A stretch of DNA of 64,000 nucleotides. It comes from an uncultured beta proteobacterium. Lineage in GTDB: Bacteria; Pseudomonadota; Gammaproteobacteria; Burkholderiales; Burkholderiaceae_C. The stretch covers positions 1-64,000 of the forward strand of contig CAIQOO010000011.1 of NCBI GenBank assembly GCA_903873485.1, read 5' to 3'. Position 1 is the first letter of the stretch. Every line of letters begins with the position of its first letter. Shown here in pieces: positions 1 through 64,000 of the stretch. Made by a program: the position numbers and the translations under genes. The notes beneath the pieces were generated by a model that did no database searches, was not told the origin of the DNA, and was given only the letters and a program-made list of their open reading frames with translations.

Positions 1-207
1 AAAGCCGGTTTGCCTGTCAAGGCGCCCGTGTTGCCCGGCCCGGACAATGCGGGCCGCTACCTGGAACTGATGCGGGTCGATAAAAAAGCCGAGGCCGGTG
101 AAATCAGGTTTGTGCTGATCGACAAGCCGGGGCGGGCGCTGGTTCGCAGTGCGCCCGATGCCGTGGTGCGGCAGGTGATTGATGCCTGTTGTCTCGAAAA
201 GCTATAA
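1..207 (+). CDS. aroB: 3-dehydroquinate synthase, C-terminal fragment
   Basis: The reading frame is open from the first base of the window, so this is the 3' end of a gene that starts outside it. The visible segment VDKKAEAGEIRFVLIDKPGRAL matches the conserved C-terminal part of dehydroquinate synthase, the NAD-dependent cytoplasmic enzyme that makes 3-dehydroquinate in the shikimate pathway. The last codons and the TAA stop fall inside a copy of the dispersed repeat that begins near 201, so the end of the protein may have been reset by the repeat. Assignment rests on about 69 residues. Confidence 0.75.
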   Translation, partial: KAGLPVKAPVLPGPDNAGRYLELMRVDKKAEAGEIRFVLIDKPGRALVRSAPDAVVRQVIDACCLEKL

Positions 208-251
208 AAATGATAGCTGCTTGCGCAATATCAGCAAGGGCCAGAGCCTGA
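201..251. repeat. Dispersed palindromic repeat, copy 1
   Basis: Degenerate copy of the window-wide repeat: GCTATAAAAATGATAGCTGC followed by TTGCGCAA and CAAGGGCCAGAGCC. It overlaps the aroB stop codon. Other copies lie near 3196, 8039, 14530, 16504, 28424, 32826, 41930, 44136, 49588, 50490, 53246 and 62828. Confidence 0.6.
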
Positions 252-304
252 TTTCATCATGAAAATGCGGCTGACCGGCTGGCTGTGCTGACTGGAGAAT
301 ATCA

Positions 305-910
305 ATGACTGAATTCAAGACGGAAGCTGATCAAGTGGTGGCTGACACCGTGGCCTGGCTTGAGCGTGCGGTGATTGGCCTGAACCTGTGCCCGTTTGCC
401 AAAAGCGTGCATGTCAAGGGCCAGGTGCATTACGCGGTCAGCCAAGCCAGCAGCCCGAAAGCCCTGCTCAATGAGCTGGTTGTTGAGCTAAAAAGCCTGG
501 CCACCCTGGATGCGAAAGAACGCGACACGACACTTTTTATCGTGACCAATTGCCTGCATGATTTTCTGGACTTCAACGATTTTTTGAGCCGGGCGGACCG
601 GGCGCTGGTGAAACTCGGCCTTGATGGCGTGCTGCAGATCGCCTCGCTGCACCCGCATTACCAATTTGCCGACACCGAGGCCGATGACATCACCAACTAC
701 ACCAACCGCTCGCCATACCCGACGCTGCACCTGTTGCGTGAAGACAGCATTGACCGGGCGGTGGCGGCGTTTCCCAACCCCGAGGCGATTTTCGAGACCA
801 ATATGCAAACCCTGCGAGACCTGGGTCTGGCCGGCTGGACTGCCTTGAAGGTCGGGCCAACCGCAGGCCCAGCCGTGGCATCATCAGGCCATGACCAAAC
901 CAAGACCTGA
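305..910 (+). CDS. DUF1415 family protein
   Basis: A 201-residue soluble protein with no signal peptide or membrane segment. The N-terminal stretch DTVAWLERAVIGLNLCPFAKS and the central histidine-rich SLHPHYQFADTEADDITNYTNRSPYPTLHLLRE segment are hallmarks of the DUF1415 family, whose function is unknown. The conserved Cys in LNLCPFA and the HPHYQF histidines could be ligands or catalytic residues, but that is inference. The ATG follows a GGAGAAT ribosome-binding site. The 3' end overlaps the next gene by 20 bases, suggesting co-transcription with the downstream methyltransferase. Confidence 0.85.
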   Translation: MTEFKTEADQVVADTVAWLERAVIGLNLCPFAKSVHVKGQVHYAVSQASSPKALLNELVVELKSLATLDAKERDTTLFIVTNCLHDFLDFNDFLSRADRALVKLGLDGVLQIASLHPHYQFADTEADDITNYTNRSPYPTLHLLREDSIDRAVAAFPNPEAIFETNMQTLRDLGLAGWTALKVGPTAGPAVASSGHDQTKT

Positions 911-1832
911 CGCTGCACCGCACCCGCTGGCCGACGAGATTCGTCCCGGCCAGTCGCTTGAGTTGCTCAAGGAGCTGCATATCCTGACCCGCGAGGGCCG
1001 GCTCAACCAGGACTCGCGGCGCAAGCTCAAGCAGGTCTATCACCTTTACCAGTTCATTGAAAAATTGCTGCTGGAACTGACCGGATCCGGCCCGACAGGG
1101 CAGGCTGGCCGGGCAGATCGGGTGACCGATGCGCTGGCGCCATCCGCCAGCCGTGCCGGCGGCATTACCGCAGCCGACCACGGTGCCGGCAAGTCTTACT
1201 TGGGGTTCATCCTGTACGACCTGTTTTTCCGGGCGCGCGCTGACGGTCATATCTACGGCATCGAAACCCGCCCGGAACTGGTGGAAAAATCCCGGCAACT
1301 GGCGGCCCGGCTCGGTTTTGATCGCATGACATTTCTGAACCTGAGTGTCGCCGAGTCGGCCCGGTCAGACCAACTGCCGCCGCGCATCGACCTGGTTACC
1401 GCCTTGCACGCCTGCGACACCGCTACCGACGATGCGATTGCCTTTGGTCTGCAAAAGCAGGCCCGGTTCATGGTGCTGGTGCCGTGCTGCCAGGCCGAGG
1501 TGGCGCGGGTCTTGAGCCAGCACAAGGCGCTGTCGCTGGCACGCACGCCGCTGGCAGAACTGTGGCGCCACCCCTTGCACACGCGCGAGCTGGGCAGCCA
1601 GATCACCAATGTGCTGCGCTGCCTGTACCTGGAAGCGCAGGGTTACCAGGTCACGGTAACTGAACTGGTGGGCTGGGAGCACAGCCTGAAAAATGAACTG
1701 ATTCTGGCTCGCCATACCGGTCAGCCCAGGCACGCTGCGGCAAAACGATTGCGCGCCCTGCTGACCGAATTTGGCCTGGACAGCTTGCTTGAGACACGGT
1801 TTTCCGGTCTGACGGACAATCAAAATCTTTGA
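891..1832 (+). CDS. Class I SAM-dependent methyltransferase (Methyltransf_32-like)
   Basis: A 313-residue protein. The central DHGAGKSYLGFILYDLFF segment is the glycine-rich SAM-binding loop typical of the Methyltransf_32/GSTCD-like group, followed by IYGIETRPELVEKS (the acidic residue after strand 2), LVTALHACDTATDDAI and VLVPCCQAEVA. The N-terminal part, with TREGRLNQDSRRKLKQVYHLYQFIE, is a helical region seen in these proteins. The VPCCQ pair of cysteines is a family feature. The substrate is unknown; RNA or a small molecule are both possible. The ATG lies inside the end of the DUF1415 gene, so the two are probably translationally coupled. Confidence 0.75.
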   Translation: MTKPRPDAAPHPLADEIRPGQSLELLKELHILTREGRLNQDSRRKLKQVYHLYQFIEKLLLELTGSGPTGQAGRADRVTDALAPSASRAGGITAADHGAGKSYLGFILYDLFFRARADGHIYGIETRPELVEKSRQLAARLGFDRMTFLNLSVAESARSDQLPPRIDLVTALHACDTATDDAIAFGLQKQARFMVLVPCCQAEVARVLSQHKALSLARTPLAELWRHPLHTRELGSQITNVLRCLYLEAQGYQVTVTELVGWEHSLKNELILARHTGQPRHAAAKRLRALLTEFGLDSLLETRFSGLTDNQNL

Positions 1833-1853
1833 TTTGGCTCTTGAGGAGTTTCT

Positions 1854-2318
1854 ATGCGACAACTGATTTCTGCAAGTTCTTCCGTGCTGTTGGCGCTGGC
1901 GCTGGGTGGCTGTGCCACCAGCAGCCCGGATGTGATCCAGCGCGGCGATGCCCAGCGCATGTCGGTGGTGGAAGATGGCGTGCTTCTGAGTCTGCGCCCG
2001 GTGGTGGTCGATGGCAGCCAGTCGGGTGTTGGCACGGCTGCGGGCGGCGTGGTCGGGGGCGTGGCGGGTGCCAGCCTGGGTGGCTACCGGGAAAGCATCA
2101 TCGGCGGTGTCCTAGGTGCCGTGGCAGGTGGCTTGGTGGGCAATGCCGTCGAGCGCGCCGGAACCCGTGAAGATGCGCTGGAGTTGCTGATTCAGCTTAA
2201 AAATGGCGAGCGCCGTGCCGTGGTACAGGCCAAAGGCAGCGAGACTTTCGCGCCCGGCGATGCCGTCATTCTGATCACCACCGGCGGCAAAGTGCGGGTG
2301 ACCCGCGCACCCCGGTAA
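1854..2318 (+). CDS. Glycine-zipper outer-membrane lipoprotein (SlyB-like)
   Basis: A 154-residue precursor. A lipoprotein signal ends in the lipobox LALGGC (Cys about residue 19). The middle carries a glycine-zipper 2TM segment (GTAAGGVVGGVAGASLGGY ... IIGGVLGAVAGGLVGN), as in SlyB/PcP-type outer-membrane lipoproteins thought to support envelope integrity. The C-terminal part is a small beta-rich domain (LLIQLKNGERRAVVQ). A GAGGAG ribosome-binding site precedes the ATG. The TAA stop overlaps the first bases of the inverted repeat of the RAYT unit (2317 on), so the original 3' end may have been altered by that insertion. Confidence 0.75.
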   Translation: MRQLISASSSVLLALALGGCATSSPDVIQRGDAQRMSVVEDGVLLSLRPVVVDGSQSGVGTAAGGVVGGVAGASLGGYRESIIGGVLGAVAGGLVGNAVERAGTREDALELLIQLKNGERRAVVQAKGSETFAPGDAVILITTGGKVRVTRAPR

Positions 2319-2331
2319 TTGGGGTCAGAGT

Positions 2332-2456
2332 CCAATGGCACTGACTTAAGCGCAATTGGTTGCCAAATTTCCCGTTCGCCCTGAGCTTGTCGAAGGGCAA
2401 TGAAGGCTTCGACAAGCTCAGCCCGAACGGAAACCTCCTTAAGTCAGTGCCATTGG
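2332..2456. mobile_element. MITE, copy 1 (125 bp, 9-bp target duplication)
   Basis: The element has 19-bp inverted ends, CCAATGGCACTGACTTAAG and its complement. An inner inverted repeat (CCGTTCG..CTGAGCTTGTCGAAG) would let the whole element fold into a long hairpin. It is flanked by the direct repeat GGTCAGAGT (2323-2331 and 2457-2465), read as a 9-bp target-site duplication. It sits inside the left inverted repeat of the RAYT unit. A second, nearly identical copy is at 54327-54452. It encodes no protein, so a transposase must act in trans. Confidence 0.85.
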
Positions 2457-2492
2457 GGTCAGAGTCGAATTGTTTGAAGGCAGCGGTTGAAC

Positions 2493-3197
2493 ATGGCCAG
2501 ACTGGCGCGCCTGACGCTGCCCGACTATCCGCACCACCTGATTCAGCGCGGCAACAATCGCCAGGCCATTGTGGTCACGTCGGCAGACCATCTGCGGCTG
2601 CTGGAGCTGCTGGCAGAAAATGCCAAAAAATTCCAGGTGGCGATTCATGCCTATGTGCTGATGAGCAACCATTTTCATCTGCTGGCGACGCCAGCCACGG
2701 CCAATGGGCTGCCACAAATGATGCAGGCGCTGGGTCGCAGTTATGTGCGCTACTTCAATGCCAGCCAGCACCGCACCGGCACGCTGTGGGAGGGGCGCTA
2801 CAAGTCCACGGTAATCCAGTCCGAGCGCTATTTGCTGACCTGCATGGCCTACATTGACCTCAATCCGGTGCGCGCCGGCATGGTGGCGCGCCCGCAGGAC
2901 TACGCCTGGTCCAGCCATGCCCATTATGTTGGCCTGCGTGCCGACCGGCTGGTCACGCCGCATGCACTGTTTTGGGAACTTGGCAACACGCCGTTTGCCC
3001 GAGAAGCGGCTTACGCCGAAATGGTGCAAGCTGGCATCAACTCGGTGCAACAGGCGGCCTTGACCGCTGCCACTGTCAGCGGCTGGGCTTTGGGCGAAGC
3101 CGATTTTGTGGCAAATTTGCAAAAGAAGACACAGCGCCGTGTCAGCAAGGCTGCTGCCGGACGGCCTTTGCTGGCCAAAAACTTTAAGCCAAATTGA
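2493..3197 (+). CDS. REP-associated tyrosine transposase (RAYT, Y1_Tnp)
   Basis: A 234-residue single-domain Y1 transposase related to IS200/IS605 TnpA. The HUH motif is in VLMSNHFHLLATP (about residues 57-69) and the catalytic tyrosine is in ALGRSYVRYFN. LTCMAYIDLNPVRAGMV and DYAWSSH are RAYT signatures. RAYTs cut and join single-stranded DNA at REP-like hairpins. I chose the ATG at 2493; a TTG two codons upstream is an alternative. The gene is intact and sits inside the 21-bp inverted repeats described for the unit. Confidence 0.92.
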   Translation: MARLARLTLPDYPHHLIQRGNNRQAIVVTSADHLRLLELLAENAKKFQVAIHAYVLMSNHFHLLATPATANGLPQMMQALGRSYVRYFNASQHRTGTLWEGRYKSTVIQSERYLLTCMAYIDLNPVRAGMVARPQDYAWSSHAHYVGLRADRLVTPHALFWELGNTPFAREAAYAEMVQAGINSVQQAALTAATVSGWALGEADFVANLQKKTQRRVSKAAAGRPLLAKNFKPN

Positions 3198-3240
3198 CCT
3201 CTAGCCCTTATGGGTAAAGCGCTGATAGCTATCATTTTGA
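3196..3240. repeat. Dispersed palindromic repeat, copy 2
   Basis: CTCTAGCCCTTATGGGTAAA followed by GCGCTGATAGCTATCATTTT, directly after the transposase stop codon and inside the RAYT unit. Confidence 0.75.
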
Positions 3241-3309
3241 TTTGTCCCCAATATTTTCTCATTTTATTTTTTAGTCGATTAATTCGACTCTGACCCCAAT
3301 TAATTTGTT

Positions 3310-3325
3310 TGGCACTCTTGTTGCA
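3310..3325 (+). promoter_or_regulatory. Sigma54 (-24/-12) promoter of gltBD
   Basis: TGGCACTCTTGTTGCA matches the RpoN consensus TGGCAC-N5-TTGCA, with GG and GC exactly 10 bases apart. Transcription would start near 3336, about 33 bases before the gltB ATG. It begins 9 bases after the right end of the RAYT unit, so any enhancer that lay upstream is now roughly 1 kb away. No clear NtrC or NifA site was seen between the element and the promoter. Confidence 0.75.
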
Positions 3326-3368
3326 ATGCGGTAGAGTTACTTTTTTTGACACTTTTAGGAGCGCGCCA

Positions 3369-8099
<4,731 letters not shown>

Positions 8100-8124
8100 C
8101 GCCAAAATCTACAAGGAACACATC

Positions 8125-9591
8125 ATGGGAAAAATTACCGGTTTCATGGAGATCGAGCGCATTGAAGAGGGCTACAAACCAGTCCCCGAGCGCCTGAAAA
8201 ATTACCAGGAGTTTGTTATCGGACTGAGCGATGCGCAGGCGCGCCAGCAGGCGGCGCGCTGCATGGACTGCGGCACACCGTTCTGCAATAGCGGCTGCCC
8301 GGTCAACAACATCATTCCAGACTTCAATGATCTGGTCTATCAGGGCGACTGGAAGAACGCGATTGACGTGCTGCACAGCACCAACAATTTCCCCGAGTTC
8401 ACCGGGCGTATCTGCCCGGCACCTTGCGAGGCGGCCTGCACGCTTAATGTCAACCAGTTGCCGGTTGGCATCAAGTCGATTGAGCACGCCATCATCGACC
8501 GGGCCTGGACCGAGGGCTGGGTCAAGCCGCAGCCAGCCCGGCACCAGACTGGCAACAAGGTCGCGGTGGTCGGCTCCGGCCCGGCCGGCATGGCGGCCGC
8601 CCAGCAGTTGGCGCGGGTCGGCCATGCCGTCACCCTGTTTGAAAAAAATGACCGCATCGGCGGTTTGCTGCGTTATGGCATTCCTGACTTCAAGATGGAA
8701 AAATCCCATATCGACCGCCGAGTCGAGCAACTCAAGGCCGAGGGCGTGACGCTGCGCACCGGCGTGCTGGTGGGTGCCCTGCCCAAGGGCAGCAAGGTCA
8801 CCAACTGGGCCAAAGAAACCATTTCGCCCGAGCAACTTTGCAAGGAGTTTGATGCCGTTTTGCTCACCGCTGGCGCCGAACAATCGCGTGACTTGCCGGT
8901 GCCCGGTCGTGATCTGGACGGCATTCACTTTGCCATGGAGTTCCTGCCGCAGCAAAACAAGGTCAACGCCGGCGACAAGCTCAAGGGCCAGTTGCGCGCC
9001 GACGGCAAGCATGTGATCGTGATTGGCGGCGGTGACACCGGCTCAGATTGCGTTGGCACCAGCAACCGCCATGGCGCCGCCAGCGTCACCCAGTTTGAAG
9101 TGATGCCACAGCCGCCGGTGGAAGAAAACCGCCTGATGACCTGGCCCTATTGGCCGATGAAGCTGCGCACCAGCTCCAGCCACGATGAGGGCTGCACCCG
9201 CGAATTTGCCATTTCCACCCAGGAATTTATCGGTGAAAAAGGCAAGGTCACCGGTCTGAAAACGGTGCATATCGAGTTCAAGGACGGCAAACAGGTCGAG
9301 GTGGCGGGCACCGAGAAGACCTATCCCGCCGATCTGGTGCTGCTGGCAATGGGCTTTGTCAACCCGGTGGCCAGCGTGCTCGCGGCCTTTGGCATCGAGA
9401 AAGATGCGCGTGGCAATGCCCGGGCCAGTACCGATTTGATCGGTGGCTATGCCACCAATGTACCCAAAGTGTTCGCCGCGGGTGACGTGCGGCGTGGCCA
9501 GAGTCTGGTGGTGTGGGCGATTCGCGAAGGCCGCCAGGCGGCGCGCGCTATCGATGAGTTTTTAATGGGTTTCAGCGATCTGCCGCGTTAA
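8125..9591 (+). CDS. gltD: Glutamate synthase small subunit
   Basis: A 488-residue flavoprotein that passes electrons from NAD(P)H to GltB. The N-terminal domain has the two cysteine clusters [14 protein letters not shown] and CPAPCEAAC for 4Fe-4S centres, then the FAD-binding loop [15 protein letters not shown] and the NAD(P)H loop [11 protein letters not shown]; the C-terminal [26 protein letters not shown] closes the FAD site. It follows gltB by 25 bases with an AAGGAA ribosome-binding site, so the two form one operon. Length and motifs are normal. Confidence 0.97.
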
Positions 9592-9681
9592 GCCTTTGAC
9601 GGCAAGCGGTCTGCCGCAGCATCAGATTGATGCGTTTTGGCTGCTTTGATCGCCCAAGACTACCGGCGCAAGGCTGCCCAA

Positions 9682-11211
9682 TCACGCATAGCTCTTGTAA
9701 AAAGCCTCTGCCGTGAACTTTACAAATTCCTCGGTCTTGGCTTGGCTGCGGGCAATTACCTGCCAGGGTTCCAGACGCGCAATTTCGGTCTGCAAGTCCT
9801 TGGCTGTCTTGGCGCTACAACCCAAAATGTCTTGCACTGATCCGCCAGCCACACCATCACACGCAAAGATGTACGCAAATTCCAGCAATTCCTGAAAGTT
9901 GAAAAACTTCTGCTGGAAATCATTGGGCGACTGGCTGGCAAAAAACACCACCACACCTTTGGATCGCCCTTCGCGGATGATGCGCTGCAAAAACATGTTT
10001 CTCTGCCCCAGGTAATTGTGTGCCTCGTCAATGACCAGAATGGTTCGGATGGTTCTGCGGCCTTCCGTTACCGGGCTGTCAGGCAGCATCGCCATTTCTT
10101 TATAAAGCCGCTCAATTACCAGATAGGCCACCAGTTCTTTGAGCACCGGCATGGCATGCACGTCAATCAGCAGGGTTCGATTCGCCACCCGGTCCATTGG
10201 CGCGGCTTCAGTGCCGTGACTCCAAAATAGACCAAAGTCAGACAAATCGCGCAGCACTTCAATCAGGCTGTCGTCATTTTTGCCACCTGCCTCATAGGCC
10301 GCGTTGGCAGCTTCAAGAATGTCCGGAAAATCCGGGTAAGGCGTGGCCGAACCAGCCCGCTTGGCATAAGCGGCGCGAATCGCCTCGCTCAATGCGCCTT
10401 TTTGCACCACACCAAGTTTGCTGTTGATCGATGCAAAGCTCTCGGCTTTTTCACGCGCTGACACATTGATGGTCTGCTCGTCATAAGCTGGCAAGATAAA
10501 CGGATTGATCGGCAGGCTCTGCCCGCTTTGCAGCAGGCGAAACGCTTGAACCCGCGCCAGTTCCAGAAAACGGGCGTTTTCCACCACGTCGCCCTTGTAG
10601 TCAAAATAAATGAAATGGGTCTGGTAATTCGACTGAATGCGAATGTCGGTCAGTATCTTCAACAGAAACTGGGTTTTCCCGACACCCGGTTTGCCCATGA
10701 TGGCCAGATGCGAGTTGGCGTGCCGGGCGGTGTTGTTCAACTCCATCACCAACTCGGTGCGCTGCAACAGGCTGCGCCCGATAAAAATATCAAGTCCGCT
10801 GCCCAGTTGCTCACGCCGCCCGGCAAACTCCACCTCATCGACCAGCCGCCGAATCAGCGCCTCGCCACTGCGGCCAGTTTCCTGAAACATCTTTGCCAGC
10901 AGCGCGGCACCACTGTCAATGTGGTTCTTGACAATGGACCGATTGGAATAAAACTCGTCCTCGCTGAAATCCCGCTTGGTGTAGGTGTGCGCAATCAGGG
11001 TTCGCAGAAACACCTCGTCTTCGCCAATAAAGGTCGGCCTCTTCAGTTCGCCCCCGCTGAAACTCTGGCTGGCCGCCACACCGGCACCGTCTTTGACCAG
11101 CGACAGCGTGAAGGCGATGCGCGCCAGCGTTGCTTTTTCCAGCTTGGTCTCAAACCGCAGGGCGCTCAACACCTCATCGGCTTCGCTCGATGTGTAGAGG
11201 CGGTCAGCCAT
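9682..11211 (-). CDS. DndE-HerA fusion ATPase
   Basis: A 509-residue protein. Residues 1 to about 110 resemble the small Dnd protein DndE: LARIAFTLSL, then GGELKRPTFIGEDEVFLRTLI and IVKNHIDSGAALL align by eye with conserved DndE blocks. The rest is a HerA/DUF87-type hexameric translocase, with Walker A GKPGVGKT at 173-180, Walker B ILVIDEAH at 391-398 and a following REGRSKGVVVFFASQ sensor segment. HerA ATPases pump DNA and partner with nucleases. The gene is intact and overlaps the upstream DndD-like gene by 8 bases. DndE is normally a separate protein of about 110-130 residues, so the fusion is unusual. No DndB or DndC is present. Confidence 0.75.
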   Translation of the reverse strand: MADRLYTSSEADEVLSALRFETKLEKATLARIAFTLSLVKDGAGVAASQSFSGGELKRPTFIGEDEVFLRTLIAHTYTKRDFSEDEFYSNRSIVKNHIDSGAALLAKMFQETGRSGEALIRRLVDEVEFAGRREQLGSGLDIFIGRSLLQRTELVMELNNTARHANSHLAIMGKPGVGKTQFLLKILTDIRIQSNYQTHFIYFDYKGDVVENARFLELARVQAFRLLQSGQSLPINPFILPAYDEQTINVSAREKAESFASINSKLGVVQKGALSEAIRAAYAKRAGSATPYPDFPDILEAANAAYEAGGKNDDSLIEVLRDLSDFGLFWSHGTEAAPMDRVANRTLLIDVHAMPVLKELVAYLVIERLYKEMAMLPDSPVTEGRRTIRTILVIDEAHNYLGQRNMFLQRIIREGRSKGVVVFFASQSPNDFQQKFFNFQELLEFAYIFACDGVAGGSVQDILGCSAKTAKDLQTEIARLEPWQVIARSQAKTEEFVKFTAEAFYKSYA

Positions 11212-12878
11212 GATTTTTCTCCCAAAAGTAACCTTGCCTAAACGTCGTCAGCTCCTGGCGCTGGTCAAACTCCAGACTCGCCGCACCAGACAGGCGCGGT
11301 TTCAACGACCGGTAATAATTGGCATCAATCTCGGTGTCGGTCGAGAGAATGATCACCTGCTCACCCGCATTGGGAAAATAGTTGTTCACGATGTTGTCGC
11401 GGTGCGTGCTGTCCAGACGCGACAAGGGCGTGTCGATGATGATTGGCAGCTTGAGTTGGCTGGTTTGCGCCAGCCCCCACAGCAACGAAATCGCAAACAC
11501 CTCTTTTTCACCGGCAGACAAGGCTGATTTCCGAATTTCATGCCCGTTGCGGTCGATGATGTGAATCTCGTAGCTCTTGTCGTCGATGGTGATGTCCTTG
11601 ATCAATCCACTGCGGCTCGACAGCAGCCGGTACATCTCGAAGGTTTTTTCCTGCAACAGTTGCACCTTGTTTTTGCGCAGCCGCACGATGAACTGGTTGA
11701 GCACGCTGGCAATCGAATCGCACTCCTCGATAAAGTCTGCCTTGTCTTTCGACACGTTGTGCTTCTCGAACAGCTTTTCGATTTCGACCTCAATGTCGCT
11801 GATGCGCTTGGTCAAAGCCAAAATGTCTTCTTCCACCAGCCGCAGTTGCTCGGTCTTGCGCCCAATCTGGGTTGAGCAGCTTTCCATGGCACCCTGCAGT
11901 TCATCGAACAAATCGCGCTCGGTGGCCGACAAGCCGCCACTTTGGGCGACCCCTTCAAACTGGCGCACTTGCACCTCAAGGCAACGCACCTCCGATGCTA
12001 AAAGGCAAGGCTTTTTCGGACAAACCCCGAATTTCACTCTCTACCTGGGCCAGCCGGTTTGCGGCATGTACCCGCTTTTTTTCCTGCTCGCGCATCGCTT
12101 CACGCGACTCGGGTGCCATGTTGAAAGTCAGCTCAAAACGTTTTTTGGACTCCTCCAACTGCCCTTTGAAACCATCGAGTTCAGTGCGCAGGTTATCCCG
12201 CTCTTGGTGCTTGCGTGCCAGTTTGCTTTTTTCACGCTTGAGTTCGCTTTGCTTGAATTCCAGGTCTTCGTCCGAAATCTCGACAAAGCTTTTGCGCTCT
12301 TCTTGCTTGATATAGATGATGTCGCTTGCCAGGCGGTTGATGTACTGGATGCCTAAAGCCGCCTCCAGCGACGATTTCAATCGCACTTCGGAATGGTCAT
12401 CTGCTGCAATTTCCTGAATTTTTTCACCATCAAAGAAGAAAAACTGCGTGATTCCCGGTGGAATGGCGGCACGGATAAAGTTTTGCCAAATCTCCTGGTT
12501 TTGCACCGATACCCGCCGTCCGTCCTGCACCACCACCAGCCGCTCGGTCAGGTCGCGCGGCTTGGGGTCGCTGACCGCGCCTGCCGTCCAGGCGCGTTTG
12601 ACCACCAGTTCGGATGCATCGTCCATCTCGATCACCAGCTCAAAAGCCACGTTGGCATTGCCTTTAGCCTTCTCGCGCCGGTTGATGTTGCGATAAATTT
12701 CGTCGGTTTTCCCGCCGTAGAGGCAAAACGTGACCGCCTCCATGATCGAAGTTTTGCCCGCGCCGTTCATGCCGCCGATCAGAAAGATGCTGCGGCCATC
12801 GTCGCCCACGGGAAAGGCGATTTCAGTGGCGAACTGGAACGACTTGTAGTTGTCAAGGGTGAGTTTGCGGAATTTCAT
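11204..12878 (-). pseudogene. dndD: DndD-like SMC ATPase, frameshifted
   Basis: Two overlapping frames together encode one DndD-type ATPase. The 5' part (11976-12878) has Walker A GGMNGAGKT (residues 35-43), the DndD-like FFFDGEKIQEIA block and the first coiled coil. The 3' part (read to 11204) has the ABC signature LSAGEKEVFAISLLWGLA and Walker B LPIIIDTPLSRLDS. Removing one T from the TTTT run near 12000-12003 joins them into a 557-residue protein, slightly short for DndD. DndD is the SMC/Rad50-like ATPase of phosphorothioation systems. A homopolymer error in the sequence is as likely as a true mutation. Its start overlaps the upstream gene (ATGA) and its end overlaps the DndE-HerA start. 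Confidence 0.75.
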
Positions 12879-13510
12879 GAGCGCACCTCAGCTAATTCCC
12901 ACACGCCAGACTTTGAATCATTGCGGATCAACCCATCCCGGCACATTTGGAGCCGTTCCCACTGCACATTGTTCAGCCAGACCCGTGTTTTGCCATCTTG
13001 TCGGTATTCCAGATCACCCGCCAACAACTTGCCATCCAGAAATTTCGACAAATCAGCTTTGACCTCGGACACCGTGGCCCTGCCATGGCGTGACTCCAGC
13101 GACTGGATGATCAACAAGCGCAACTCTTCTTTGGAGGTTCTGGGCAGCTTGGAGCGTTTTTGCCGTGGTTTGACCTCTGCGCCTGAACCGTTTTGGCCCA
13201 GGCGCTCGCGCAGGTTTTTCAACAACTCGTCAAATTCATCGGCAAGCTGCGTCAGCATCTGTCGGCTCTCGGCAAAGCTGGCCAGTGCCAGCACCAAGCG
13301 GCTTTTTTCGGCGCGCAACATGTCTGGCACCGCCACGCCAGATTTTTCGAGCTGATCCACAGCTCGGGCAATCACTTTCAATTGCGCCTCTTGTTCTGCC
13401 ACCAGGGCCTCATCGGCAGTGACATCCAGGCGGTCGATCACATCCTGACACAGTTCGACCAACAGCCCTGGGTCTTTGGTAAAGCGCTCCATATCGTTGC
13501 TGTCACTCAT
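12875..13510 (-). CDS. Hypothetical protein of the DndD/HerA module
   Basis: A 211-residue protein I do not recognise. The first ~120 residues are acidic and helical, likely coiled coil (QEAQLKVIARAVDQLEKSG, QMLTQLADEFDELLKNLRERL). A basic linker (KPRQKRSKLPR) follows, then a C-terminal segment of about 75 residues (LLIIQSLESRHGRATVSEVKADL ... DLEYRQDGKTRVWLNNVQWERL) that reads like a winged-helix DNA-binding domain. The stop overlaps the DndD start in an ATGA, so expression is tightly coupled. It may be the DNA-binding or regulatory part of the module; that is inference. Confidence 0.65.
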   Translation of the reverse strand: MSDSNDMERFTKDPGLLVELCQDVIDRLDVTADEALVAEQEAQLKVIARAVDQLEKSGVAVPDMLRAEKSRLVLALASFAESRQMLTQLADEFDELLKNLRERLGQNGSGAEVKPRQKRSKLPRTSKEELRLLIIQSLESRHGRATVSEVKADLSKFLDGKLLAGDLEYRQDGKTRVWLNNVQWERLQMCRDGLIRNDSKSGVWELAEVRS

Positions 13511-13520
13511 GCTGGGTGCC

Positions 13521-13703
13521 TCACTGCGTCAGATGCCGGGGGCTCTTCAAGATTTCGCGCAGCGCGTCATAAACGCCGTTGCGTCGGTCCTTGAACTCGT
13601 ACTCGCGCACGGCATCAAGCAGCTTTAACACCTTGTCTGTGCGAACACCGTGCTGTTCGCACAGTTCTGCCAGCAGACGGCTATCTTCCAAAGTCATGTT
13701 CAT
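13521..13703 (-). CDS. Small protein of the DndD/HerA module
   Basis: A 60-residue, mostly helical protein (LLAELCEQHGVRTDKVLKLLDAVREYEFKDRRNGVYDALREIL). Its ATG overlaps the stop of the rhuM remnant (ATGA) and it ends 10 bases before the next gene, which argues for a real, co-translated gene despite its size. Small proteins of this kind occur beside Dnd-like and other DNA-modification gene sets, but I cannot assign a function. Confidence 0.6.
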   Translation of the reverse strand: MNMTLEDSRLLAELCEQHGVRTDKVLKLLDAVREYEFKDRRNGVYDALREILKSPRHLTQ

Positions 13704-14514
13704 GTTGTCTTCCCTGGGTTGTCATCGGTCAATTGCCGGGCAAACTGGTCAAAGTCACTGCCCGCGCGGGCTTTTTGATCGATTTGATGTCGATGATATT
13801 GTTCGTATTGACCTTCAGCCCGCTGCTGCGCCATCTCATGCGAAATTTTGCCTGCGTGGGTCAGGATGTCGCGGTCATTGATGTTCAAAAAGGCATCGAG
13901 TTTTTTGATCCAGTCGCCCATGTGCATGGCAATGCGGCGCATGGCCTGGCCTTCGGCAAAAATCAGATATTGCTCGGCCAGGTTGAGATGTCGGTGATTT
14001 TTTGGTAAAAGCGCCGCTCCGACGTGCGGATGTCCTGAATGCGGCGCGTCAGCTCTTCAAAATAGTCAAACGGCTGGTTCGGATTTTTCAGCCGCTCGTC
14101 ATCGAGTACAAAACCTTTGACGATGTATTCCTTCAGCCGCTGCGTGGCCCAGATGCGAAAGCGTGTGGCTACCGCGCTTTTGACCCGGTAGCCGACCGAG
14201 ATGATCATGTCGAGGTTGTAAAAATCGAGGTTTCGTCGCACCGAGCGGCCACCTTCTGCCCGAACTGTTAAGAATTTCTGAATAGTTGCCTCGGGCTGCA
14301 ATTCACCCTCTTCATACACGTTGCGGATGTGCATGCTGATGTTGGGTACCGAGGTCTGAAACAACTCGGCAATCAACTGCTGGGACAGCCACACGGTTTC
14401 GTTGGCCAGGCGCACATCAATCTTGATGCGGCCATCCTCGGCCTGATAGACCAGAAATTGCCCCATGGCTGGTGGCGACGGGTTCGGTGGCATAGGTGCG
14501 CTCCCTTGTTTCAT
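13700..14514 (-). pseudogene. rhuM: RhuM family protein, internally deleted
   Basis: The first 170 residues or so are a typical RhuM/KilA-like N-terminus (DVRLANETVWLSQQLIAELFQTSVPNISMHI ... FYNLDMIISVGYRVKSAVATRFRIWATQRLKEYIVKGF). After ERRFYQKITDI the frame is lost. The RhuM C-terminus (FAEGQAMRRIAMHMGDWIKKLDAFLNINDRDILTHAGKISHEMA) continues in another frame down to 13700. The middle domain of about 70-80 residues present in full-length RhuM (roughly 330 residues) is missing. RhuM genes are common cargo of Type I restriction loci. The 3' end still overlaps the next gene's start. Confidence 0.75.
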
Positions 14515-14529
14515 TTTTATACATCAAAT

Positions 14530-14582
14530 CAGGCTGTAGCCCTTATACCGCTTGCGTAATCAGCTATGCTTAACATAGCATT
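14530..14582. repeat. Dispersed palindromic repeat, copy 4
   Basis: AGGCTGTAGCCCTTATACCG, then CTTGCGTAATCAGCTATGCT and an AACATAGCATT tail. It fills the spacer between the DUF1016 and rhuM genes and resembles copy 5, including an AACATAG tail that the other copies lack. Confidence 0.7.
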
Positions 14583-14622
14583 CAGGATGACGGCATGGGC
14601 ATTGCCGGGTGACCAAGGCGGT

Positions 14623-15819
14623 CTATTCATGGCCCAACAACTCCAGCCGCTGTGCCTGCATGAACTGCTCCAGCGCCTGCCGTGACGGCAGCGCCACCTC
14701 ATATTTGGAGACAAACAGCCGGTTGTCGATGCTGGCGGTGGCGTACTGCACCAGCGCCTGGTCTTTGCCGGTACACAGCAGCAGGCCGACCGGCGGGTTG
14801 TCGCCCTCAATCATCATGTGCTGGCGATACCAGGTGACGTAGGTATTGAGCTGGCCCAAGTGTTCATGCTTGAAATCATCGACTTTGAGTTCCACCAGCA
14901 CATGGCACTTGAGAATGCGGTGGTAAAAAACCAAATCCACAAAGCCGCGTGTCTTGCCGATGACGATGCTCTTTTGCTGCGCCTCCAGTCAAAAGCCGTG
15001 ACCCAGCTCCAGCAAAAACTCGCGCAGGTTTTCGACCAGTGCCGCTTCCAGATCAGATTCGGCAACGGCATCTTTGGCGCGCAGGCCCAGAAATTCAAAA
15101 ATGTAGGGGTCGCGAATGGCAAGCTGTGGCTCGGCGGCTTCGATGCCCTTGTGCACCATTTCCGCCAGCTTTTCCTTGTCTTTGGACAGGCCGTATCGCT
15201 CAAAATACAAGGTGGCGATCTGGCGCTTGAGCGAACGCACCGACCAGTTGCCGCGAATGCACTCGATCTCGTAAAAAGCGCGTTTGAGCGGGTTGTCGAT
15301 CTCGATCAACTCGACAAAATGGCTAAACGACAAACTATCCCGGAGCTTTTTTCCGGGCAACGCCAATAGTGGAGACGGTGTCTCCACTATTGGCAAACCA
15401 GCCAGGTCATCTGATTGTCCGGTCACTGACTGGAAAAAGAAGGCTGGCTTCTGGCCCGCGCTCAATGGTGGCAACAGTGTCTCCATAATTTGCGGGTATG
15501 CCCGGTAAAACCGCTGATAGCGAAAAAGCTCGCGGCGATCACACCGGCTGATTTTGAGCCTGGTGAGTTCCTCGGCCAGTGCCGCAAGCAAACCCTCGCC
15601 ATACTTCGCCCGATCCACGCCCTTGAGTTCAAAGACGACGATGTGATACCCAATCATCCAATTGCGCAGTGTCAGCGTGGTGTTGACCACCCGGCTGACA
15701 GCGGCAGCGCTTTCCTCATGAATGCGCTGAATCGCCGACACCAGGGCGGCAAAATCCAGATCGCCGTCACCCGCCTCTTTGGTCGGTGCGGGTCGGCTGA
15801 CCGAGGATTTTTTATTCAT
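14623..15819 (-). pseudogene. DUF1016 (YhcG-like) nuclease with in-frame TGA
   Basis: The N-terminal part (14989-15819, 276 residues) carries the DUF1016 N-terminal domain (LVNTTLTLRNWMIGYHIVVFELKG-like segment, SRCDRRELFRYQRFYRAYPQI). It ends in LLELGHGF followed by TGA. Translation resumes in the same frame with LEAQQKSIVIGKTRGFVDLVFYHRIL and VELKVDDFKHEHLGQLNTYV, the PD-(D/E)XK nuclease core, down to 14623. The position corresponds to the residue after GF in the conserved GFAF motif, seen intact in the DUF1016 fragment at 63565-64000. Without readthrough the product lacks its nuclease. Confidence 0.85.
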
Positions 15820-16045
15820 CGCCCGGCATCGGTGCGCGCTGCGGCACCCGGTCCAGAATCGCCTGAAATGCGGCTGGGCTAGCGCGCTCAGCCCGGCTGC
15901 GCAAATAAGACTCGGCAGTCAATGCTGAAATTTTCTCAGTCACTGCCGTGATGATGAACTGAGACACCGGCACGCCATCCATATCGGCCATCTCCTGAAT
16001 GTGGCGTTGAACGGAATTGGGCAAAGTCAGATTCAAAGTAGTCAT
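15812..16045 (-). CDS. Antitoxin-like ribbon-helix-helix protein
   Basis: A 77-residue protein whose N-terminus (TTLNLTLPNSVQRHIQEMADMDGVPVSQFIITAVTEKISAL) has the strand-helix-helix pattern of ribbon-helix-helix DNA-binding antitoxins. Its start overlaps the stop of the PIN-domain toxin (ATGA), so the pair is toxin-first. Its 3' end overlaps the DUF1016 start by 8 bases. Confidence 0.7.
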   Translation of the reverse strand: MTTLNLTLPNSVQRHIQEMADMDGVPVSQFIITAVTEKISALTAESYLRSRAERASPAAFQAILDRVPQRAPMPGDE

Positions 16046-16488
16046 ATCAGCTCCAGTAGCATGGTTTTCGGGGTAATCACGTCAATGCCAAAGCGCACCG
16101 CTGGACGAAAATCTTTGGCGTTGAAAGTCACAATATGCGGCACTTGGGCGGCGACTGCCAATTCCAGCACCATGTCGTCTTTGGCATCGGGCAAGCAGGG
16201 TCGCCACAAAAAATAGACCGATTGAAACGCAGCCTGTGTGCACAAGTTGTCCAGTACGACATCCACTTGCGCATCGCTTAGACCCAGCTCGGGATGATGC
16301 CGTTTGAGCACATCCTCGTATTCAAACAGCAATGGGGTTGAAAGCGCGATGCGCACCTGTCCGCTGGCAATGGCCCTGAGCAACTGGTGTGACTTGCCGC
16401 TGGCTGAATACAAACCGGCATAAAGCACGTTGGTATCGAGCACGATGCGCGGCGGTGACTTTGATTTGGCTGCGGTGCTCACATTCAT
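16042..16488 (-). CDS. PIN-domain toxin
   Basis: A 148-residue PIN-family ribonuclease of the 'putative toxin-antitoxin system toxin component' group. Acidic metal ligands are visible in RIVLDTNVLYAGL, LPDAKDDMVLELAVAA and TFNAKDFRPAV. It is intact, unlike the other toxins in this window. It lies between hsdS and DUF1016 as cargo of the restriction locus and overlaps its antitoxin by 4 bases. The likely activity is RNA cleavage when free of antitoxin. Confidence 0.8.
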   Translation of the reverse strand: MNVSTAAKSKSPPRIVLDTNVLYAGLYSASGKSHQLLRAIASGQVRIALSTPLLFEYEDVLKRHHPELGLSDAQVDVVLDNLCTQAAFQSVYFLWRPCLPDAKDDMVLELAVAAQVPHIVTFNAKDFRPAVRFGIDVITPKTMLLELI

Positions 16489-16503
16489 GGTCTTTCATCA
16501 AAA

Positions 16504-16552
16504 CAGGCTGTAGCGCTTATGCTGCTTGCGTAGCTAGCTACGCTAAACATAG
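16504..16552. repeat. Dispersed palindromic repeat, copy 5
   Basis: CAGGCTGTAGCGCTTATGCT followed by GCTTGCGTAGCTAGCTACGC, in the spacer between hsdS and the PIN toxin. It is the closest relative of copy 4. Confidence 0.7.
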
Positions 16553-16621
16553 TGACAAAAAAAACCGCACGGGCCAGAACTTGATCAGTGCCGTGTTCGG
16601 AAGTGCTGGTCAGTGGACTGT

Positions 16622-17983
16622 TCATGGCTGGACGGCAGCCTCAATGAGTTGTTCAACGCGGGTTTTGGCTCTACACAATAAAGATTCGGACTCTCTTTTT
16701 GCCGCCCTATGCTGCATTAGAAAATGTTCTATTTCTTGTTGTCTTTGCCACTGAATTATTGGGATTGGAATTTGTGCTAACTGGCTCTGATTTAGTCGCT
16801 GTTGTACGCTACCTCGGCTATATCTAAGCATTTGCATCTGACCGTAAGTCGTGTTCAGCAAAAGATTTAGATAATTTGGAGAAATTTCGACCTTACTGTC
16901 TGTAGTTAACCGAATTCTAATTAAATTGTCACTAAAAAAAGACTCTGCTAACTCCTTCTCAACGATCCCACAAACGCCAATAGAGCCAACTCTCGTTACT
17001 AAAATGTCATCTTCTTTCGCTATAGAACTCAGTGTTGGTTTCAATGCACCGGTTTTCAAAATTGCCATATTCTCAATATATCCTGATTGAACGTCAGTGC
17101 CCCTTATATATGGAATGCCTTTTTCAGAATATGAGGAAGAATAAATTCCTGTTACTAGTTTTTCAGAAATGGTTTTAATGCGTTTATTTGGGTAATTCGC
17201 TGCAAGAGCATCCAACTGCTTGTACATCGGTTGAAAATAGTCTGCATCACAGCGGCGCGATGACTCCAACTCGCTGAATTGTGCGGCGTAGCCCACTGGC
17301 TTTTGGAATATCAGCTTGTCCAGACATAAAGCAGTGTTCAGAAGATTTTGCGCAGCGACATAGGCACTCAGTGTGTCACGCTGCTTGACGAAGGCAGCAT
17401 TCACAAGATTGGCAACCTCCTGTTGCAGAGAAAGACCAGGAAGATGAATAAGAATTTTGCGTACTTCTGATCCGCTAACGTTTGCCTGATTGATTGAGCG
17501 CATCGCGCGCCTTTTAATCTGGCCAATCCCAAACGATGTGTTCAGGAAAATCGTCAAAAACTCAGGCAGTAGCCGTGTGGCATCGGGAACAAGGTGGATC
17601 AGATACGACGCGAAAGTGCAATCGGTCTGATCTTTAACGATGCCAGTTCTACCGACAAATTCGAAAGAATTTGTTCGATTGAAAAGAACGTCATTTTCTC
17701 TAAGAGCACTGGAATTGAACTCGGTTTGCGAAATATTGGCAAATTTTGCTGGTCGCTGCGCGAAGCAGCCATCCAGCTCGTTCATACGGAAAATCGGAAA
17801 TCCTTGGCCGGCTGAATTCATGGAAATCGACAGGCCGTACTCGCACTTCTTCAATACACGTCCAATTGGCAGCCACTCGGTTCCAACGGCTGGCGCAAAC
17901 ACATAACGAGGATCAAAAAATTCCGCTGAAAAGCGATTGTGGGTAATAGCTTCACTAACCTGTACAAGGTTTATAGCGGCCAT
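16622..17983 (-). CDS. hsdS: Type I restriction specificity subunit
   Basis: A 453-residue HsdS with two target-recognition domains, each followed by a helical spacer (ASYLIHLVPDATRLLPEFLTIFLNT ... SINQANVSGSEVRKILIHLPGLSLQQEVANLVNAAF, then SDNLIRIRLTTDSKVEISPNYLNLLLNT ... SVQQRLNQSQLAQIPIPIIQWQRQQEIEHFL). The two recognition domains would define a bipartite target. The ATG at 17983 shares its A with the hsdM stop (TAATG), so this start is preferred over one 22 codons upstream. Base composition is clearly more AT-rich than its neighbours, as usual for recently acquired specificity genes. Intact. Confidence 0.9.
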   Translation of the reverse strand: MAAINLVQVSEAITHNRFSAEFFDPRYVFAPAVGTEWLPIGRVLKKCEYGLSISMNSAGQGFPIFRMNELDGCFAQRPAKFANISQTEFNSSALRENDVLFNRTNSFEFVGRTGIVKDQTDCTFASYLIHLVPDATRLLPEFLTIFLNTSFGIGQIKRRAMRSINQANVSGSEVRKILIHLPGLSLQQEVANLVNAAFVKQRDTLSAYVAAQNLLNTALCLDKLIFQKPVGYAAQFSELESSRRCDADYFQPMYKQLDALAANYPNKRIKTISEKLVTGIYSSSYSEKGIPYIRGTDVQSGYIENMAILKTGALKPTLSSIAKEDDILVTRVGSIGVCGIVEKELAESFFSDNLIRIRLTTDSKVEISPNYLNLLLNTTYGQMQMLRYSRGSVQQRLNQSQLAQIPIPIIQWQRQQEIEHFLMQHRAAKRESESLLCRAKTRVEQLIEAAVQP

Positions 17984-20767
17984 TACTTGTCGCTCCAAAA
18001 ATTCAACCCCTGCGCTTGCGCAAACCGGACAAACGCCTCCGCCACACACATCTGCTCATCAGGAATCTTGGCCGCATCCGCCAGATCAGCCGCACCCAGG
18101 TCGTAATTCACCAAATCCTGATCAATCACAAGCTGCCCTTCCTGCGGATGCCCGTCGGGGAATTCAACCAGGCTACCCTGGTCATCAAGCAGATGTTTGT
18201 AGTCGCCCGAGTTGTCCTTGCCACTGTTCTCGCTCACCGCCATAAAAATGGGGTAATCAAGCTGCTTGGCCACTTCGGCGGCAATCCAGCGTTCCTTGAG
18301 GGTGCCAATCAGCTCGTCATCGGCCAGCACCAGTTCCAGCTTGCCGCGCTGGCTCAGCAGTTTCAAGGCAGACTCGGCTTGCGGAATCTGCTTTTCCAGC
18401 CCCTTGATTTGCGCCTTGAACACTTTTTCCTGATCTTTGCGGGCGGCCTTCAACTTCTGGATGTCAATCTTGTAGGTGTTCTGCACATCCTTAATTTGAA
18501 GTTTCAGCGCTGCCTTGTCACCCGTCCAGCGAATCATCAGCGTGGCCACTTCCATGTCCTGCTTTTGCGCTAGGGCTTGGGCATCACTTTCCAGGTTCAT
18601 CAGCTTTTGCTTGGCCCATAGCAGGGTCGCCTTTAGCTCCCTCAACTTTTCTTCAGCCGCTGCCAGGCGGTCTTCTGCTTCTGTGGCTTCTGCGCCGTCT
18701 GATTCACTGGCAGCACCGCTGTCGTCCTCACTACTGGCAGACTCGTCTGGTTCGGGTTCGCTGAAGTTTTCGGCGATCAGGTCCGCCACCGCTTCAGGAA
18801 CGGCATCTTCCGGCACGTCAACATCCGTGGCATAAAGCGCCAACAGCGCCTGGATGTCGGCCTCGTAATCCGGGCAGGCACCAGCCACCTTGTCATGCAC
18901 CTGGGCAATCTGGTCAAGCTGGTCTTGCGTGTATTTCTGCACAAACAGCACCGAGGTTTTGGTGCCAGTGTGGGGTTTGAATGTGTTGGGGTGCAGGCCA
19001 ACCACCGCCAGCAGACGGGCTTTTTTCAGAATCCATTCCCGAATGAAGGCCAGTGATGAATTGTTGAACTTGCCCTGTGGCAGCACGATGGCGGCGCGGC
19101 CACCGGGCTTGAGCATTTTCAGGATGCGCTCGATAAACAGCACATCGCGCTCTTCTTTGGGGGCCTTGTCGTCACCAGCACGCTTCAGGGCGGGCCGGGC
19201 CAGCTCGTAGCGGGCCAGCATTTTGCGGTCTTTCATTTCACCCGCAAACGGCGGATTGGCCAGAATCACGTCGAATTTCAGCTCGTCAAAATACTCCCAG
19301 GCCTTGTCCTCATCCTTGAGCATTTCGCCATCCGGGATTTTTCTGGCGGTCAGTTTGGCTTGCCGAAGTTCGTGCATCAGCGCCTGGCCGGATGCGTTTT
19401 CATACCAGGTACGCGGGTCGAGGCTGCTGACATCCGGACCGAAAATTTTGGTGTGACCATCCCCGGCAATCAGCATCAAGGCGCGCGATGTTTTGGCAGC
19501 GCGATGTTTTGGCAGCGCGCTGCTCAAAGTCGATGCCCCACAGGTATTTGGCAGCATATTTGTGTTTGCGTGTTTCGCGCTGGGCGTTGTCTGTGGCGGG
19601 GTAACACCAATCCATGGCGTGCAGCAAAAAGCCGCCCGATCCACACGATGGATCCATCACATATTCGGTGCGTGTCGGGTTGAGCATGCGCACGCACATT
19701 TCAACGACGTGGCGCGGCGTGAAAAACTGGCCCTTTTTCTTTTTCGCCTCGGTTGGCAGCAGGTATTCAAAGGCATCGTCCATGATGCGCAGGTTGGAGC
19801 CCATCAGGCGCACACCTTCAAAGCGCCCAATACAAACCTGCAGGTGTCGTCGGGCCAGTTCGATGTCTTCACCGGGGCGGAAAATGCCTGGCCACTCTTC
19901 GCAGGCTTGGTGAAACAGGCTGTTAGTGCGGTCGTAAGTCAGGTCCGGGTCGGGCACGCCGGTTTTTGAATTCACCGCCTGGCCAAACTCGACCGTTTTG
20001 TCCTTGCGCACCTCGTCGGCCTGCTTTTCGTCCCAGATTTTGGCGAAGATCAGCTTGAAAATTTCGTTGAATTCATCCTTACCGCTGTCGGCCAGCACCA
20101 GTTCTTCCAGCCCCTGAATGATGTTTTTGAAATTGAATTCGCGCTTGAGTTGCAGCAGGGTTTTTTTTGCCTCCAGAACGTCTTTGGGCTCTTTGCCACG
20201 CTTGGGGATGTCAAACAGCGTGTCGTCAAACTGCGCCGGATAGGGCCGGTAAAGAATGATGCTGTCGGCTCCGTTGGACCACACCGCCACCGGCGCGCCC
20301 TTGGCGTTCATGTAACTTTTAAGCTGCTCAATGCCGTCCTTGCGCTTGGGCTTTTTGCATTCGACGATGATTTTTGGCGTGAGCTTGGTCGAGCTGGTAT
20401 AGACGATGATGTCAGCCGCCTTGGTGCCGACCTCGGTGCCAAACTGCACGCCCTTTTCCAGATCAATCTCGTCGGCCTGGTAGCCGTAATGTTGCATCAG
20501 CTTATAGACCCACAACTGACGAATGATCTCTTCAGGGGCTGACTTGCCGCCTTCGGCATACACCTGCACTTCCTCATTGCCGGTGGAAAACGGGATCAAG
20601 CTCTTCAGGTAGAACTTGACCTTGCCGGCATCTTTGCCAGTGCTGGCGGTCTTGGGGTAGATCGTGAGGATCTCGTGGATGGGTTTGCCGAGGTTTTCAA
20701 ACTCTGTGAGTTCAAACTTGACACCCGGCTCTTTGAAAATTCGGTCGATGAGTTCTTTGGTATTCAT
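17983..20767 (-). pseudogene. hsdM: HsdM fused to an HsdR_N-type nuclease domain; split by a 16-bp tandem duplication
   Basis: The N-terminal 19400-20767 frame has a PD-(D/E)XK restriction domain (Asp119 in KAADIIVY, Glu136 and Lys138 in IIVECKKPK), then the methylase domain with GQFFTPRHVVEMCV and SAM motif DPSCGSGGF. The second frame continues with FDVILANPPFAG (catalytic NPPF), FNNSSLAFIREWILKKARLLAVVGL and a coiled coil of about 100 residues to 17983. A 16-bp unit duplicated at 19483-19514 causes the shift. Deleting one unit restores FEQRAAKTSRALMLIAGDG and a protein of about 922 residues. It would methylate adenine with HsdS. The fused nuclease domain is unusual for a Type I M subunit. 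No HsdR is nearby. Confidence 0.85.
19483..19514. repeat. 16-bp tandem duplication in hsdM
   Basis: GCGCGATGTTTTGGCA occurs twice head to tail (19483-19498, 19499-19514), followed by a further partial GCGCG. One unit keeps hsdM in frame; two units shift it by one base. Confidence 0.95.
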
Positions 20768-21226
20768 GGTTTGCGAGTTGTCCCTTTGTTTCTGGCCAAA
20801 GCGCTTGTCGATGTCGCTGGCTTGGTTTTGGATGGCCGGCTGACCTAACGCCCAGTTCAGCTATCGCAATGCGCTTGCGTCCCCAATGTTTCCGAATCAT
20901 CACATCAATCAGGTCGGGAACAGAGCGGAAATGGTGCACTCTACAGCAAAGCACCGGGGCATCCGGCAGCTTCAAGGCAAGTTCGCAGGCGACACTTCCT
21001 GATGCTACAGTTTAAGTAGCTTCCTGCGCAGTATTGACAATGGCTACGGGCCTATTTTGGTAAAATTCAGCCGAGTCGCGGCACGGCTTGATGCCCAGGC
21101 ATGACAGTTTGAAACAGGGCACCTGAAAGCTTGCCATTTTCTTGGTGCTTATGACCCCAGCCTGGCAGCACGGCTCGCCCTTCAACTATGATCGAGCCGC
21201 CGGGATTTTCCCGGTCTCCCTTTTTT
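20768..21226. other. Divergent spacer between hsdM and mlaF
   Basis: About 460 bases without a supportable gene. It should hold the promoters of both the restriction locus (leftward) and the mla operon (rightward). A TTGACA at 21034-21039 and TAAAAT at 21061-21066 are present, but their 21-base spacing is poor. A repeat-like TTTAAGTAGCTTCCTGCGCA lies at 21011-21030. A leftward 87-codon frame (20712-20975) overlaps the hsdM start and is not convincing. Confidence 0.5.
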
Positions 21227-22045
21227 ATGGCACCAAATTCTTCTGAATCTCTTGTCGAACTGCGCCACCTTACCTTCGGCTATGGTGAGCGGGTCATTCT
21301 GGACGACGTTAGCCTGTCGGTGCCGCGTGGCAAGGTGACGGCGCTGATGGGTGCCTCGGGCGGCGGCAAGACCACCATCTTGCGCCTGATCGGCGGGCAA
21401 AACCGGGCGCAGTCCGGGCAGATGCTGTTTGACGGCCTGGATGTGACGCCGATGAACCAGCAGCAACTCTATGCGGCCAGGCGGCGCATGGGCATGCTGT
21501 TTCAGTTTGGCGCCTTGTTTGCCGACTTGTCGGCGTTTGACAACGTGGCGTTTCCGCTGCGAGAGCACACCGATCTGCCGGAACCTATGATTCGCGACAT
21601 CGTGCTGATGAAACTCAATGCGGTGGGCCTGCGTGGCGCGCGAGACCTGATGCCCAGTGACCTGTCTGGCGGCATGGCGCGGCGGGTGGCATTGGCGCGG
21701 GCGATTGCACTCGACCCCGAACTGGTGATGTACGACGAGCCATTTTCCGGGCTTGATCCGATTTCGCTGGCAATTTCGGCGGATTTGATTCGCAAGCTCA
21801 ATGACTCGATGGGCCTGACCAGCATTTTTGTCTCGCACGAACTCGAACAGACCTTTGCCATTTCTGACCATGTGATCATTTTGGCCAATGGCAAGGTCGC
21901 CACCGAAGGCACACCTGAGCAGGTGCGGCAAAGCAGCGACCCGCTGGTGTTCCAGTATGTCAATGCGCTGACCGATGGTCCGGTGCAGTTTCATTATCCA
22001 GGCCCGAGCGTGGCTGAAGATTTTGGTGCAGGAGTGCGGGCATGA
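21227..22045 (+). CDS. mlaF: Phospholipid transport ABC ATPase
   Basis: ATPase of the Mla inner-membrane complex that moves phospholipids between inner and outer membrane. Walker A GASGGGKTT, signature LSGGMARR and Walker B LVMYDEPFSGLD are present, with the switch histidine in VSHELEQT. I chose the ATG at 21227 because homology starts at SLVELRHLTFGYG; an in-frame ATG at 21188 is possible, and neither has a clear ribosome-binding site. The end overlaps mlaE by 4 bases. First gene of an mlaF-E-D-A-C-B operon. Confidence 0.92.
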   Translation: MAPNSSESLVELRHLTFGYGERVILDDVSLSVPRGKVTALMGASGGGKTTILRLIGGQNRAQSGQMLFDGLDVTPMNQQQLYAARRRMGMLFQFGALFADLSAFDNVAFPLREHTDLPEPMIRDIVLMKLNAVGLRGARDLMPSDLSGGMARRVALARAIALDPELVMYDEPFSGLDPISLAISADLIRKLNDSMGLTSIFVSHELEQTFAISDHVIILANGKVATEGTPEQVRQSSDPLVFQYVNALTDGPVQFHYPGPSVAEDFGAGVRA

Positions 22046-22824
22046 GTTGGTACAAACCAGCCGATATCGGCTTTGCGGCGCGCCGCCAGCTTGCTGACCT
22101 GGGGCAGGGTGCGCGGCTGTTTGTGCGCCTGTTGACAACGCTGGTGCCGGCTTTCAGGCGCTTTGGGCTGATTCGCGACCAGATTCATTTTTTGGGCAAT
22201 TACTCGCTGGCCATCATTGCTGTGTCGGGTTTGTTCGTCGGTTTTGTGTTTGGCTTGCAGGGTTATTACACCTTGCAGCGCTATGGCTCATCTGAGGCAC
22301 TGGGCTTGCTGGTGGCGCTGAGCCTGGTGCGCGAACTAGGTCCAGTGGTGACGGCCCTGCTGTTTGCTGGTCGCGCCGGCACGTCGCTGACCGCCGAGAT
22401 TGGCCTGATGAAGGCCGGCGAGCAAATAAGCGTGATGGAGATGATGGCGGTGGACCCGGTGTTGCGCATTCTGGCACCCCGGTTCTGGGCTGGCATCATC
22501 ACCATGCCCTTGCTGGCCGCCGTCTTCAGTGCCATGGGCATCATTGGCGGCTGGGTAGTCGGGGTGCTGATGATCGGTGTTGATTCCGGTTCGTTCTGGA
22601 GCCAGATTCAGGGTGGTGTCGATGTCTGGCAGGATGTTGGTAACGGCATCGTCAAAAGCGTGGTGTTCGGTTTTACCGTCACCTTTGTCGCGTTGCTGGA
22701 GGGTTTTGAAGCGCAGCCGACCCCCGAGGGCGTGGCCAGTGCCACCACCCGTACCGTGGTGACCGCATCGCTGGCCGTGCTGGGTCTGGATTTCATCCTG
22801 ACGGCCTTGATGTTCACGATTTGA
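22042..22824 (+). CDS. mlaE: Phospholipid transport permease
   Basis: A 260-residue MlaE-family permease with several hydrophobic helices and the family segments LVRELGPVVTALLFAGRAGTSLTAEIGLMKAGEQISVMEMMAVDP and DVGNGIVKSVVFGFTVTFVALLEGF. It forms the membrane core to which MlaF and the MlaD hexamer attach. It overlaps mlaF (ATGA). Confidence 0.93.
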   Translation: MSWYKPADIGFAARRQLADLGQGARLFVRLLTTLVPAFRRFGLIRDQIHFLGNYSLAIIAVSGLFVGFVFGLQGYYTLQRYGSSEALGLLVALSLVRELGPVVTALLFAGRAGTSLTAEIGLMKAGEQISVMEMMAVDPVLRILAPRFWAGIITMPLLAAVFSAMGIIGGWVVGVLMIGVDSGSFWSQIQGGVDVWQDVGNGIVKSVVFGFTVTFVALLEGFEAQPTPEGVASATTRTVVTASLAVLGLDFILTALMFTI

Positions 22825-22907
22825 TGCAATGAAAATTGGCGGGCCGGCTGCAGCGTGGTGCAGGTCAGGCATGGCCGCAGTTCCCCTATTGATTTTGAGA
22901 GGAAGTT

Positions 22908-23402
22908 ATGCAACGTTCGAAAAATGATGTCTGGGTCGGCCTGTTTGTGCTGATCGGGGCGGTGGCGATTCTGTTTTTGGCCCTGCAGTCGGCCAATTTG
23001 CTGAGTCTGAGTTTTCAGAAAACCTACCCGGTCAAGGCGAAATTTGACAATATCGGCGGTGTCAAGCCCAAGGCCGCCGTGCGCAGTGCCGGGGTGGTGG
23101 TGGGCCGGGTGGAAAGCATCGTGTTCAGCGACCAGACCTTTCAGGCGGTGGTGACGCTGGCGATGGAAGGCCGTTACGCCTTTCCCAAGGACAGTTCGCT
23201 CAAAATATTGACCAGCGGTTTGCTCGGCGAGCAGTACCTCGGGATCGAGCCGGGTGCCGACGAAAAGATGCTGGTAGCCGGTGACACCATTTCGAGCACC
23301 CAGTCGGCGGTGGTACTGGAAAACCTGATCAGCCAATTTTTGTTCAACAAGGCGGCCGATGGCAGCAATATTGATGCGAGTTCCTTAAATGAAAAAAAGT
23401 AA
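22908..23402 (+). CDS. mlaD: MCE-domain lipid transport protein
   Basis: A 164-residue MlaD with one N-terminal membrane anchor (VGLFVLIGAVAILFLALQ) and a single MCE domain (YPVKAKFDNIGGVKPKAAVRSAGVVVGRVESIVF ... LLGEQYLGIEPG). It forms the periplasmic hexameric lipid channel of the complex. A GAGAGGAAG ribosome-binding site precedes the ATG, and the 3' end overlaps mlaA by 14 bases. Confidence 0.93.
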   Translation: MQRSKNDVWVGLFVLIGAVAILFLALQSANLLSLSFQKTYPVKAKFDNIGGVKPKAAVRSAGVVVGRVESIVFSDQTFQAVVTLAMEGRYAFPKDSSLKILTSGLLGEQYLGIEPGADEKMLVAGDTISSTQSAVVLENLISQFLFNKAADGSNIDASSLNEKK

Positions 23403-24144
23403 ATTCCTGAATCCTTGCACTTTGCTGCGGGCTGGCCTGATGGTCATCCTGGCAGCACTGGTCGGCTGCGCCAGTGGCCCCGGTGCCAATCCGCGTGACC
23501 CGCTGGAGCCGTTCAATCGGGGTGTTTACCAGTTCAATGACTCAGTTGACCGCGCCGTGCTCAAGCCGGTGGCCACCGCTTACCGTGATGTGCTGCCGTC
23601 ACCCATTCGCACCGGCGTGACCAATTTTTTCAACAATCTGCAAGATGCCTGGTCGTTTGTCAACAACAGCCTGCAACTCAAGGGCGAGGCGGCCGGCAAC
23701 AGCCTGGTGCGTTTTGGCGTCAATTCGGTGTTTGGCCTGGGCGGCGTGCTTGACATTGCCACTGAAATGCGCATTCCCCGCCAGACCAAAGACTTTGGTC
23801 ACACGCTGGGGTATTGGGGGGTCGGCCCCGGCCCCTACCTGGTGCTGCCACTGCTGGGGCCGTCAACCGTGCGTGACACGGCGGCGTTACCGGTGGATAT
23901 GCAAGGCAACCTGGCATCCGAAATTGATCATGTCCCAACCCGCAACTCAGTCACCGCGCTGAAGCTGGTCAACCTGCGTGCCCAGTTGCTGAGCACTACC
24001 GACATGCGCGATCAGGTGGCACTGGACCCCTACAGTTTCACCCGCGATGCCTACCTGGCCTACCGGCGCAATGCCATTTACGACGGCAACCCACCCGATG
24101 AACCCGACGAACTGCCGGTGATCAGTGACGATCCGGCCCAATAA
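23389..24144 (+). CDS. mlaA: Outer-membrane lipoprotein MlaA (VacJ)
   Basis: A 251-residue lipoprotein precursor with lipobox ALVGC followed by the MlaA segment DPLEPFNRGVYQFNDSVDRAVLKPVATAYRDVLPSPIRTGVTNFFNNL and DFGHTLGYWGVGPGPYLVLPLLGPS. It extracts mislocalised phospholipids from the outer leaflet and hands them to MlaC. Enteric bacteria encode it elsewhere; here it lies between mlaD and mlaC, as in other Burkholderiales. Confidence 0.93.
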   Translation: MKKSKFLNPCTLLRAGLMVILAALVGCASGPGANPRDPLEPFNRGVYQFNDSVDRAVLKPVATAYRDVLPSPIRTGVTNFFNNLQDAWSFVNNSLQLKGEAAGNSLVRFGVNSVFGLGGVLDIATEMRIPRQTKDFGHTLGYWGVGPGPYLVLPLLGPSTVRDTAALPVDMQGNLASEIDHVPTRNSVTALKLVNLRAQLLSTTDMRDQVALDPYSFTRDAYLAYRRNAIYDGNPPDEPDELPVISDDPAQ

Positions 24145-24164
24145 CTTGCCCAAAGGAATTCACC

Positions 24165-24821
24165 ATGAAACGACGTGTTGTTGCCAAATTGTTTGCTGTT
24201 GGCGCGTTTGGCCCCTGGCTGCTGCAACAGGCACCGGCTTGGGCCACTGACGAGGCGCCAGACGCGCTGATTGGCCGCCTGACCAAAGAGGCGCTTGACA
24301 CGATTGCTGCCGACAAGGCGGTACAGGCGGGCGATGTGGAGCGCATCATCACCCTGATGGATCAAAAAATCATGCCGTACCTGAACTTTCAGCGCATGAC
24401 CGCTTCAGCCGTTGGCCCGGCCTGGCGCAAGACCAGCCCGGAGCAGCGCCAGCGCCTCGAAGCCGAGTTCAAAACCCTGCTGGTGCGCACCTATTCTGGT
24501 GCCATGGGCCAGGCCAAAAACCTGAGCTATGACATCAAGCCGCTGCGCGCCGCGCCTGACGACAAAGAGGTGATTGTGCGCACCGTGATTACCGGACGCG
24601 GTGACCCGGTGCAACTGGACTACCGGCTGGAAAAAACCCCGGGGGTGGGGGCTGGCTGGAAGATTTTCAACCTCAATGTGCTGGGGGTCTGGCTGGTCGA
24701 TACCTACCGTAGCCAGTTTTCGCAGGAGATCAATGCCAAAGGCATCGACGGCCTGATTGCCACTTTGGCCGAGCGCAACAAGAGCAACGCGGCGGGTGCT
24801 GCCAAGCCCGCCAAGGGTTAA
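24165..24821 (+). CDS. mlaC: Periplasmic phospholipid-binding protein
   Basis: A 218-residue protein with an N-terminal signal peptide ending near APAWA and the MlaC/Ttg2 domain (ALDTIAADKAVQAGDVERIITLMDQKIMPYLNFQRMTASAVGPAWRK ... GWKIFNLNVLGVWLVDTYRSQFSQEI). It shuttles lipids between MlaA and the MlaFEDB complex. An AAAGGAA ribosome-binding site lies before the ATG. Confidence 0.93.
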   Translation: MKRRVVAKLFAVGAFGPWLLQQAPAWATDEAPDALIGRLTKEALDTIAADKAVQAGDVERIITLMDQKIMPYLNFQRMTASAVGPAWRKTSPEQRQRLEAEFKTLLVRTYSGAMGQAKNLSYDIKPLRAAPDDKEVIVRTVITGRGDPVQLDYRLEKTPGVGAGWKIFNLNVLGVWLVDTYRSQFSQEINAKGIDGLIATLAERNKSNAAGAAKPAKG

Positions 24822-24824
24822 GCC

Positions 24825-25100
24825 GTGCTGCAGTTGCCAGCGGCCCTGACCCAGACCACGGCCACCCGGTGTCTGGCTGAATTGGTGGCGGCCCTGCCGG
24901 CCGAGCCAGCCGGGGCGGTGGTGAATGCGGCTGGCCTTAATCGTTTTGACTCGGCCGCGCTGGCGGTGTTGCTGGGTTTGCGGCGCCAAGCCCAACAGCT
25001 TGGCAAGACGTTTGCCATTGCGGGACTGCCCGCGCCGATGGCTGATCTGGCACAGCTTTATGGCATCACCGAGTTGCTGCCAGTTGCCAGTGCCGCCTGA
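24825..25100 (+). CDS. mlaB: STAS-domain protein of the Mla complex
   Basis: A 91-residue STAS domain protein (AGAVVNAAGLNRFDSAALAVLLGLRRQAQQLGKTFAIAGLP). It binds MlaF and supports ATPase assembly. It starts with GTG three bases after the mlaC stop, giving tight coupling. Small and divergent, but position and the STAS pattern make the call fairly safe. Confidence 0.85.
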   Translation: MLQLPAALTQTTATRCLAELVAALPAEPAGAVVNAAGLNRFDSAALAVLLGLRRQAQQLGKTFAIAGLPAPMADLAQLYGITELLPVASAA

Positions 25101-25124
25101 TGCCCCCCTTAGAATAGCGGCCCC

Positions 25125-26084
25125 ATGACCGCCATCTCGTTCCAATCGGTATCCAAAGCCTACCCGTCTCCACGCGCACCTGGCACCAGTTTTCTGGCGT
25201 TAGACGAGGTCAGCCTGGACATCGAAGAAGGCGAATTTTTTGGCCTGCTCGGCCCCAACGGTGCCGGCAAAACCACCCTGATCACCATTTTGGCCGGCCT
25301 GGCCAAGGCCACAACGGGTCGGGTGTCGGTGCTCGGCAGCGATGTGCAGATCGATTTTGCCCAGGCACGGCGCAATCTTGGCGTGGTGCCGCAAGAGCTG
25401 GTGTTTGACCCGTTTTTCAATGTGCGCGAGGCATTGCGCTTTCAGTCGGGGTACTTTGGCGTCAAGCACAACGATGCCTGGATTGACGAGCTGCTCGAAA
25501 GCCTGGGCCTGACCGACAAGGCCAACGCCAATATGCGCATGCTCTCGGGCGGCATGAAGCGCCGGGTGCTGGTTGGCCTGGCGCTGGTGCACAAGCCGCC
25601 GGTGATTGTGCTTGACGAACCCACCGCCGGTGTCGATGTCGAACTGCGGCAAACGCTGTGGGCGTTTATTGCCCGGCTCAACAAGCAAGGCAGCACGGTG
25701 CTGCTGACCACCCACTACCTTGAGGAAGCCGAGGCCCTGTGCGGCCGCATCGCCATGCTCAAGACTGGCCGCGTGGTGGCCCTCGACAGCACCAGCGCCT
25801 TGCTCAAGGCTCAATCAAGCAATGTGCTGCGGTTCAAGCTCGATGGCGATTTGCCGGCGGCGCTGCTGCCAGGTGCACGGGTCACCGGACGGGTGGTGCA
25901 GTTCCCGGCGCAGGATGCCTTGGCGGTTGAGCGCTATCTGGCGGCGGTGCGTGAAGCCGGACTGGTGGCCCACGACATCGAGATCCGCCGCGCCGACCTT
26001 GAAGACGTGTTTCTGGACGTGATGAACCAGCATTCGGGTTCAGCGCAAGGCAAGCCGCAAACCCGGCCGGAGCAACGGGCATGA
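25125..26084 (+). CDS. ABC-2 exporter ATPase (YadG-like)
   Basis: A 319-residue ABC ATPase with Walker A GPNGAGKTT, signature MLSGGMKRRVLVG and Walker B VIVLDEPTAGVD, typical of ABC-2 exporters such as YadG. The C-terminal extension is of the family type. It overlaps the permease gene by 4 bases. The substrate is unknown; its place inside the mla-ibaG-murA run suggests an envelope role. Confidence 0.88.
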   Translation: MTAISFQSVSKAYPSPRAPGTSFLALDEVSLDIEEGEFFGLLGPNGAGKTTLITILAGLAKATTGRVSVLGSDVQIDFAQARRNLGVVPQELVFDPFFNVREALRFQSGYFGVKHNDAWIDELLESLGLTDKANANMRMLSGGMKRRVLVGLALVHKPPVIVLDEPTAGVDVELRQTLWAFIARLNKQGSTVLLTTHYLEEAEALCGRIAMLKTGRVVALDSTSALLKAQSSNVLRFKLDGDLPAALLPGARVTGRVVQFPAQDALAVERYLAAVREAGLVAHDIEIRRADLEDVFLDVMNQHSGSAQGKPQTRPEQRA

Positions 26085-26836
26085 CTGGCTGGCAAATGCT
26101 GTTTTACAAGGAAGTCATGCGCTTTTGGCGGGTGGTAGGCCAGACCGTGGGCGGCCCGATACTGACCGCCATGCTGTATCTGCTGATTTTTGGCCACGCG
26201 CTCGAATCCCATGTCAAGGTCTATGAACAGGTCAGCTACACCGCCTTTCTGGTGCCGGGTCTGGCCATGATGAGCCTGCTGCAAAACGCTTTCGCCAACA
26301 GTTCGTCGTCGCTGATTGCCAGCAAGGTGATGGGCAACCTGGTGTTTTTGCTGCTGACCCCGCTGTCTTACTGGCACTGGTTTGTCGCCTATGTGGGGGC
26401 TTCGGTTTTTCGCGGTCTGGTGGTGGGTCTGGGGGTGTTTGTGGTGTCGGCGTTTTTCGCACCTTTGAGCTTTGCAGCTCCGGTCTGGATTGCCGTGTTT
26501 GCCCTGATGGGGGCCACGCTGATGGGGGCGCTGGGCCTGATTGCCGGGCTGCATTCTGAAAAATTCGAGCAATTGGCCGCTTTTCAAAACTTCATCGTGA
26601 TGCCTATGACGTTCTTGAGCGGCGTGTTTTACTCGATTCACTCGCTGCCGCCGTTTTGGCAGACGGTCAGCCATTTCAACCCGTTTTTCTACATGATCGA
26701 CGGTTTCCGCTACGGGTTTTTTGGTGTCAGTGACGTCTCGCCCTGGCTCAGCCTGGGTGTCGTGGGCTTGGCCATGCTGCTGGTCAGCGCGGTTGCGCTG
26801 TACCTGCTGCGCATCGGTTACCGAATTCGCAATTGA
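26081..26836 (+). CDS. ABC-2 exporter permease (YadH-like)
   Basis: A 251-residue ABC-2 membrane protein with about six hydrophobic segments and the family motif FLSGVFYSIHSLPPFWQTVSHFNPFFYMIDGFRYGFFG. It pairs with the preceding ATPase (ATGA overlap). Confidence 0.88.
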   Translation: MTGWQMLFYKEVMRFWRVVGQTVGGPILTAMLYLLIFGHALESHVKVYEQVSYTAFLVPGLAMMSLLQNAFANSSSSLIASKVMGNLVFLLLTPLSYWHWFVAYVGASVFRGLVVGLGVFVVSAFFAPLSFAAPVWIAVFALMGATLMGALGLIAGLHSEKFEQLAAFQNFIVMPMTFLSGVFYSIHSLPPFWQTVSHFNPFFYMIDGFRYGFFGVSDVSPWLSLGVVGLAMLLVSAVALYLLRIGYRIRN

Positions 26837-26855
26837 TTATTTTGAACTTATTTTT

Positions 26856-27098
26856 ATGACTGCTGACTTGCTCAAAGCCCTGATCGCCGCCGGACTACCG
26901 TGCACGCACCTTGAAGTGGAGGGCGATGGCCGCCATTGGCAAGCCACCCTGGTTTCCACCGTATTTGAAGGCCAGCGCGCCATCGCCCGCCACCAGCGGG
27001 TGTATGCCACGCTGGGGGACCGGATGAAAACCGACGAAGTGCATGCCCTGTCGATCAAGGCTTTTACCCCCGCCGAATGGACCGCACTCGCCGCCTGA
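26856..27098 (+). CDS. ibaG: BolA-like protein IbaG
   Basis: An 80-residue BolA-fold protein. The conserved segment [58 protein letters not shown] includes the conserved His of RHQRVY. BolA-type proteins bind Fe-S glutaredoxins. The order ABC genes-ibaG-murA matches the enteric mla-ibaG-murA arrangement. Confidence 0.88.
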
Positions 27099-27102
27099 TG
27101 CT

Positions 27103-28377
27103 ATGGACAAACTGCTGATTCGTGGCGGCTGCAGCCTGCAGGGTGAAGTGACGATTTCCGGGGCAAAAAACGCTGCCTTACCTGAACTGTGCGCCGCCTT
27201 GCTGACGGCTGAGCCAGTTACGCTGCACAACTTGCCGCGCCTGCGGGATGTGGCCACCATGCGCACCTTGCTGGAGCACATGGGTGTGCGCAGCCAAACC
27301 TTTGGCGAGCGCGGCGGCATGTGTTTGCAGGCGGCTGACCCGATCCGCCCCGAGGCCCCTTATGAATTGGTGAAAACCATGCGCGCCTCGGTGCTGGCGC
27401 TGGGGCCACTGCTGGCGCGCTTTGGCCAAGCCCGGGTGTCGCTGCCGGGTGGCTGCGCGATTGGTTCGCGGCCAGTGGACCAGCACATCAAGGGCCTGAC
27501 CGCCATGGGGGCCGAGATCGTCGTCGAGCATGGCTATATGGTGGCCGGGCTGCCGGCCGGTCGCACCCGGCTCAAGGGCGCGCGCATCGCCACCGACATG
27601 GTGACGGTGACCGGCACCGAGAACTTTCTGATGGCCGCCAGCCTGGCCGAGGGCGAAACGATTCTGGAAAACGCCGCGCAAGAGCCAGAAATTCCTGATC
27701 TGGCCGAGATGCTGATCAAGATGGGGGCGCAAATCGAGGGTCATGGCAGCAGCCGGATTCGCATTCAGGGGGTTGAGCGGCTGCATGGCTGCACCCATCA
27801 AGTGGTGGCAGATCGCATCGAGACCGGTACTTTTTTGTGTGCGGTCGCGGTGGCCGGTGGTGATGTGCTGGCACGCCATGGCCGCCTGGACTATCTGGAA
27901 GCCGTAGTCGAAAAACTGCGCGCATCCGGTGTCACGGTGACTGCTGTCGATGACGGCATCCGGGTGCAATCCGCCGGTGCCGCCACGCTGCGTGCACAGA
28001 GCTTTCGCACCACCGAATACCCCGGTTTTCCAACCGACATGCAGGCGCAGTTCATGGCACTCAACTGCGTGGCACTTGGCACTGCCAAAGTGACCGAGAC
28101 GATTTTCGAGAACCGTTTCATGCATGTCAACGAGCTGGTGCGCCTCGGGGCCAACATCCAGATCGACGGCAAGGTGGCGGTCGTCGTCGGGGTGCCACGG
28201 CTGTCGGGTGCCAAGGTGATGGCGACCGACCTGCGCGCCTCGGCCAGCCTGGTGATTGCCGGCCTGGTGGCCGAGGGTGAAACGCTGGTGGACCGGATTT
28301 ACCACCTGGACCGGGGTTACGACCAGATGGAGATCAAACTGCGCGCACTCGGTGCCGACATCGAGCGGGTGAAGTAA
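27103..28377 (+). CDS. murA: UDP-N-acetylglucosamine 1-carboxyvinyltransferase
   Basis: A 424-residue MurA, first committed enzyme of peptidoglycan synthesis. It has the substrate-binding [11 protein letters not shown], the catalytic cysteine in [16 protein letters not shown] (the fosfomycin target) and the C-terminal [23 protein letters not shown]. The ATG at 27103 lies 4 bases after the ibaG stop. Full length. Confidence 0.96.
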
Positions 28378-28423
28378 CTTTTTTAAGTGACGTTTTGCTG
28401 CTTGCCGGTTCCTCGATTACTAC

Positions 28424-28469
28424 CAATTAAATAGCGCACTGCGCTTATTCCATAAGGGCTAGAGGCCAA
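28424..28469. repeat. Dispersed palindromic repeat, copy 6 (hisG leader)
   Basis: AATTAAATAGCGCACTGCGC followed by TTATTCCATAAGGGCTAGAG. The copy ends at the hisG start codon, and its GGGCTAGAGG end supplies the only ribosome-binding-like sequence for hisG. Confidence 0.75.
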
Positions 28470-28470
28470 A

Positions 28471-29190
28471 ATGATCACTATTGCATTATCCAAAGGTCGG
28501 ATCTTTGAAGAAACCCTGCCGCTGCTCAAGGCGGCTGGCATCGAGGTGCTTGACGACCCGGAAAAATCCCGCAAGCTTATCCTCGGCACCAACCAGCCCG
28601 ATGTGCGCATGCTGGTGGTGCGCGCCACCGACGTGCCCACTTATGTGCAATATGGCGGTGCCGACATGGGCATCACCGGCAAAGACACATTGCTGGAGCA
28701 CGGCATGCATTGGGGCGGCACTGCAGGCGGCGCTGGCCTGTACCAGCCGCTTGATCTGCAAATTGCCAAATGCCGCGTCAGTGTGGCAGTGCGCTCGGAT
28801 TTTGATTACGCCTTTGCCATCAAGAAGGGTTCCCGGCTGACAGTGGCGACCAAGTATGTGGCGATTTCGCGCGAGTTTTTTGCCTCCAAAGGCGTGCACG
28901 TTGATTTGATCAAGCTCTATGGCAGCATGGAACTCGCTCCCCTGGTGGGCCTGGCCGACGCGATTGTCGATCTGGTGTCCACCGGCAACACCCTCAAGGC
29001 CAATCACCTGGTTGAGGTCGAGCACATCATGGACATCAGTTCGCGGCTGGTGGTCAACCAGGCCTCGCTCAAGCTCAAGCAAGGGCCGATTCGCCACATC
29101 ATTGATGCGTTTGAAGCGGCGTTGGCGGGGGGCATCGCTGCCCGGTTGAGCGACAGCTCCAGCGTCATGGGCTGTGTTGGCGATGACTGA
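28471..29190 (+). CDS. hisG: ATP phosphoribosyltransferase, short form
   Basis: A 239-residue HisG. First enzyme of histidine synthesis. [34 protein letters not shown] and the PRPP-binding [22 protein letters not shown] are present. The ~220-240-residue length marks the short form, which needs HisZ elsewhere for regulation. The rest of the his operon does not follow: the next gene is convergent. A repeat abuts the start codon. Confidence 0.95.
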
Positions 29191-29224
29191 AAGCCGAACT
29201 TTTCATAAAACGCGGGGAACTGAG

Positions 29225-29986
29225 TTACCTGTATCCTGAACAACGTGCTCCAGCGTCTGCGGATGACACCTTGTCAAGTGCAGAATTCATGCATGCCCAA
29301 TATTGCTTTTCGCGATTGGCATTACGTTCTTCTTCCAGTCTGCGTGCATCTTGCAGTTGTCGTTCCTGCATTGCGATCTGTTGTTCCTGACTTCGCCGTT
29401 CCATATCAAGAATCTGTGATCCAGCATTCGCCCTGTATTCCAATTCCTGACGATGTCGATTCTCTGCATCTTGCTGAATATTTAAAGAGCGATTCCCCAG
29501 TTCGGCGGACCGATCAATGATTTTTGAGTCATTCTTTATCATCCCATCTACCAGTACCCTTTCCGTACCGGCGCGGGTTGCATCGTTGTCAGCACCCCGG
29601 TTGGTTTGCAATATCTGCGCGGTGTGGTCGTCTTGCTTGTTGGCCCGTCCCAAATGAAGCCCGAATCCAATCAATCCGCTCGCCAACAGCGCAATCAGCA
29701 AGGCATTTAATTTCCAGCTCAAGCCTTCTGGCTTGGTCCGGATTGTTGCTGCTTGGATGTTGGCCATCGCCTTGGGTTTTAGGCTGTCATCGTAGGCAGC
29801 ACGCTTGCCAGGGTTTGACAAGGTCTCATAAGCCTGTTTCAGAAACCACAACTGCTCTTTTGCAGTTGCGCTTCCTTGTTCAAGCTCGGGTTCCAGCAGC
29901 TTACATTTTTGCTCAAACAATGATTGAATCGTGTCTTGACTAGCCGCCTCATTGGCTTCAAGAATTTGATAAAAATTACCCGCCAT
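29225..29986 (-). CDS. J-like membrane protein lacking HPD
   Basis: A 253-residue protein. Residues ~3-66 resemble a J domain (FYQILEANEAASQDTIQSLFEQKCKLLEPELEQ ... LWFLKQAYETLSNPGKRAAYDDSL), but the HPD tripeptide needed to stimulate Hsp70 is absent; LEP stands roughly there. One membrane helix follows (ALLIALLASGLIGFGLHLG), then a long charged coiled coil rich in Gln, Arg and Glu (about residues 165-230) and a Cys-containing tail. It may be a membrane scaffold that holds rather than activates a chaperone; that is inference. Confidence 0.65.
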   Translation of the reverse strand: MAGNFYQILEANEAASQDTIQSLFEQKCKLLEPELEQGSATAKEQLWFLKQAYETLSNPGKRAAYDDSLKPKAMANIQAATIRTKPEGLSWKLNALLIALLASGLIGFGLHLGRANKQDDHTAQILQTNRGADNDATRAGTERVLVDGMIKNDSKIIDRSAELGNRSLNIQQDAENRHRQELEYRANAGSQILDMERRSQEQQIAMQERQLQDARRLEEERNANREKQYWACMNSALDKVSSADAGARCSGYR

Positions 29987-30125
29987 GATGTCACCCCTTA
30001 AATGCGATAGCTTTGAGCAGCGTCATTCGACTGTTTTAGCTGCTTCACGCATTAATGTACCTGATGGCTTGCGGCACCTGCGCGCACTGCCGGTTTTTTC
30101 AGGGGTTTCGAGCGATGGGGTATCT

Positions 30126-31010
30126 CTATGCCTGCCTGGATGCCCGCCTGTGTCCATGCCAGCCACTTTCTGCGCTATAGACCAGCAAGGCCAGCCAGAT
30201 CAGGCCAAAACCGGCGGCGCGCGCTGGATCAAAGGCTTCGCCATAGAGCCAGATGCCCAGCAGCATCTGAAGGCTGGGCGAAATGTATTGCAGGATGCCC
30301 AGCGTACCCAGCGGGATGCGACGTGCACCGGCGGCAAACAGCAGCAGCGGGATGGCGGTCAGCGGCCCGGCCAGTAGCAGCCAGCCCAGCGTGGCGGCAT
30401 CGGCCTGCACCAGCGCGCCTTGCCCGTGCCAGGCCCACCAGGCCAGCAGCCCGATCGCCAGCGGCGACAGCAGCAGGGTTTCCAGCGTCAGACCTTCAAG
30501 GGTGCCGAGTGCGGCCACCTTGCGCAGCAGGCCGTAGATGCCAAAGGTGAGCGCCAGCACCAGCGCCACCCAAGGCAGTCGGCCAGCCTGCAGCGTCAGC
30601 CACAGCACGCCAGCGGCGGCCACCGCCACCGCCAGCCACTGGCCGGGGCGCGGACGTTCATGCAAAAAGACAAAACCGAAAGCCACGTTGACCAAGGGCA
30701 AGATAAAGTAACCCAGACTGGCATCTACCACGTGGGCGTTTTGCACCGCCCACACATAGACCGACCAATTGGTGGACAACAGCAGGGCCGACACGGCGAA
30801 CGCCGCCAGCACCCGGGGCTGGCCAGCCACCGCGCGCAGCCAGGCCCAGCGATTGAGCACCGCCAGCACACAAATCAGAAACAGCAGCGACCACAGCATG
30901 CGGTGCAGCACCACCTCAAACGCATTGACATGGGCGAGCTGCTTGAAAAATATCGGGAACAAACCCCAGGCGGTGTAAGCCAGCGTGGCGTAAAGCACAC
31001 CAGGGTTCAT
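30126..31010 (-). CDS. rarD: EamA-family transporter RarD
   Basis: A 294-residue, ten-helix membrane protein of the RarD branch of the drug/metabolite transporter superfamily. Diagnostic segments are LYATLAYTAWGLFPIFFKQL, LLLSTNWSVYVWAVQNAHVVDASLGYFILPLVNV and LGILQYISPSLQMLLGIWLYGEAF. I chose the ATG at 31010 because family homology starts there. The substrate is not known. Confidence 0.88.
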   Translation of the reverse strand: MNPGVLYATLAYTAWGLFPIFFKQLAHVNAFEVVLHRMLWSLLFLICVLAVLNRWAWLRAVAGQPRVLAAFAVSALLLSTNWSVYVWAVQNAHVVDASLGYFILPLVNVAFGFVFLHERPRPGQWLAVAVAAAGVLWLTLQAGRLPWVALVLALTFGIYGLLRKVAALGTLEGLTLETLLLSPLAIGLLAWWAWHGQGALVQADAATLGWLLLAGPLTAIPLLLFAAGARRIPLGTLGILQYISPSLQMLLGIWLYGEAFDPARAAGFGLIWLALLVYSAESGWHGHRRASRQA

Positions 31011-31142
31011 GGTTGAAAAGACTTCATGGGCAGGTTTCTGGTGGGTGGCGAACGCTGCCGAGTCTAGTGGCAAGGCCGGGGTCAATCGGCTGCGCCGGTC
31101 GGGGCGCGACAATCAAGCCAATATCCAAGGCAACAAATCCCC

Positions 31143-32027
31143 ATGAAACCTCCTCCCAGACTGCAATCCCTCATTGAAGAAGGCCTGATCGACAGCGTGG
31201 TGCGCCAACTGATGAGCGGCAAAGAGGCCACCGTGTTTGTGGTGCGCTGCGGCGACGAAACCCGCTGCGCCAAAATTTACAAGGAAGCCACCCAGCGCAG
31301 TTTTCGCCAGGCAGTTGACTACACCGAAAACCGCAAGGTGAAAAACTCGCGCCAGGCGCGTGCCATGGCCAAGGGCAGCCGGTTTGGTCGCCAGGCGCAA
31401 GAGGCCGCCTGGCAAAGCGCCGAGGTCGATGCGCTTTACCGGCTGGCCGCCGCCGGTGTGCGGGTGCCGCAGCCCTACAACTTTCACGAGGGCGTGCTGT
31501 TGATGGAACTCGTCACCGATGCCCAGGGCGATGCGGCACCGCGCCTCAATGATGTTGCTTTCACCCCAGGGCAGGCGCTGGCTCACCACCGCACGCTGAT
31601 GGCCGAAGTGGTGCGCATGTTGTGCGCGGGGGTGGTACATGGGGATTTGTCCGAGTTCAACATCCTGCTGGCCCATACGCCCGGCAGCGGCGATGAAGAG
31701 GGCCACGACACCCCGGTGATCATTGACCTGCCCCAGGCGGTGGATGCCGCCGGCAACAACCACGCCCAGCGCATGCTGCTGCGCGATGTGGCCAATCTGC
31801 GCGATTTCTTTGGCCAGTTTGCCCCGGAACTGCTGACCACCCGCTACGGCCCTGAAATCTGGAGCCTGTACCAGGCCGGTCTGCTCAGCCAGGACAGCGT
31901 GTTGACTGGCCGTTTTAGCGCTGTCGCCGGTGAAGTGGATGTCGGCGGCGTGCTGCGCGAGATTGACGATGCAATCGCTGAAAACGCTGCCCGCAAACTG
32001 CGGATGCAGGCTGCGGCGACACCCTGA
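31143..32027 (+). CDS. RIO-family serine kinase
   Basis: A 294-residue RIO-type atypical protein kinase. GKEATVFVVRCGD is the flexible nucleotide loop, CAKIYK holds the ATP-binding lysine, VVHGDLSEFNIL is the catalytic loop (Asp in HGDLSEFN), and VIIDLPQAVD is the metal-binding segment. Bacterial members (PA4780-like) are uncharacterised in most species. Divergent from rarD. Confidence 0.85.
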   Translation: MKPPPRLQSLIEEGLIDSVVRQLMSGKEATVFVVRCGDETRCAKIYKEATQRSFRQAVDYTENRKVKNSRQARAMAKGSRFGRQAQEAAWQSAEVDALYRLAAAGVRVPQPYNFHEGVLLMELVTDAQGDAAPRLNDVAFTPGQALAHHRTLMAEVVRMLCAGVVHGDLSEFNILLAHTPGSGDEEGHDTPVIIDLPQAVDAAGNNHAQRMLLRDVANLRDFFGQFAPELLTTRYGPEIWSLYQAGLLSQDSVLTGRFSAVAGEVDVGGVLREIDDAIAENAARKLRMQAAATP

Positions 32028-32184
32028 AGCCGCTGGCGCAAACAGGTGGTCATCCTTGGCGACTGGCAGGAAACCGCAGCCTGGTGAGGTCTTCCTGTCG
32101 CGCGTCGCCGTTGGCATGAACAATGCTCCAGAATCACGCCTTTAACCTGTGACAACAACCCGAAACCCATGAGGAAATCTGACC

Positions 32185-32604
32185 ATGCTTATTCGCGTGA
32201 TTTACACCAGCACCGCCGTTGTTCCGCAAACAACCGCTGTCACCGAGTCGATTTTGCGAACCGCCCAAGCGGCCAATGCACAAAACGGCATCACCGGCGT
32301 GCTGTGCCAGGGGCAGGGTGTGTACCTGCAGGCGCTTGAAGGTGAGCGCCGCCTGGTCACTGGGCTGTACCAGCGCATTTTTGCCGACAGGCGCCACACC
32401 AGTGTGGAGTTGATCCATTGTGAAAGCATTGCCAAAAGACGCTATGGGAATTGGTCCATGGCGCATGTTGCCATGTCCGACCTGGACCCGGCGACGAAAA
32501 TCGAGTGGCCTGAATTTGACCCGTACTCGGCCTCGGGCTTGCTGGTGATGGGACGAATTGATCAGTTGCTGGCCGCTGGCACCGCGATCAAGCTGCCGGA
32601 TTAG
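32185..32604 (+). CDS. Single-domain BLUF blue-light sensor
   Basis: A 139-residue BLUF protein. The photoactive Tyr is in LIRVIYTSTA (Tyr7), the flavin-contacting Asn in AQAANAQNGITGVL, and the key Gln in GVYLQALEGE. It binds FAD and reports blue light. With no output domain it must signal through a partner protein. No partner is adjacent, though GGDEF remnants and a large GGDEF-EAL protein are in the window. Confidence 0.85.
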   Translation: MLIRVIYTSTAVVPQTTAVTESILRTAQAANAQNGITGVLCQGQGVYLQALEGERRLVTGLYQRIFADRRHTSVELIHCESIAKRRYGNWSMAHVAMSDLDPATKIEWPEFDPYSASGLLVMGRIDQLLAAGTAIKLPD

Positions 32605-32630
32605 AAGAGGATGCAGGCTCGGGCCAGACT

Positions 32631-32740
32631 CCAATGGCACTGACCTGAGGATGTGTCCGTTCGGGCTGAGCTTGTCGAAGCCTTCATTGCCCGTCGATCA
32701 AGCTCAGAGCGAACGGTTTCATCATGACACACATGTCCTC
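32631..32740. repeat. Degenerate MITE-like element
   Basis: It begins with CCAATGGCACTGAC, as the two intact MITE copies do, and contains GTTCGGGCTGAGCTTGTCGA and a matching inverted CAAGCTCAGAGCGAACGG. The ends then diverge (GAGGATGTGTC paired with GACACACATGTCCTC). No target duplication is visible. It is an old copy or a relative of the MITE. Confidence 0.6.
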
Positions 32741-32825
32741 TTCAACCGGATCAGGAAGTTTGCAGCAGGCTGTCGCCGCCTTGCCGAAAATTTCAAGCTT
32801 TTTAGGCCACCATCCCTTGTCCAGC

Positions 32826-32861
32826 AAGCGCTGATAGCTATTTAATATATAGCATTGAAAT
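32826..32861. repeat. Dispersed palindromic repeat, copy 7
   Basis: AAGCGCTGATAGCTATTTAA followed by TATATAGCATT; a half-length copy in the spacer downstream of the BLUF gene. Confidence 0.7.
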
Positions 32862-32915
32862 TATCTTGAAAACCCGCAGACGATGGTTTTTCGTCGTTAT
32901 GAGCGACTCCATCTG

Positions 32916-33041
32916 TCACGCGGAAGCCAGTTTAGCCAGCACCAGGTCGCCTGCGGCATGACCATGAAGATCGTTGGCATCGGCCCTGCAAGCCAATGAC
33001 CAGATTTGCCGGCCACCAGTCGCCGACGGTAGCCCCGTCAG
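32916..33041 (-). pseudogene. GGDEF-domain remnant (first half)
   Basis: Forty-one codons before a TGA read LTGLPSATGG...ANDLHGHAAGDLVLAKLASA. LTGLP and NDLHGHAAGD are the two conserved blocks at the start of diguanylate cyclase GGDEF domains, but the ~25 residues normally between them are partly missing and the GGDEF motif is gone. The surrounding bases (32862-33163) hold no other gene. Confidence 0.45.
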
Positions 33042-33163
33042 ACGGCGCAGGTTTTTTGCGCACACGGCGCCACGGCAGCGCCAGGGTGGTGCGCGAACTG
33101 ATCCATGCCGGTATTGACAACATCGGCAAGTCTGGCCTGATCATGGCCATCTTGGCGGTGTGT

Positions 33164-33433
33164 TTAGTCGCTGTCGTCAGCGCTGGCGCGCAGTGCTTGC
33201 GGGTCAGCCGTGATCGGACGGTAGATTTCAACCCGCTGACCAGCCTCCAGCCTTGCTTCGAGGGACACCGTCTTGCCAAAAATGCCCACTTTCTGGCAGC
33301 TCAGGTCCAGTGCCGGGAAGGCCCGTGCAATGCCGCTGGCTTCTATGGCGTCGCGCACGGTGGCTTGTTCGGCCACTTCCACCTCCAGCCAGGCTTGCCG
33401 GTCTGGCAGGGCGTAGGTGACACTGACTTTCAT
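33164..33433 (-). CDS. rnfH: RnfH (ubiquitin-like, UPF0125)
   Basis: An 89-residue protein with the RnfH/UPF0125 pattern VTYALPDRQAWLEVEVAEQATVRDAIEASGIARAFP ... VGIFGKTVSLEARLEAGQRVEIYRPITADPQ, a beta-grasp fold. Last gene of the rnf operon; its ATG overlaps the rnfE stop (ATGA). The exact role is unknown. Its presence at the end of rnf clusters is typical of diazotrophs. Confidence 0.88.
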   Translation of the reverse strand: MKVSVTYALPDRQAWLEVEVAEQATVRDAIEASGIARAFPALDLSCQKVGIFGKTVSLEARLEAGQRVEIYRPITADPQALRASADDSD

Positions 33434-34119
33434 GATGCGGTGGCCATTGGGGAGGTGACATTCGCCGATGCGGCTTGCGGGCGCGGTGCCGACTTGCGGG
33501 CATCCAGCGTCCGCTTGGCGGCAATCATCAGCCCCAGCACAATAAAGCCGCCGGCCGGCAAGATCATGATCAAGGCACCGTCGCCGGGGTAAACCCGCAT
33601 CTCCAGCACACCCATGGCCGGGCCGAGCAGCGTGGCCGCACCCGAGAACAGCGTGCCGCTGCCGCCAATTTCGCGCAGGGCACCCATCAGGGTCAGGGCC
33701 AGGGTGAACCCGGCACCCATCGCCAGGCCATCCAGGGCTGACAAGGCGACACTGTTTTTGCAGGCAAAGGATTCGGCGCGGCCCAAAATCAGGCAATTCA
33801 CCACAATCAGCGGAATGAACAGGCCCAGCACCTTGTGCAATTCATGCAGCCAGGCGTTCATCGCCAGGTCAACGATGGTCACCAGCGTGGCAATGATCAA
33901 CACAAACGCCGGAATCCGCACTTCGTCGGTGATCAGGCCGCGCAGCAGTGCTACCAGCATGTTGGAGGCGATTAGCACGGCCATGGTGGCGGCACCCATG
34001 CCCAGGCCCTGGGTCGCGGCCGATGTGACGGCCAGCGTTGGACACAGCGACAACATCTGGCTAAACACCACGTTGTTGCGCCAGACACCGTCGGCCATGA
34101 TGTCGCGGACTTGGCTCAT
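33430..34119 (-). CDS. rnfE: Rnf complex subunit E
   Basis: A 229-residue membrane subunit. VRDIMADGVWRNNVVFSQMLSLCPTLAVT and VNCLILGRAESFACKN are family blocks, each with a conserved Cys (LSLCP and VNCLILGRAE) of the RnfA/RnfE type that together bind an Fe-S centre in the membrane. The C-terminus is extended by about 20 polar residues. Start ATG at 34119, overlapping the rnfG stop. Confidence 0.95.
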   Translation of the reverse strand: MSQVRDIMADGVWRNNVVFSQMLSLCPTLAVTSAATQGLGMGAATMAVLIASNMLVALLRGLITDEVRIPAFVLIIATLVTIVDLAMNAWLHELHKVLGLFIPLIVVNCLILGRAESFACKNSVALSALDGLAMGAGFTLALTLMGALREIGGSGTLFSGAATLLGPAMGVLEMRVYPGDGALIMILPAGGFIVLGLMIAAKRTLDARKSAPRPQAASANVTSPMATAS

Positions 34120-34787
34120 GGGGATACCTCTTCTATTAAAGTTTTGCGCTGGGCGGCAAACAGCCGCAGACCGTCTCGAATCGTGTTGACCACCGCGCGC
34201 GGTGTGATGGTGGCCCCGGCAAACTGATCGAACGGGCCACCGTCTTTTTTTACCGCCCATTGCGCCTCGGGCGGGTTGCCCAGCGACAGGCCGGTGAAGC
34301 GGGTGATCCAGTCAGAGCGGGTCAGTTCAATCTTGTCGCCTAGGCCGGGTGTTTCAGTATGGTGCAGCACCCGCACACCGAGCAGTTTGCCGGCCGCGTC
34401 AATGCCCAGCAACAGCCGAATATCACCGCTGTAGCCTTTGCCGGCGGCCTCAAACGCAATACCCGTCATTTGTCCGGCCTTGCGGGCGCGATAGACCAGC
34501 AACGGCACCCCGTTGATCTGCAACCGGGCCGTATCAGCCGCCGGGTTGTTGTCGTGGATGCTCGCCGGAATCACCTGCTCCAGCGAGTGGCGCAGGTCTT
34601 CCAGCGCACTTTGTTCAATCGGCTCCTTGGTCAAGCCGTAGGCCACCGCCAGCAACAGCGTAGCCGCCAGCGAAAAGCCGCCCAGCACCAGGGCATGTTT
34701 GCCGCCCGCCCGCTCCAGCAGCAGGCCCAGCCGGGCTGACAGCGAGGCCGCAGGTAGCGCAGATGCGGTGTGATCAGTGGTCTTCAT
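34116..34787 (-). CDS. rnfG: Rnf complex subunit G
   Basis: A 223-residue protein with one N-terminal membrane helix and a periplasmic FMN-binding domain. FDQFAGATITPRAVVN contains the Thr to which FMN is attached by a phosphoester bond, the reaction carried out by ApbE, encoded upstream in this operon. It overlaps rnfD and rnfE by 4 bases each. Confidence 0.95.
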   Translation of the reverse strand: MKTTDHTASALPAASLSARLGLLLERAGGKHALVLGGFSLAATLLLAVAYGLTKEPIEQSALEDLRHSLEQVIPASIHDNNPAADTARLQINGVPLLVYRARKAGQMTGIAFEAAGKGYSGDIRLLLGIDAAGKLLGVRVLHHTETPGLGDKIELTRSDWITRFTGLSLGNPPEAQWAVKKDGGPFDQFAGATITPRAVVNTIRDGLRLFAAQRKTLIEEVSP

Positions 34788-35872
34788 ATGTGAATCTTGG
34801 GTTGCGCCTTGGCTTGCAGAGACTTGCCACGCCAACTGCGACCAAATACGCGCGGGCGAAAGCCCCGGTCGATCAGCGGCACCAGCGCATTCATCAGCAC
34901 CACCGCAAAGGCCAGCCCTTCCGGGTAGCCACCCAGCGCCCGAATGACCCAGGTCAACGCCCCGATGCCGGCCCCAAACAGCAACTGGCCGCTGCGTGAT
35001 ACCGGCGAAGTCACATAGTCGGTGGCGATAAAAAAGGCTCCCAGCACCGCCGCGCCAGACAGCAGATGCACCGGCAGCGAGGCAAACCGGGCCGGGTCCA
35101 GCGCATTCGACACGGCAGCCAGCAGCCCCAGTGTGCCCAGCAAAGCTACCGGGATATGCCAGGTGATGATGCGCAGCAGAAGCAGCAGCAGGCCGCCTGC
35201 CAGCAGCAGCACGGCAGAAGATTCGCCCATTGAGCCAGATTCGTCGCCGATTGCCAATTGCATCGGCGGGGCCAGTTGCGCGGTGGTTTTGACCACCGAC
35301 TCGCCGCGTGACAGCTCGGTTTTCAGTGCCCCCAGCGTGGTGGCGGCACTCAGATGATCTGGCAGCGCGGTCTGACCGCTGATGTAGGCCAGCGATTGCA
35401 TCAATGTCGGTGCCGCAGCGCTGCCCAGCGGGGCCGGAGCCACCCACAGCGTCAATTGCACCGGGAATGAAATCAGTAGCACGATACGCGCTACCATGGC
35501 CGGGTTGAACATGTTTTGACCCAAACCACCAAACAAATGTTTGCCAATCACAATGGCCGACAGACTGCCCAGAAAGCCGATCCACCAGGGTGCCCAGGGC
35601 GGCAGGCTGAGTGCCAGCAGCCAGCCGGTCAGCAGCGCCGAGCCGTCAGCCAGGCGAACGCGCACCGGCTGCCCCAGCAGGGCCAGCATCACCGCCTCAG
35701 CCGCCAAGGCGCTGGCCAGCGTAATCACAAACAGCAGCAGCGCCGGCCAGCCAAACAACCACAGCCCATAGCCGGTAGCCGGTGCCAGCGCGGCGACCAC
35801 CCACAGCATGGTGCGGATGATGCTGTTGCTGGTGTGGGTGAACGGACCGGCCCGGTTAGCCAGGGTGCTCAT
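34784..35872 (-). CDS. rnfD: Rnf complex subunit D
   Basis: A 362-residue polytopic NqrB/RnfD-family subunit. Blocks GLGQNMFNPAMVARIVLLISFPVQLTLWVAP, SAATTLGALKT (the likely covalent FMN Thr region), FIATDYVTSPVSRSGQLLFGAGIGALTWVIRALGGYPEGLAFAVVLMNALVPLID are present. The ATG at 35872 overlaps the rnfC stop. Confidence 0.95.
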   Translation of the reverse strand: MSTLANRAGPFTHTSNSIIRTMLWVVAALAPATGYGLWLFGWPALLLFVITLASALAAEAVMLALLGQPVRVRLADGSALLTGWLLALSLPPWAPWWIGFLGSLSAIVIGKHLFGGLGQNMFNPAMVARIVLLISFPVQLTLWVAPAPLGSAAAPTLMQSLAYISGQTALPDHLSAATTLGALKTELSRGESVVKTTAQLAPPMQLAIGDESGSMGESSAVLLLAGGLLLLLLRIITWHIPVALLGTLGLLAAVSNALDPARFASLPVHLLSGAAVLGAFFIATDYVTSPVSRSGQLLFGAGIGALTWVIRALGGYPEGLAFAVVLMNALVPLIDRGFRPRVFGRSWRGKSLQAKAQPKIHI

Positions 35873-37404
35873 GTTGATGGCTCCTGCAGGCAAGTCTCGG
35901 CATCGCCTCGTTCGTGGTGAGCTTGCCGAACTACGGCTGCGGCCACGGCAACTTTCGCCGTTGCCGCTTTGGCTGCTTTGCGGGCAGCCGCAGCGGCCTT
36001 TTTCGCCTCGGCCTCGCGCGCGGTGCGCTCGCTGCGCGCTTGCACCAGCGAGCGGATGCGGTCTTGCCGCCGCGCGTCGCGGTCCAGGGCGCCAAGCTTG
36101 CCATTGGCAAAACTGAAGTAATGCGCCAGCGGAATGTGCGACGGGCAAATGAAGGAGCACGAGCCACAGGCAATGCAGTCCTGCACCCCAAGCGCCTTGG
36201 CTGCCTGCAGGTCGCCCCGGCGCACCAGTTGCGCCATTTCGACCGGCACCAGGCCGGCCGGGCAGGCGCTGACACACTTGCCGCAGCGGATGCAGGGCGA
36301 TTCTGGCCCTTCGTTGATTTCGGAGGCGGTCAGCGCCAAAACGCCGCAACTGCCCTTGACCACCGGTGCATGAACCGACGGCAGGGGTGCCCCCATCATC
36401 GGACCGCCACCAATCAGCAGCGTCGGCACTGGGTGCAACCCGCCACAAAATGCCAGCAGGTCTTCGACCGATGTCCCCAGCGGCACCTCCACATTGGCCG
36501 GTTCGCGCACGCCCAGCCCGGATACCGTGACAACCCGGCTGACCAGCGGCTCGCCACGCCGGATGGCGCAACTCACCGCACGCGCGGTGGCCACGTTGTG
36601 AACCACAGCACCGACTTCGGCGGTGCGCCGGTCGGCTGGGGTTTCGCGCCCGGTCACCGCCAGCAGCAGGTGCTGGGCCGAACCCATCGGGAAGCGGGTC
36701 GGCACTGTCACCACCCGGATGCTTTTGTCGGCTTTGGCCGCCTCGCGCATCGACTTGACCGCCTGCGGCTTATTGGCTTCAATGGCGATGATGATGTACT
36801 CCACCGCCAGCGCATAGGCCATGATGCGCACGCCATCGACAATTTCGCTGGAAGCTTCCCGCATCAGCCGGTCGTCGCAGGTGATGTAAGGCTCGCATTC
36901 GGCCCCGTTGATCACCAGCGTGTCGATGCTGTGCTTGTAACGCATGTCGAGCTTGACGGCTGACGGAAACGCGGCACCACCCAGGCCAACGATGCCAGCG
37001 GCAGCTACCCGTTCACTCAGTTCCTTGGGTGTCACCGGCAAGGGAAAATCGTCGGTAATCGGTTGCGGCAGTTCGCCCCAGCGGTCTTCGCCGTCAGCCT
37101 CAATCACCACCGTCGGCTGGGTCAGTCCGGACGGATGTGGGGCCATGCGGTCTTCAATGGCGATCACCATGCCGGAGGTGGAGGCATGCACATTGGCCGA
37201 GATGCCACGCCCGGCACGCCCGATCAACTGGCCCTTGCCGACCCACTGCCCGACCTCGACCACCGGTTCGGCCGGGCTGCCGACATGCTGCTGCAGCGGC
37301 ACACACACCCGCTTGGGGGCTGGCATGCGCACAATCGGGCTTTCGCTGCTGAGTTCCTTGCGGTAGCTGAGCTTGACCCCGCCCCGAACCTGAAATAGTG
37401 ACAT
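35869..37404 (-). CDS. rnfC: Rnf complex subunit C
   Basis: A 511-residue peripheral subunit that accepts or delivers electrons at the NADH side. It has the NADH/FMN-binding region (AAGIVGLGGAAFPSAVKL, INGAECEPYITCDDRL) and two 4Fe-4S motifs, CIRCGKCVSACP and CIACGSCSFICP. The last ~70 residues are an Ala/Lys-rich helix; the extreme end VVRQAHHERGDAETCLQEPST is translated from a REP-like inverted repeat (35908-35931) and is probably not functional sequence. Confidence 0.95.
   Translation of the reverse strand: MSLFQVRGGVKLSYRKELSSESPIVRMPAPKRVCVPLQQHVGSPAEPVVEVGQWVGKGQLIGRAGRGISANVHASTSGMVIAIEDRMAPHPSGLTQPTVVIEADGEDRWGELPQPITDDFPLPVTPKELSERVAAAGIVGLGGAAFPSAVKLDMRYKHSIDTLVINGAECEPYITCDDRLMREASSEIVDGVRIMAYALAVEYIIIAIEANKPQAVKSMREAAKADKSIRVVTVPTRFPMGSAQHLLLAVTGRETPADRRTAEVGAVVHNVATARAVSCAIRRGEPLVSRVVTVSGLGVREPANVEVPLGTSVEDLLAFCGGLHPVPTLLIGGGPMMGAPLPSVHAPVVKGSCGVLALTASEINEGPESPCIRCGKCVSACPAGLVPVEMAQLVRRGDLQAAKALGVQDCIACGSCSFICPSHIPLAHYFSFANGKLGALDRDARRQDRIRSLVQARSERTAREAEAKKAAAAARKAAKAATAKVAVAAAVVRQAHHERGDAETCLQEPST
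35908..35931. repeat. REP-like inverted repeat in the rnfC 3' end
   Basis: The inverted arms GTTCGTGGTGAGC and GCTTGCCGAAC give a short hairpin. It is read through as VRQAHHERG in RnfC. Related GAGCTTGTCGAA sequences form the core of the MITEs. Confidence 0.6.
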
Positions 37405-37416
37405 GGCAGTGTCCTT

Positions 37417-37986
37417 TCAACCGGCTGCGACTGGCTGCTTGGTGGCTGGCTTGGGCCAGTGCCAGGTGGCCAGCGTGGTTTTCACCGGCATCATCACAAT
37501 CGCATCGGTCGGGCATTCGGCGACACACAGGCCGCAGGCGTAGCAGGCCTCGGGCAGCACCGTGTGCATTTGCTTGGCGGCACCGACAATCGCATCCGAG
37601 CCACACTTGCGGATGCAGCGGGTGCAGCCAATGCAGCGCGCTTCATCAACCCGTGCCACCAGCGGCAGTGCAGCGTCTGCGCCATCCGTGGTCAGCTTGA
37701 CACCCAGCAACTCTGCCACCCGCTGTGCGGTGGAGACACCGCCGGGCGGGCAAATGTTGGGCGTGGCGCGTCCATCAACCATGGCTGCCGCCGCCTGCTT
37801 GCAGCCGGCATAACCGCATTGGGCACAGTTGGAGCCGGGCAACAGCGCGGCAACGGCATCGGCCCGGTCATCCGCCGGGGTGGACAAATAGCGTGCCGCC
37901 ACGCCCAGCACCACACCCAGGCCGGTGCCCAGCAAGCCAATCGCCGCCACCGCTTGCGCGGCCTGCGTCATCATGTTCGCATCCAT
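37417..37986 (-). CDS. rnfB: Rnf complex subunit B
   Basis: A 189-residue ferredoxin-like subunit. An N-terminal membrane anchor is followed by the 4Fe-4S motif LLPGSNCAQCGYAGCKQAAAAMVDG and two further clusters CIGCTRCIRKC and CYACGLCVAECP. It exchanges electrons with ferredoxin. The ATG at 37986 shares a base with the rnfA stop (TGATG) and has a GGAGG ribosome-binding site. Confidence 0.95.
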   Translation of the reverse strand: MDANMMTQAAQAVAAIGLLGTGLGVVLGVAARYLSTPADDRADAVAALLPGSNCAQCGYAGCKQAAAAMVDGRATPNICPPGGVSTAQRVAELLGVKLTTDGADAALPLVARVDEARCIGCTRCIRKCGSDAIVGAAKQMHTVLPEACYACGLCVAECPTDAIVMMPVKTTLATWHWPKPATKQPVAAG

Positions 37987-38567
37987 CAGTGTCCTCCCAG
38001 TCCAGCAAAACCCAAAAACGCCAGTGACAAAATGCCGGCGGTGATAAAGCCAATTGGCGCGCCCTCGAAAGCCTTGGGCACATCGGCCAAGGCCAGCCGC
38101 TCGCGCAGGCCGGCAAAAATCACCAGCACCAACGCAAAACCGGCTGCCGTACCAAAGCCGCGCAACAGGCTGGTGCCAAACCCATAGCCACCCTGGATCG
38201 TCAACAGGGCAACACCCAGCACCGCGCAGTTGGTGGTGATCAGCGGCAGATAGACCCCCAGCGCCTCGTACAGCGGCGGCGATATGCGGCGGATCACCAT
38301 CTCGGTGAACTGCACCACGGCGGCAATCACCAGAATAAAGGTCATGGTGCGCAGGAACGACAGGTCCAGCGGGGCCAGCAGCAGTGCTTCGGCGACCCAG
38401 ACAAAGCCGGTGGACAGGGTCAGCACAAAGGTGGTGGCCAGCCCCATGCCGATGGCGGTGTCAATCCGGGATGATGTGCCCATGAACGGGCACAAGCCCA
38501 AAAACTTGGCCAGCACCACGTTGTTGACAATCGCGGTGCTGAGCAGCACGAGCAGGAAATCTTGCAT
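37986..38567 (-). CDS. rnfA: Rnf complex subunit A
   Basis: A 193-residue six-helix subunit. [19 protein letters not shown] and [17 protein letters not shown] carry the conserved cysteines of the intramembrane Fe-S site shared with RnfE. An AAAGGAGCC ribosome-binding site suits the ATG at 38567; one codon upstream is also possible. It overlaps the RseC-like gene. Confidence 0.95.
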
Positions 38568-39106
38568 CATTGGCTCCTTTGGTGAACCACCGGAATGGCG
38601 ATTGGGCGCGGCGCACCGGGTGCTGTGCCGGGGGGGCCACATGACGACCCTGCTGTGGCCACCGCACGCCCCAGCACCAGCGGCACCAGCGCATTGCGCC
38701 AGCGCCGTGCCAGCAAACGTGCCAGCAGCACACCGGCCAGCAGACCCAACAGCGCGGCAGCGATGGCTGCGACATCGCCGGCATCCTGCAGGGCAGCGGT
38801 GGCCAGCAGCATCGTGACCAAGGGCAGTGCATAAGCGGTCAGCGATGCGCGGGTCAGTGCATCGCGATCCACCCCAATGCGCACCACGTCGCCCAGGGCC
38901 AATGGTGTTTGGCCCGGACCCAGTGTGCGCGGCGTGCGCCAACTGGCTGCCGGCTTGGTGCTGCCACTGCCGCAGGCGCTGCGGGTGGCGCAACTGCCGC
39001 AGGCTGCCTGCTGCTCGGCCGCCAGCCATACCTCGGAGTCGTCAACCGCAACCACGCGGGCCAGACCTTCAACCAGGCGGTCATTGGGGTCTTGCAGCGT
39101 GTTCAT
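38567..39106 (-). CDS. RseC/SoxR-reducing family protein
   Basis: A 179-residue protein with the RseC pattern: an N-terminal soluble part with a cysteine cluster ([16 protein letters not shown]), [34 protein letters not shown] with two membrane helices, and a basic tail. RseC is linked to the Rsx/Rnf pathway for SoxR reduction in enterics. Here it heads the rnf subunits, overlapping apbE and rnfA, so it is likely an accessory factor for Rnf maturation or redox sensing. Confidence 0.8.
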
Positions 39107-40155
39107 GACAGTTCGCTCACCAAGCCTGCGTCGTTGATGCAAATGGCGCGGCAACCCGGCTGGGTGCGCAGCAGGGCCAGACGGGCCGACACATCGCTGT
39201 CTGAAATCAGTGCCAGCGTGGTCGATAGCGCATCTGCCTGGGTGGCGGTGGCGGCCACCACGGTGACGCTTTCAAAAGCCGGTGCCGTGCGTCCGGTATG
39301 CGGGTTGATCAGGTGGGTGTAGAGGCCAGCCGCATCCAGCAACGTGCCATAGCCGCCCGAGGTGGCCACCGCCTGATCGAGCACCGACAGTGTGTGTAGC
39401 GCCCGACCGGGCTGGCGCGGGTCGGCCAGGCCGATTTGCCAGGCCGAACCATCCGGCTTGGCGGCAATGGCACGCGGCTCGCCCATATCGACCAGCATCT
39501 GGCTGAAGCCGTAAGCGCGCAGCACCTCGCTGCAGCGGTCGGTAATAAAGCCCTGCGCAATGCCGTTGAGCGAAAGGCCCATGCCAGGGCGGACCAGCGT
39601 GACATCCGGGCCGGCCAGCTGCACAGCGCGCCAATCGACCAGGGCACGCGCCCGCTCCACCAGCGCGGCGGCGGGTGGCTGGCTATGGCCACCGACTACA
39701 AAGTGCTCAAAGTACAGGCTCCAGAGTGGTCCAATGCTGGGGTCAAACACGCCGCCAGAGCGTGCCGCCATGTCCAGTGCCTGGTGCAGCAGTGTCACGA
39801 ATTCTGCGGGCGCATTGTTGATGCGGCCTGCGTGGTTGAGCCGGGAGATCACCGAGTCGGCACGAAACAGGCTAAACATGGCTTCCAGCCGCTCAAGCTC
39901 GGCCAGCGTCGCTGTCAGAGCGGCTTGCGCCCCCGCCGTGTCGCCGCCATGGTGAAGAATCAGGGATGCAGGCGCACCCAGCGCCATGCCCTGCCAGCGT
40001 AGCGGCGCGGCCTGGGCAGTTTGCGACATGCGCCAGGCCGCCAGCGGCAACACGGCAGCCAGCAGCAACAGCCGGCGGCGACCGACGGTGCGCGCCTGGG
40101 GCACCTCGGTCGCCCCAAGAGACTCGGACGAGTGGGCAGAATAGTTGGGTATCAC
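39103..40155 (-). CDS. apbE: FAD:protein FMN transferase
   Basis: A 350-residue ApbE with a twin-arginine-like N-terminus (GRRRLLLLAAVLPLAAW), then GMALGAPASLILHH, GGVFDPSIGPLW, GLSLNGIAQGFITDR and HLINPHTGRTAPAFESVTVVAATATQADALSTTL, which contain the FAD- and Mg-binding residues. It flavinylates RnfG and RnfD, so its place upstream of rnf makes sense. Confidence 0.95.
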   Translation of the reverse strand: MIPNYSAHSSESLGATEVPQARTVGRRRLLLLAAVLPLAAWRMSQTAQAAPLRWQGMALGAPASLILHHGGDTAGAQAALTATLAELERLEAMFSLFRADSVISRLNHAGRINNAPAEFVTLLHQALDMAARSGGVFDPSIGPLWSLYFEHFVVGGHSQPPAAALVERARALVDWRAVQLAGPDVTLVRPGMGLSLNGIAQGFITDRCSEVLRAYGFSQMLVDMGEPRAIAAKPDGSAWQIGLADPRQPGRALHTLSVLDQAVATSGGYGTLLDAAGLYTHLINPHTGRTAPAFESVTVVAATATQADALSTTLALISDSDVSARLALLRTQPGCRAICINDAGLVSELS

Positions 40156-40167
40156 GCGGCCATCCTT

Positions 40168-40506
40168 TCAGGCCACAGCGCGGTGTGGCAGGGAAGCCTT
40201 GAGGCTGTCGAGCGTCACATGCTGGCGGCCATCGACATCCTGAAACACCTTGAACACTTTTTCCTGCGCCGGAGTCGATGTGACAAAGTCGGCGTAAGCC
40301 TTGACCAGTTGCTCGCGGTACTGGATAAACAGCCCAAGCTCATCGGTCTGCTCCATCAGGTTCTGCTGGCGCAGGTACTGAAAGAACCGTTTCAGGATGT
40401 GCAGGCGGCTGACATTGATCACCTGCTGGTCAAACGGCACGCCAAAGTAATGCAGGAAATCCTCGGCCGAGGACAGGGCTTTGAGCTGTTGAAGAAAGTT
40501 TTCCAT
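40168..40506 (-). CDS. nifW: Nitrogenase-protective protein NifW
   Basis: A 112-residue protein matching NifW: FLQQLKALSSAEDFLHYFGVPFDQQVINVSRLHILKRFFQYL and the C-terminal KVFQDVDGRQHVTLDSLKASL. NifW helps stabilise or protect the MoFe protein from oxygen. It lies 5 bases after nifV and 12 bases before apbE in one operon. Confidence 0.93.
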   Translation of the reverse strand: MENFLQQLKALSSAEDFLHYFGVPFDQQVINVSRLHILKRFFQYLRQQNLMEQTDELGLFIQYREQLVKAYADFVTSTPAQEKVFKVFQDVDGRQHVTLDSLKASLPHRAVA

Positions 40507-40511
40507 GGGGT

Positions 40512-41669
40512 TTACTCCAGGCTTGAGGTTTGAAGAGGGGATGGCATCCAGAGCGACTCCAGCAAAAAATTGCGCAGCTCGTCTGGCGAGGCTTCCTGCT
40601 TGACGCGCATGGCGTGGCTGCGGATGCGTGACAGCAAGCGTGCAGTGAGTGCCTCGTCGTCGAGCACCACGCCCAGCAAGCTGTAGGCCTGGCGCACCGC
40701 CTGGGATCCAGAATGCTTGCCCAGCACGGTGCGGCGCTGGCGACCCAATTCGGACGGGTCAAAACTCTCGTAGGTTGCAGCGTTTTTCAGCAGGCCGTCA
40801 ATGTGAATGCCGGACTCGTGGGTGAACACTGCCTCGCCGACAATGCTTTTGTTGACAGCTACCAAGCGACCCGAAGCGCGCGCCACCAGACGCGAGATCG
40901 GCACCAGCGCCTGCGTATCAACCCCGGTGTCGGCCTGGTGCAGGTGGCGCACTCCCATCACCACTTCTTCCAGTGCCGCGTTGCCGGCGCGCTCGCCCAG
41001 ACCGTTGACGGTGGTGTTGGCGTGGGTCGCACCGGCGCGCAGGGCCGCCAGCGTGTTGGCAGTAGCCAGACCGAGATCGTTGTGGGCGTGGATTTCGATC
41101 TCGATATCGACCGCATCGCGCAGCCGCGCCACTGCGTCATAAGTGGTGAACGGATCGAGCACGCCAAGGGTGTCGGCAAAGCGGATGCGGCTGGCACCGC
41201 AGGCCTGGCCACGCCTGGCCACCAGCGCCAGAAAACCGGCATCAGCGCGCGAAGCATCTTCAGCACCGAATGAAATTTTGCGGCCACTGGCCACCGCTTG
41301 TTCAATCACCCGGCTGACTTGCGTTAGCACCCATTGACGCGACTGGCGCAGCTTGTGCTGCAGGTGAATGTCAGACACCGGAATCGACAGGTGAATAATG
41401 TCGGCCTGGCAGCGCAGCGCACTGGCCAGGTCGGCCTCGGTCAGGCGGCCCCAGACCATCAGGGCAGCGGGCAGGCCCAGGCCGGCGATGGTGTTGATGC
41501 AGTCGATCTCTTCTTCGCCCATGGCAGGGATGCCGATCTCCATCTCCGGAACCCCGGCGGCTGCCAGTGCGCAGGCAATGGCGCACTTTTCATCGACCGT
41601 GAAAGCCACGCCGGCAGTTTGCTCGCCGTCGCGCAGGGTGGTGTCGTTGATGATGAGCGGATGTGGCAT
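40512..41669 (-). CDS. nifV: Homocitrate synthase
   Basis: A 385-residue enzyme that condenses acetyl-CoA with 2-oxoglutarate to give homocitrate, the organic ligand of FeMo-cofactor. [65 protein letters not shown] (metal-binding HAHND) and [10 protein letters not shown] identify it. An AAGGAAG ribosome-binding site supports the ATG at 41669. First gene of the nifV-nifW-apbE-rseC-rnf operon. Confidence 0.95.
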
Positions 41670-41696
41670 GGTGTGGCTTCCTTTGCAGCTCTTCAT

Positions 41697-41712
41697 TGCA
41701 AGGTACATGCCA
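41697..41712 (-). promoter_or_regulatory. Sigma54 promoter of the nifV-rnf operon
   Basis: Reading leftward, TGGCATGTACCTTGCA fits the -24/-12 consensus with GG and GC 10 bases apart. Transcription would start near 41686, 17 bases before the nifV ATG. Confidence 0.75.
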
Positions 41713-41815
41713 TCCGTTTTTGCGACGTTTTCGCCTGCCAGCAGGCTGGACAGGACCGTTTTGTCGGGCTTGATGGCAACACTGGCGCGTGGAGGCCAAC
41801 GGCGCTTGTCGGAAA

Positions 41816-41831
41816 TGTGCCGTTTCGCACA
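41816..41831. promoter_or_regulatory. NifA upstream activator site
   Basis: TGTGCCGTTTCGCACA is a perfect TGT-N10-ACA site, about 105-120 bases upstream of the -24 element of the nifV promoter, the usual distance for NifA enhancers. Confidence 0.75.
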
Positions 41832-41929
41832 GACCGCCGCCCGCCGCCCGCCGCGTTTGGCCCAGGCGCTGATTTGCCAACCCATGGGCACCTGCCGGAC
41901 TACGCCGCAAGACAGGTAAAAACGCTATT

Positions 41930-41975
41930 TAATACATAGCTGCCAGCGCTTTATCCATAAGGGCTAGAGGCCATT
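41930..41975. repeat. Dispersed palindromic repeat, copy 8
   Basis: AACGCTATTTAATACATAGC, then CGCTTTATCCATAAGGGCTA and GAGGCC, upstream of the nifV control region. Confidence 0.75.
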
Positions 41976-42014
41976 TTTGCATGTTTACCGCCCAATATTC
42001 CATCCCGACCTGCC

Positions 42015-42039
42015 AACCACCTTTCGCGGTGGTTTTTTT
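42015..42039 (+). terminator. Intrinsic terminator, rightward
   Basis: A 7-bp stem (AACCACC / GGTGGTT) with a TTTCGC loop, followed by seven T. Its T-run is on the + strand, yet the genes on both sides run leftward, so no obvious transcript ends here. Confidence 0.6.
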
Positions 42040-42334
42040 ATGCCTGAAACTTGCCTTGCTCGACCGCCTGGCGCAGCAGGGCATTGACCCGCGTTTGCCA
42101 GCCCTTGCCACTGGCACGCAATGCAGCGGCAATGTCAGGGTCAACTCGAATAGAGAGCATGGGGCGCACCACGGTAGCGGCTGGCCTGCCAACGCGCCGA
42201 CGCATCTGGGCGAACTCGGCATCACTGGCCTCGTGGGTGTCAGGGTCAGCGGCAATGCCTGAGCGGATGCGGGCATCATCTTCGTCGCTGGGCAAATCGA
42301 AAACCCGCCCAGATTTAGATGTAATTTGCAACAT
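42038..42334 (-). CDS. brnA: BrnA-like antitoxin
   Basis: A 98-residue protein with the BrnA pattern: DPDTHEASDAEFAQMRRRVGRP linker, then VVRPMLSIRVDPDIAAALRASGKGWQTRVNALLRQAVEQG, a ribbon-helix-helix DNA-binding domain. It would neutralise BrnT and repress the operon. Its start lies inside the end of the brnT remnant. Intact, whereas the toxin is not. Confidence 0.82.
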   Translation of the reverse strand: MLQITSKSGRVFDLPSDEDDARIRSGIAADPDTHEASDAEFAQMRRRVGRPAATVVRPMLSIRVDPDIAAALRASGKGWQTRVNALLRQAVEQGKFQA

Positions 42335-42553
42335 AGTTTCGTGCCTCTTTTTTGGTCGCTTCGCGCAGACTGATCACGCGCATCAGGTCATCGTCACGCT
42401 CCACAAACACTACGCAAAATATATTGCTGCCAATGGGGGCATAGCCCACCATGCGCAGCTCGTCAGATCAGCCGCCGCAGCCAGTGACAGACCGTGATTT
42501 TTACGGTTCAGCACATCTTTGGCTGGGTCGAAGTCGATTTGCATGATGTTCAT
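42315..42553 (-). pseudogene. brnT: BrnT-like toxin, internal deletion and frameshift
   Basis: The start reads MNIMQIDFDPAKDVLNRKNHGLSLAAAADL, a normal BrnT beginning. The frame then shifts and the rest (ELRMVGYAPIGSNIFCVVFVERDDDLMRVISLREATKKEARNYV) follows in another frame. Roughly 15 residues of the middle are missing at the junction near 42460-42470. BrnT is a ribonuclease toxin. This copy cannot be made as a full protein. Confidence 0.8.
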
Positions 42554-42557
42554 TGTC

Positions 42558-42580
42558 TTGACATAAAAAATTTAAGTCAA
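42558..42580. promoter_or_regulatory. Candidate brnTA operator
   Basis: A 23-bp inverted repeat with TTGAC / GTCAA arms lies 4 bases upstream of the brnT start codon, where a BrnA-type repressor would act. Confidence 0.45.
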
Positions 42581-42681
42581 TACAAAATTGCCAGCATGAT
42601 CCAAAGGTTTCCCCTTGGTTTGAAAAAAAGTCTGTTGTAGCCGAGCTGTCGCTGCCGCACCCTGACGGCTGATGCTCAGGC

Positions 42682-43009
42682 CAGGCTGTCCATGCGGCGA
42701 CCGGCCAGCGCCTGGCTGATCGAGGCGTTCATGCGCCGGGCCGCAAATTCGTCAGTCACAGCACTGAGCGCGGCAGCGGCAGCGCGCAGGGCTGCCAGCG
42801 GGGCATCGGTTTCGAGCATGTCGCCGACTTTGAACATGGCCTGGTGGATGCGGTTGGCCGACAGGGTGCGGGCGATCAAGGCAGCGCCGAGTTCGGCAAA
42901 CTGGCTGCGCGACAGAATGGCTTGCTGCGCTGCGCCATCGGCACCGATCAAGGACAGGGCCGCTGATGCATGACTGGAAAGCGTCTCTTTGGCCTGGCGG
43001 GCTGCCGCC
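42682..43009 (-). pseudogene. Partial duplicate of hscA
   Basis: Two blocks of the nearby hscA gene are joined. About 42857-43009 copies about 45109-45261 ([28 protein letters not shown] ... ALIARTLSA). About 42682-42856 copies about 44195-44369, the 3' end ([24 protein letters not shown] ... MNASISQAL). The intervening ~740 bases of hscA are absent. Identity is high by eye, so the duplication is fairly recent. It makes no functional chaperone. Confidence 0.88.
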
Positions 43010-43060
43010 TTTTTGGGTCTTTCAATCGATGAATGTGCGCCAACCCGATGTCCGTTAAAT

Positions 43061-43075
43061 CCGTAATAATTACGG
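43061..43075. promoter_or_regulatory. Palindromic operator of the DUF4258/HTH pair
   Basis: CCGTAATAATTACGG is a perfect 15-bp palindrome centred on A, ending 2 bases before the toxin start codon. It suits autorepression by the HTH antitoxin downstream. Confidence 0.55.
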
Positions 43076-43077
43076 GT

Positions 43078-43389
43078 ATGGCTAAACCGATACCTTTGCC
43101 GATCAATGATGCGAACATGCTCAGCATCATTCGCAAACTGGCCCAAGACACCGGCAATGTGTTTATTGAGCCGCACGCCAAACAGCGCATGCGTGAGCGC
43201 TGCATCACGCCGACTCAGGTGTATGCCTGCTTGTGAAAGGGTGTGATTGACGAGCCTGCGCACGAGAATATCCGGGGCAACTGGAAATGCACTTTGCGCC
43301 ACCAGCACGCAGGCGACATGGTGCGTCTGGCGGCTGCCATTGAAAAAGATGATGCAGGCGACTGGATTGCCGTTGTTACCGTGTTTTAA
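43078..43389 (+). pseudogene. DUF4258-type toxin with in-frame TGA
   Basis: The frame reads NVFIEPHAKQRMRERCITPTQVYACL, then TGA, then in the same frame KGVIDEPAHENIRGNWKCTLRHQHAGDMVRLAAAIEKDDAGDWIAVVTVF and a stop. HAKQRMRER is the DUF4258 signature of small toxin-like proteins. The stop is consistent with a CGA to TGA change. The HTH antitoxin gene follows 12 bases later. Confidence 0.75.
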
Positions 43390-43401
43390 GGAGTAATTTA
43401 C

Positions 43402-43833
43402 ATGTACCACTACACAGAATCAGGGCTGCAAAACGTGTGGCTGACCAACGGTTACAAGACTCGCCAGACCGAAGGTGGGGTGGCGGTGGCGATCGTTGAT
43501 GCCGAAGGACTGCATCAAGCCATCGGTCGGCACATTGCCGCAAAAGGCCGCATGACGAAAGAAGAGTTTCGATTTTTACGCAAAGAGCTAGACCTGTCTC
43601 AAAGCCGCTTTGCAGCCTGGACTGGCATGAGCGTGGATATGGTGTCCAAGTGGGAGCGCCTTGGCCGTGTCCCAAAAATGGCGTGCCGCTTCATTCAGGG
43701 AATCTATCTCGAAAAGATGGATGGCAATGTGAAGATGACAGAAATGCTGGAGCGACTGGCAGACCTTGACAGGGAGGATGACGGTCGCTTGGTATTTGAA
43801 GATACCAGCTTTGGATGGAAAGAGGCGGCGTAA
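43402..43833 (+). CDS. HTH antitoxin partner of the DUF4258 protein
   Basis: A 143-residue protein. The N-terminal ~50 residues (YTESGLQNVWLTNGYKTRQTEGGVAVAIVDAEGLHQAI) resemble the zinc-free MqsA-like N-domain found with such toxins. A Cro/C1-type helix-turn-helix follows (LRKELDLSQSRFAAWTGMSVDMVSKWERLGRVPKMACRFI). Intact although its toxin is disrupted. An AAGGAG site precedes the ATG. Confidence 0.75.
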   Translation: MYHYTESGLQNVWLTNGYKTRQTEGGVAVAIVDAEGLHQAIGRHIAAKGRMTKEEFRFLRKELDLSQSRFAAWTGMSVDMVSKWERLGRVPKMACRFIQGIYLEKMDGNVKMTEMLERLADLDREDDGRLVFEDTSFGWKEAA

Positions 43834-43907
43834 AAAAACCGCTCTATGCTGTTGGGGCAGCGTCTGGCGCAGCGATCGGACGTTCGGACTTGCCTTCAGC
43901 GTCTTGG

Positions 43908-44105
43908 TCATTGGCAATCTGATACGGATGAAACTTGTCGTCCGGCATGGCTTGTAGTCGTCAGCACTAGCAGCATCTGTTGGATGTCCTCCTGGCTCAA
44001 CTCGTTGTCACTGAAGACCACCACGCCGATGCTGGCGGTGCAGTGGTGCTGCACCGTGGTGGCGCTGCTGCCCTGATAAATCGGTGGCGCTACCGGTGGT
44101 GACAC
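43908..44105 (-). pseudogene. GGDEF-domain remnant (last part)
   Basis: HHCTASIGVVVFSDNELSQEDI is the conserved C-terminal block of GGDEF domains (TASIGVxxF ... sxedl), normally followed by an ADxAMYxAKxxGRN helix that is degraded here to HAGR. No GGDEF motif and no N-terminal half. The flanking 43834-44135 holds nothing else recognisable. Confidence 0.55.
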
Positions 44106-44135
44106 GGAATGACCGCTTGATTATGTGTCAAATGT

Positions 44136-44188
44136 GCCTCTAGCCCTTATGGGAATTGCGCAAGCAGCTATTTAATATATAGCATTTT
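44136..44188. repeat. Dispersed palindromic repeat, copy 9 (hscA 3' end)
   Basis: GCCTCTAGCCCTTATGGGAA, then TTGCGCAAGCAGCTATTTAA and TATATAGCATT. The hscA stop codon and last residues (QNAIY) lie in this copy. Confidence 0.8.
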
Positions 44189-46067
44189 GTTGTACCAGGC
44201 TGTCCATGGTTTTGCCGGTCAGTGCCTGGCTGATCGAGGCGTTCATGCGCCGGGCCGCAAACTCGTCGGTCACGGCACCGAGCGCGGCAGCGGCTGTGCG
44301 CAGGGCTGCCAGCGGGGCATCGGTTTCGAGCATGTCGCCGACTTTGAACATGGCCTGGTGGATGCGGTTGACTTCCGGTTGCGACAGCAAGGCGGCATCG
44401 GCGTGCAAGGCGGCTTCGGTGGCATCGAGCATGCGCCGCGCATCGACCTGTGCCTCGCGCAGCGAGCGAAGCAGCAGGTCTTCTTTGGAACACCCGATGG
44501 CTTCGGCCAGCATTGCCGATATCTGGCTGTCGGCTAAGCCATAGGTGGGCTTGACCTCGATATGCGCCTGGATGCCGCTGACTTGTTCACGCGCGGTGAC
44601 CGACAGCAAGCCGTCGGCATCAATCTGGAAACTGACCCGGATATGAACTGAACCGGCCACCGCTGGCGGTATGCCGCGCAGTTCAAAACGCGCCAGCGAC
44701 CGGCAGTGGGCCACGGTTTCGCGCTCGCCTTGCACAATGTGCAGCGACATGGCGGTCTGGCCATCCTTGAACGTGGTGAATTCCTGCGCACGGGCAATCG
44801 GCAAAGTGGCATTGCGCGGGATGATTTTCTCGACCAGCCCGCCCATGGTCTCAAGCCCGAGCGACAGCGGGCACACGTCCAGCAGCAGCCATTCATCATC
44901 ACCACTGCCGTTGCCTGCCAGCACATTGGCTTGCAAGGCAGCACCGATGGCGACCACTTGATCCGGGTCGATATCGGCTAGCGGCTCGCGCCCGAAAAAG
45001 CCACGCACCGCATCGCGCGCCACTGGCATGCGGGTCGAGCCGCCTACCAGCACCACGCCGGTGATGTCTTCCTGGGTCAGTTTGGCATCGCGCAGTGCAC
45101 GCCGGGTGGCCGACAGGGTGCGGGCGATCAAGGCAGCGCCGAGTTCGGCAAACTGGCTGCGTGACAGGATGGCTTGCTGCGCTGCACCATCGGCACCGAT
45201 CAAGGACAGTGCCGCTGATGCATGGCTGGAAAGTGTCTCTTTGGCCTGGCGGGCTGCCGCCAGCAGGCTGCGCTGGGTGCCCGGCGGCAAGGCCGCCAGA
45301 CCCTGGATGCCATGCTGCGCGCAAAACCACTCGGCCGTTGCATGGTCAAAATCATCGCCGCCCAGGGCCGAGTCGCCGCCGGTGGCCAGCACCTCGAACA
45401 CGCCTTTGGTCAGGCGCAGGATCGAGATGTCAAAGGTGCCGCCGCCCAAGTCATAAATGGCAAAGATGCCTTCGGCGGCTTTATCCAGTCCGTAGGCAAT
45501 GGCGGCAGCGGTTGGCTCGTTGAGCAGGCGCAACACCGACAAGCCGGCCAGCCGGGCAGCATCTTTGGTGGCCTGGCGCTGCGCATCGTCAAAATAGGCC
45601 GGCACGGTGATCACCACACCGGCTAGCGGGCCGCCCAGCGCGGCTTCGGCCCGCTCGCGCAGGGCGGTCAAGATCTCGGCAGACACCTGCACTGGCGAAC
45701 GCTCGCCCGCCACCGTGCCGATGCCGACCATGCCGGGCGCATCGACAAAGCGGTAGGGCAAGCTGGTGGCCTGCTGCAAATCGGACAGGCTGCGGCCCAT
45801 GAAACGCTTGACCGAGACGATGGTGTTTTGCGGGTCCTCGGTCTGGCTGTCTTGTGCCTCGCGCCCGACCACAATGCCATTGCCTGGCAGATAGCGCACC
45901 ACCGAGGGCAGCAGCAAGCTGCCATCCAGGTCGGGCAGCGTGCGTGCCACGGCGCTTTGCACCGTGGCGATCAGTGAATTGGTGGTGCCCAGGTCAATGC
46001 CCGCCGCCAACTGGTGCTGGTGCGGTGCGGCGCTTTGGCCGGGTTCGGCGATTTGCAGCAATGCCAT
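44172..46067 (-). CDS. hscA: Fe-S assembly Hsp70 chaperone HscA
   Basis: A 631-residue Hsc[15 protein letters not shown] and [15 protein letters not shown] are the ATP-binding phosphate loops, [19 protein letters not shown] is the adenosine loop, and the substrate-binding domain follows. It pulls IscU into a form that releases its cluster. It needs HscB, which is not in this cluster. The ATG at 46067 lies 26 bases after the iscA-like gene. The last residues (VQQNAIY) come from a repeat copy. A partial duplicate lies at 42682-43009. Confidence 0.95.
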
Positions 46068-46093
46068 CTGGCGGATTCTCCGGGCTGGAGCGG

Positions 46094-46417
46094 TCAGACC
46101 GCGAAGCTCTCGCCGCAGCCGCAATTGGCTGTGGCATTCGGGTTGATGAATTTAAAGCCTTCGTTCAGGCCTTCACGCACAAAATCAAGCTCGGTGCCCG
46201 CCAGCATCCCCAAGCTGCGCGGATCCACAATCACCTTGACCCCGTGGGTCTCGAAGCATTCGTCGTCTGCATTGGTGGCATCGACAAATTCAAGCGCATA
46301 GGCAAAGCCGTTACAGCCGCTGGTTTTGACGGCCAGGCGCAAGCCAATGCCGTTGCCGCGCCGGGCCAGCGATTTAGCGACATGGCGGGCAGCGGCAGGG
46401 GTTAGTGAAACACTCAT
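46094..46417 (-). CDS. iscA: A-type Fe-S carrier (IscA)
   Basis: A 107-residue A-type carrier with the three ligand cysteines in [11 protein letters not shown] and ANCGCGESF. It follows another A-type carrier gene by 11 bases. It delivers clusters to apoproteins, here presumably for nitrogenase or Rnf. Confidence 0.92.
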
Positions 46418-46428
46418 GGCAAACCTCC

Positions 46429-46815
46429 TCAGACTGAAAATGAACTGCCGCAACCACAAGTGGTCTGGGCATTGGGGTTATGAATCACGAAGCGCGAGCC
46501 TTCCAGCCCATCCTCAAAGTCCACCCTGGCACCGGCGACGTATTGCAGGCTCATGGCATCGACCACCAGTGACACGCCCATCGTCACGATTTGGGTGTCG
46601 TCTTCGGCGACGGCCTCGTCAAAGGCAAAGCCGTAAGAAAAACCCGAACAGCCACCGCCCGATACAAACAGGCGCAGCTTGAGGCCGGGGTTGCCCTCTT
46701 CGACAATCAAATCGGCCACTTTGGCGGCTGCCTGCGTGGTGAATTCGAGCATGACGGGCATGGCCGGTACAAAGTCAGGCGCCATGAGGGTCGAATTTGT
46801 CAATGCAGCATTCAT
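46429..46815 (-). CDS. A-type Fe-S carrier (ErpA-like)
   Basis: A 128-residue second A-type carrier. Ligand cysteines are in [14 protein letters not shown] and [16 protein letters not shown] and the [25 protein letters not shown] segment are closer to ErpA than to IscA. The N-terminus is extended by about 20 residues. Two adjacent A-type carriers in a nif-linked operon are notable. Confidence 0.88.
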
Positions 46816-46881
46816 CGTGATTCTTTCTTGGGTGTGTATGACAGCGGAGCTGATCGGGGAGGGCGACCGAACGGCGGCGGT

Positions 46882-47316
46882 TTAGCCGGTGCTGGAGGCG
46901 CAGGCAATCTGCTCGGACACCAGCGTGGCTGCACCTGCCGGATGACGCGAGCGAAAGTCGGCCACCGCTGCCTTGATGGCATCCTCGGCCAGAATCGAGC
47001 AATGAATTTTGACTGGCGGCAGCGCCAGTTCTTCGGAAATGTCGGCGTTCTTGATGGCCAGCGCCTCGTCGAGCGTGCGACCGCGCACCCATTCGGTGAC
47101 CAAAGAGCTTGACGCAATCGCCGAGCCGCAGCCATAAGTCTTGAATTTGGCATCCTCGATCACCCCCTGGGCGTTGACGCGAATCTGCAAACGCATCACG
47201 TCGCCGCAGGCGGGTGCCCCCACCATGCCGGTGCCGACACTGTCGTCGCCCGCCGCAAAGGCCCCCACATTGCGCGGGTTTTCATAGTGGTCAACCACCT
47301 TTTCGCTGTATGCCAT
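46882..47316 (-). CDS. iscU: Fe-S scaffold IscU
   Basis: A 144-residue scaffold with cluster cysteines in GAPACGDVM, YGCGSAIASSS and IHCSILAEDAIKAA; the LPPVKIHC segment is the HscA-binding LPPVK motif, which supports function with the HscA encoded in the same operon. It is the first gene behind a sigma54 promoter. No iscS, hscB or fdx is present in the operon. Confidence 0.95.
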   Translation of the reverse strand: MAYSEKVVDHYENPRNVGAFAAGDDSVGTGMVGAPACGDVMRLQIRVNAQGVIEDAKFKTYGCGSAIASSSLVTEWVRGRTLDEALAIKNADISEELALPPVKIHCSILAEDAIKAAVADFRSRHPAGAATLVSEQIACASSTG

Positions 47317-47443
47317 CAGTTTTTCTCCGGTAGGCTGATAAAAAAAGAGGAAAGACGTTCAGTGTTCAAAAAACACACAGATCGCACTGAATCAACACCG
47401 GCTTGCACCATCTTTGCCGTCGTGCATCCGCATATCTCCTTGC

Positions 47444-47459
47444 TGCAATTTCAGTGCCA
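47444..47459 (-). promoter_or_regulatory. Sigma54 promoter of the iscU-hscA operon
   Basis: Reading leftward, TGGCACTGAAATTGCA is a perfect match to TGGCAC-N5-TTGCA. The start would be near 47433, about 117 bases before iscU. It places this Fe-S operon under an enhancer-dependent activator, most simply NifA from the divergent gene. Confidence 0.82.
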
Positions 47460-47548
47460 CGCCAATTCACCCGGATTTCCGTGCCGGTTGGGCCTGCTTG
47501 TGTGGCGTTTGTCAGTGCGCCGTGCCAGTTGCCGCAGATGGCTTGTGC

Positions 47549-47563
47549 TGTTTGTCGCAAACA
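47549..47563. promoter_or_regulatory. Palindrome between nifA and iscU
   Basis: TGTTTGTCGCAAACA is a perfect palindrome with TGTTTG/CAAACA arms. It lies about 90 bases upstream of the iscU -24 element and 41 bases upstream of the nifA one. It is one base short of the NifA site TGT-N10-ACA, so it may be a variant activator site or an operator for another regulator. Confidence 0.45.
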
Positions 47564-47603
47564 GTTCCGTGAAATGCTGCAATGCAGCAATTTTCTTGCT
47601 TTT

Positions 47604-47619
47604 TGGTGCGATTCTTGCA
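47604..47619 (+). promoter_or_regulatory. Sigma54-like promoter of nifA
   Basis: TGGTGCGATTCTTGCA keeps the invariant GG and GC with a 10-base spacing; the -24 block is TGGTGC instead of TGGCAC. The start would be near 47630, 49 bases before the nifA ATG at 47679. This suggests autoactivation or NtrC control. Confidence 0.6.
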
Positions 47620-47678
47620 TGTAGCAAGACGGCAGCACGATGCATCATCACCGTGCGCCAACAACAACTGGAGCCATG

Positions 47679-49388
47679 ATGGTGAACCCACAAGCAATTG
47701 AAGTGCGGCGTGAGCTGGTTGCGATTTACGAAGTTAGCAAGACATTGGCCAGTTCACTCGATATCGCGAAGACTTTCCGCGAAGCGATGAATTACCTGGT
47801 TCACGCCTTTGACTGGCGGCGTGCATTTGTGCTGCTGCCTGAACCTGGCGCGTCCTTGCGCGGGCTGTGCGCAGTCGGCATGACGCGCGAAGAGCAGCAG
47901 CGGCTGCACTACCAGTCGGGCGAGGGCATTGTCGGGCGCGTGTTTGCCAATGGCATCCAGTTGATGGTGCCCGATGTCCGCAGCGAGCCGCTGTTTTTGA
48001 ACCGCACCAGGGGTCTTGACCACTTGCCCGATGTTCCGGTGTCGATGCTCTTTACCCCGATCAGCGCCGAGCGCCGGATTGTCGGCCTGCTGGTGATTGA
48101 CTGCATCAACCCGAACGAGCATCGCTCGTTCTCGAACGATTTGCAGTTGCTCAAGATGGTCGCCACCCTGATGGGGCAGGCCCTGCTGCTGCACCGCCAT
48201 GTCAGCGATGTGCATGTCAGTTTGCAAGACGAAGTGCGGCGCATGCGCAAGGTGCTCAAGCCGGCCCGGCAGATTGAGCATGTGGTCGGGGTGTCGAAAC
48301 CGATGCAGGCGGTGTTTGACCAGGTTCACAAGGTGGCCCCGGCACGCACCACAGTGCTGCTGCGCGGCGAGAGCGGCACCGGAAAAGAGGTGATTGCGCG
48401 CGCCGTCCACAACCTGTCGCCGCGCAAGAACCAGGCTTTTGTGCGGGTGAATTGCGCAGCACTGACCGAGTCGCTGCTGGAAAGCGAACTGTTTGGCCAC
48501 GAAAAAGGGGCTTTTACCGGTGCCCAGGGCCAGCGCAAGGGGCGCTTTGAGCTGTCGCACGGCGGCACGCTGTTTCTGGATGAAATTGGCGACATCTCGG
48601 CCGCCTTTCAGGCCAAGCTGCTGCGGGTGCTGCAAGAGCGCGAGTTCGAGCGGGTCGGCGGCTCCACGGTCGTCAAGGTCGATGTGCGGCTGATTCTGGC
48701 CACCAACCGCAATCTGGAGCGCATGGTGCAGGCCGGCGAGTTTCGCGCTGATTTGTACTACCGCATCAATGTCGTCAGCATCCAGTTGCCGCCGCTGCGC
48801 GAGCGGCGTGAAGACATTCCGGTGATGGCGCAGCATTTTCTGGACAAATTCAACGCCGAAAACGCCCGCAACACGCAGATCAGCCCGGCCGCCATGCGGG
48901 TGCTGGCCAGTTGCTACTGGCCCGGCAATGTGCGCGAACTGGAAAACTGCATCGAGCGCACCGCCACCATGGCGCATGGCGATGTCATTGTCGATTTTGA
49001 TTTTCCGTGCCAGGGCAACCACTGTCTGACGCAGGTGCTGCACCACATGGATCGGGTCGATGCGGTCAACCCGCAGCGCCTGGCCGACATTCCGGTGCTG
49101 GAAGTGCCGATGAATCCGCTGCCCGCTGGCAACCCCGCGCCGCCGACAGCGGTGGCAGGCGATGCTGCGCCGGATGATGCAGCGCTGGGCGATGATGCTG
49201 CAGCCATTGATGACGACGAGCCATTGCCAGCGGGCGACGGTAAACCTGAAGGCGAACGCGAACGTCTGATCTGGGCTATGGAGCGCTGCGGCTGGGTGCA
49301 GGCCAAGGCAGCTCGCCTGCTCAAAATTTCGCCACGGCAGATGGGCTACGCGCTGCAAAAATACGCCATAGAAGTCAGGAAGTTCTAA
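47679..49388 (+). CDS. nifA: Nif-specific activator NifA
   Basis: A 569-residue sigma54 activator. An N-terminal GAF domain (about residues 15-175) is followed by the AAA+ domain with Walker A GESGTGKE, the sigma54-contacting GAFTGA and Walker B TLFLDEIGD, then an acidic Ala/Asp-rich linker and a C-terminal Fis-type HTH (RLIWAMERCGWVQAKAARLLKISPRQMGYALQKY). Cysteines at 412, 424, 444 and 449 give exactly C-X11-C-X19-C-X4-C, the signature of oxygen-sensitive NifA proteins. A GGAG site 5 bases before the ATG at 47679 supports this start; ATG codons at 47676 and 47640 are alternatives. Confidence 0.96.
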   Translation: MVNPQAIEVRRELVAIYEVSKTLASSLDIAKTFREAMNYLVHAFDWRRAFVLLPEPGASLRGLCAVGMTREEQQRLHYQSGEGIVGRVFANGIQLMVPDVRSEPLFLNRTRGLDHLPDVPVSMLFTPISAERRIVGLLVIDCINPNEHRSFSNDLQLLKMVATLMGQALLLHRHVSDVHVSLQDEVRRMRKVLKPARQIEHVVGVSKPMQAVFDQVHKVAPARTTVLLRGESGTGKEVIARAVHNLSPRKNQAFVRVNCAALTESLLESELFGHEKGAFTGAQGQRKGRFELSHGGTLFLDEIGDISAAFQAKLLRVLQEREFERVGGSTVVKVDVRLILATNRNLERMVQAGEFRADLYYRINVVSIQLPPLRERREDIPVMAQHFLDKFNAENARNTQISPAAMRVLASCYWPGNVRELENCIERTATMAHGDVIVDFDFPCQGNHCLTQVLHHMDRVDAVNPQRLADIPVLEVPMNPLPAGNPAPPTAVAGDAAPDDAALGDDAAAIDDDEPLPAGDGKPEGERERLIWAMERCGWVQAKAARLLKISPRQMGYALQKYAIEVRKF

Positions 49389-49587
49389 AACGCCTGGCAG
49401 GCAACTGGCTGGGTTGCAGGGCACCGGCTCCAGCGCTGCTTGTCAGCAGCCGCATTTCGCTTCGCTTGCCTGCAGGCTTGGAGACCCAGATTGTTGATAT
49501 GGGTTTGCGCACGGGTTTGACCAAATCAGCCGTGATCCTTCGCAATTTTGGTCAAGGCTTTGAGCACTTTCAAAAGTTTGCATAGAA

Positions 49588-49640
49588 AAAGGCCTGTAGC
49601 CCACGTCCTTAAAGCATAGTAAGCTATTTTATTGATAGTA
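49588..49640. repeat. Dispersed palindromic repeat, copy 10
   Basis: AAAAGGCCTGTAGCCCACGT followed by an AAGCTATTTTATTGATAGTA segment, in the 287-base spacer between nifA and the Type IIG gene. Nothing else was found in that spacer. Confidence 0.65.
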
Positions 49641-49675
49641 TTTGGTACGCCAATGGTGCGGCGACTGACCGGGCT

Positions 49676-52600
49676 ATGATGCCACCCATGCCCCAAAATC
49701 CCATCAACCCAGACGCTGCCGACAGCCCGGCCACCGCTGCCTTTATCGAGCGCTGGCGTGGTGTCAGTGCCAGCGAACTGTCCACCGCGCAGAGCTTTGT
49801 CATCAGCTTGTGCGACTGGCTGGGGGTAGCGTCGCCGCACGCCACGCCCGCGCAGGATTACCTGTTTGAGCGTCCGGTCACCTTTTTGCATGGCAACGGC
49901 AGCATCAGCGCCGGGCGCATCGACTGCTACAAGCGCGGCCACTTTGTGCTGGAGGCGAAAAAGCTCAAGGCCGGTGCCCACACCAAAGGTTTTGACGACA
50001 GCCTGCTGCGCGCCCGCAGCCAGGGCGAAGGCTATGCTCGCGCTTTGCCCGCGTCAGAAGGCCGACCACCCTTTGTGCTGGTGGTCGATGTCGGCACGGT
50101 GATCGAGGTTTATGCCGAATTCAGTCGCAGTGGTGGCACCTACACGCCATTCCCCGACCCGCGCAGCCACCGGATTTTGCTGGCTGACCTGGCTCGCCCC
50201 GAGATTCGCCAGCGGCTGCGCATGATCTGGACCGACCCCGATCGCCTGAATCCGGCACGCATCAGCGCCGAGGTCACGCGCGATGTGGCCGCGCTGCTGG
50301 CAGCATTGGCCAATTCGCTTGAAACTGACCCGGCAACGGTGGCCAACCTGATGCCAGCGGCAAAACCAGCGCCAGCGTCCCAATCAATACCGGCAGTCCA
50401 ACCGGCCAGCACCTCACCTGCCGCCATTCCCGCGCAGGCGGGAATCCAGACAACAGCACATGCCCGTCTGCCAGAAAATGAAGAAAATAAGCCTCTAGCC
50501 CTTACCCCACCTGCGCAAGTAGCTCCCGAAAAAGTAGCGTCTTTCCTGACCCGCTGTCTGTTCTCGATGTTTGCCGAAGACATCGAGCTGCTGCCCAAAG
50601 GTGCCTTTCTGGGCCTGCTCAAGAGCTACCGCGACGACCCGGTCACCTTGCAGCACATGCTGCGCATCCTGTGGGCCGACATGGACACCAGCGGTTTTTC
50701 GGCCGCGCTGGCCAGGCCGGTGCTGCATTTCAACGGCAAATTGTTCAAGCAGCCCAACGCCGACGGCTACAGCCTGCTATTGAAGGCAAAGCAAATTGAC
50801 CTGCTGATCCAGGCTGCGCAAGCCAACTGGCGCGAGGTCGAGCCGGCCATTTTCGGCACCCTGCTGGAGCGCGCCCTGAACCCGACCGAGCGCCATGCGC
50901 TGGGTGCCCACTACACGCCACGCGCCTACGTCGAGCGGCTGGTCTGGCCGACCGTCATCGCGCCACTGCGTGCCGACTGGGCCAACGCGCAGGCGGCAGC
51001 GCTGGTGCTGGCGCATGAATCGGCCGCACTGGACGGCAAGGCGCAAGCAGTCAAACTGATGGAGGCCCGCGCCGAGGTGAAAAAATTCCATCACCAACTG
51101 TGCAGCATCCGGGTGCTGGATCCGGCCTGCGGCAGTGGCAATTTTTTGTACGTCACGCTCGAACACCTCAAGCGCCTCGAAGGCGAAGTCATCAACCAGC
51201 TCGAAGCCCTCGGCCAGACGCAAGACCAGCTCGGCTTTGAAGGCGAAACCGTCACCTTGCAACAGTTGCGCGGCATTGAACTCAACAGCCGTGCGGCGGC
51301 GCTGGCCGAACTGGTGCTGTGGATTGGCTGGCTACAGTGGCACATCCGCACGCGCGGTCTGGGCAGCGTGGCGGCACCGGTCATCCACGACTACGGCAAC
51401 ATTGAATGCCGCGATGCCGTATTGGCCTACGACCGGCTGGAACTGGCGTGTGATGCAACCGGCCAGCCGATCACCCGCTGGGACGGTCAAAGCTTCAAAA
51501 CGCACCCGGCTACCGGCGAGACCGTGCCCGACGAAGCCGCGCAGATGCCCCAATGGGTCTATCTGAACCCACGTCAGGCGCTGTGGCCGACAGCCGATTT
51601 TGTGGTGGGGAATCCACCGTATCTCGGTGCCCGAACCGTTCGTCTGGCATTGGGCAGTGGTTATCTGGATGCCTTGCGAGCAACGTACACCAATGTGCCA
51701 AGCAATGCCGACTATGTGATGTATTGGTGGGATCGCGCTGCCAGGCTGGTGGCCACAGGTCAAGCCAGGCGCTTCGGACTGATTACCACCAACAGCTTGC
51801 GTCAAAGCTTCAATCGCGCCGTACTCGAAAACCACATGGGTGAATCATTGAGCCTGGCGTTTGTGATGCCGGATCATCCGTGGGTTGACAGTGCGGATGG
51901 TGCTGACGTGCGGGTTGCGTTATCGGTGGCACAGCGGGGCAGCGGGTCTGGACGACTTTTCACCGTGGTGCGCGAAAACCCCGTGCGAGATGGTGAGGTC
52001 GCCATTGAACTGCGGGAACAGGCCGGCATCATTTCGCCTGGGTTGACGATAGACATCGACGTAGCAGCCGCACCGTCGCTACGCGCCAACGACGGCATGA
52101 GCTGTGTCGGGTATCAGTTGACCGGCAAGGGCTTCGTCGTCGATGAGAATCGGGCCGGCGATCTGGACCCGGCCTTTGGCACACCGGACGCGCGCATCCG
52201 GCCCCTGCTGAGCGGACGCGACATCACGCAGGCAAGCCGAAACCTGTTTGCGATTGATCTGTACGGACTCGACGAACGGGAAGTTCGCAGCCAGTTCCCG
52301 GCCATCTACCAATGGGTGAGAGATCGGGTCAAAGGGGAGCGCGATCTAAACGCAGATAGTGCCAGCAACCAGCACTGGTGGTTATTTGCCCGCCCGCGTG
52401 CTGAGTTTCGGACAGCGCTCAATGCTTACGCCCGCGTCATCACAACATCGCTGACTGCCAAACATCGCGTTTTTGTTTTCGCGTCGGCGCAAACGATATG
52501 CGACAGCACAACCGTCATGTTTGCACTGCCGGACGCATTCCACCTTGGGGTACTTTCCAGCCATCTGCATGTGACCTGGTCATTGGCATCGAACAACCGG

Positions 52601-53608
52601 CTCGGTGTGGGCAACGATCCGAGGTACATCAAGACCGTGTGCTTCGAGAACTTTCCTTTCCCCGACGCAGACACCGGCCTGACCACGGAACTGCGCCAGA
52701 CCATCGCCCACCTCGCAGAGCAAATCGACAGCCACCGCAAGCGGGTATTAGGCTTTGTGCTATCAAAACCGCTGCAAAACCAGGCAAACTGGGCTGTTCC
52801 TGCCAGCCTGCCAACAGCGCACCACGAACCGCCGCGTACAGGGGAACCCGACCCCGGCCCCCGTCAGGCACAGCCTACCGAACCGGCAAAACCCGCCAAA
52901 GCCAGCAAAAACCTGACGCTGACCGGCCTCTACAACATCCTCGACAAACTGCGCCAAAACCAGCCGCTAACGCCGCCAGAGAAGGTGTTGCACGAACAGG
53001 GCCTGGTCAGCCTGCTGCGCACCCTGCACGACGAACTCGATGCGGCTGTGCTGCAAGCCTACGGCTGGCGCGATTTAAACCCGGTGCCCTGGGGCAACGA
53101 GTCAGCCAGGCAAGCCTGGACTGACACCCTGCTAACCCGGCTGGCAGCACTGAACGCGCAACGCACCGCCGAAGAACAACAAGGTCAGATCCGCTGGTTG
53201 CGCCCGGCCTTTCAAGACCCGGTGCAGCGCCAGCAGCAAACTGAAATGCTATTGAATAAAGAGCTATATGCGCAGATACAGCAAGGGCTAGAGGCCGATT
53301 TGGCATATAAAACAGCGGAAAACCCGGCCCACATCGGCGATGGCGCTGCCAGCGCCACCCGCAGCGACAAAAACGGCAGCAGCGCCTCCCCGCAACCCTG
53401 GCCCGCCACGCTGCCAGAACAAGTCAAAGCGGTAGCGCAACTGCTGGCCAGCGCCCCATGGCCGCTGACGCAAGCGCAAATAGAGGCTGCATTCAAAGGA
53501 CGCAGTGGCTGGAAAAAAACCCTGCCGACCCTGCTTGAAACTCTGGTCGTATTGGGCCGGGCGCAACACCGTGATGAAGCTGGCAGCGCCGCCTGGGGTC
53601 GGGCTTGA
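49676..53608 (+). CDS. Type IIG restriction-methylation enzyme (MmeI-like)
   Basis: A 1310-residue single-chain enzyme. An N-terminal PD-(D/E)XK nuclease (Asp83, Glu93, Lys95 in GRIDCYKRGHFVLEAKKLK) is followed by a variable linker (about residues 225-290), an MmeI-type helical region (FLTRCLFSMFAEDIELLPKGAF), an adenine methylase with DPACGSGNF (about 482) and NPPY (about 646), and a C-terminal target-recognition region. It would cut and methylate with one specificity. The linker contains a REP palindrome read as IPAQAGIQ and a dispersed repeat copy; another copy is translated near residue 1200. Intact. ATG codons at 49676, 49679 and 49688 are possible starts. Confidence 0.88.
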   Translation: MMPPMPQNPINPDAADSPATAAFIERWRGVSASELSTAQSFVISLCDWLGVASPHATPAQDYLFERPVTFLHGNGSISAGRIDCYKRGHFVLEAKKLKAGAHTKGFDDSLLRARSQGEGYARALPASEGRPPFVLVVDVGTVIEVYAEFSRSGGTYTPFPDPRSHRILLADLARPEIRQRLRMIWTDPDRLNPARISAEVTRDVAALLAALANSLETDPATVANLMPAAKPAPASQSIPAVQPASTSPAAIPAQAGIQTTAHARLPENEENKPLALTPPAQVAPEKVASFLTRCLFSMFAEDIELLPKGAFLGLLKSYRDDPVTLQHMLRILWADMDTSGFSAALARPVLHFNGKLFKQPNADGYSLLLKAKQIDLLIQAAQANWREVEPAIFGTLLERALNPTERHALGAHYTPRAYVERLVWPTVIAPLRADWANAQAAALVLAHESAALDGKAQAVKLMEARAEVKKFHHQLCSIRVLDPACGSGNFLYVTLEHLKRLEGEVINQLEALGQTQDQLGFEGETVTLQQLRGIELNSRAAALAELVLWIGWLQWHIRTRGLGSVAAPVIHDYGNIECRDAVLAYDRLELACDATGQPITRWDGQSFKTHPATGETVPDEAAQMPQWVYLNPRQALWPTADFVVGNPPYLGARTVRLALGSGYLDALRATYTNVPSNADYVMYWWDRAARLVATGQARRFGLITTNSLRQSFNRAVLENHMGESLSLAFVMPDHPWVDSADGADVRVALSVAQRGSGSGRLFTVVRENPVRDGEVAIELREQAGIISPGLTIDIDVAAAPSLRANDGMSCVGYQLTGKGFVVDENRAGDLDPAFGTPDARIRPLLSGRDITQASRNLFAIDLYGLDEREVRSQFPAIYQWVRDRVKGERDLNADSASNQHWWLFARPRAEFRTALNAYARVITTSLTAKHRVFVFASAQTICDSTTVMFALPDAFHLGVLSSHLHVTWSLASNNRLGVGNDPRYIKTVCFENFPFPDADTGLTTELRQTIAHLAEQIDSHRKRVLGFVLSKPLQNQANWAVPASLPTAHHEPPRTGEPDPGPRQAQPTEPAKPAKASKNLTLTGLYNILDKLRQNQPLTPPEKVLHEQGLVSLLRTLHDELDAAVLQAYGWRDLNPVPWGNESARQAWTDTLLTRLAALNAQRTAEEQQGQIRWLRPAFQDPVQRQQQTEMLLNKELYAQIQQGLEADLAYKTAENPAHIGDGAASATRSDKNGSSASPQPWPATLPEQVKAVAQLLASAPWPLTQAQIEAAFKGRSGWKKTLPTLLETLVVLGRAQHRDEAGSAAWGRA
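50426..50445. repeat. REP palindrome inside the Type IIG gene
   Basis: ATTCCCGCGCAGGCGGGAAT has 8-bp arms around a four-base centre. It is translated in frame as IPAQAGI in the linker between the nuclease and methylase parts. Confidence 0.75.
50490..50538. repeat. Dispersed palindromic repeat, copy 11 (in Type IIG gene)
   Basis: AGCCTCTAGCCCTTACCCCA, then CCTGCGCAAGTAGCTCCCGA; in frame as PLALTPPAQVAPEKVA at the end of the linker. Confidence 0.7.
53246..53300. repeat. Dispersed palindromic repeat, copy 12 (in Type IIG gene)
   Basis: GAAATGCTATTGAATAAAGA, then GCTATATGCGCAGATACAGC and AAGGGCTAGAGGCC; opposite orientation to copy 11, in frame as MLLNKELYAQIQQGLEA. Confidence 0.75.
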
Positions 53609-53740
53609 GCTGTGGCCTGAGCGGCCCAACGCTTGAATCCTGCAAAAGGACTGGATTCTTTGCCTGCGCGGCAATGACGAAAGGAAAGCTATTGTCGAAT
53701 ATCTCCGAAAAATTATCAGTTTCTGACCCGATAACTTAAA

Positions 53741-53761
53741 CTGATCAGATCATCTGGTCAG
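53741..53761. promoter_or_regulatory. Candidate phd-vapC operator
   Basis: A 21-bp near-palindrome (arms CTGATCAGAT / ATCTGGTCAG, one mismatched pair) ends 14 bases before the phd start codon, the usual place for antitoxin autorepression. Confidence 0.5.
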
Positions 53762-53775
53762 ATAAAGTACCCACC

Positions 53776-54090
53776 ATGCAAACCACACAAGATCAGCCCC
53801 TGACACCCGCCTGGCAGCTTCAGGATGCCAAATCGCAATTCAGCACCTTGGTAGAACTGGCCCTGCGCGGCGTACCACAACACGTTACACGCCGAGGCAA
53901 GCAGGCCGTGGTGGTGCTGTCCGAACAGGATTTTTCGGCCTTGCAACGCAGTGCCGCCGACCCGGCGGGCAAGCCGGCTAGCTTGATCGACCACTTGCTG
54001 GCTATTCCCAAAATGCCGATCCATGACCCGAACGATTTGACCGATATCAATGACCTCGAACTGCAGCCACGCGACGTGGATTTTTCATGA
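53776..54090 (+). CDS. Phd/YefM-family antitoxin
   Basis: A 104-residue antitoxin. WQLQDAKSQFSTLVELALRGVPQHVTRRGKQAVVVLSEQDFSALQR is the Phd/YefM DNA-binding fold, and the acidic tail would block the toxin. It overlaps the toxin start (ATGA). Intact, although its toxin is interrupted. Confidence 0.88.
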   Translation: MQTTQDQPLTPAWQLQDAKSQFSTLVELALRGVPQHVTRRGKQAVVVLSEQDFSALQRSAADPAGKPASLIDHLLAIPKMPIHDPNDLTDINDLELQPRDVDFS

Positions 54091-54632
54091 TTCTGCTCGA
54101 TACGGTGGTTTTATCCGAACTGCGCAAGGCCCGACCCAATCCGGCGGTGCTGGCCTATTTGCAGGGCCAGACCGCCGGGACGATATTTTTAAGCGCGTTG
54201 ACGCTGGGTGAAATTGAGGCCGGCATAGAGCGTCAGCGCCGCCCAAACCCGGTGTTTGCCGCTGAGCTGGAACAGTGGCTGACTGTGCTGGAGCTGCAAT
54301 TTGCCAGTTGCATCCTGCCCGTGACCCCAATGGCACTGACTTAAGCGCAATTGCTTGCCAAATTTTCCCGTTCGCCCTGAGCTTGTCGAAGGGCAATGAA
54401 GGCTTCGACAAGCTCAGCCCGAACGGAAACCTCCTTAAGTCAGTGCCATTGGCCCGTGACCCCTTTGATTGCCAAACTATGGGGGCGTTTGTGCGTTCAG
54501 ACCGGCAACAAGGCAATAGACAACCTGATCGCTGCCACCGCCCTGTGCCACAACCTGACGGTGGTGACGCGCAACGTCAAACATTTCCAGCCGACAGGCG
54601 TGCAGGTGTTTGACCCGTTCAGCTTGAACTGA
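54087..54632 (+). pseudogene. vapC: VapC/FitB-like PIN toxin split by a MITE
   Basis: The 5' part (54087-54326) encodes LLDTVVLSELRKARPNPAVLAYLQ ... LTLGEIEAGIERQRRPNPVFAAELEQWLTVLELQFASCILPV. The 3' part (54462-54632) encodes LIAKLWGRLCVQTGNKAIDNLIAATALCHNLTVVTRNVKHFQPTGVQVFDPF. Together they form a normal 136-residue PIN ribonuclease with acidic residues in LLDT, GEIE and IDNLIAAT. A 126-bp MITE plus its 9-bp duplication (135 bases, divisible by three) separates them, and its TAA stops translation after residue 85. Precise loss of 135 bases would restore the gene. Confidence 0.93.
54327..54452. mobile_element. MITE, copy 2 (126 bp, 9-bp target duplication)
   Basis: The same 19-bp inverted ends as copy 1 and almost the same interior; by eye one substitution and one extra T. 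Flanked by the direct repeat CCCGTGACC (54318-54326 and 54453-54461). Inserted in vapC. Confidence 0.93.
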
Positions 54633-54650
54633 CCAAAAAAACGAGTCACC

Positions 54651-55079
54651 ATGACCGAAGACATTCGCTGGAAGCAGCGTTTCAGCAACTATCTGAGAGC
54701 CTTGCAAACACTGGTCGAAGCGGTAGCGCTGGCCGGGCAACGACCGCTTTCCAGGCTGGAGCAGCAAGGCCTGATTCAGGGCTTTGAATTCACCCATGAA
54801 CTGGCCTGGAATGTGCTCAAAGACTATCTCGAAGAGCAGGGCTTTGTGGGACTGATTGGCTCCAGAAATGCCACCCGTCAGGCTTTCAAAGATGCCCTCA
54901 TTCAGGATGGCGAAGCCTGGATGGACATGATCCGGGCGCGCCATCTGACATTGCACACCTACAACACCGACATTGCAGACAGTATCGCAAGCGACATCCT
55001 GACGCGCTTTTATCCCGCCTTCGCCGCCCTGGTGGCCACCTTTGCGGCACTCAGTGCCCAAACCAATCCCGACGCATGA
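54651..55079 (+). CDS. HEPN-like nucleotidyltransferase partner (HI0074 family)
   Basis: A 142-residue helical protein of the 'nucleotidyltransferase substrate-binding' group: RWKQRFSNYLRALQTLVEAV ... LIQGFEFTHELAWNVLKDYLEEQGFVGLIGSRNATRQAFKDALIQDGEAWMDMIRARHLTLHTYN. HEPN proteins in such pairs are ribonuclease toxins held in check by the MNT partner. RARHLTLHTYN is the place of the HEPN RX4-6H motif. Intact; its stop overlaps the MNT start. Confidence 0.85.
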   Translation: MTEDIRWKQRFSNYLRALQTLVEAVALAGQRPLSRLEQQGLIQGFEFTHELAWNVLKDYLEEQGFVGLIGSRNATRQAFKDALIQDGEAWMDMIRARHLTLHTYNTDIADSIASDILTRFYPAFAALVATFAALSAQTNPDA

Positions 55080-55300
55080 AAAAATACGGACTGCCCGAGC
55101 GCACGGTTGCACAAATCTGCACGGTGCTGGCACAGTTTCCCCGAGGTGGACCGGGCGCTGCTGTACGGGTCGCGTGCCAAGGGCAATTACAAACCCGGTT
55201 CCGATATCGACCTGACCCTGCAAGGTTCAGGCCTCACGCCCCGGCTGTGCGCTGGCGCGGCTCAAATGTTGTTGCAGTTAGTCGAACCAGTGCTGACAGG
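55076..55300 (+). pseudogene. MNT nucleotidyltransferase, frameshifted and truncated
   Basis: It begins YGLPERTVAQICTVLAQFP, then shifts at a CCCC run near 55138-55141. In the next frame EVDRALLYGSRAKGNYKPGSDIDLTLQG follows, the nucleotidyltransferase core with GSRAKG and DIDL. Removing one C restores the frame. The 3' part after about residue 60 does not match the family and runs into the convergent protease gene. The HEPN partner is intact. A homopolymer sequencing error could explain the shift but not the truncation. Confidence 0.75.
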
Positions 55301-55757
55301 AGAACGAAACCGGATTCAGGCGATTGGCAAACCAGCCTATTGGCCACCAATCGGGTTTTGGATTGGAGATGCTCATGCCGGTCTCGGGATTGTTGATCAG
55401 CACTTCGGCGCTGTTTCCAGACCCGCGAACGCCATAGAGCACCACAATATGCTTATGGCCCTTGGCATAAGTCCCGGAAACCCAGATTGGCCCATAGCTT
55501 TGCAGTTTCCCTTCAATCGCATCGGCATCCTTGAAGCCGGTGTAACTGCTGGAAAGCAGGCCGAGCGCGCCACGGCAAGCCAGAAATTGGGAGTCCAGAA
55601 TGCCGTTTTGGCGCATGATCGCGTCGTTGGGAAGTCGTTCGGCCAGCTCTTGTGGTCTTTTCTTCCAGGCCAGCATCATCTTGTAAGCCGCAAGCCAGCA
55701 AGTTTCATAGGTCGTTTGGGCGATGTAGGGCACGTTTTTGACGATGAAGTCGCTCAT
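55278..55757 (-). CDS. Papain-like (C39-type) cysteine protease
   Basis: A 159-residue single-domain protein. The nucleophile Cys is in QTTYETCWLAAYKMMLAW, the catalytic His in GHKHIVVLYGV and the Asx in LINNPETG. There is no signal peptide. Proteins of this type occur as toxins or effectors. No immunity gene is evident next to it. The 277 bases upstream (55758-56034) hold no gene I can support. Confidence 0.7.
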   Translation of the reverse strand: MSDFIVKNVPYIAQTTYETCWLAAYKMMLAWKKRPQELAERLPNDAIMRQNGILDSQFLACRGALGLLSSSYTGFKDADAIEGKLQSYGPIWVSGTYAKGHKHIVVLYGVRGSGNSAEVLINNPETGMSISNPKPDWWPIGWFANRLNPVSFSCQHWFD

Positions 55758-56034
55758 GATCAGTCTCCATTTCTGAAAGAGGGTTGGTTGGGTTCCAGTT
55801 GGCCTGCCGGGGTTCAGGTTGGTCGCAGCGAGTTAACCAGACCGGTATTCCAATCGCCTGCGTCTGCCAGTATCGCAGCCGGGATCAGCCATCAATCAGC
55901 GTAAAAACCCTCGATTTGGCCGCAGCAAACGCTGCCTGGCAGGTGGATCGTTAAAAAGTGCGAAATCTGCTGACCCGCAGCGCGCCCGTGCTGGGCACGC
56001 CAGCCACGCCGCGCCCAAGCCATAGAATGCACTG

Positions 56035-57246
56035 ATGAAACATATCGTCATGTTTGGCGGGGGTAGCGGCAGCCGGGATATCACCATGGCCCTGTGTGGC
56101 GCGCGTCATGCGGTCACCCGGGTGGTTCCGGCCTGGGACAGCGGCGGCAGTTCCAGGGCGATTCGGGCGGCGCTTGGCATGCTGGCGATAGGCGACATCC
56201 GCCAGGCCCTGATGACCCTGGCGCATGGCGAAGAGCGGGCCGGCAGCGTGGTCCGGTTTTGCAATGCGCGCCTGTCCGACGTGTCGATGCAGGCGGATTT
56301 GCAGGCCGAGTTTGATTTTTATGCCAGTGGCGCCCATCCGCTGCTGGGCCAGATGGAGCCGGGGATTCGCCAGGCGATTCTTGACTATTTGCGGATGTTC
56401 CGCTCCAGCATTGGTGCCAACTTTGATTTTCGTCGTGGCAGCATCGGCAACTTTGTGCTGGCCGGGGCGTACCTCGCGCATGATCGCGACATCAACACGG
56501 CGATCTTCATTTTTAGAAAACTCTGTGCCATTGATGGCCATGTGTGGCCATCCACTACCAGCGACCGGGTCGAACTGTCGGCCACCTTGCGCGATGGTCA
56601 CCTGATTCGGGGCCAGGATCAAGTCACCGCCTTGAATGCCGAGCAGGCCCGGGTTGGCATTAACGGTGTGCAGTTGACCCAGCCAGGGGCGGGCGCAGCC
56701 GGGTTTGCCGGGCCAGCCGCCAACCCGGCGGTGCTCAAGGCCATCGGCATGGCCGACGCGATTTTGTTTGGGCCGGGCAGCTTTTATACCAGCACGCTGG
56801 CCCATCTGTCGGTCAGCGGCATTGGCGCCGCGCTGGCCGCAACAGCGCCGGCTGTTCCCAAAATCTTCATCGGCAACATTCTTGAATGCCCCGAAACCAC
56901 CGGTCGGACACTGGCCGAGCTGGTGCAGGCCCTGGCGCGGGCTGGCGGACCGGGTTTGCTGACGCACGTTTTTGTGAACCGGGGCTGGGTGCCATTTGAA
57001 CGCGTGGTGCAGGGTTTTTGTTATCTGCGCGAGGGCAGTGGCGCGCCGTCACCAGAACCCGGCGTTCAAATACTGGCCGATGACTTTGAAGACCCCTGGA
57101 ACCGTGGGCGGCATGATGCACCCAAGGTGATGGCCAGCCTGAGTCAGATTCTTGACCGCCATGGCAATATCTGCCGTGCCGGTCCGGATGGCGTGCGCCG
57201 CAGTGCTGCCGTGCACGCTGCCAAAGAAGCCAGCGTGGCTGGCTGA
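56035..57246 (+). CDS. CofD/YvcK-like protein (GAK-type)
   Basis: A 403-residue protein of the CofD/YvcK fold. HIVMFGGGSGSRDITMALCGARHAVTRVVPAWDSGGSSRAIRAALGMLAIGDIRQAL is the nucleotide- or phosphate-binding start, and MADAILFGPGSFYTSTLAHLSVSGIGAAL the later conserved block. Its divergence from YvcK (insert RSSIGANFDFRRGSIGNFVLAGAYLAHDRDINTAI) fits the CofD-like member of so-called GAK gene sets. The ATP-grasp and kinase genes of such sets are not adjacent. Substrate unknown. Confidence 0.72.
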   Translation: MKHIVMFGGGSGSRDITMALCGARHAVTRVVPAWDSGGSSRAIRAALGMLAIGDIRQALMTLAHGEERAGSVVRFCNARLSDVSMQADLQAEFDFYASGAHPLLGQMEPGIRQAILDYLRMFRSSIGANFDFRRGSIGNFVLAGAYLAHDRDINTAIFIFRKLCAIDGHVWPSTTSDRVELSATLRDGHLIRGQDQVTALNAEQARVGINGVQLTQPGAGAAGFAGPAANPAVLKAIGMADAILFGPGSFYTSTLAHLSVSGIGAALAATAPAVPKIFIGNILECPETTGRTLAELVQALARAGGPGLLTHVFVNRGWVPFERVVQGFCYLREGSGAPSPEPGVQILADDFEDPWNRGRHDAPKVMASLSQILDRHGNICRAGPDGVRRSAAVHAAKEASVAG

Positions 57247-57269
57247 TTAACCTTCTGTACAGACCCGTT

Positions 57270-58586
57270 TTGGCTACCAATTCACCATCCAATCCCGACT
57301 CGCCGGTGCCGGGTGGCCGCCTGTCACGGCTGGCACGGCTGGGCAGCATGGCTACTGGCGTGGCCGGCAGCATGCTGATGGAAGGTGCCCGCCAGTGGGC
57401 CCAGGGCAAACGGCCGCGCCTGAGTGATTTGTTGCTGACCCCGGCCAACGCGGTGCGGGTCACGCATCAACTGGCCCAGATGCGTGGTGCCGCCATGAAA
57501 GTCGGGCAACTGATCTCGATGGACGGTGGTGACTTGCTGCCGCCCGAGCTGGCCACCATCCTGGCGCGCTTACGCTCCGATGCCCGCGCCATGCCTGCGC
57601 GTCAGGTGCAAGCGGTGCTGACGGCCAATTGGGGTGCCAAATGGCAGCAGCGTTTTGAGCCGTTTTCATTCACCCCGATTGCCGCCGCTTCCATCGGGCA
57701 GGTGCACCGCGCCAAAACCAAAGACGGGCGTGACCTGGCCATCAAAATTCAGTACCCCGGTGTGCGCAAAAGCATTTCCAGCGATGTCGATAACGTGGCA
57801 TCGCTGTTGCGCATGTCGGGCCTGCTGCCCAAGACACTGAACATAACACCGCTGCTGCAACAGGCGAAAAGTCAACTGCGCGAAGAAGCCGATTACCAGG
57901 CTGAAGGTGCCCATCTGCAGCACTTTGGGCAATTGCTGGCCGATGCGCCCGAGTTTCTGGTGCCCGAATTGCACCCGGACCTGAGCACCAAAAACGTGCT
58001 GGCGATGACGTTTGTCGATGGCCTGCCGGTTGAATCGATGGTGCAGGCGCCGCAGCCCGAGCGCGACCGCATTGTGCGGCTGCTGGTTGGTCTGCTGTTT
58101 CGGGAGTTGTTTGAATTTGGGCTGATGCAAACCGACCCCAATTTTGCCAACTACCGCTATGACCCGGTCGGCCAGCGGCTGATTTTGCTGGACTTTGGCG
58201 CAACCCGCGCTTTTGCCCCGGCCTTTGGCGCGGCCTACCGGCAGTTGAATATCGCCGCCATCACCCGCGACCGCGCCGCCATGCAGCAAGCTGCGGTGGC
58301 TATTGGCTATTTTGACCAGGCCGCACCGCCTGGCCACCAGACCGCCGTGCTGAACTTGTTCGAACTGGCCTTCGAGCCACTGCGTCAAACCGGTGACTAT
58401 GACTTTGGCAGCACCGATCTGGCACAACGGCTGCGGCTGGCAAGCCTGGCACTGGACCGGGATTTTTGGCATATTCCGCCGGTTGATGCGCTGTTTTTGC
58501 ACCGCAAGCTCGGTGGTTTGTATTTGCTGGCAACGCGCCTCAAGGCGCGAGTCAATCTGCCGCAACTGATGGCCGGGTTTCGGTGA
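57270..58586 (+). CDS. ABC1/UbiB-family atypical kinase
   Basis: A 438-residue UbiB/ADCK-type protein. The KxGQ motif is in GAAMKVGQLISMDGGDLLPPEL, the Ala-rich loop in FTPIAAASIGQVHRAKTKDGRDLAIKIQYPGV and the metal-binding segment in LILLDFGATR; the catalytic loop is MQTDPNFANYRYD. Homology runs upstream of the first ATG (GGRLSRLARLGSMATGVAGSML), so a TTG start at 57270 is likely. Such proteins act on membrane quinone or lipid pathways. It lies 23 bases after the CofD-like gene. Confidence 0.85.
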   Translation: MATNSPSNPDSPVPGGRLSRLARLGSMATGVAGSMLMEGARQWAQGKRPRLSDLLLTPANAVRVTHQLAQMRGAAMKVGQLISMDGGDLLPPELATILARLRSDARAMPARQVQAVLTANWGAKWQQRFEPFSFTPIAAASIGQVHRAKTKDGRDLAIKIQYPGVRKSISSDVDNVASLLRMSGLLPKTLNITPLLQQAKSQLREEADYQAEGAHLQHFGQLLADAPEFLVPELHPDLSTKNVLAMTFVDGLPVESMVQAPQPERDRIVRLLVGLLFRELFEFGLMQTDPNFANYRYDPVGQRLILLDFGATRAFAPAFGAAYRQLNIAAITRDRAAMQQAAVAIGYFDQAAPPGHQTAVLNLFELAFEPLRQTGDYDFGSTDLAQRLRLASLALDRDFWHIPPVDALFLHRKLGGLYLLATRLKARVNLPQLMAGFR

Positions 58587-58703
58587 TGTGCGCTGGGCTG
58601 CGCTGCCGGGCGGCAGCACCGATGTCGAACCGGCTGGCATTGGCGCAGTCCCGCTGGTTACCAATCGCCCAGGTTGGCAACTTCCCTTGAACGAATTGAC
58701 GTG

Positions 58704-61700
58704 ATGGCAGCCAATACAGACTGGTTTCAGAGCTTGCGGCTTGCGGCAAAGCGTGGCCTGGCGGGGCTGCTGCGCCCACGCGTGTTGCTGCCGCTGCCGG
58801 TGGCCGGCGTTGTACTGGCGTTGGGCTTGTTCATCAGTTTCAGCTTGTGGCGCAGTGCCGAGAGTGATCAGCGGCGCGAGGCGCGGGCGCGGCTTGATGC
58901 CAGCGCCGGTCTGGCCCTGGCCGCCATCGGTCGCCGGCTGGAGGAATACCAGGTTCACCTGCATGGCATGCAGGGCCTGTTTGTGGCCGACGATGACTTC
59001 AACCGAAGCAAGTTTCGCCGCTATTGCGAGTCTTTTTACGGCCAGATGCGCTTGCCTGGCATCAAGGCAGTGCATTTCACCCGCTATGTGCCTGGCCGTG
59101 ACAAAGATGCCTTTGTCGCCTCGGTGCGCCAGGATCGCACGCTCGACAAAGCCGGATTTCCCGACTTTTCGATCCACCCGCCGGGTGATCGGCCAGAATA
59201 TTTTGTCATCGACTTCATCGAACCGCTGGCGCGCAATCTGCGGGCGTTTGGGCTGGACGCAGCCAGCCAGGCGGTCAATCGGCAAGCCTTTCTGGCTGCC
59301 CGGGATGCCAATCGCCCAACCATGACAGCACCTTTCCAGTTGGTGCAGGCAGCAGCCGGGGAACGTGGTCTGGTGATGCGTGCCGCCGTTTATCGCTACC
59401 GGCAGCCGCAAAACACGGTAGCCGAGCGGCGCGCGGCTTTCGTTGGCCTGGTCGGCATATCGCTGGATGCGGCCGACATGTTCCGGGATGTGTTTGCCGA
59501 GCCTTACCTGAACGGGCTGCACATCGGCATTAACGACATCCTGCCCGAGTCCGGCAGCGCGCCGCACTCAGCGCTGCGCCAGTTGATTGCCGACAACAGG
59601 CTCAGCCGCAGCACCGATGCAGATGCTGCCGCCGACCTGACGACGGTGGCGCTGATTGCAGCCGGACAACGGCAGTGGGAAATCCGCATCAGCGGCTCGG
59701 CGGCCTGGGCGGGCGGACAAACCGGCAGCCATGCTCCGTTGACCATCCTGATCACCGGGGCGGTCATCAGCATGCTGCTGTCGCTGCTGTACTTGAGCCT
59801 GGCCCGGTCGAAGACCCGGGCCGAACAACTGGCGCTGCAGATGACGCATGATTTGCGCCAGAGCGAACAGCAATCACGCAAGACCGCCAGCGTGCTGCAG
59901 GCCACGCTTGACAACATGTCGCAGGGCATCAGTGTCGTCGATGAGCAGTTGCAGATGACGGCGTTGAACAGCCGGTTTTGCGAGATTCTGGATTTCCCGC
60001 CCGAAATGGCCCATGAAACCGCTTCATTTGAAAGCTTTATTCGCCACAACGCCCGGCGTGGCGAGTACGGACCCTGTGATGTGGAGGCCAAGGTGTGTGA
60101 GATGGTGGCGCTGGCCAGGTCACCGCAGCCGCATCGTTTCAAGCGAACCCGCGCCAATGGCATGTCGGTTGAAGTGGTCGGCGAACCGCTTCCGGGCGGC
60201 GGCTTTGTCACCACTTACACCGACATCACCGAGCAAGAGCAGGCGGCGCAGGCATTGCGGCGCTCCGAGCAGCGCTACCGGGCGCTGGTTGAAATGTTGC
60301 CCGAGGCGGTCTTCATGCTGCGTCATGGCTGCATTGTTTTTGCCAACCAGTCGGCTCTGTCGCTGCTGGCAGCGCCATCGGCCCAGGCGGTGCTCGGGCA
60401 TGACATCCGGCAAATCATCCATCCCGACCACCGCGAGCAGGAGGTGCAGCGGCTGGAACTGCTGCAATCGACCGGGCAAGACAGCGCCAGCGTGCCGTGG
60501 AGCGAACTGCAGTACCTGCGCTGGGATGGCCGGGCGGTACCAGTGGAAGCGGTGGCCACGCGGGTTGAACTTGATGACGGCCCGGTGGTGCTGGCGGTGA
60601 TACGCGACATCACCGAGCGTAAGCTGACCGAGCAGCGGCTGCAGCTTGCCGCCAGCGTTTTCACCCATGCCCGCGAGGGCATCATGATCACCGATGCCGG
60701 TGGCCTGATTGTCGAGGTCAACGCCACCTTCACCCAGATCACCGGCTATGCGCGTGACGAAGTGCTGGGCCGGGAGCCGGGGTTTCTGCGGTCCGAGCGG
60801 CAATCGCCCGAGTACGATGCCCTGATGCGCCATGATCTGCAAACGCAGGGTCACTGGTCTGGCGAATTGTGGGATCGGCGCAAGAATGGCGAAATTTATC
60901 CCTGCATGTTGACGATCAGTGCCGTCGGTCATGGCAGCGACCCGGCCAGCCATTATGTGACCCTGTTTTCGGACATCACCGCGCTCAAGGAGCATCAGCA
61001 ACAGCTTGAGCACATGGCCCACAACGATACCTTGACCGGCCTGCCCAATCGGGTGCTGCTGGCTGATCGCTTGCGCCAGGCCATTACCCTGAGCCAGCGC
61101 AGCAAGCGTTCGCTGGCGGTGGTCTATCTCGACCTCGATGGCTTCAAGGACATCAATGACCGTCATGGCCATGATGTGGGGGACCAATTGCTGATCGCCT
61201 TGTCGCAGCACATGAAGTCGGCCTTGCGCGAGGGCGACACCCTGGCGCGGCTGGGCGGCGACGAGTTTGTGGCGGTGCTGGTTGACCTGGAACAGGTGCA
61301 GGACTACGAAACCGTGCTGACCCGCCTGCTGCAGGCGGCGGCGATGCAGATTCCGGTAAAGGCGCTGCTGCTGCAGGTATCGGCCAGCATTGGCGTCACT
61401 GTCTTTCCGCAAGACCCGGCAGACGCAGACCAATTGCTGCGCCATGCCGATCAGGCGATGTACCAGGCCAAACAGGCCGGTCGCAACCGCTACCACCTGT
61501 TTGACGTGGTGCAAGACACCGCCATGACAACCCGGCATGAAAGCCTGGAGCACATCCGCCAGGCCATCGTCCAGCAGCAATTCCGGCTGTACTACCAGCC
61601 CAAGGTCAACATGAAAACCGGCGTGGTGGTCGGCGCCGAAGCGCTGATCCGCTGGCAGCATCCTGAGCGCGGCCTGCTGGCACCGGCGGCCTTTTTGCCG

Positions 61701-62681
61701 ATCATTGAAGACCATCCGGTCAGCGTCACGCTGGGCGACTGGGTCATTGAGACGGCACTGGCGCAAATGGCCGCCTGGCAGGCCCAGGGCATCGAGCTGC
61801 ACGTCAGCGTGAATGTCGGTGCGCGGCAACTGCAGCAAGGCGATTTTGTGTCGCGACTGAGCAGCCAACTGGCTCGCCACGCCACCGTGCCCGGCGGCTG
61901 GCTGGAGCTTGAGGTGCTGGAAACCAGTGCGCTCGAAGACATCCAGAAGGTGTCTGACATCATGCGTGCCTGCCAGGGGCTGGGGGTGCGTTTTGCGCTG
62001 GATGACTTTGGCACCGGTTACTCATCTTTGACTTACCTCAAGCGCCTGCCCGCCGAGGTGGTCAAGATTGACCAGAGTTTTGTCCGCGACATGCTCGACG
62101 ATCCGGATGATCTGGCGATTGTGCAGAGTGTGCTGGGGCTGGCCACGACGTTTCACCGCACGGTGATTGCCGAAGGGGTCGAAACCCTGGCGCATGGCGA
62201 GGCGCTGCTGGCCTTTGGTTATGAACTGGCACAGGGCTACGGCATCGCCCGCCCGATGCCGGCTGAAAATCTGCCAGCCTGGCTGGCTGGCTGGCGACCC
62301 GACAACGCCTGGCTGAACTGGCGCGACCGGCCGCACCAGCATGGTCTGGTGGCTCTGGTGTTTGCCGAGGTGGAGCACCGGCACTGGCTGCGCGAGCTTG
62401 AGGCCCTGCTGGCCGACCAGCGTGACGGTGCGCTGCCACTGAATACATCCGGGTGCCGTTTTGATGGCTGGCTGGAAAGCGAGGGTCGGGCCAGATTCAG
62501 TGCGCACCCGGCCTTTGCCTGTGCCTGCCAGGCACACGAGCAGAGCCACAGCCTGGGGACAGAACTGTTGCGCCGGCACGGTTTGGGCGAGCATGAGCAG
62601 GTGCAGTCGGGTCTGACCGAACTCCATGCGTTGCAAGCCGAGTGGAGCGCCAGCGTGCGCCAAATGATGCGAATTGGCTGA
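58704..62681 (+). CDS. CHASE-PAS-GGDEF-EAL-CZB c-di-GMP protein
   Basis: A 1325-residue membrane signalling protein. One membrane helix (VAGVVLALGLFISFSLW), a periplasmic CHASE domain (residues ~75-270), a second helix (ILITGAVISMLLSLLYLSL), a first PAS region (LDNMSQGISVVDEQLQ), two more PAS domains, GGDEF (intact, 851-855), EAL (979-981 in EALIRW, with DDFGTGYSSL) and a C-terminal CZB zinc-binding domain (from about 1225: HRHWLREL, SGCRFDGWL, HPAFACACQAHEQSHSL). Both catalytic domains look active. The ATG at 58704 is preferred; an in-frame TTG lies 10 codons upstream. Confidence 0.9.
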   Translation: MAANTDWFQSLRLAAKRGLAGLLRPRVLLPLPVAGVVLALGLFISFSLWRSAESDQRREARARLDASAGLALAAIGRRLEEYQVHLHGMQGLFVADDDFNRSKFRRYCESFYGQMRLPGIKAVHFTRYVPGRDKDAFVASVRQDRTLDKAGFPDFSIHPPGDRPEYFVIDFIEPLARNLRAFGLDAASQAVNRQAFLAARDANRPTMTAPFQLVQAAAGERGLVMRAAVYRYRQPQNTVAERRAAFVGLVGISLDAADMFRDVFAEPYLNGLHIGINDILPESGSAPHSALRQLIADNRLSRSTDADAAADLTTVALIAAGQRQWEIRISGSAAWAGGQTGSHAPLTILITGAVISMLLSLLYLSLARSKTRAEQLALQMTHDLRQSEQQSRKTASVLQATLDNMSQGISVVDEQLQMTALNSRFCEILDFPPEMAHETASFESFIRHNARRGEYGPCDVEAKVCEMVALARSPQPHRFKRTRANGMSVEVVGEPLPGGGFVTTYTDITEQEQAAQALRRSEQRYRALVEMLPEAVFMLRHGCIVFANQSALSLLAAPSAQAVLGHDIRQIIHPDHREQEVQRLELLQSTGQDSASVPWSELQYLRWDGRAVPVEAVATRVELDDGPVVLAVIRDITERKLTEQRLQLAASVFTHAREGIMITDAGGLIVEVNATFTQITGYARDEVLGREPGFLRSERQSPEYDALMRHDLQTQGHWSGELWDRRKNGEIYPCMLTISAVGHGSDPASHYVTLFSDITALKEHQQQLEHMAHNDTLTGLPNRVLLADRLRQAITLSQRSKRSLAVVYLDLDGFKDINDRHGHDVGDQLLIALSQHMKSALREGDTLARLGGDEFVAVLVDLEQVQDYETVLTRLLQAAAMQIPVKALLLQVSASIGVTVFPQDPADADQLLRHADQAMYQAKQAGRNRYHLFDVVQDTAMTTRHESLEHIRQAIVQQQFRLYYQPKVNMKTGVVVGAEALIRWQHPERGLLAPAAFLPIIEDHPVSVTLGDWVIETALAQMAAWQAQGIELHVSVNVGARQLQQGDFVSRLSSQLARHATVPGGWLELEVLETSALEDIQKVSDIMRACQGLGVRFALDDFGTGYSSLTYLKRLPAEVVKIDQSFVRDMLDDPDDLAIVQSVLGLATTFHRTVIAEGVETLAHGEALLAFGYELAQGYGIARPMPAENLPAWLAGWRPDNAWLNWRDRPHQHGLVALVFAEVEHRHWLRELEALLADQRDGALPLNTSGCRFDGWLESEGRARFSAHPAFACACQAHEQSHSLGTELLRRHGLGEHEQVQSGLTELHALQAEWSASVRQMMRIG

Positions 62682-62754
62682 AACTGATTGTCAGATTCAA
62701 CTTTCATGATATCAATGCCACCGCGAAAAGTTAAATCTGAAAATCAATTGGATG

Positions 62755-62785
62755 AAACCGTTCGCCCTGAGCGCAGTCGAAGGGT
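62755..62785. repeat. Half-site of the MITE-core repeat
   Basis: CCGTTCGCCCTGAGCGCAGT followed by CGAAGGG. It is one arm of the core seen in the MITEs, with GCGCAG in place of CTTG and no second arm. Confidence 0.55.
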
Positions 62786-62827
62786 TGCTTGTCCCAAAGC
62801 CAATTGCCTTGGCGACAATCGACTACT

Positions 62828-62876
62828 TTAAATAATATAGCTAGCTGCGCTTGCTGGATAAGGGCTAGAGGCCAAT
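62828..62876. repeat. Dispersed palindromic repeat, copy 13
   Basis: TTAAATAATATAGCTAGCTG, then CGCTTGCTGGATAAGGGCTA and GAGGCC, just downstream of the truncated helicase gene. Confidence 0.75.
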
Positions 62877-62888
62877 TTGGCATAAAGT

Positions 62889-63572
62889 TTATCGATCCCG
62901 CAAGGCCTTGATCAACGCGTTGGATCAGTGGCGAGTTGCTTTGCCAGGCATCTGATGCAGCAAGTTGCTGGCCATCCAACTCGCTGCCCAAGCGTCCTCC
63001 ACCGCCGGTTTGAAGGTCAGCACCAGCACGCGCTTGGTCTGGAGCTTTTTGGCCAACTCGTAGGTGGTGAAGGTTTTGCCAAAGCGCATCTTGGCGTTAC
63101 ACAGAAAGCGCGGCGCGGCGTTGGCATCCTCGGCCCAGATCGATTGGTAGTAGTCCATCGTTTTATTGACCGCGTCAAGCTGTTCGTCACGCAGGCCAAA
63201 GGTCTCGTGGTGTGTGCCACCCAGGCGCTGGCCGGCGCGCAACTCGGCCAGCACGGTAGCCACATTGGCCACAGTGCAGTGCACCCATTCCAGCGTGTTG
63301 TTGTTGAATCCCTTTTTAACCAGCGCGGCCCGCACTTCGTGGTCGGTGAAGATGGAACCGTCATCGCGCTCGGCAGCTTCATCGAGTTCAATGGTGAAAT
63401 TCTGGATGGCGGCTGTCTTGAGCTGCTCGGCCACGCGCCGCTTGACATCCCGCGTGGTTTGGCCCACCTTGAGCTGGCCATGGTGCGCGGCATCGGCAAT
63501 CGCATAGGCATAAATGCGGGGCCGGGCTTCGGGCTTGGGCGCGAGGACTTCGTCGATGGTGGGCTTATTCAT
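62889..63572 (-). pseudogene. Restriction helicase with GIY-YIG-like N-terminus, internally deleted
   Basis: Reading from 63572: PRIYAYAIADAAHHGQLKVGQTTRDVKRRVAEQ is a T5orf172/GIY-YIG-like domain; then AVNKTMDYYQSIWAEDANAAPRFLCNAKMRFGKTFTTYELAKKLQTKRVLVLTFKPAVEDAW is the start of a superfamily 2 helicase (Walker A-like MRFGKTFT). After DAW the homology stops and the frame ends at 62925; a short same-frame tail SNALIKALRDR follows to a stop at 62889 and may be the original C-terminus. Full-length relatives exceed 1000 residues. Its start overlaps the upstream DUF1016 gene. Confidence 0.7.
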
Positions 63573-64000
63573 TGGCGCGGTCCTCCAGTGCGGACTCGAT
63601 AAGGTGTCGTTCCCGCTCAATTTCCAGCCGGAGCTGCTCTTCTGTCGGCAACCAAAGCATATATTTCGAGGCAAATATTTGTTGGCGATCATTGAGCACC
63701 GAGTATCGCGCGACGGTCTCGTTTTTTTCAGTGCAAAGAATCAGGCCGATGGTCGGGTTATCGTCCGGTGCAGCGAAGAGGCTGTCGTACATCCGCACAT
63801 AACCGTCGACCTGGCCGACATCCCCGTGGGTTAACTCGCCCACCTTGAGGTCAATCAGCAGGTAGAACTTCAGCCGACAGTGGTAGAAAACCAGATCGAT
63901 GTAGCGGTCTTGCTCCTCGACTCGGATATGTTTCTGCCGCGCCACAAAGGCAAAGCCGCTGCCCAACTCCAGTAAAAAGCGCTGTAGGTGGGTGATGATG
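63565..64000 (-). CDS. DUF1016 (YhcG-like) nuclease, C-terminal part
   Basis: Open through the right edge of the window, so the 5' part is outside. HLQRFLLELGSGFAFVARQKHIRVEEQDRYIDLVFYHCRLKFYLLIDLKVGELTHGDVGQVDGYVRMYD is the PD-(D/E)XK core of DUF1016; the usual ELK is DLK here. DNPTIGLILCTEKNETVARYSV is the conserved end. Here the GFAF motif is intact, unlike the copy at 14623-15819. It probably forms an operon with the helicase that follows. Confidence 0.85.
   Translation of the reverse strand, partial: IITHLQRFLLELGSGFAFVARQKHIRVEEQDRYIDLVFYHCRLKFYLLIDLKVGELTHGDVGQVDGYVRMYDSLFAAPDDNPTIGLILCTEKNETVARYSVLNDRQQIFASKYMLWLPTEEQLRLEIERERHLIESALEDRANE

Follow-up and report, generated by a model that had tools for sequence, protein, structure and literature searches.

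The window (the whole 64,000-nucleotide stretch of DNA analyzed here) raises the question of why a methylase and its specificity subunit are encoded alongside a DndD-like ATPase and a DndE-HerA fusion and of whether these genes form a single system. The first-pass annotation had proposed a type I restriction-modification (R-M) locus in which the HsdR motor was replaced. The coordinates and gene order that it gave, with all genes on the minus strand, hold (Table 1). Pfam identified HSDR_N_2 plus N6_Mtase, Methylase_S, PIN_3, DUF1016_N/YhcG_C, and RhuM domains, followed by Sp-DndD (PF20306), the 211-residue protein, an AAA_23 ATPase, DndE (PF08870), and HerA/DUF87. Also as annotated, no HsdR, DndB, or DndC was detected, as the EcoKI HsdR, DndB, and DndC queries had no match among the window open reading frames (ORFs). 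Our preferred reading, held with moderate confidence on the basis of sequence comparisons, is that the module is a horizontally moving, methylation-marked R-M system in which DndD/DndE-HerA would license a BsaXI-like enzyme, probably for defense against invading DNA.

Table 1. Features of the module in the window
Feature	Position	Strand	Description
RM subunit ("hsdM")	17983..20767	-	PD-(D/E)XK (HSDR_N_2), N6 methylase, and long C-terminal part; broken, with pieces at 19400-20767 and 17983-19644
hsdS-like specificity subunit	16622..18049	-	475 aa, open frame; Methylase_S
Cargo cassette between hsdS and RhuM	14510..16552		Edges are imperfect 69-nt direct repeats; contains PIN (16042-16488), RHH (15812-16045), and frame-broken DUF1016 (14623-15819)
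RhuM-family gene	13700..14514	-	Split frame and internal deletion of ~240 bp
Sp-DndD	13521..13703	-	60 aa; PF20306; resembles C-terminal tail of DndC
211-aa protein	12875..13510	-	Helical N terminus and Mrr_N-like winged helix (type A)
DndD-like ABC/SMC ATPase	11204..12878	-	Pieces at 11976-12878 and 11204-12037; frame break
DndE-HerA fusion	9682..11211	-	509 aa, intact

The copy in the window is decaying, because four of its genes are broken: hsdM and the DUF1016 gene are each split over two frames, and the RhuM and DndD genes have suffered internal losses, with ~340 bp gone from the middle of DndD by comparison with relatives. An intact system in the window genome is thus ruled out. The hsdS, Sp-DndD, 211-residue, and DndE-HerA genes are open, and intact copies, including intact relatives of hsdM, exist in other bacteria; in Methylotuvimicrobium buryatense 5G (L021/L042), the genes for RM, S, Sp-DndD, the 211-residue protein, DndD, and DndE-HerA are all open. 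The decay had not been mentioned in the first-pass annotation. The window module is an insertion, being absent from all 12 other genomes of the same genus that were examined. In a survey of 398 genomes of the phylum, a close DndE-HerA and an RM match of at least 59% identity were found only in the window's own genome, and RM relatives of 30% to 46% identity were present in 12 others. When the cassette region was compared with locus L024, the flanking matches ended and began at positions 6148 and 6161 of L024.

A single scan recovered 51 loci with a DndE-HerA relative in several phyla. Order and strand are largely constant across these loci, and the genes adjoin or overlap; chance or an artifact is ruled out, because the same gene order repeats in many loci and phyla. 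A methylase is present at 24 of the 32 loci that have enough upstream DNA (at least 5.8 kb) to be counted and at 20 of the 24 loci among them in which both DndD and DndE-HerA are full length. The module is therefore mostly associated with a methylase/specificity pair and not with dndC or an EcoKI-type hsdR, the outcome that the initial proposal had called for. EcoKI HsdR (phmmer; one HsdR type) matched at 0 of 51 loci. DndC (three queries), DndB (one query), DptF, and DptG likewise matched at 0 of 51 in single-sequence searches, which miss diverged relatives, because the Massilia DndE query also gave 0/51, compared with 43/51 for the Massilia DndD and 50/51 for DptH (HerA part). Genome-wide searches for DndC, RM, and TIGR00348 covered 50 locus genomes, all but that of L068. 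DndC exceeded the cut-off in 6 of the 50, at 333 and 412 kb from the locus in the two cases where the distance was readable; with the same model, 5 of 14 controls matched at E 0.001 and 0 of 14 passed the cut-off. Among the TIGR00348 matches listed, none lay on the same contig within 100 kb of RM. ResIII was seen in 2 of 60 flanking unassigned ORFs of at least 500 aa (among the first 25 of 131 families) in a scan for which the 60 ORFs, although unrelated, were combined into a mock alignment; a recheck of 9 of the 60 met neither carrier. In the upstream part of locus L059, a type III-like methylase is accompanied by a ResIII fragment.

The nature of the methylase does not sustain the idea of a type I system with a replaced HsdR motor. 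The best PDB match of the RM profile was RM.BsaXI (E 1.3e-43), spanning the connector and methylase but not the nuclease; the nuclease domain alone matched BsaXI at E 0.046. The top three Foldseek matches of RM were all BsaXI (TM 0.35-0.45, rmsd 16-25), with 20-22% identity in the structural alignments. The consulted sections of PMC11997821 describe BsaXI as a type IIB enzyme that is made up of RM and S chains and lacks HsdR. No HsdR is to be expected, because a BsaXI-type enzyme has nuclease and methylase in one chain. Type IIB enzymes of this kind cleave DNA on either side of their site. The module RM shares with BsaXI an N-terminal PD-(D/E)xK domain, a helical connector, and an N6 methylase, and the separate S subunit completes the type IIB combination. 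Two long helices (residues 685-745 and 750-812; pLDDT about 74-85) are predicted near its C terminus, where BsaXI has an antiparallel helical paddle. Unlike BsaXI, however, the module RM is linked to DndD, DndE-HerA, and Sp-DndD. With classical type I systems, the module has in common a methylase, typical cargo genes, and a separate S subunit with target recognition domains (Methylase_S; Specificity_I models on both halves of hsdS, which also has a mad5-like match), whereas the nuclease is fused to the methylase and no HsdR was found at the loci.

The earlier suggestion that the nuclease is carried on the methylase was substantiated, as the catalytic motif of the PD-(D/E)XK domain is kept: in 22 RM sequences, some of them cut by contig ends, D was conserved in 21, E in 22, and K in 21, and NPPF was present in all 22. 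The RM enzyme probably marks as well as cuts DNA. In the RM tree, which was built without L043, L049, and L060 and, among other loci, without L081-L084, L087, L108, and L114, the module proteins form one clade (19 rows versus 16 others; 100/100) on a long stem, which is a new observation. The mean pairwise identity was 32% for S proteins versus 71% for RM, as expected if target specificity diversifies.

Type IIB enzymes are known to function without ATPase subunits, and one island could hold two systems, a self-sufficient type IIB RM and S pair and an independent DndD/DndE-HerA defense. Consistent with this, the BsaXI assembly comprises RM and S only (PMC11997821, same sections), and 11 of the 12 non-module RM relatives (30% to 46% identity) adjoin an hsdS-like gene, whereas 0 of 12 adjoin a DndD match. 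In addition, three loci (L037, L056, and L057) have an otherwise full-length module with no RM beside it, and no RM match at E 1e-20 was found in the L037 or the L057 genome; the DndD/DndE-HerA motor may therefore operate alone or with different partners. We nevertheless regard two separate systems as doubtful, since the module RM proteins form one clade on a long stem, the adjacent or overlapping genes mostly keep their order and strand, a DndC-type tail is retained where no DndC was found, and the distances of RM correlate with those of DndE-HerA (r=0.63, n=21, p=0.001). Distances also correlate between DndD and DndE-HerA (r=0.85, n=31) and between the cargo gene RhuM and DndD (r=0.62) or DndE-HerA (r=0.73), all values being uncorrected for host phylogeny; because a cargo gene correlates too, correlation alone is no proof of function. 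These distances were taken from untrimmed ORFs above set lengths (22 RM, 34 DndE-HerA, and 33 DndD sequences of the 51 loci).

The DndD and DndE-HerA genes are related to those of sulfur (Dnd) systems, both the ATPase and the DndE component being present: TIGR03185 matched both halves of DndD, and PF08870 scored 40.9 bits on DndE against a cut-off of 25. The first-pass annotation had considered the locus a candidate for an undescribed system. This does not hold for DndE-HerA beside DndD, which was described in 2024 as the "clade-3" DndCDE form (consulted sections of PMC10853773), but it may stand for the pairing with RM and S, of which the consulted sections of PMC10853773, PMC11997821, PMC12839542, PMC11037411, and PMC12707154 contain no description; an earlier one is possible. 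As in the DndE-HerA form of DndCDE at L014 and L022, DndD lies beside DndE-HerA together with a small Sp-like ORF, whereas the module loci had no DndC or DndB match and have the methylase-nuclease and S instead; the module DndE-HerA is 28% and 23% identical to those of L014 and L022. The CxC-DndE (Pbe) systems combine C5/N4-cytosine methylases with an HKD nuclease-helicase (PMC10853773, same sections). In them, as proposed for the module, a base methylase is recruited by a Dnd-type ATPase and DndE, but the module's RM is of the N6 type and carries a nuclease itself, and HerA is fused to DndE.

Roles can be proposed for two further proteins of the module. The 60-residue Sp-DndD aligns with the C-terminal tail of DndC, a match that is new, and this DndC-type tail is kept at loci where no DndC was found. 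We propose that Sp-DndD could serve as a dock joining the modifying enzyme to DndD, and a stand-alone DndC tail would be a pointer to where the two might make contact. The 211-residue family, found at 25 of the 51 loci (many of which are cut by contig ends), has a constant N terminus and three alternative C termini (winged helix, RAMA, and a third domain), a swapping also new here. Mrr_N matched the window protein below the threshold, and the winged-helix description also draws on the predicted structure of the L042 relative. No Foldseek match to this model reached E 0.001; a cullin-3 homologue came first (E 0.041), with winged helices next. We propose that the family acts as an exchangeable reader of DNA and tunes what counts as foreign; its swappable C termini would offer a way to study how targets might be chosen in such systems.

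In the preferred reading, the BsaXI-like RM and S would mark host sites by N6-adenine methylation, with the PD-(D/E)XK nuclease on RM. DndD, as an ABC ATPase, and DndE-HerA, with its DndE DNA-binding domain and HerA translocase, would scan or move DNA and, at unmarked sites, bring the DNA to the RM nuclease or switch the nuclease on in an ATP-driven step. Sp-DndD would dock the modifying enzyme on DndD, and the 211-residue protein would adjust what is treated as foreign, possibly phages or plasmids.

Alternatively, DndD, DndE-HerA, and Sp-DndD could serve modification by moving RM/S along DNA for methylation, the part that DndDE plays for the sulfurtransferase, while the nuclease acts independently. 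The resemblance of Sp-DndD to the DndC tail and the presence of distant DndE-HerA proteins beside DndC at two loci fit this role, yet no motor is known to be required by BsaXI-like methylases. In the consulted sections of PMC10853773, the DndDE core is proposed to recruit other modifications, whereas HerA/FtsK proteins are proposed to intercept invading DNA, and on balance we consider a role confined to modification improbable.

The module also resembles the methylation-associated defense system MADS in its HSDR_N-type methylase, S subunit, and HerA ATPase, which match the mad2, mad5, and mad8 models, whereas the MADS-like locus L112 has SspF-like, mad7-like, and DndH-like proteins in contrast to DndD and DndE-HerA. 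That the module is of the MADS type is highly improbable, as the window pieces scored far below the NCBIfam cut-offs (133 and 113 bits versus 720 for MAD2 on the two RM pieces; 118 versus 400 for MAD5), a different type I methylase model gave the intact RM 494 bits versus 103 for mad2, and no other MADS component was among the best 25 PADLOC families for RM, S, and DndD or in the NCBIfam lists for the module genes.

More tentatively than the licensing of a BsaXI-like enzyme as such, we suggest that the module could represent a separate class of ATP-gated restriction, with that enzyme in the sulfurtransferase's place on DndD/DndE-HerA, held by the DndC tail and combined with a swappable reader that would set what is attacked. 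The module would link the study of type IIB restriction enzymes with that of Dnd sulfur systems. It would be a natural test of DndD/DndE function, whose role would be separable from sulfur chemistry because the partner would be a methylase and not a sulfurtransferase. If the module does represent such a separate class, the Dnd scanning core would be a general platform accepting different self-marks.

Carriage by phages or plasmids was considered and rejected: the 37 stretches matched by the viral_contigs pattern held no relatives, and the 17 plasmid records matched were all below 60% identity, none spanning 80% of the query. A recurrent extra effector gene was likewise rejected, as each family obtained by clustering unassigned ORFs was confined to 6 loci or fewer. 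The larger clusters consisted of chemotaxis-like and response-regulator-like proteins (both named by eye), 211-residue relatives with other C termini, and macro-domain and DarT proteins (named by Pfam in L037 only).

The gene set reported by the first-pass annotation at positions 9682 to 20767, a Type I-like methylase and specificity pair (RM and S) with a DndD/DndE-HerA module in the place of HsdR, was confirmed on the minus strand. The copy in the window is decaying: compared with its relatives, DndD lacks ~340 bp in its middle and RhuM ~240 bp, and the reading of hsdM continues in a different frame, as does that of DUF1016. The genes for hsdS, Sp-DndD (a 60-residue protein, PF20306), the 211-residue protein, and DndE-HerA are still open. 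The entire locus sits between the GltD and MlaF genes. All 12 of the other same-genus genomes examined (G797 to G808) lack the island at this site, with the aligned MlaF start lying at most 104 nt from the GltD end; the locus was therefore acquired by insertion. No tRNA was found in window positions 8000 to 23000. The core of a direct repeat flanking the PIN/RHH/DUF1016 cargo has two matches in the window, both at the cassette ends (none expected by chance), and the repeat may be a mark of cassette insertion. In a related locus, L024, the matches flanking this cassette end at 6148 and resume at 6161, indicating that the cassette is absent.

An alignment of three DndE-HerA proteins, used to scan genome_contigs (one genome per species; 84,980 species), identified 51 DndE-HerA loci in Pseudomonadota, Thermodesulfobacteriota, and Bacillota, as well as in MAGs labeled, perhaps wrongly, as Planctomycetota, Acidobacteriota, Kiritimatiellae, and Chrysiogenales. 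Among 398 genomes of the phylum, a close DndE-HerA was found only in the window's own genome, with eight others at 23 to 36% identity. Within the class, four of 369 genomes encode PF20306: that of the window, Methylotuvimicrobium buryatense 5G (L021/L042; in order, RM, S, part of RhuM, Sp-DndD, 211-residue protein, DndD, and DndE-HerA), L023 (module without RM upstream; its contig is as long as that of L057), and L022 (DndC present).

As proposed from the window, the module is mostly accompanied by a methylase: among the 32 loci whose upstream sequence extends for 5.8 kb or more, 24 have RM, as do 20 of the 24 of these with a full-length module (DndD, ≥600 aa; DndE-HerA, ≥480 aa). S was detected in 21 of the 32, a lower bound because S genes diverge. 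The suggested lack of dndB, dndC, and an EcoKI-type hsdR beside the module was also supported: single-sequence searches with DndB, DndC, DptF, DptG, and EcoKI HsdR matched none of the 51 loci, nor the window, and the same search detected DndD in 43, DptH (HerA part) in 50, and DndE in none of the 51, so a diverged gene could escape it. Of the loci without RM, L033 retains a remnant of the RM start; L059, L063, L071, and L074 have a damaged or partial module; and L037, L056, and L057 have a full-length one, with RM undetected at E 1e-20 in the genomes of L037 and L057. In L059, the upstream DNA carries a Type III-like methylase together with a ResIII fragment. Of the 50 locus genomes searched, 33 have an HsdR match above the TIGR00348 cut-off; none of the matches listed shares a contig with RM at a distance of 100 kb or less. 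Ten of the 50 genomes have no HsdR match whatsoever, and five of these (G759, G771, G772, G775, and G792) carry RM at ≥59% identity. DndC exceeded its cut-off in 6 of the 50, at distances of 333 and 412 kb in the two genomes where this was readable on one contig.

In comparisons of untrimmed sequences, in which r still includes host phylogeny, the distances of RM correlated with those of DndE-HerA (r = 0.63, n = 21, p = 0.001), less strongly than those of DndD did (r = 0.85, n = 31). For RM, a weak correlation was seen with Sp-DndD (r = 0.29, n = 19) or with the 211-residue gene (r = 0.26, n = 11), and no clear one with RhuM (r = 0.19, n = 9, p = 0.12), whose distances did track those of both DndD (r = 0.62, n = 13) and DndE-HerA (r = 0.73, n = 12). 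Mean identities were 32% for S, 71% for RM, and 76% for DndE-HerA. On balance, we lean toward a single coupled restriction system, in which DNA would be marked by m6A, ATP-driven scanning would license the nuclease, Sp-DndD would serve in docking, and the 211-residue family might be the reader, the purpose presumably being defence. That two independent systems share one island is a less probable reading, though one to be taken seriously. It seems unlikely that the motor is in the service of methylation only.

The best match of the RM profile among solved structures was RM.BsaXI (E 1.3e-43; profile positions 231 to 655, with the nuclease outside that span). For the N-terminal domain alone, BsaXI was the sole match, a weak one (E 0.046) in which the catalytic D and ExK line up. 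The top three Foldseek matches of the AlphaFold model (mean pLDDT, 76.1; pTM, 0.60) were all BsaXI (TM, 0.35 to 0.45; rmsd, 16 to 25). BsaXI, a Type IIB enzyme, is described as an assembly of one S and two RM chains whose long helical paddle is implicated in cleavage by mutations (PMC11997821); two long helices are predicted at the matching place in RM. The motifs are conserved (D, 21/22; E, 22/22; K, 21/22; NPPF, 22/22). The 19 module RM proteins included in the tree form one clade (100/100) separate from 16 relatives outside the module, several of which have very long branches. Besides the window's own, RM relatives occur in 12 of the 398 phylum genomes (30 to 46% identity), with an hsdS-like gene in 11 and a DndD match in none of these 12 loci. 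In Bowmanella sp. JS7-9 (L052), an Mrr-like nuclease gene immediately precedes RM, and no 211-residue family member was found at the locus.

Sp-DndD is related to the DndC tail and is encoded as a separate protein. The last 52 to 86 positions of the DndC model TIGR03183 alone match one place in 20 of 50 locus genomes (E 3e-5 to 1e-3), which is the Sp-DndD gene in the two genomes compared by coordinates (G765 and G789). A Massilia DndC carries a fused Sp-DndD-like segment (residues 445 to 480; E 4.5e-5). The segment forms an ORF of its own, between DndC and DndD, in L014 (Methylorubrum extorquens AM1 megaplasmid; E 3e-4) and in L022 (E 8e-5), two loci that combine DndE-HerA with a short DndC. 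Unlike the module, these two loci include DndC and represent a sulfur-type relative.

An N-terminal profile of the 211-residue family (window's type only) matches 32 of 2,027 ORFs of the 51 loci, spread over 25 loci, with no others at E ≤1. Behind this N terminus, the C-terminal domains have been swapped among three groups (n = 19, 7, and 6): an Mrr_N-like winged helix, under the Pfam cut-off; RAMA, above it in two of three members scanned; and a third type, for which two scanned members gave no match in Pfam. The type-A C-terminal profile gave two additional weak matches (E 0.06, an Mrr-like protein, and 0.25). Six loci have two to three copies; third-type copies are located downstream of DndE-HerA in L036, L037, L039, L045, L063, and L065. 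The predicted structure of the L042 member (pLDDT, 83.9; pTM, 0.42) has a helical N terminus and a helix-strand C-terminal part, and its Foldseek matches were mostly winged helices, none significant. RAMA has been proposed elsewhere as an adenine-methylation reader, with a preference for methylated DNA not confirmed for one protein tested, according to PMC11037411.

Coordinates of features in the window and in related loci
Feature	Locus	Position	Remarks
Island	window	9592-21187	gltD-mlaF site
Imperfect 69-nt direct repeat	window	14510-14578, 16484-16552	80% alike; flanks PIN/RHH/DUF1016 cargo
Short DndC, separate Sp-DndD-like ORF, DndD, DndE-HerA	L014	6428-11428	in this order
Same	L022	6086-11148	in this order
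MADS-like locus	L112	2901-15531	SspF-like ATPase, mad7/SspG-like, HSDR_N-type methylase, S, 1756-aa DndH/mad8-like HerA protein
Mrr-like nuclease gene	L052	2779-3699	
DarT and macro-domain genes	L037	5383-7028	by Pfam
Same	L043	4046-5757	by clustering
Same	L060	7653-9365	by clustering
Integrase-like ORF	L027	11611-12903	by eye
Same	L028	10303-11775	by eye
Same	L071	11058-12500	by eye

Models of MADS (methylation-associated defence) match the module proteins with scores far below the cut-offs where these are given, which makes membership of that system very improbable. In the MADS-like locus L112, a methylase and S gene related to those of the module are partnered with SspF-like, mad7-like, and DndH-like genes, suggesting that such methylases may have been paired with Dnd-type motors more than once. 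The combination of RM/S with DndD/DndE-HerA is not named in the literature found by a targeted search, which covers the likely sources in part, and the words HsdM and HsdS are absent from the main text of the paper describing DndE-HerA beside DndD (PMC10853773). A DarTG-type pair occupies the cargo position before Sp-DndD in three loci, and related integrase-like ORFs lie on the opposite strand just past DndE-HerA in three.
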